DNA of 21,660 nucleotides from Agmasoma carcini (nom. nud.) (lineage: Eukaryota; Microsporidia; Thelohaniidae): assembly GCA_029232285.1 (NCBI GenBank), contig JAOXFI010000045.1:1-21660 (forward strand). Reading direction: 5' to 3'. The notes below the pieces were generated by a model. The model made no database searches and was not told the origin of the DNA. It saw nothing but the letters and a program-made list of their open reading frames with translations. A program made the translations under genes and the position numbers. Below are positions 1 through 21,660 of the stretch, piece after piece. Each line of letters opens with the position of its first letter. The stretch's first letter is position 1.

Positions 1-324
1 AAAGTAGATTCATCTAAGGGGTGTGAAAATGATCTGAAATTATTCTTAAGATATCATCTTATCTATGCAGAGCTACATTATAATTTATTTAAAAAGCTTA
101 AAGAAGGGGAATTTGACATAAAATCACATTTCAATCAACAAAAATTTTGTTGTATTTCTGAACTTTATATGAAATGTACAAAATTTGTTAATAGTGAAGA
201 ACAATTGACAATAATCAGTTTTGATGATATTTTTAAGAAATTTAATGATTCTAAAGAAATTGAATTTATTAAACTAAAGATGGGAGAAGTTGAGAATATT
301 TTAAAGGATGGTCTTTTTGAATAA
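1..324 (+). CDS. 3' end of an unrecognised protein gene (partial)
   Basis: An open frame enters from the left edge and runs for 107 codons to a TAA at 322-324, with no internal stop. The start lies outside the window. The visible part is hydrophilic and probably helical, rich in Lys, Glu and Phe, with two adjacent Cys near residue 50 and no membrane segment or repeat. It reads like a real coding sequence, because dense Asp/Glu/Lys use contrasts with the stop-rich DNA that follows. I do not recognise a family, so no function is given. It is convergent with the INO80-like gene, with about 2 kb of transposon-bearing spacer between them. Confidence 0.6.
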   Translation, partial: KVDSSKGCENDLKLFLRYHLIYAELHYNLFKKLKEGEFDIKSHFNQQKFCCISELYMKCTKFVNSEEQLTIISFDDIFKKFNDSKEIEFIKLKMGEVENILKDGLFE

Positions 325-690
325 ACGTTAGTCATGAAATAGACTTTATTATAATATAATTTTATATAAAAATAATATAGTACTCCAAAAAAATTTGTGT
401 AAAAATTAGAAATTTTTGTATAAAAGAATAATTAGAGTATAACCGTATAAGATATTGTAGTATTGGCAATGTGTAGCAAATATCTTATTTGTATAAACTT
501 GATCTCATTACTTTCATTTAATCTTGTTCTGCGGCTCTTCCTGGACTACCATTAGAGTAGTAATTTTTTTTCTTTTTATAGTTGCCATCTTAATATCAAT
601 TGTGTATCCATGTCTCTGGTTGTTGCCACAAATTCTATTTTATTTTTCAAATTGACATTTTATATAAACTCTTTTGATGATTTTTAATTA
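325..690. other. non-coding spacer, no gene seen
   Basis: AT-rich DNA with stops in all frames. On the - strand, 540-640 gives a short stretch containing SPGR and basic residues, which weakly recalls the linker between the two DNA-binding helices of Tc1 transposases. It is too short and broken to call. Confidence 0.4.
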
Positions 691-1560
691 AAACCAATAA
701 AAAAAACCGGATACCATTGTTTAATATGATATATAACTGCTTTTACCATTATCACTTCTTTAATTCAGTTACTCATAGAATCTACTTGTGTTCTACAATA
801 TAAGGTACTGATATCAGACTAATTTTTGATATTAATTTCACCTCGTTTTTAAAAACAACATTTCTTAAATTTTGCTTTAAATAAACCTATAGATTTCTAT
901 AGGGTTGGAATCTGTGAATGCTATTCTAACACCCAATGTTTATATATTTAAAAAAACTATGTTGTCATTACACTTTTATCACTTGGATCATTATTTTGTC
1001 GGTATTTAAATTTTGAAAATAAAAATTTTCGTAAGCTTTCAGTTAAAATACTCTTCAATATATAAGTATAATATAGAGAATCTAAGGTTCCATCTAAAAA
1101 CACCAAATTGCCAACAATATTTCTACTCATACAACCTCAAACAAATATTTTCTTTTTACCAAATTTAACAATTTCGTTTATAGGCATTGATTTTTCTTCT
1201 TCATCCTACAAATTTTTACCTCTTAGAGTAATAATAAATGTTTAAAGGGTTTTAATCAGAATTATAGCGTTATTAAAGTGATCTTTACCTTCGAATAGCG
1301 TCAGTTTTGCAATTCTTAATCTGTTAATTATCTCAAATTTGATATTTTTGTTTTAGAGTTAGATAAACATATCTAAAGTAATTTTTTTATGAAATTGCGC
1401 ACACTTCATCACAGACACTCATATTTCATTCATTTTCTATCATTTTTTTAATTAAAAATAGCTTATAGAAATACATTTTTATCAAACTAACCTCTCTTCT
1501 TTGTAATTATTGTTTTTATAACATGATCTTGCGCGGTATATCTCTTTAAGTCGATTTTAC
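690..1560 (-). pseudogene. decayed Tc1/IS630-like transposase
   Basis: Translating the - strand with frame shifts and stops ignored gives the core of a Tc1-type DDE transposase. A clear run around 1080-1210 contains DEEEKSMPINEIVKFGKKK, then GCMSRNIVGNLVFLDGT, matching the family's GCMS...G.L.F.DGT block. Next, at about 1000-1022, comes YRQNNDPSDK (the usual QQDNDPKH block with the second catalytic Asp), and at about 895-915 DSNPIE (the usual DLNPIEN with the catalytic Glu). The first Asp block (FSDES) near 1265 is scrambled. A 63-codon open stretch at 1583-1774 may be the eroded N-terminus, but this is uncertain. The Trp of VWGCMS is now a TGA. I could not find convincing terminal inverted repeats, so the element's ends are not called. 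It cannot encode a working enzyme. Confidence 0.8.
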
Positions 1561-1799
1561 AACAGATTTCGTTATAAAAAAGTCACAGATAATAGCTTAA
1601 AAATTCAACCTTTATCAAATTCAGCAACATGTTTACTATTAGAATAATTGTTTTGTGGTATTTATTAAAAATACCAAAATAAAAAATCATACGTAATGCT
1701 CGATTTAAAAAATATATACTTATACAATTAAGCTTTAATTGTTCTTTTATTCGATATTTTCTAGTCTTAAACAATTTCTTGGTGTCTGTTTTTTTAATG

Positions 1800-2366
1800 G
1801 AATACTGTACTACGAAAATAATGTTTAAATTTTGTAATACACACCCTTAGATTACTATTTTTTTCAATAATTATCAACCTTTTAGTTTTATTTAGAAATT
1901 AAAAATACTAAAATAAAATCGTTAAAGTGTTCTATCCGACAGTTGTCTTCTTTCCAATTAAAGAGTTTCTTCGTACTGACTAGATTGTAAAGTCTCATCT
2001 GTAATAAAATTGTGTTGATTCGCTGATTTTATCTTTTTTCTTGTTTTAATTTTATATAAAAATCTTTTATTATAATGAATGTTACAACAACACATTTTAA
2101 ATTTTATTGAATAATTCCTATTGGTTGGTCAATATTTTTATTTATTGTAAATATGTTGATTTTAGAAATCAAACTGTGATTCATCACCTCCCTACACCTT
2201 ATAAACATTATTTATAAAATCGTATTAAATTTTTGTCTATTTATCGCGTGCTCTTATCTTAATGATGTTTTTATTTGATAATATTCAATTAATTCTTTAC
2301 AATAATATAATTATTCTTATAAATTAAATACCAAATATTAAATTATTTAATCAATTTTTTATTATT
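1800..2366. other. AT-rich spacer, nothing recognised
   Basis: Stops occur in all frames and no repeat, RNA gene or transposon motif was found. It contains the 3' flank of the INO80-like gene. Confidence 0.4.
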
Positions 2367-4781
2367 TTATAACCCTTCAAAAATTTTGCCTTTAATAACT
2401 ATTTTTTGCATCTTATCTTTAACATTTGCCTTCTCCATAATCCTTTCTTCAACACTATTTTCTGTTATCAATCTATACACTGTAACATCTTTCGTCTGTC
2501 CCAACCTATGAACCCTATCCATGGCCTGTTGATCAACAGTTGGATTCCAATCAGAATCATAAAAAATAACAGTATCAGCAGCTGTCAAATTAATTCCTAC
2601 TCCACCTGCTCTTGTACTTAATATAAATATAAATATATCTTCATTCTGCCAGGAATCTACCAAATTCTTACGTGAAATCACCCTGCTTGATCCATCTAAT
2701 CTTAAATATGAAAAATTTTTAAAAGCTAAATAATTTTCAAAAATATCCATCATCTTAGTCATTTGAAAATAAATAAGAACTCGATGTCCATTGGCCTTTA
2801 AATCTTCTAGCAATAAATCAAGCCTTGCTAATTTACCAGAATCAGATATAAAATTATTCAAAGGAGGAACAAAAACTAAATTATTTTTGTATAAATTAGA
2901 ATTAAATTTTTGTTTCTCTTCAAACAATAACTCATTGGTAGATATTATAGGTCTAACAACCTTTTCAATCATAAACTTAAACCGACTTAATTCTCGTCTT
3001 TTTCTATTTAAATCTCTTAACACATAGTCTTGTAGATAAGAATCTACATTCCTAAACTTTAATGATGGCTTTACAACAATAGGCGCTTTCTTTACAATCT
3101 GTTTCAAATTTCCAATATAATTTTTATACTTAGAACCGTCACACTCCGTCTTAATCATAGAAAATTTACTATATGATGGCAAATAATGGCAAAATAAAGA
3201 TCTTTCCTTTAAATAATTTCCAGGGCCTGAAATTGCAAAAGAAATGCCTGTGTGTGGTCTTAATTTTTCAAAAAGATTGGGATGGTTACATATTTTCTTA
3301 AGGTGCATCAAAGTATTTTCATAATCACCTGACATCGATTCAATCTGTCTGTGTAGCTTTTCTTGTCTGTGACTCATTTTACAATTAACTTCTATAATTT
3401 CTTTACTTCCTATTTCATCAATAACATCATTTTTATGTCTTCTCAACATAAATGGCTTAAGTATTGTATGCAACTTATCAACCTGTGATATATTAGAAAT
3501 AACAATATCCTTTGAAAACCATTCAGAAAACTCTGATAGGGAATCAAAGAGAGTAGGCATGATAAAGTGAAGAAGTGACCATAGCTCTTGCATATTATTT
3601 TGAATTGGCGTACCTGTAAGTAATAATCGATTTCTAACTTTTAGAGACAACAAGGTTGTCCATCTTTGACTAGAAAATGATTTAATGGCCTGTGCCTCAT
3701 CCAAAATTAGATAATTCCATTTTATTTTCTTAAGAATAGCAAAATCTATAACAGCTAATTGATAACTAGTTATTATAACATTTGATTTTTTAATTAGTTT
3801 TCTAAGTGGTTTTCTTTCAGACAAATTTCCCCAATAATTAAGAACTGAAAAATCAGGAATGAATTTTTCAATTTCATTGGACCAATTGTAGAGGGTTGAA
3901 CTTGGTGAGATTATAAGAAAAGGACCATCAACACCTTCATTCTCTGATAAGTAAGCCAGGAAGGATAAAGATTGTACTGTTTTACCAAGGCCCATATCAT
4001 CTGCTAATATTCCATTTATTCCTTGCTCGTAAAGATTTACCAGCCATCTCAAACCTTTAAGTTGATAATTTTTAAGGGTGGCATTTAATATTTTAGGGGT
4101 GTCAACCTTTTTATATTCGTAAGTTTCTAATTTTTTGTTTTTTGTATATTCTTCATTTTCTTCAAACACTTTCTTGGCAGCCTCGACTGCAATTGAAGTA
4201 TCTTTCTCGTCAAAATCTTCAAAATTTTGCTTACGTTGACTAATCATTTCCTTTATTTTTGAACTTTCAGTGTTAAAATTTTTCTTATTCAAGAGGAAGC
4301 TTGCAAAGGCCTCTGTTTGATTCAGTAAGTAATTGAATTTACGCTCCTGTCGCAATTCTTCTTTGTTGTCCTTTTTAATTTCTTTTTTGTTTGTGTGTTT
4401 TTCTTGTTTTTTTAAGTAAATCATCAATTCTCTATTGATTCTTCTAGATTTGAGAATTGGATTGACTTTTGAAGTCTTAGATAGATATTTTTTGAGCTCC
4501 TTTGATGAACATATTGCTATTTTCTTTGATTGTGAAAGAACTGAGTTATAATTTTGTAAGAAAATTTTATAGGTTTTGGGAGTGTTTGAAATACATTCGT
4601 GGTAGTGACCGATGTATGTTGTAGGATTTTCTTTATATTTTTTGACGATATAAGCAAGTTTGATAGGGTTTACATGTTTAGATGTTGATACGATATTATC
4701 TACTGTTCTTGATGGGGTCTTAAATGGTTTGGATCTACTTTCAAAGAGCTTCTTCAAGTACTCGTGCTCCTGTGCTTTCAT
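2367..4781 (-). CDS. INO80: INO80-type Swi2/Snf2 chromatin-remodelling ATPase
   Basis: Catalytic subunit of the INO80 nucleosome-remodelling complex (nuclear; slides nucleosomes and edits H2A.Z in other eukaryotes). An N-terminal DBINO-like segment lies at about residues 113-167 (RRINRELMIYLKK to RKFNYLLNQTEAFASFLL). The Snf2 ATPase starts at about 236. Visible motifs are Walker A DDMGLGKT (261-268), the DEAQ box (361-364, with AIKS following as is typical of INO80), TGTPIQNN (389-396), STRAGGVGINLTAADT (722-737) and DRVHRLGQ (755-762). The block YDSDWNPTVDQQAMDR is near-diagnostic of INO80. The INO80-specific insertion between the RecA lobes is present but short (about 505-640). At 804 residues the protein is far shorter than yeast Ino80 (about 1490); what is missing is the N-terminal region that carries the Arp module outside DBINO. 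The start is the first Met, just downstream of an AAATTTTTCC motif. No broken motif is seen, so it should be active. Confidence 0.95.
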   Translation of the reverse strand: MKAQEHEYLKKLFESRSKPFKTPSRTVDNIVSTSKHVNPIKLAYIVKKYKENPTTYIGHYHECISNTPKTYKIFLQNYNSVLSQSKKIAICSSKELKKYLSKTSKVNPILKSRRINRELMIYLKKQEKHTNKKEIKKDNKEELRQERKFNYLLNQTEAFASFLLNKKNFNTESSKIKEMISQRKQNFEDFDEKDTSIAVEAAKKVFEENEEYTKNKKLETYEYKKVDTPKILNATLKNYQLKGLRWLVNLYEQGINGILADDMGLGKTVQSLSFLAYLSENEGVDGPFLIISPSSTLYNWSNEIEKFIPDFSVLNYWGNLSERKPLRKLIKKSNVIITSYQLAVIDFAILKKIKWNYLILDEAQAIKSFSSQRWTTLLSLKVRNRLLLTGTPIQNNMQELWSLLHFIMPTLFDSLSEFSEWFSKDIVISNISQVDKLHTILKPFMLRRHKNDVIDEIGSKEIIEVNCKMSHRQEKLHRQIESMSGDYENTLMHLKKICNHPNLFEKLRPHTGISFAISGPGNYLKERSLFCHYLPSYSKFSMIKTECDGSKYKNYIGNLKQIVKKAPIVVKPSLKFRNVDSYLQDYVLRDLNRKRRELSRFKFMIEKVVRPIISTNELLFEEKQKFNSNLYKNNLVFVPPLNNFISDSGKLARLDLLLEDLKANGHRVLIYFQMTKMMDIFENYLAFKNFSYLRLDGSSRVISRKNLVDSWQNEDIFIFILSTRAGGVGINLTAADTVIFYDSDWNPTVDQQAMDRVHRLGQTKDVTVYRLITENSVEERIMEKANVKDKMQKIVIKGKIFEGL

Positions 4782-4798
4782 TATGGAAAAATTTTATA
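4782..4798 (-). promoter_or_regulatory. A/T run plus TTTCC start-proximal signal of the INO80-like gene
   Basis: Read on the - strand, the bases just before the ATG are TATAAAATTTTTCCATA. The same TTTTCC element abuts the ATG of the ELP1-like gene, and ATTCC lies just before the membrane-protein gene. Microsporidia are known to carry short C-rich and AAATTT-like signals immediately upstream of start codons; assigning this site to that class is inference. Confidence 0.5.
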
Positions 4799-5705
4799 GA
4801 TAATTTATAATGTTTCATGTTCTTCTTTTACAAATTTTTATTTTTTTAAAAAATAACACAATTTGTCTTAACTAAAATATGATAGTAAAGGAGGAATGAA
4901 TTAATGATGTATAGGATTGATATTTATGAGTAAAAGTATATAGACATTTAAATATTGAATAGTTAAGGATGAGACATGACATATATTTATATATTGTTAA
5001 GATTTATAAACCTTATCATAAAAATTATAGCAATTTTAATATATTTTCCTTATACAGAATGTAAGGTGATGTTTTTTGATCTAATAAATCATATGTTATG
5101 GGATGGTACCTTAAGATTTTATAATATAAATAATTAAATTATTGAAGATATTAGTGATTATTTTATGTTAAATATAATTATAAGTAAACGAAACCATTAA
5201 TATTATGTTATAATGTTGTTTTATATTTATCTTACCAAAAATAAATATTTTTTATCAATAAATTGGCTCTTTATCATATTTATATATTTAGTTAATTTGA
5301 ATCCTTTTCAAATATGACCTTATAACATATTCTTTTATCTAATAAATATGATTAATTCAGAAGACCATGACTCTTATTGGTCACTAAACCTTACTTTGTT
5401 TGATTAGAAAGTATTTTTTAACGTAAATTTTTATAAAATTATATCAACCAATGATTAAATATTTTTAATTAATATTACTAGCTTTAATATACTTTAATTT
5501 ATTACTATAACAACTAATTACATATAAGAATATATACTTACTATTAATATTTCTTATCGCTAAAGAAGATAACAAAAATCGTCGTAACCAGATTTATTGC
5601 TTCTTTAATGTTCTTACCTGTTATATATTATTTAAAATGTCAAATTATAAATGTTCAACACAATTTAATCATTATCAAATAATACAATTTAAATTTTTAA
5701 TTTTT
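4799..5705. other. AT-rich intergenic spacer, nothing recognised
   Basis: About 0.9 kb of low-complexity A/T-rich DNA with stops in all frames. It includes the promoter side of the INO80-like gene and the 3' flank of the coiled-coil gene. No tRNA, transposon motif or inverted repeat of note was found. Confidence 0.5.
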
Positions 5706-7115
5706 TTAATTAATAATCCTCCGTGGAAACATTTCTATATGACCCACATCTTCAACATCTTCTTTCTCTACTTCAAACCTATTTATATCATTCACTTCCT
5801 TTGACAGCTTTGATTTATATTTATCTAACTCAGCTCGGATCGTCTCCAAATTTCTATCAATCTCATCATGTACTTTGTTTATTTCCGACAGCTGATTTTC
5901 ATCTAACTCAGCCTTTCCAACATCCTTTTCTGAATCTAAATCTAATTGATTCAACCTATTCGATAGCATATCTGAATGCTCTTTATAATAATTTAATTTG
6001 TTTTTTTGATCTGCTAACATCTTTGAAAGTCTATTAATCTCATTCTCAGTTAATCTCTTCTTAGCTTTTGTATTTTGTATTTCACTTCTAATATCATTTT
6101 TAGCTTTGCTTAAATTTGAAATAGAAGAATTAGCATCTGAAATTTGATTCTTAATTCTATCAGATTTACTTTTGATCGAGTCGTGCTTCCTTTCCATATC
6201 AAATACAAGATTAGTCAACTCATTTATCTTATCCTCTAGTTTACGTTTATTAGATTTCGCTTCATTGATTTTACTATTTAAATATGACTGTCTCGCTCGT
6301 CCTGCTTCTTCAATATGCTTATTATGTTCATTTATAAGTTCTTGTCTCGTAGGTAATTCTTTTTGTTTCATATTATAAGGAAAATAGCTAGGTGGTTCAA
6401 AAGAGGGCACACTTGATAATAAATTTTTTGCATTTCTAAAAGGTGGGGTTGGAAAATGTGGAATATCAAATGATTCTTCTGAAAAAGATTTATAAGGTGA
6501 TCTAAATGGTTTCCAAGGTTTTTGTCTAGGTCTATTATAATCCTTAAGAGGCATTCCATCTCTTTCTGTGTTCTTTGGTTTTTCAGGAATTTTTAAGCTT
6601 AGAGGGTAGCTAATAGATACTTGTTCTTTAGAATTCTTTTTTTCTTCATCTTCATCATCTTTCTTTGGTTCTTCTTCAGCACTAGAACTTGAACTGCTAC
6701 TTTCTTCATTCTCTTTGTTTTTTTTATCATTTTTTTGAGGTTGTTCTAAATCATAAAAATGTTCACCTATGTTTAGCCTTTTTAGTTTTCTAATTGGTGC
6801 AGTGGTCAATAATTGTTGTTTTTGAGGTTTTGGAATTGAAAATGGAAGTTGTGGTCTTTGTGGTTGTATTGGCTGTGGTGATTGTGCATTATTTTGTTGT
6901 TCTTGAATTGCCTTATGTGCATCGTTTGCTTGATGAAAAGGTAAATAACTTGAACTTAAACTTTGACCTTTTCCCAAATTAAGTGGTTTGTTTCTGTTGT
7001 TCCCACTATTTTGAGCTAGTCCTATGTCATCAACTATAATTGTTTCCGCATATGCAAATGTTAGGAACCAAAACATATTGTTATGTTTATTATTTTTGCT
7101 TATAAATAAATCCAT
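5706..7115 (-). CDS. probable secreted proline-rich, coiled-coil protein of unknown function
   Basis: 469 residues, not recognised as a known family. The N-terminus looks like a short signal peptide: a polar stretch to residue 13, a hydrophobic core MFWFLTF (14-20) and an A-Y-A site at 21-23 that would be cut before Glu24. The internal Met14 (codon 7074-7076) could be the true start but would leave a very short signal without positive charge, so the first Met is preferred. Residues 60-110 are rich in Gln and Pro. Residues 139-160 form an acidic low-complexity tract (seven Ser, then Glu/Asp/Lys). Residues 190-250 are rich in Pro, Phe and aromatics. Residues 255-450 are a long, highly charged helical region with coiled-coil periodicity. 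The order (signal peptide, disordered Pro-rich part, coiled coil) would suit a spore-wall, polar-tube-associated or host-exported protein in a microsporidian, but that is inference from architecture only. Confidence 0.75.
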   Translation of the reverse strand: MDLFISKNNKHNNMFWFLTFAYAETIIVDDIGLAQNSGNNRNKPLNLGKGQSLSSSYLPFHQANDAHKAIQEQQNNAQSPQPIQPQRPQLPFSIPKPQKQQLLTTAPIRKLKRLNIGEHFYDLEQPQKNDKKNKENEESSSSSSSAEEEPKKDDEDEEKKNSKEQVSISYPLSLKIPEKPKNTERDGMPLKDYNRPRQKPWKPFRSPYKSFSEESFDIPHFPTPPFRNAKNLLSSVPSFEPPSYFPYNMKQKELPTRQELINEHNKHIEEAGRARQSYLNSKINEAKSNKRKLEDKINELTNLVFDMERKHDSIKSKSDRIKNQISDANSSISNLSKAKNDIRSEIQNTKAKKRLTENEINRLSKMLADQKNKLNYYKEHSDMLSNRLNQLDLDSEKDVGKAELDENQLSEINKVHDEIDRNLETIRAELDKYKSKLSKEVNDINRFEVEKEDVEDVGHIEMFPRRIIN

Positions 7116-8088
7116 GTTTCACATCAAAATTGTTTATAAAAAGGTCACTTTTTTAAAATTTATTTATATGTTAATATTATAGATTTTAACAAATAATAAA
7201 TGGTATTTGATCATATCTAATATCAATATTCAAAATTTTATAAAAAAGTGATGTTTGAAGTAATATTTATCATAATAAAGTGGTGTCAAAAATAGAATTG
7301 TAAGTATTTGTTATAAATGTGGATTTTAATAATAATATAAATTAATTAGATTACATCTTTTATTTATCTTAGATATATTTGAATGCACCTTGGTGATATT
7401 TTGTTAAAATTTAGCACAGTGAATGATGAAATGTGTTTGATTTATATCGTAAGACATTAAGAGATATTAGTTCATTTTTATATTAAGGACATGTTGTTTT
7501 CTATTAATTGTATTATAACACGTAAAGATGTTAATTATTTTATATTTTAGAGTGAATTTTGTTACAAAACGAGCTACGAAGAGTTAAGACCTTCACATTG
7601 TGTAGAGTGGAAATAACAACTAATTGGGCTATGACAAAATCAAGAGAATGTGAATAACCTTGTTTACACTATGAGAAACTAGTTTGTGATCGATCGATAA
7701 ACAACTTTTCTTATTGGTAGGGAAGGCAAACTCGGATTTCAAAATACAAGTAAACAGACCTGCAACCGAATTTATTGGTAAATGTCCTTAAAGTTTACTT
7801 CATATTTGAGATGATTTTAAGAAACATGGCATCGTGTTAATACTGGAATTTTATCAAAGCACGATAATGTATGATTGCTTATATCAGCCTTCCATTTCGT
7901 CTTTATTGTAGAATTTTATAAACTGGCCTACCTTTCTTAATAAATATTAAACAGTTTTGATCTTCTTGTGTAAAAAATTAAAAAAAATACAAAGATATTT
8001 CATTCAATAAAAATTTGAAATCTGACTTTTTTTCTAAGAAACTAAACTAAATTGAAAAAAAAAGTTTTAAGTTAAAAAAATATTATAA
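7116..8088. other. spacer with a less AT-rich island at about 7555-7930
   Basis: The outer parts are ordinary A/T-rich spacer. The island at 7555-7930 is visibly richer in G/C. On the + strand it has an almost open frame (7561-7650, reading LQNELRRVKTFTLCRVEI, then single stops between longer open runs). I cannot identify it. It may be the relic of a gene or mobile element. Confidence 0.4.
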
Positions 8089-11000
8089 TTACCCTTTTAA
8101 TTCTTCTTTGTTCACTTTTGGTCTATTTGGATCAAATCCATATCTTTTATATTCAAAATGATGATCATAATTCTCTTTAAATATCTCTGAGAATTGTTTC
8201 CATGCTTTTACATAGTCAATTTCAATTTCACTAGCCATCTTTTTTGATACTCCACTGATACTCATAAATTCATCAAAACTTTTGTTGTATTGAACACCTA
8301 AAAGCCTTATCTGATTTAGAACATATTCAAATTCATAAATAGAACCAGGCCTATCTTTGGTTAAAGCCTTTCTAGAATTTTTAAAACTAGATGTAGTTGT
8401 AGTACTCATATCAAGCTCAGCATCAGCAGAAAACCGTTCCTTAATACCATCTATTCGTTTAGCAAAACCAACCAAATCAATTTTTAGCAAATTCAATTGA
8501 TTAATAAAATTCATGACAGATTCGTTTAAAATAAGACAAAACTTATCATGTTTTATACAAGAAATAACGTTATTAAACTTAATTTCCATATTCAATATCC
8601 TTTTTACTGCATTTTCTTCTTTTATGATATCAGCAATAAAATCAACATTATCATCATAAACCAAACAACAAGCCTCTTCATACTTTCGTACCTTAATGAA
8701 ATACTCCGTTGCTTTGTTATAATCACCATAAAAGAAATAATATTGAGCCAATATTTCAAACTTGTTCTCAAATAACATTTTAGTTACAATTGAATCATTA
8801 ACTAGTTTTTCATCATTTAAATAGAAAAATTCTGGGAAAAACAAATTTTCAACAGCAACTGTTCTTGCACCTTCAAGATCATTATTATAAATCTTTAGTA
8901 TCATGCTTAGATATTTGTCCTGACATATCAAACTAATATCACCATAAAAGTTGTATGAAGATGGTAGAAACTCTAGAAACTGCATCATAAGTAATGATTC
9001 ATATAAATTATGTCTTTGTGCATATGATATTTTGTTTTCAGCAAAATATAAAATATATTCCTTTTTACCTATTGTCTTCATCAGGTCTAGATTGTTAAAC
9101 TTTAATTCAGTATAACCCTTTTGTAAAAAGTTAAAAGTTTTAACTATGATATTCTGATCTAAGGTAAAAATACAGGATTCCAATATTTTATCAATACTAA
9201 CTTTGTTTTTTAATATTTTAAGAACTGAGGAAAGGTCTTCTAGATAAAGGCAAAGGTCTATACGATTGCATTTTATGAATAAATTGACCAAAGATAATAT
9301 TTTTTTGGTAGGATCGAGGCAGCTTAATAATTTTTCGATCAATAAATCATCTTTATATTTAATAAAAGATGTATCAATGCTATTCTCAATGTTATAATTA
9401 CTTATATCATAAGAGTATAACCTTTCCTTGTTATAGATGCTTATTTTAGGCTTGAACTTAACTAACAACTTTTCATAATATTTCTTTCCTATATAAATTG
9501 AATTCTTTGTGACTATTTTTCCGTATAGTAAGTCTAAATCAAAAACACATACACCTCTTTCCAAGTATTCCTCTTCTAATATTATTTCTTTTGTATCAAA
9601 AAGTACATCAATAAGTTTAGATAGTTGTAAATCACTTAAATAATCGATGTACTTCATTGGGAAAGATTTTATCAACAAATTGCCTTCTTCTTTCTTTAAA
9701 TAGTATCTGAAATCATGACTTAGTAAAGAATCTGAATCAGAGCACTCAATTAGAAATATTTTATAATCCAAATGGTTCCTGTCAGCAAAATCAAATACTT
9801 TTCTTATATCCTCATCTTTTTCAACAGTCTTATACATATCTAAAGCAATTTTTATAGAAAGTGGCTTAAGTGTAAAACTCTCTAAAGATCCAAATGAAGT
9901 ATATAAAATCAACCTATTATCAACAATTTTTAAAATATAAGAATTATCAATATTTAAATTTTGTCTTATGGCGAATAGATTGATATCAGTTGTAAAACAA
10001 AGCTTTTCATTGTAAACATATATACTTAAGATTTTAGAATCTTTACATAAGCTCACTGAATGATATTCATAAAGCTCTTTGTCCTTATAACACCATATTA
10101 TGTTGTTATTTAATATAAAAACATCAGATCTTGTTGTTTTAATATCATAATATGATTTGAGGTTAATTTTCTCACATTGTTCAAAATATTCTAAATTCCC
10201 ATTATGTACATAAACGTCTATGATTTGGTTATCTTCACGGATCAGTTCATAATTCTTATATATTTTTGAGAATGAACGAATATAAATATCATCATCAATT
10301 ATCAATATTCTATTACCATAACAATCAAAATCAGTTTTCTTAATCAATTCAAAATTATACTCATTATTCTCGTAATGATAAATGTGATGCTTTGTTGCTA
10401 CAATTAGTGATTTATCATCAATGTAAAAACTGCGTACTTGACTGTCAAATGTAAACTTTTTGTAATACAATGGAGGGGGTATTAAAAATCTTGAAATATT
10501 ATTAAAATATAAAGTTTCTCCGTCAATTGCACCATCCTCAACCACCATATTAACATAATAGACACTTTCATCACATATTATAGTGTTTTCTTTAACCCCT
10601 ACAAGCTTATCATTCTGCTCAAATTTAGTATACCACTTAAAATTTTCCAAGTATAACATTTTAAATATGGAATCATTGTATATAATCAAGGAATTTGGTA
10701 TGTTTGGGAACTTTGTTAGATTTACATCACCATCAATAAGTTTATAACGTTCCATGTTGTGTTCAAGCCCGTTAGACAAATAAAATCTTATTTCTGATCC
10801 AATTAAACAAGGAAATAAATTATATTTGGAAAGATATGAAATGTCCTTAACATCTTCATCAATTTTTATAAATTTGTTTTCATTATAGATCATTTTGTTA
10901 TCTACAACTATATAATCACCTAAGAGCTTGATGCGTTTGCATTCCGAATCTATATCACAAACCTTAAACTCTTTAAGTACATTAAATTCTACATCAAATA

Positions 11001-11238
11001 CAAATAGTTCAGTACTTGTTAAAATGGCAATTCTATCATTTGTAAAAAACGAATCTACTATTGGATCAGAGAAATGACCAAGCATTTGTAAATCATTTGT
11101 ATATTTGTTTAAAGAATATACCTTATGTTCGTTAGTTATATAGACATAGTGGAACTTGAGATCACCCATAGCTATATAATCTATCGGATGATTATATTTA
11201 GTCAATTCTCTTTTTACATTCAGATAAAAATTCTTCAT
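8089..11238 (-). CDS. ELP1: Elongator complex subunit 1 (ELP1/IKI3)-like protein
   Basis: Probable scaffold subunit of Elongator, the cytoplasmic complex that modifies wobble uridine (U34) of tRNAs; the catalytic subunit is ELP3. Residues 1-450 are beta-rich with propeller-like periodicity and begin MKNFYLNV, as ELP1 proteins begin with a similar Met-Arg/Lys-Asn-Leu stretch. From about 480 the protein is all helical. At about 833-880 there is a TPR-like unit (FFYGDYNKATEYFIKVRKYE), as in ELP1. Near the C-terminus a Ser/Thr stretch (about 943-951) leads into a basic segment, KNSRKALTKDRPGSIYEFEY (953-972), matching the conserved SRK...K..G..YEEEY block of ELP1. The end, RPKVNKEELK, resembles the PPKINR tail of the human protein. 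It has 1049 residues against roughly 1330-1350 in yeast and human. There is no RING finger, which argues against Vps11/Vps18, the main alternative by architecture. The start is the first Met, with TTTTCC abutting it. Confidence 0.7.
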   Translation of the reverse strand: MKNFYLNVKRELTKYNHPIDYIAMGDLKFHYVYITNEHKVYSLNKYTNDLQMLGHFSDPIVDSFFTNDRIAILTSTELFVFDVEFNVLKEFKVCDIDSECKRIKLLGDYIVVDNKMIYNENKFIKIDEDVKDISYLSKYNLFPCLIGSEIRFYLSNGLEHNMERYKLIDGDVNLTKFPNIPNSLIIYNDSIFKMLYLENFKWYTKFEQNDKLVGVKENTIICDESVYYVNMVVEDGAIDGETLYFNNISRFLIPPPLYYKKFTFDSQVRSFYIDDKSLIVATKHHIYHYENNEYNFELIKKTDFDCYGNRILIIDDDIYIRSFSKIYKNYELIREDNQIIDVYVHNGNLEYFEQCEKINLKSYYDIKTTRSDVFILNNNIIWCYKDKELYEYHSVSLCKDSKILSIYVYNEKLCFTTDINLFAIRQNLNIDNSYILKIVDNRLILYTSFGSLESFTLKPLSIKIALDMYKTVEKDEDIRKVFDFADRNHLDYKIFLIECSDSDSLLSHDFRYYLKKEEGNLLIKSFPMKYIDYLSDLQLSKLIDVLFDTKEIILEEEYLERGVCVFDLDLLYGKIVTKNSIYIGKKYYEKLLVKFKPKISIYNKERLYSYDISNYNIENSIDTSFIKYKDDLLIEKLLSCLDPTKKILSLVNLFIKCNRIDLCLYLEDLSSVLKILKNKVSIDKILESCIFTLDQNIIVKTFNFLQKGYTELKFNNLDLMKTIGKKEYILYFAENKISYAQRHNLYESLLMMQFLEFLPSSYNFYGDISLICQDKYLSMILKIYNNDLEGARTVAVENLFFPEFFYLNDEKLVNDSIVTKMLFENKFEILAQYYFFYGDYNKATEYFIKVRKYEEACCLVYDDNVDFIADIIKEENAVKRILNMEIKFNNVISCIKHDKFCLILNESVMNFINQLNLLKIDLVGFAKRIDGIKERFSADAELDMSTTTTSSFKNSRKALTKDRPGSIYEFEYVLNQIRLLGVQYNKSFDEFMSISGVSKKMASEIEIDYVKAWKQFSEIFKENYDHHFEYKRYGFDPNRPKVNKEELKG

Positions 11239-11252
11239 GGAAAATTTTTTTT
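11239..11252 (-). promoter_or_regulatory. A/T run plus TTTTCC signal abutting the ELP1-like start codon
   Basis: On the - strand the sequence is AAAAAAAATTTTCC followed directly by ATG. It matches the signal before the INO80-like gene, which supports the chosen start for both. Confidence 0.5.
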
Positions 11253-11585
11253 AATAAATAAAATTTGTAATTTAATTTTATGTCATTTGGAAGATTTTAA
11301 ATGTGAAAAATAAATTAAGGCTGAATATTTAAGATACTAATTTACTAAAAACGAAATATAAATACAAAATTTTACGTTTATTATTATTATTTGAAATAAT
11401 CATAAAAAGCGGTATTAAAATATGTATTTTTAAGCTATTGTATATCATATTTAATACCAGGCAATACCTGTATATGTTAAGATCTTCATGTAAAGCAGAA
11501 TGAAATAAATGAACTATTTAGATTATAACAAGGTTGGGAGAACAAATAACTGATAATTTTAGAAAAATGGTTGTGTCGATAGATA
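11253..11585. other. AT-rich spacer, nothing recognised
   Basis: Low-complexity DNA between the ELP1-like gene and the left end of the Tc1 element, with stops in all frames. It would hold the distal promoter of the ELP1-like gene. Confidence 0.4.
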
Positions 11586-11587
11586 TA

Positions 11588-11607
11588 CTGTCCGAGGGCA
11601 AAAAAGA
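11588..11607 (+). repeat. left terminal inverted repeat of the Tc1 element
   Basis: CTGTCCGAGGGCAAAAAAGA; pairs imperfectly with 12888-12907, the first ten bases differing at one position. Preceded by TA. Confidence 0.8.
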
Positions 11608-11777
11608 GATTTTTTAAAATTTAAAAAATTGTAATTTTATAGGGTGAAAATGTTGAATATAACATGAGTGTGTATTTATAAAATAAAGTATATCTTTTAC
11701 TTTATGCTCTGTTGTTTTATATTATATTTTTAGCTGTTTTATACAAAAAAAAATTGTGATTTAAAAATGAGATTTTA

Positions 11778-12671
11778 TTGATTAGTAACTCTTGTTAACA
11801 TTTTTATTCTATATACTTCTGAAATTTTTATTCATATAGAATTTACAAGGTTTTCATATTATTCTAGCTTTATATTATACCACATGGTCCTTATTTCATC
11901 AATCAATTTTTCTTTTTTTAAAATTGATTTTCTATGCAATTTCTATTTAATTATAGCTTATAGGTTCTCAATAGGGTTTAAATCTATAATTGAGATGGGC
12001 ATGGCATCACATCAGTACCAGTGGTACGAAAATATTATTTTGCAAGCTTACAAGTATGCTTAAGATCCTTATCCCGTTGAAATATAAAATCAAGCATACT
12101 ATGATTATGTACCATTTTGTTTAAATTGTTAGTTAATGTGTTTATATATTGTATTCCATCTAAATTACAATCGATAAAAAATTAACTCTCGACACCATTA
12201 TAGGTCATACAACCCCATACAAATAATTTTAAAACCAAATTTAGCTTGAGAACGATCTTCAACTCACATCCTTGGACATACCAGCATCATTTTAATTACA
12301 AAATGAGCTCTCATCACTAAAACAGCCTGTCGCCAGTAATTATTTTCCTTAAAACCCAATTTTATGTCTTGCTGTGATATACCAATTTTCTAATTTTGGT
12401 TTGAAATTGTTAAGTTTTAAAAAAATTACTGTTTTTGGATCAACACTTTCATCGGTATCATCTCTATATTTTCCCGCCAACTTATAAGAGGAAATCATGT
12501 GTTTATTTTTGATCTACCACTTTTAATTTTTCTATCCAATGAAATATTGTTTTTTTTTAACTATTCTAAATATTTTAATTGCAACCTTTGTGATAATTCT
12601 TTAATTGAAAAAAATTCATTAAAAAAGTCGGCGATCTTAGATTTTTCAACTATAGTAAGATGGTTAAACAT
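11778..12671 (-). pseudogene. Tc1-like transposase pseudogene
   Basis: The - strand, read through stops and shifts from an ATG at 12669-12671, gives an N-terminal helix-turn-helix (MFNHLTIVEKSKIADFFNEF). It continues with a second DNA-binding part and an SGRSK linker at about 12515-12535. The catalytic core follows: FSDESSF (first Asp, about 12305-12325), FQRDKDLKHT (second Asp, about 12052-12082) and DLNPIENL (catalytic Glu, about 11960-11982). A typical C-terminal helix region follows, with KSILKKEKLIDEIRTMWYNI. All three catalytic residues remain recognisable, but there are many stops (including the Trp after NPIENL and Gln/Tyr codons turned to TAA) and at least two frame shifts. It lies fully inside the element bounded by the inverted repeats. 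Confidence 0.9.
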
Positions 12672-12887
12672 TATGGGCTAAGATAAAACCTATATTATAA
12701 CTATTTTGCGCGAGAAAAATAATTAATTGGGTCATTTTTAAAAAAATCTATTTTTAAGCGCTCAAAGGATGCTTATAAATGGTAAAATACAAACAAATAA
12801 ATTTTTTTTATGTTTTTATCAATATATATTTTAAATTTGACATTCGTTTAATTCTGTTATACATCAATGACTCTTTTTAAATATTTC

Positions 12888-12907
12888 ATTTTATTATCCT
12901 CGGACTG
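12888..12907 (-). repeat. right terminal inverted repeat of the Tc1 element
   Basis: On the - strand it reads CAGTCCGAGGATAATAAAAT; it is followed on the + strand by TA. Confidence 0.8.
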
Positions 12908-12909
12908 TA

Positions 12910-13985
12910 TATATTATCAATAAATTAGTGTTAGAATAGACGGGACACCAGCCATGATGGCTAAAATTGATGTTTTTATAGTATTTGTATCAGCAAAATC
13001 TATTCCCCAAATCAAAAATATTTTACAAAAGATTTTTACCATTGTTATTATATAAGAGCAAAATGCTGGAGTTAAATAACGATATGGTTAGCCTATATTT
13101 GATTTATCAAATACATAATGCTATTAAGAAGATAAATTGTTAACTTTTATAGTAATATCAACAAAGAATGTGATATATATTTTATGAACAATAATGTCAA
13201 AATAAAATATATCATTACAAGGAATTAATAAATAATATGTTGCAAAAGTTCCGAGTATTTAAAAAAAATACTTTTATCAAAATCAAAATTTTTAGAAATG
13301 CGCTTTCTTCAATTTACGATGGAATTTAAATTAATATACAAAACAATCAATCTTTTGAGAAATTTGAGTCAGTTATAAACTAATTAATAGCAGAATACGA
13401 AAAAGATTTAAAAGATATGATACCACTTTAAAACCGTGATTTCAATTATACTTAGATAATATATAAAACGCGCTTGAATAATTTAAATTTTCAAAGATAA
13501 TGTTCTTAAGAATAGTTTTGACTAGAGATAAAACTCAATTGACATTTAGAAAGTGGATATAGAGTAACCCAGCTCGTAAATACGCCCGTTTTTTACTTTC
13601 ATATCTTCTACAACTACTGTAGCGAATATACTTTCTCGTAGTTAATCATATCAAAAATTATACAAGAACTCAAATAAACAGATATAAGACAAATTGATGA
13701 TTAGAATAGTTGTGATAAAATCACAAATAAAAAGTTTTCACAAAAACGGGCTCAAAACAACATTACTATAATAAAAAGATTTTAAAATATATGTAATTGT
13801 AAGTTTTTACTTTAAATAGTTTATTTATATACTGTTTTATAGATAAATCAAATATGTTATAAGTATGATAATACAAAGATATTTTATAAATAAATATTTT
13901 TTTAATTATAAAATTATTAATAATAACTTAAAAGTAAATAAATTATATAGTATACACTGTATATTAAATTTATAGAAAAAAAAAT
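12910..13985. other. spacer with a possible coding relic at about 13236-13498
   Basis: Mostly A/T-rich and stop-rich. On the + strand, 13236-13498 reads as a plausible protein from an ATG (MLQKFRVFKKNTFIKIKIFR and onward) if five scattered TAA/TAG codons are ignored. The stretch between stops contains hydrophilic, helix-like sequence such as AEYEKDLKDMIPL. The family is unknown. It could be part of another dead mobile element. Nothing else was recognised. Confidence 0.3.
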
Positions 13986-14532
13986 AATCAAATAACATTA
14001 TAATTAAACTTATGAATATTTCATAAACAGAACCCCTATTTTCATTTACCAAATATCTTCTCTTAAATGTATATTTTAGTATCCACCCATCTATATTTGT
14101 TCTTATGATTCCGTTTCTTTTCTCATTGAAGATTTTAATTGATCCCAGAAACCTTCCATGTTGTTCGTGTGGGTTCCATCATGAGCTAGAAAACAAATAT
14201 AATGGTTAACTCTTTTGTGAGTTAGGTTAAGTTTAGTTGCTATTTGGGGATATGATGGATATCCATCAGCCAATAAAATACTTCCAAAAGATTTGATAGT
14301 GTGAGTATTTGCCTATTTATGACTCTTTTTAAGAAAAAAATCATTGGTATTATAAATTGTCCCATAATCCAAATTGGGCCAGGGTTGTATCAGATGTAGA
14401 TGTTAAATTAGTTATAATACCATGTCTGCTTAAAACTATTTCATCAACTTCTACTGAGACGCCTAAACCACCAACACTTATCCTATTCAGATGTAAAAAC
14501 CTTTTCATTACATATCTTAACTTATTTTATAA

Positions 14533-14551
14533 TTTTGATATAGTTTTGTCA
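14533..14551 (+). repeat. target-site duplication, left copy
   Basis: ttttgatatagttttgtca; the same 19 bases recur at 15301-15319 with one T/C difference. Both copies lie in the transposase frame and encode the same D-(K/R)-T-I-S-K, which shows this was one site before insertion. Confidence 0.85.
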
Positions 14552-14912
14552 AAGAGCATTTACACCTGGCTGTTCAAAGCAAGGACGAATACCCTATTTA
14601 CTACTAAAAACTTAGTTATATCGAACCAAATTGAAAAAATACTTATGGAGATGCTTTGCCTACTGACAGAAAAAAATATACAATGTACTATATATAATAA
14701 CAGATTCTTGAGTAAACAAGATTGCAAGAAAAAAGCTAAAGGACAAGCACAAATGGAAAGATGATGACCTTGCTAAGAACGTCCTCTCATTAAATATAAA
14801 ATACCTAAATGACATAAAAGAGTTTATTAAAGACACTATAGTGACAAGATCAAACTCTATATCTAAACAAATGGAAAAACTCAAAAAGCACGAAAATAAA
14901 ATAATAGAATAA
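14552..14912 (+). pseudogene. C-terminal fragment of the retroposon's protein
   Basis: About 120 codons in two + strand frames joined by a frame shift, beginning at the truncation point. Key parts are WLFKARTNTLF, a Cys-containing stretch, and a very basic then helical end with KIIE before the stop. The length and position fit the extreme C-terminus of a LINE reverse-transcriptase protein. The catalytic domain itself is absent, having been lost by truncation. Confidence 0.5.
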
Positions 14913-15004
14913 CAATCACAGGGTGATAACCTTATAATCAATAAACAATGAAATTAGGAGGCAATAGCCTAATAGAGCTTTCTAACTTAGGTAGTCACTT
15001 ATAA

Positions 15005-15300
15005 CTAGCTTCCATGAGGCGAGCTCGCCTGCCTCTGGACCGATAGACTTTTTAGGTTATTCAACTTTATCCAGTAGTAGTAACCATTTAACCTGAACGT
15101 AGTTATACGTAATGATGAGAACTAACACTATGAAGATTATATTGATGATCTATTAACAACTTTTTCTTCCTCTTTACCAAAGCACAAACAAAGTGTAAGG
15201 TGGCGTAAGCCGAGTTTACGGACCACGATTAGGAAGGGTTGCTGGTTTTTTAAACTTTTACCAGATTCTCCGAAGAATAATCCCGATAAATAAACTATTT
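15005..15300 (+). repeat. retroposon tail family, copy A
   Basis: Shared with 20561-20867: blocks agctTCCATGAGG / gctCCCATGGAG, GCCTCTGGACC / ACCTCCGGATC, CAAAGCACA followed by GTGTAAGGTGGCGTAAG, then CGAGTTTACGGA and TTTTACCAG near the end. It holds a perfect 14-base palindrome AGGCGAGCTCGCCT (15017-15030), and CGTAA/TTACG arms at 15204-15208 and 15216-15220. It finishes with CGATAAATAAACTATTT, as does copy C. Confidence 0.75.
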
Positions 15301-15319
15301 TTTTGATATAGTTCTGTCA
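15301..15319 (+). repeat. target-site duplication, right copy
   Basis: ttttgatatagttctgtca, matching 14533-14551 in 18 of 19 positions. Confidence 0.85.
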
Positions 15320-15699
15320 GTCACATTAAAAACCCAATAAATTTGTTTGTATGTACAATCAGTAAGTAACATATAAATTATATACTTTGGCAAGGTGATG
15401 TTTGTGTTTAACAGTGACTTTCTTGCACCACATAATGTTTTACTACACTTATATCCCAAAAAATATTTATCCGTTCTTTTATATACTTTTAGTAGTGATA
15501 TTGAATCACAACCCTCCTTGTAACACATTATTTTCAACCAAAAGTCTTTTAATTTCACTATACCTAAAAATATAGAATCAATTATATCTAAATACATGTC
15601 AATAAAATTTTTGTTATATAATAATTTATAAAAAAATAGACCCAAAGTATAGAAGACCCTAAACCCGCATTTTTGACATTTAAGGATTACAGTCACAGA

Positions 15700-16620
15700 A
15701 CTGTTATCATTCGGTTAATTTTATTTCGTCTCTTGATAGCAGGCAAAGAATATCTAAAAGGGAATGGTATTTCAACAGATTTCCAATACATCTACTTATT
15801 AGATTTTTTACGAATTTATCTAAGAAGAAGCCTTTTAGGTTCAATGGAATTTTATCTTGATCATGAAGAATGAATTAATCAATTTTTCCCATAATTTCTT
15901 AAAATATATTTATCATATTTTTACGATTTTTGATTTTAGTTTAAAAACGCTTTTAAGCAGAAGTATTTTTTCCAAATTTGAATTATATTATACATGCCCC
16001 CAAAAAAATTATAGCAAAATTGAATAATAAAAACATTATACTTACCGACTGTGACTGTGAAAGCAATTTTTGGTGATTAATGTTTTTAATTTTTAATCCA
16101 AGTTGGCTTTTACAAAATTATTAAATTAAAATAGCATTGAAAAACAGTAATTTAGATAATATTATTCATATTAATACAGTAAGTGGCGAATTAATAGTTT
16201 GCTCACAAAAATAAAAATTTTTATTTTATATAATCTAACAAGATAACGATCTCAAGCAATCAAATGTGTCAACAGCCGCTTTTTTATATGAACATAAATG
16301 TACTAGACTATGTTCCAAAAGGTCATTTAATAAAGCACCTATGGACATATTTGAAGTAAAATTTACGGAATATTGTATTTTGTATGAAAGATAAAGTGAT
16401 CGATATCTAGTAATAAATTCTTTAATATTTTAGTATATTTAAAATATGATGAAATTTGGGAGTAATTTTGACAAAAGATGATCATACATCGTATTAATTA
16501 GATATATAAGTTTTTTTGTGCTATTATAATATGCAGTCTACTAAAACTTATATTGACGTAAATAAATAAAACATACATAATAGTAATATTTATTTCCTAA
16601 AATTATTTTAATTGAAAGTG
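15700..16620. other. spacer with two possible coding relics
   Basis: About 15704-15870 (- strand) has an uninterrupted run of about 55 codons including GFFLDKFVKNLISRCIG. It lies upstream of the Merlin N-terminus and may be its extension or a separate relic. About 16235-16428 (- strand) has about 64 open codons ending CLRSLSC then TAG, with balanced residue use (SNMSIGALLNDLLEHSLVHL). Neither has a family I recognise. The rest is plain A/T-rich DNA. Confidence 0.3.
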
Positions 16621-17595
16621 AATGTTTATTTATAAATTCATACCACGTGAACCTTCTAAAAAAAGATAAAAGCATATCCGCATTGTTTGGCTTCAGTTTC
16701 TTCAATAGAAGTAATCAAGATAAATTGAAAGGGTTGTGCTATGACTTTTCTCTTTTTTGTAATATTCTTATCTTAGAATCAAGCCATGAACGATCAAAAA
16801 CTTGAGTATGCGCACCTGTTATTGGATCAACATAATTAAGTTGATGATTTACAGTTTCATACTGATATCTAATTGAATTTAAACATATATAGACAGGCTA
16901 TTCATAAGAGTGAATTTAAGGGCTTAATTTAGCCTTTCTATTGATTATTTTTAAAACTTTTTTCGATCACGACCTTCTACCCAAAAATATCTGCAATAAT
17001 TACCTTGCTTAATACTAAAAACAGATTGCCTATCAATTCTACACTTATGGTTCATATTGTTAAAAACTTCAACATTTTGATCCCCATATAAACTTAGGCT
17101 ATCACACGAAAACATTCTTGCTCTATTATATTTTCTTTCGGCTAGAAAATTTGGCTTCATCAATCTGTATTGGATTTTCAGTCGATCTAATCATTTTTCC
17201 AATTTATCACACTTTACAATTTTTAGCAGACTTTTCTACACATTTTAAATCATTTCGTAACAGTATATTATGATCTTTCGTCAAGTCTATACGTTTGAGA
17301 TCAGCATTTTTAATATAAAATAATATATTAGTCCCAAAATCTCACATAATGTTAGCTTACAGTTTGCTTCTCGTTTACATCAGTAAAGTAAAAATCATAA
17401 TTTTAACGTATTTAACTTGTTGTCTGGCTGCCTTTTTAGGGTATTTCAATATTGGTACTGGATTTCCATTCACAAACTTTTTAGTTTTTTTCTTTCATTA
17501 TTGAACCACGTTTGTGGCAAAAGGATGCATCAACAAGTGTATCTAGAAGGTTATGCTCTCTTAGAAAACCAAAAGCATCTTCTTCTGTACATATT
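16620..17595 (-). pseudogene. second ISXO2-like (Merlin/IS1595) transposase pseudogene
   Basis: This is a different subfamily from the copy at 13990-15696. The N-terminal piece at about 17490-17592 reads EEDAFGFLREHNLLDTLVDA followed by CHKRGSIM, the zinc-ribbon start of ISXO2-like proteins. After a badly eroded stretch come IQIDEAKF (first Asp, about 17155-17190) and, one frame shift on, AERKYNRARMF. A shifted IHSYE, Y-I-C-L-N region (about 16870-16925) stands where the second Asp block normally is, and its Asp is now Tyr. The block YETVNHQLNYVDPITGAHTQ, at about 16795-16860, is strongly typical of the family; the following VFDRSW shows Asp where the catalytic Glu of IERLW would be. Multiple shifts and stops make it dead. 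The 70-codon open stretch 16951-17163 is only its middle part. Confidence 0.8.
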
Positions 17596-17659
17596 ATGGT
17601 ATTATAATATTGCTTTATGTTGTTTATTTTGGATTATTTTTGAAAACACTTATTAATAT

Positions 17660-18660
17660 AATGCAATATAAATGATTAAAAATTTTGCCGGTCAGAGTTA
17701 TAGTATAATTGCACCTTTTTTGAATTTTGAAATAATTTTTGTCGAAATATGATTTATTCGAATATTTTATATTGATATAAAACGTGTTTAAAATAAATGT
17801 TTTCATTTATTTTATTGGATCTTATACATATTATTTAATATATGTATAAATGTTTGTTTTTAAAGGTTATTTTCCTACTGGCTTTACACTATCAGGATTA
17901 TATCTATTTTTAGAAAAGTTATGTGAGATTTTATTTTATAGAAAACAATAATCTTTAATAATTTAAAGATGATTTGGTTGTAGGAATTCCACAAAAAATT
18001 CTGAAACCTGAAATGAATTAGATTTTTTTTAAATTTATAAAATTTACATATAAAGGCGTGAATATGCCTTTTAATACTCTAATACATCCGTATAACGTTC
18101 TATTAAGTTATAGACCACATATATTTCATAAATTGTCAGATACTCACATAAATCAAATATATAACCATAATATCTTTAATTAAGATACATAATATATGTT
18201 TTATTTCATATGTTTACCAATTATTTATTTATTTTTAAATAAATAAATAAAATTATATTAATAGATTATACTTGTATATACATACATTAACATATTAAAT
18301 TCATGATTCAAGCTTGTTACAATGTCTAAAAGAATATCGGTTGTACAATTAAGCTAAAATATTGTTTTTTTGTTTATATTAATTAATATTTATTAAAATT
18401 ATTTTCGAAAACAATAAATAGAATTATATTTAACTTTGAATGTATTAATGTAAAATAAATGGGTATATATAATGAAGGATTCAAAACCTCACAAAGTTTT
18501 GTTTATTAAATAGATTATCTTTTTTTATGTTTTAATACAAAATTAATAAATAGAATATGAAAATTAATTGAAAAAAAAATCAACTACAAAATGGTGTTGA
18601 ATAGTTGAAATTATTTCCCTTTTAATAAATTTATATTTTTTAATTAATTTTTTTTATATT
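17660..18660. other. AT-rich spacer upstream of the membrane-protein gene
   Basis: About 1 kb, mostly low-complexity A/T. The only structure I see is the inverted repeat at 18221-18250. No gene or transposon motif was recognised. Confidence 0.5.
18221..18250. repeat. perfect AT inverted repeat (14-bp arms)
   Basis: TTATTTATTTATTT, a two-base spacer, then its exact reverse complement. It is pure A/T and made of a four-base unit, so it may have arisen by slippage. It could extrude as a hairpin. It sits about 430 bp upstream of the spliced gene. Confidence 0.7.
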
Positions 18661-18677
18661 TAAAAAAAAATATTCCA
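18661..18677 (+). promoter_or_regulatory. A run plus ATTCC start-proximal signal of the membrane-protein gene
   Basis: TAAAAAAAAATATTCCA, ending seven bases before the ATG at 18685. It matches the A/T-run-then-TTCC arrangement in front of the INO80-like and ELP1-like genes and supports this start codon. Confidence 0.4.
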
Positions 18678-18684
18678 CAAAAAC

Positions 18685-19606
18685 ATGGCCTCAAACATAT
18701 TTGCTCAGAATCCGGATACGATGGGTGTCTTTGTTCAATGTGCTATATTTGTAGTTAAAGGTTTATTATTAACTATCCATACAAGTGAACATATCATTGA
18801 AATGAAAGGAAATTCTCTTGCTCACAACTACTTTAACTTCCATGTTCTAAACTTGTTCAATACAATCAATGTTGCTGAGGCTATAATTGGTAGACAGGCA
18901 TTTAGGTATATATTCTCTATGTTTCATATAATCTATGATACATTCACTGTATATTTCCTAACTCATATTGAAAAAAATATTTCTATAATTGATTATGAAA
19001 TTGCTTTTGCATTTGCCATTATTTCACTCCTAGAGCTTTTATATAAGTACAAAAAAACCAGAACTTTGTCATATGATGTCAATAAGCATATGTTAAAAAT
19101 TTGTGGTGTAAACTACTACGCGTACAGTAAGTGTTATATTTAATTTAAGAAGTTTATAAAATGCGACAAACCTTGAAGATATTTACTAAGTATGATCTTT
19201 TGACCTGTTTTAACACCATTGAAAGGCTTTATGATTCTATTATAACAGAGGGATTTCAGATGAACGCAATGATATCATTGTTTTCCTTGGGAGTAATATA
19301 TCAAATGTTATCTATTGGTAGTATTTTTGGGATTACTAAGCGAAGGCGTTTTTTTATGATTCTCCTTAAGCTCTGTCATTTTTCAGATCATATTCTACAT
19401 ATCTTTGTTATTGGATATAATGGAATTCATGATGTCAAATACAAAATGTAAGTGTTCAATTTAATTTAAGTTTATTCATAAAATTTGTACTACAATTGTT
19501 AATCGATATTCCAACCTTATTCTATCTCTATATTGACTATAAATTCATGGATAAACACCATCTTGATTGTGTTGATCCTTTTAGATACAAATATGAACTA
19601 GAATAA
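18685..19606 (+). CDS. three-exon multi-pass membrane protein of unknown function
   Basis: Exons 18685-19126, 19150-19447 and 19471-19606 join into 876 bases: 291 codons plus TAA. Unspliced, the region gives only a 152-codon ORF, a 96-codon ORF and an orphan open tail. Removing two 23-base introns joins all three in frame (junction codons A|AA for Lys148 and AT|T for Ile247). The product is hydrophobic, with likely membrane spans at about 14-33, 52-69, 73-93, 102-120, 185-208, 214-236 and 246-268, so roughly seven passes. Loops are Lys/Arg-rich (for example KYKKTRT at 121-127 and TKRRR at 210-214). The C-terminal tail is polar (MDKHHLDCVDPFRY). There is no signal peptide ahead of the first span. 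I do not recognise the family. Microsporidian introns are best known from ribosomal-protein genes, so a membrane protein with two is notable. Confidence 0.85.
19127..19149 (+). other. intron 1 (23 nt)
   Basis: Starts GTAAGTGTTA and ends TTTAATTTAAG. The 5' site is a perfect GTAAGT, and the putative branch A (TTAAT) lies almost on top of the 3' AG, as is known for microsporidian introns. It sits in phase 1, contains an in-frame stop if retained, and its length is not a multiple of three. Confidence 0.85.
19448..19470 (+). other. intron 2 (23 nt)
   Basis: Starts GTAAGTGTTC and ends TTTAATTTAAG. It has the same length as intron 1 and differs at only a few middle positions. It sits in phase 2, and its removal brings an otherwise orphan 45-codon tail into frame. 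Confidence 0.85.
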
Positions 19607-20200
19607 ATTTCTTTCTTCCCAAACTTTTGTTGAATATGAAAGTTGAAGGCGCACTTTGATTAATTTATCACTGTCATTATTTCGTTTTCTTTAAAACACG
19701 TTAATCTTAATATTGTGGTACGTTAATTTATCGTAAAAATATATTTTTTATTGATTTTTATATTTAATATAATAATAGTGATTAGAATATCATTAATGTT
19801 TTCATGTTTCATTTAAGAAGATCACAAAAATAAAAATTTACATTCTAAAAACGAACAGTATGTAATAACATCAAAAAAATTGCGAAATTTGAATATTAAG
19901 ATTCAAAGATAAATAAATAGCAGGATAGCAACCATACACTTATCGTGTTTTGGTAAAAGACAACAAAATATTTATACCAATTTAGATAATGACTCCAATT
20001 TTTTGAAACATCTACCATAAGATGCGGTTTAAATAGATTTAGTGTTATAAACACACTGGGCATCTTATATCTCAGTGATCCCGAAGTAACCTTCTTTACC
20101 AGTACGAAGATAACCCTATCCATCGACCAAAAACTAGTTTCACAGAGATGGTATAACATTGATTATTACTACCTTCAAAAATATCTGAATAAATAAGTAT
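19607..20200. other. spacer, no gene supported
   Basis: A/T-rich to about 19890. The part at about 19890-20165 is a little richer in G/C and has an 87-codon open frame on the - strand without a recognisable family. It may instead be decayed sequence belonging to the retroposon copy that follows. Confidence 0.35.
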
Positions 20201-20207
20201 AAACTTA

Positions 20208-20390
20208 CACGTAATGATGATAACAAATTTCTAATTATCGGAGGATAATATATTTACAAAACAAAAATAAATTTTACAAAGGCATGATAAGTTATGGTAA
20301 CAGGAGCCAACCTTACGGATAGAATAGAAGCGCAGAAGGATGGTTGTTTTCTTGCATTTTGCCAGATTTTTTGCCGATAAATAAACTATT
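20208..20390 (+). repeat. decayed retroposon tail, copy C
   Basis: Shares with copy A the block ACGTAATGATGA.AAC at its left, TTACGGA near 20314-20320, AGGATGGTTG...TTTT, CCAGATT, and the identical ending CGATAAATAAACTATT. The middle is heavily diverged and shortened. No target-site duplication was found, consistent with an older copy. Confidence 0.55.
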
Positions 20391-20543
20391 AATTATTATA
20401 TGTTGAATATTAATCTATAGAACAATAAAATATAAAATACAACCAGTTATTTATTTCTATCAATTTAAATAGTTATAAATCATAATAATGTTATAATTAT
20501 TGATATATCATATAAAAAATGTGGTGATAAGAATTATACTAAA

Positions 20544-20560
20544 TTTATATATAAAAAGTA
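20544..20560 (+). repeat. target-site duplication of copy B, left
   Basis: tttatatataaaaagta; identical to 20868-20884 over all 17 bases. Confidence 0.75.
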
Positions 20561-20867
20561 CCCCGCTCCCATGGAGAGATCGTACGCTGGCGAAAACCAA
20601 GCGTGCCTACCTCCGGATCTAAAGGTCCTATATCTTACTGACCGTGTCAGTAAGATTATTTACTTTCTGAACGACTTAGGCCGTCATGATGATAGATTAT
20701 TTACTCTGGTGATAACGATCCAACCCTTTCTCTCTTATACCAAAGCACATCTCGGTGTAAGGTGGCGTAAGACGAGTTTACGGAGCAATATCCAGGGATG
20801 GTTTCTGGATGTTTTAACCACTTTTACCAGCTCCCAATAAAGGATCCCAACTAATAAAAATCTTTTT
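20561..20867 (+). mobile_element. retroposon tail copy B, a 307-bp recent insertion
   Basis: A sharply GC-richer block bounded by an exact 17-bp duplication. It is collinear with the last 296 bases of copy A. Hairpins: 20582-20606 (arms GTACGCTGG and CCAAGCGTGC around CGAAAA), 20632-20656 (perfect 10-bp stem around CCGTG) and CGTAA/TTACG arms at 20766-20770 and 20778-20782. It ends TCTTTTTTTT at 20861-20870 (partly inside the duplication), a good RNA polymerase III stop. An 89-codon open frame (20571-20840) crosses all the hairpins and is probably chance. It is either a very short 5'-truncated LINE or a SINE that borrowed the LINE's 3' end. Confidence 0.75.
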
Positions 20868-20884
20868 TTTATATATAAAAAGTA
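20868..20884 (+). repeat. target-site duplication of copy B, right
   Basis: Identical to 20544-20560. The run of A/T at its left edge blurs the exact boundary by a few bases. Confidence 0.75.
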
Positions 20885-21660
20885 TATTAAATAAATTTAT
20901 ATAAGATGTAGATTTTAAACCGTTAAACAAAATTTAATTACTGTCATAATCTATATTGTTACTTTAAAGTTTTCTTTTAAGCTTAGTAATAAAGAAATCA
21001 TCTTGTTTATTATTTTATTTCAGAATATTCTAGTCAATAAAGATGCTTTATCTGATATACAACGATATATACTAAAATATGTTATATATTGAAACATTTT
21101 TATAAATAGAAGCAAAACATATATTATAAAGAGATTATGATGTGAGAAAAAAATATAATTGATACCTGAGTCTGGTATTACATTTCATCTAAGATATTTG
21201 GGACTTCTTTAATTTTTAATGAGAATATTTATAAATAAAATACTTAAAGAAGTTTAACAAAGTCGTTTATAATAAAATAAAATGGAAGTGAAAAAAAACA
21301 TTATATTTTAAATCTAAAAATTGATTTTATAATAATGTAATTTTAATAATCATTCTTAAAGTACTGTAAAATGAGATTCGTTATACTCAATAATTTGTAT
21401 ATCATAAACATATAATATGATTTAGTATTTTATAAAAAAAATTTAACATAATTTAATAAAAAACATTTAATAACTCTAAACATATTTGTGGTGCCGTTTT
21501 ATAAGGCTAAAATATATAACATTGATAACATACACTCATAATCGTATATATATTGTTTATTACAACATTTTTATTTATTAATCCATTCACAAACTCATAG
21601 TTTTATATTCAAAAATGTAATACAAAAGAATTATCAATGTCTATATTATATTAAATATTA
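20885..21660. other. AT-rich sequence to the window edge, nothing recognised
   Basis: Stops in all frames. No RNA gene, repeat unit or transposon motif was seen. Confidence 0.5.

What the first reader, a model, noticed from the sequence alone, without database searches (positions are those of the whole stretch)
18685..19606. Two near-identical 23-nt introns reconstruct a 291-residue membrane protein
Both candidate introns begin GTAAGTGTT and end TTTAATTTAAG, have exactly the same length, lie in different phases, and together fuse three separate open stretches into one clean frame. This could hardly be chance. Without them a gene finder would report two small ORFs and lose the last 45 residues. 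The introns are among the shortest known class, with the branch site fused to the 3' splice site, and their near identity suggests a recent common origin or a very strict spliceosome.
Basis: partly seen in the sequence, partly recalled or inferred. Interest (0 to 1): 0.8.

Follow-up and report, generated by a model that had tools for sequence, protein, structure and literature searches.

The report
Tiny introns matched to altered U6
A microsporidian membrane-protein gene carries what by sequence are two real 23-base introns, shared with related genes in the same genome, and the splicing RNA U6 of that genome has an unusual sequence that could pair exactly with their start.

Summary
Two 23-nt segments (19127-19149, phase 1; 19448-19470, phase 2) interrupt one 291-codon frame. 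By sequence they are introns: five paralogues in the same genome, 15-50% identical in protein, have an intron at the matching place near the last hydrophobic segment (phase 2, after Lys, 6 of 6 genes), and two also have intron 1; exons 2 and 3 are 298 and 136 nt in all three two-intron genes. Across nine introns only the 4-6 nt linker varies, apart from one donor base in one copy, so near identity needs no recent common origin.

The U6 snRNA offers an explanation of the long 5' motif: its ACAGA box reads ACUGA, preceded by AAC, so AACACU can pair with intron +4 to +9, AGUGUU. The only other such box in the passages I read is from the red alga C. merolae. A METTL16-type domain was not found.

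The organism groups with the Enterocytozoonida, where splicing has been inferred lost. The eight GT-AG introns found by motif all lie in this family. The protein has no recognised relatives. No transcript data were available.

The parts
18685..19606 (+). whole gene: three exons, 291-aa membrane protein of a family seen only in this genome
18685..19126 (+). exon 1 (442 nt, 147 codons + 1 nt)
   Evidence: open frame; related to exon 1 of the C56 and C31 copies
19127..19149 (+). intron 1, 23 nt, phase 1, GTAAGTGTT-ATATT-TAATTTAAG; in-frame stop inside it if retained
   Evidence: same phase and same distance to intron 2 (298 nt) in C56 and C31 copies
19150..19447 (+). exon 2, 298 nt; same length in all three two-intron genes
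19448..19470 (+). intron 2, 23 nt, phase 2, GTAAGTGTT-CAATT-TAATTTAAG; retention ends the protein after one more residue, without the last hydrophobic segment
   Evidence: phase 2 after Lys in 6 of 6 family genes; hydropathy, positions
19471..19606 (+). exon 3, 136 nt including stop; last hydrophobic segment and tail
19130..19135 (+). intron 1 positions +4 to +9 (AGTGTT), complementary to U6 AACACU
   Evidence: U6
19451..19456 (+). intron 2 positions +4 to +9 (AGTGTT), complementary to U6 AACACU
   Evidence: U6
19141..19149 (+). branch-like motif plus 3' splice site TAATTTAAG, intron 1
   Evidence: sequence; TAAYTT is the branch hexamer of 13 E. cuniculi introns (PMC2483917 passage)
19462..19470 (+). 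branch-like motif plus 3' splice site TAATTTAAG, intron 2
   Evidence: sequence; as above
2367..4781 (-). INO80-type chromatin remodeller on the same contig, used to place the organism
   Evidence: Pfam; homologues; trees

Best explanation
The two 23-nt segments are spliceosomal GT-AG introns of one member of a paralogous family of about 280-300-aa membrane proteins in a microsporidian of the Enterocytozoonida group. Shown from sequence: conserved intron positions, phases and exon lengths in the paralogues; a full frame only after removal; matches to U2, U6 and a PRP8 domain in the same genome. Inferred: the 5' splice site is fixed by a six-base-pair helix between intron +4 to +9 (AGUGUU) and U6 AACACU, in which the central A of the ACAGA box has become U. 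That gives +4A a Watson-Crick partner without the methylated A that METTL16 makes elsewhere. The branch A would be in TTTAATT, the seventh base from the intron's end, pairing only weakly with a U2 of normal sequence, so recognition would rest mainly on the 5' site. Only the 4-6 nt linker is free to vary, which is why introns 1 and 2 look almost the same. If intron 2 is kept, the protein ends before its last hydrophobic segment; whether the cell uses that as a switch is open.
For: Frame and lengths. Paralogues: C56 50%, C31 22%, C21 18%, C12 15%, C35 16% identical to the window's protein. Last intron phase 2 after Lys in 6 of 6; exon 2 = 298 nt and exon 3 = 136 nt in 3 of 3 two-intron genes. 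9 of 9 introns have AAGTGTT at +3 to +9 and end TAATTTAAG; 8 of 9 begin GT. Genome-wide: 11 matches to GTAAGTN{3,30}TAATTTAAG against 4 for the reversed control; 8 of the 11 are in the family, the other 3 make no joined frame over 40 aa. Of 57 GTAAGTGTT sites listed (reversed control 45), 12 have TAAYTT then AG downstream within about 80 nt, and 8 of those join frames. U6: one match among 47 scored of 611 candidates, 56.2 bits; it reads GAACAACACUGAGAAGAUUAGC where the Rfam consensus has gAACgAUACAGAGAAGAUUAGC, and all three differences lie opposite +4 to +9 and give Watson-Crick pairs. Duplex energy with GUAAGUGUU: -5.8 kcal/mol for this U6, -2.8 for the human-type box. U2 branch-pairing GUAGUA intact. 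PRP8 domain PF10597, 44 bits, in a 1426-aa open frame; control genomes rang in 1 of 14, none over the cut-off. No PF05971 match; the control, all prokaryotes, rang in 5 of 14.
Against: No RNA data: removal is inferred. U2 is below Rfam's gathering score (35.5 against 46). The U1 search was empty and its control silent, so it says nothing. The U6 reading rests on one locus with no reads to check it, and one of the three differing bases is weakly conserved in the Rfam consensus. For GUAAGU alone the human-type box scores better than this U6 (-1.4 against -0.6), and likewise for a made-up GUAAGUAUA (-2.6 against -1.1) and for GUAUGU (-2.9 against -1.0), though the program picks its own register. 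PF05971 absence is a profile search, not proof. If bases were drawn evenly, three changes would all pair by chance about 1 time in 27 (my arithmetic), so the +7 to +9 part is suggestive, not proven. +7 and +8 could also be held by U1 (5' end AUACUUAC recalled: G-U wobble at +7, U-A at +8), though not +9. The C56 copy has GA in place of GT at its second intron: a non-canonical site, a damaged gene or an assembly error.
Confidence: 0.87

Rival explanations
1. The 5' motif is conserved because the introns descended recently from one another (copying of an intron within the family), not because of U6.
For: All intron copies found lie in one gene family; intron 1 of C7 and C56 is identical over 23 nt.
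Against: Host proteins are down to 15-22% identical and the linker differs in length and sequence among copies while both ends stay fixed, which is the mark of constraint. U6 carries matching changes.
Confidence: 0.1
2. +7 to +9 are held by U1 or by protein contacts rather than by U6.
For: U1 could pair with +7 by wobble and with +8 (U1 5' end recalled). The U1 gene was not found, so it cannot be inspected.
Against: U1 does not explain +9, nor the A-to-U change of U6 opposite +4.
Confidence: 0.2
3. No introns: a decayed gene with two small insertions or sequencing errors that open the frame by chance.
For: No transcript evidence; the C56 copy has a departure at a splice site; chance joins do occur (one unrelated 64-nt join in a control).
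Against: Same positions, phases and exon lengths in paralogues. Controls with altered donor TGRNTG, branch or acceptor join frames in 0 of 7, 0 of 6 and 0 of 28 candidates; a GARNGW donor joins 3 of 25, of which one is the C56 intron, one overlaps a C31 intron and one is unrelated. In the diverged C7/C56 pair exon 2 shows pN/pS 0.59 in frame and 1.03 and 1.15 out of frame; exon 3 gives 0.57 in frame and 0.61 and 1.60 out of frame, so it decides little.
Confidence: 0.02
4. Minor (U12-type) or self-splicing introns.
For: None found.
Against: No Rfam family reaches its gathering score in the window; 23 nt is far too short for group I or II introns (recalled); the branch-like hexamer TAATTT fits the TAAYTT of E. 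cuniculi introns (PMC2483917 passage).
Confidence: 0.01

Closest known systems
Short introns of Encephalitozoon cuniculi and other microsporidia
   Same: [quoted passage not shown] TAAYTT branch hexamer in all 13 introns counted (PMC2483917 passage); retention leads to stops or frameshifts (PMC3629993 passage)
   Different: Those of microsporidia tend to lie in ribosomal-protein genes, in many cases at the 5' end (PMC3749934 passages), though E. cuniculi has others; here they lie mid-gene and late in one membrane-protein family, with a 5' motif that extends to +9.
Cyanidioschyzon merolae U6 with ACUGA box
   Same: Central A of ACAGA replaced by U, giving +4A a Watson-Crick partner; no U6 m6A; 27 introns (PMC8163875 passage; PMC10581693 passage)
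   Different: A red alga. The passages read say nothing of pairing at +7 to +9 there.
Saccharomycotina that lost METTL16
   Same: Loss of the methylase in species with few introns (PMC10581693 and PMC11732430 passages)
   Different: They switched the intron to +4U, and ACAGA was invariant in all 240 species of that study; here +4A was kept and U6 differs.
Mikrocytid introns
   Same: Very short, uniform introns with a reduced spliceosome (PMC10245619 passages)
   Different: 16-17 nt and 224 predicted there; 22-24 nt and eight found by motif here.

Membership tests
Microsporidian short U2-type spliceosomal introns | GT-AG ends and 22-76 nt length | tested here: met
   both window introns; of the nine family introns 8 begin GT, 9 end AG, lengths 22-24
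Microsporidian short U2-type spliceosomal introns | GTAAGT donor and TAAYTT branch hexamer | tested here: met
   8 of 9 with GTAAGT, 9 of 9 with TAATTT directly before AAG
Microsporidian short U2-type spliceosomal introns | Spliceosome present (U2, U6, PRP8) | tested here: met
   U6 56.2 bits; U2 35.5 bits, under the family's cut-off of 46; PRP8 domain 44 bits
Microsporidian short U2-type spliceosomal introns | Removal seen in RNA | not testable with these tools
   no transcript data held
C. merolae-type ACUGA U6 | U in place of the central A of the ACAGA box, opposite a fixed +4A | tested here: met
   (one U6 locus)
C. merolae-type ACUGA U6 | No METTL16-type methylase | tested here: inconclusive
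   PF05971 no match in this genome; control rang in 5 of 14 prokaryotes; a diverged enzyme could be missed
U12-type introns | RTATCCTT donor and TCCTTRAC branch (recalled) | tested here: not met
   donor and branch sequences differ
Group I / group II introns | Catalytic RNA core | tested here: not met
   no Rfam match at gathering score in the window; 23 nt long
Known membrane-protein families | Pfam, PDB or sequence relatives | tested here: not met
   no Pfam match over cut-off for 6 of 6 members; PDB: two chance-level matches (best E 0.35) with one sequence, none with the alignment; no protein at E<=1

The most novel reading that the evidence does not exclude
In this Enterocytozoonida lineage the spliceosome survives mainly to serve one fast-evolving membrane-protein family. 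Introns elsewhere are largely gone, and U6 and the introns have co-evolved a private six-base-pair code (ACUGA box plus AAC against AGUGUU), a second origin of the C. merolae solution. The late intron at the start of the last hydrophobic segment may be kept as a splicing switch between two protein forms.
Probability: 0.3. Interest if true: 0.8.

Novelty: new variant of a known kind. Interest (0 to 1): 0.62.

Why it matters
It offers a second test case for the idea that +4A introns need either a methylated U6 A or a U in its place. It puts splicing inside or beside a microsporidian group for which loss in the ancestor of E. bieneusi and V. corneae was inferred (PMC4435813 passage), and in which a recent genome was annotated with an intronless gene model (PMC13174016 passage). 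Genes like this one would be missed or cut short by such annotation. A spliceosome that serves so few introns, concentrated in one family, would make the question of why the last introns are kept directly testable.

Tried and rejected
Rejected: chance or decay (controls; conserved positions); group I/II or other Rfam RNA; U12 type by motif; recent intron copying as the sole cause of identity. Led nowhere: Pfam, PDB and protein-database searches with the spliced protein and the six-member alignment; tRNA scan; U1 (control silent). The acceptor variant TAATTTAG gave 2 matches genome-wide, fewer than the 11 of its reversed control; one lies inside an uninterrupted 452-aa frame and the other would join only 5 residues without a start codon to 64. 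Two other branch motifs (CTGAY and CTAAY with a YAG acceptor) joined frames in 0 of 6 and 0 of 9 candidates. Two genes matching the Ribosomal_L27A profile lie in long uninterrupted frames (193 and 166 aa) that I judged by eye to need no intron; that is two of many ribosomal genes.

Trees used 27 and 23 of the 120 proteins listed, chosen by me; the fungal outgroups, Nematocida, Conglomerata, Binucleata and one unnamed row were dropped and four unnamed rows added. The nested place of the window in the Enterocytozoonida has support 92/87 and the basal place is not rejected (p-AU 0.089); V. corneae and E. bieneusi themselves are not in the trees. E. cuniculi's own U6 was not seen; three relevant papers were not held and two more reads hit the paper cap, so I cannot say that no microsporidian ACUGA box is in print.

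Full report
The thing itself. At 18685-19606 (+) three open stretches join into one 291-codon frame when two 23-nt segments are removed. Kept, each intron stops the frame: 152 aa with both kept or intron 1 alone kept, 247 aa with only intron 2 kept. The spaced motif occurs twice in the window against a mean of 0.01 in 100 shuffles.

Why they are introns. The window is contig C7 of a 4.26-Mb, 69-contig genome. Searching that genome for GTAAGTN{3,30}TAATTTAAG gave 11 matches (reversed control 4). Eight of the 11 fall in six genes that each encode a protein of about 280-300 aa with several hydrophobic segments; the other three make no joined frame over 40 aa. The six proteins are diverged: against the window's protein they are 50% (C56), 22% (C31), 18% (C21), 15% (C12) and 16% (C35) identical. 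Searches with the window protein found C56 and C31 again, and with C35 found C12, and nothing further at E<=1. In 6 of 6 genes the last intron is in phase 2, follows a lysine and falls within six residues of the start of the last hydrophobic segment (hydropathy, positions). Three genes (C7, C56, C31) also share intron 1 in phase 1, and their exons 2 and 3 are exactly 298 and 136 nt long in 3 of 3. The C35 gene runs off its contig before a stop is reached, so its last exon is incomplete. For the C7/C56 pair pN/pS in frame is 0.59 in exon 2 and 0.57 in exon 3; out of frame it is 1.03 and 1.15 for exon 2 but 0.61 and 1.60 for exon 3, so the exon 3 test is weak. Exon 3 is 75% identical in DNA, the 136 nt after the stop only 35% without gaps.

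Why the introns look alike. Nine introns can be lined up. All nine have AAGTGTT at +3 to +9 and TAATTTAAG at the end; the 4-6 nt linker between GTAAGTGTT and TAATTTAAG varies. This holds for introns at two different positions and between proteins with little identity left. The likeness is therefore best read as constraint, not recent copying. Intron 2 of the C56 copy begins GA instead of GT, though its exon 3 stays open and similar.

What may set the constraint. The genome search gave one U6 match (C31, 56.2 bits, 47 of 611 candidates scored; the same contig carries a family member), a U2 match under the cut-off (35.5 of 46 bits) and a PRP8 domain in a 1426-aa frame. U2's branch-pairing GUAGUA is normal. 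U6 is not: where the Rfam consensus has gAACgAUACAGAGAAGAUUAGC it reads GAACAACACUGAGAAGAUUAGC. AACACU is the exact complement of AGUGUU, intron +4 to +9, and this is the only such place in the U6 match. The predicted duplex with GUAAGUGUU is -5.8 kcal/mol for this U6 and -2.8 for the human-type box. With GUAAGU alone this U6 gives -0.6 and the human-type box -1.4; with a made-up GUAAGUAUA -1.1 and -2.6; with GUAUGU -1.0 and -2.9. So the gain is specific to the extended motif. The branch-like motifs pair poorly with U2 (1.6 and 0.3 kcal/mol against -3.2 for UACUAAC), so the 5' site would carry most of the base-pairing information. Pairing in the cell is inferred, not shown.

Known background. 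In many eukaryotes the central A of ACAGA is methylated by METTL16 and faces +4 in a non-Watson-Crick contact (PMC11732430 passages). In Saccharomycotina, switches to +4U go with loss of METTL16, and ACAGA was invariant in the 240 species studied; the alternative, A to U in U6, is illustrated in the passage by C. merolae alone (PMC10581693; also PMC8163875 passage). This genome looks like the C. merolae case. No METTL16-type domain (PF05971) was found; the control, made of prokaryotes, rang in 5 of 14. E. [quoted passage not shown]

Who it is. The INO80-type gene on the same contig groups with Glugoides, Enteropsectra, Pancytospora, Nucleospora, Enterospora and Ecytonucleospora (14 rows, 100*; 17 rows, 100/100*), that is, with the Enterocytozoonida as that clade is described in PMC13174016 (passages). 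Within it the window branches with the Glugoides-Enteropsectra side (92/87), but a basal place is not rejected (p-AU 0.089) and its end branch is long. Canonical splicing was inferred lost or reduced in the ancestor of E. bieneusi and V. corneae (PMC4435813 passage). If the window is nested, that loss happened at least twice; if basal, it may have happened once, after this lineage split off.

How widespread the introns are. All 57 GTAAGTGTT sites listed for the genome (reversed control 45) were read: 12 have TAAYTT followed by AG within about 80 nt, and only the eight family introns join frames. In 79 held sources (256,418 bases with overlap) the looser motif GTRNGW...TAAYTT..AG joins frames in 8 of 32 candidates, all in the family; for one of them (C31 intron 1) the scan took an acceptor 2 nt further on. 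Controls with altered donor TGRNTG, altered acceptor and altered branch gave 0 of 7, 0 of 28 and 0 of 6; a GARNGW donor gave 3 of 25, one of them the C56 intron, one overlapping a C31 intron and one unrelated 64-nt chance join. The two genes examined that match a ribosomal-protein profile show no intron. This suggests, but does not prove, that introns in this genome are concentrated in one family, unlike the usual microsporidian pattern.

Function of the protein. Hydropathy gives 5 to 7 candidate membrane segments. Nothing in Pfam, PDB or the protein collection is related at a meaningful score, within the reach of those tools. It is a diverged membrane family seen only in this genome; a role at the parasite's surface or inner membranes is a guess. 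Since the last exon holds the last hydrophobic segment in all six genes, keeping intron 2 would yield a form without it. In E. cuniculi one gene splices its upstream intron more than its downstream one, which would give some 3'-truncated transcripts (ECU11_0850, PMC3629993 section 10), so a similar outcome is plausible here.

Verdict. Introns by all sequence evidence, correctly spotted, of a known class; the new parts are the matching U6 change, the concentration in one paralogous family and the phylogenetic setting.

Noticed in passing
G000:C56, L005 (minus strand) 1202-1180; second intron: The C56 paralogue's second intron begins GA rather than GT while keeping +3 to +9 and the 3' end, and its exon 3 stays open and similar: a non-canonical GA-AG intron, early decay or an assembly error.
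   Followed up: partly
window 5706-7115 (-): 469-aa protein with a hydrophobic stretch near its N-terminus, rich in Gln/Pro and coiled-coil-like, no Pfam family over cut-off; could be a secreted or structural protein.
   Followed up: no
window 8089-11238 (-): 1049-aa protein with only weak Pfam matches (ELP1 beta-propeller, HHH), below cut-off.
   Followed up: no
window 15295-15597 (-): 100-aa Cys-containing ORF that resembles the zinc-ribbon end of an IS1595/Merlin-type transposase (recalled likeness; Pfam gave only a weak zinc-finger match below cut-off).
   Followed up: no
L047 (G000:C18:6995-10003) from 1501: Short AT-rich repeated units containing GTAAGTGTTGAAGTATAAATGATAT; two of the 57 GTAAGTGTT sites are in it.
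   Followed up: no
P0080, listed: A protein filed under the caddisfly Arctopsyche grandis is 57% identical over 48% of the microsporidian INO80 query; possibly microsporidian DNA in an insect assembly.
   Followed up: no
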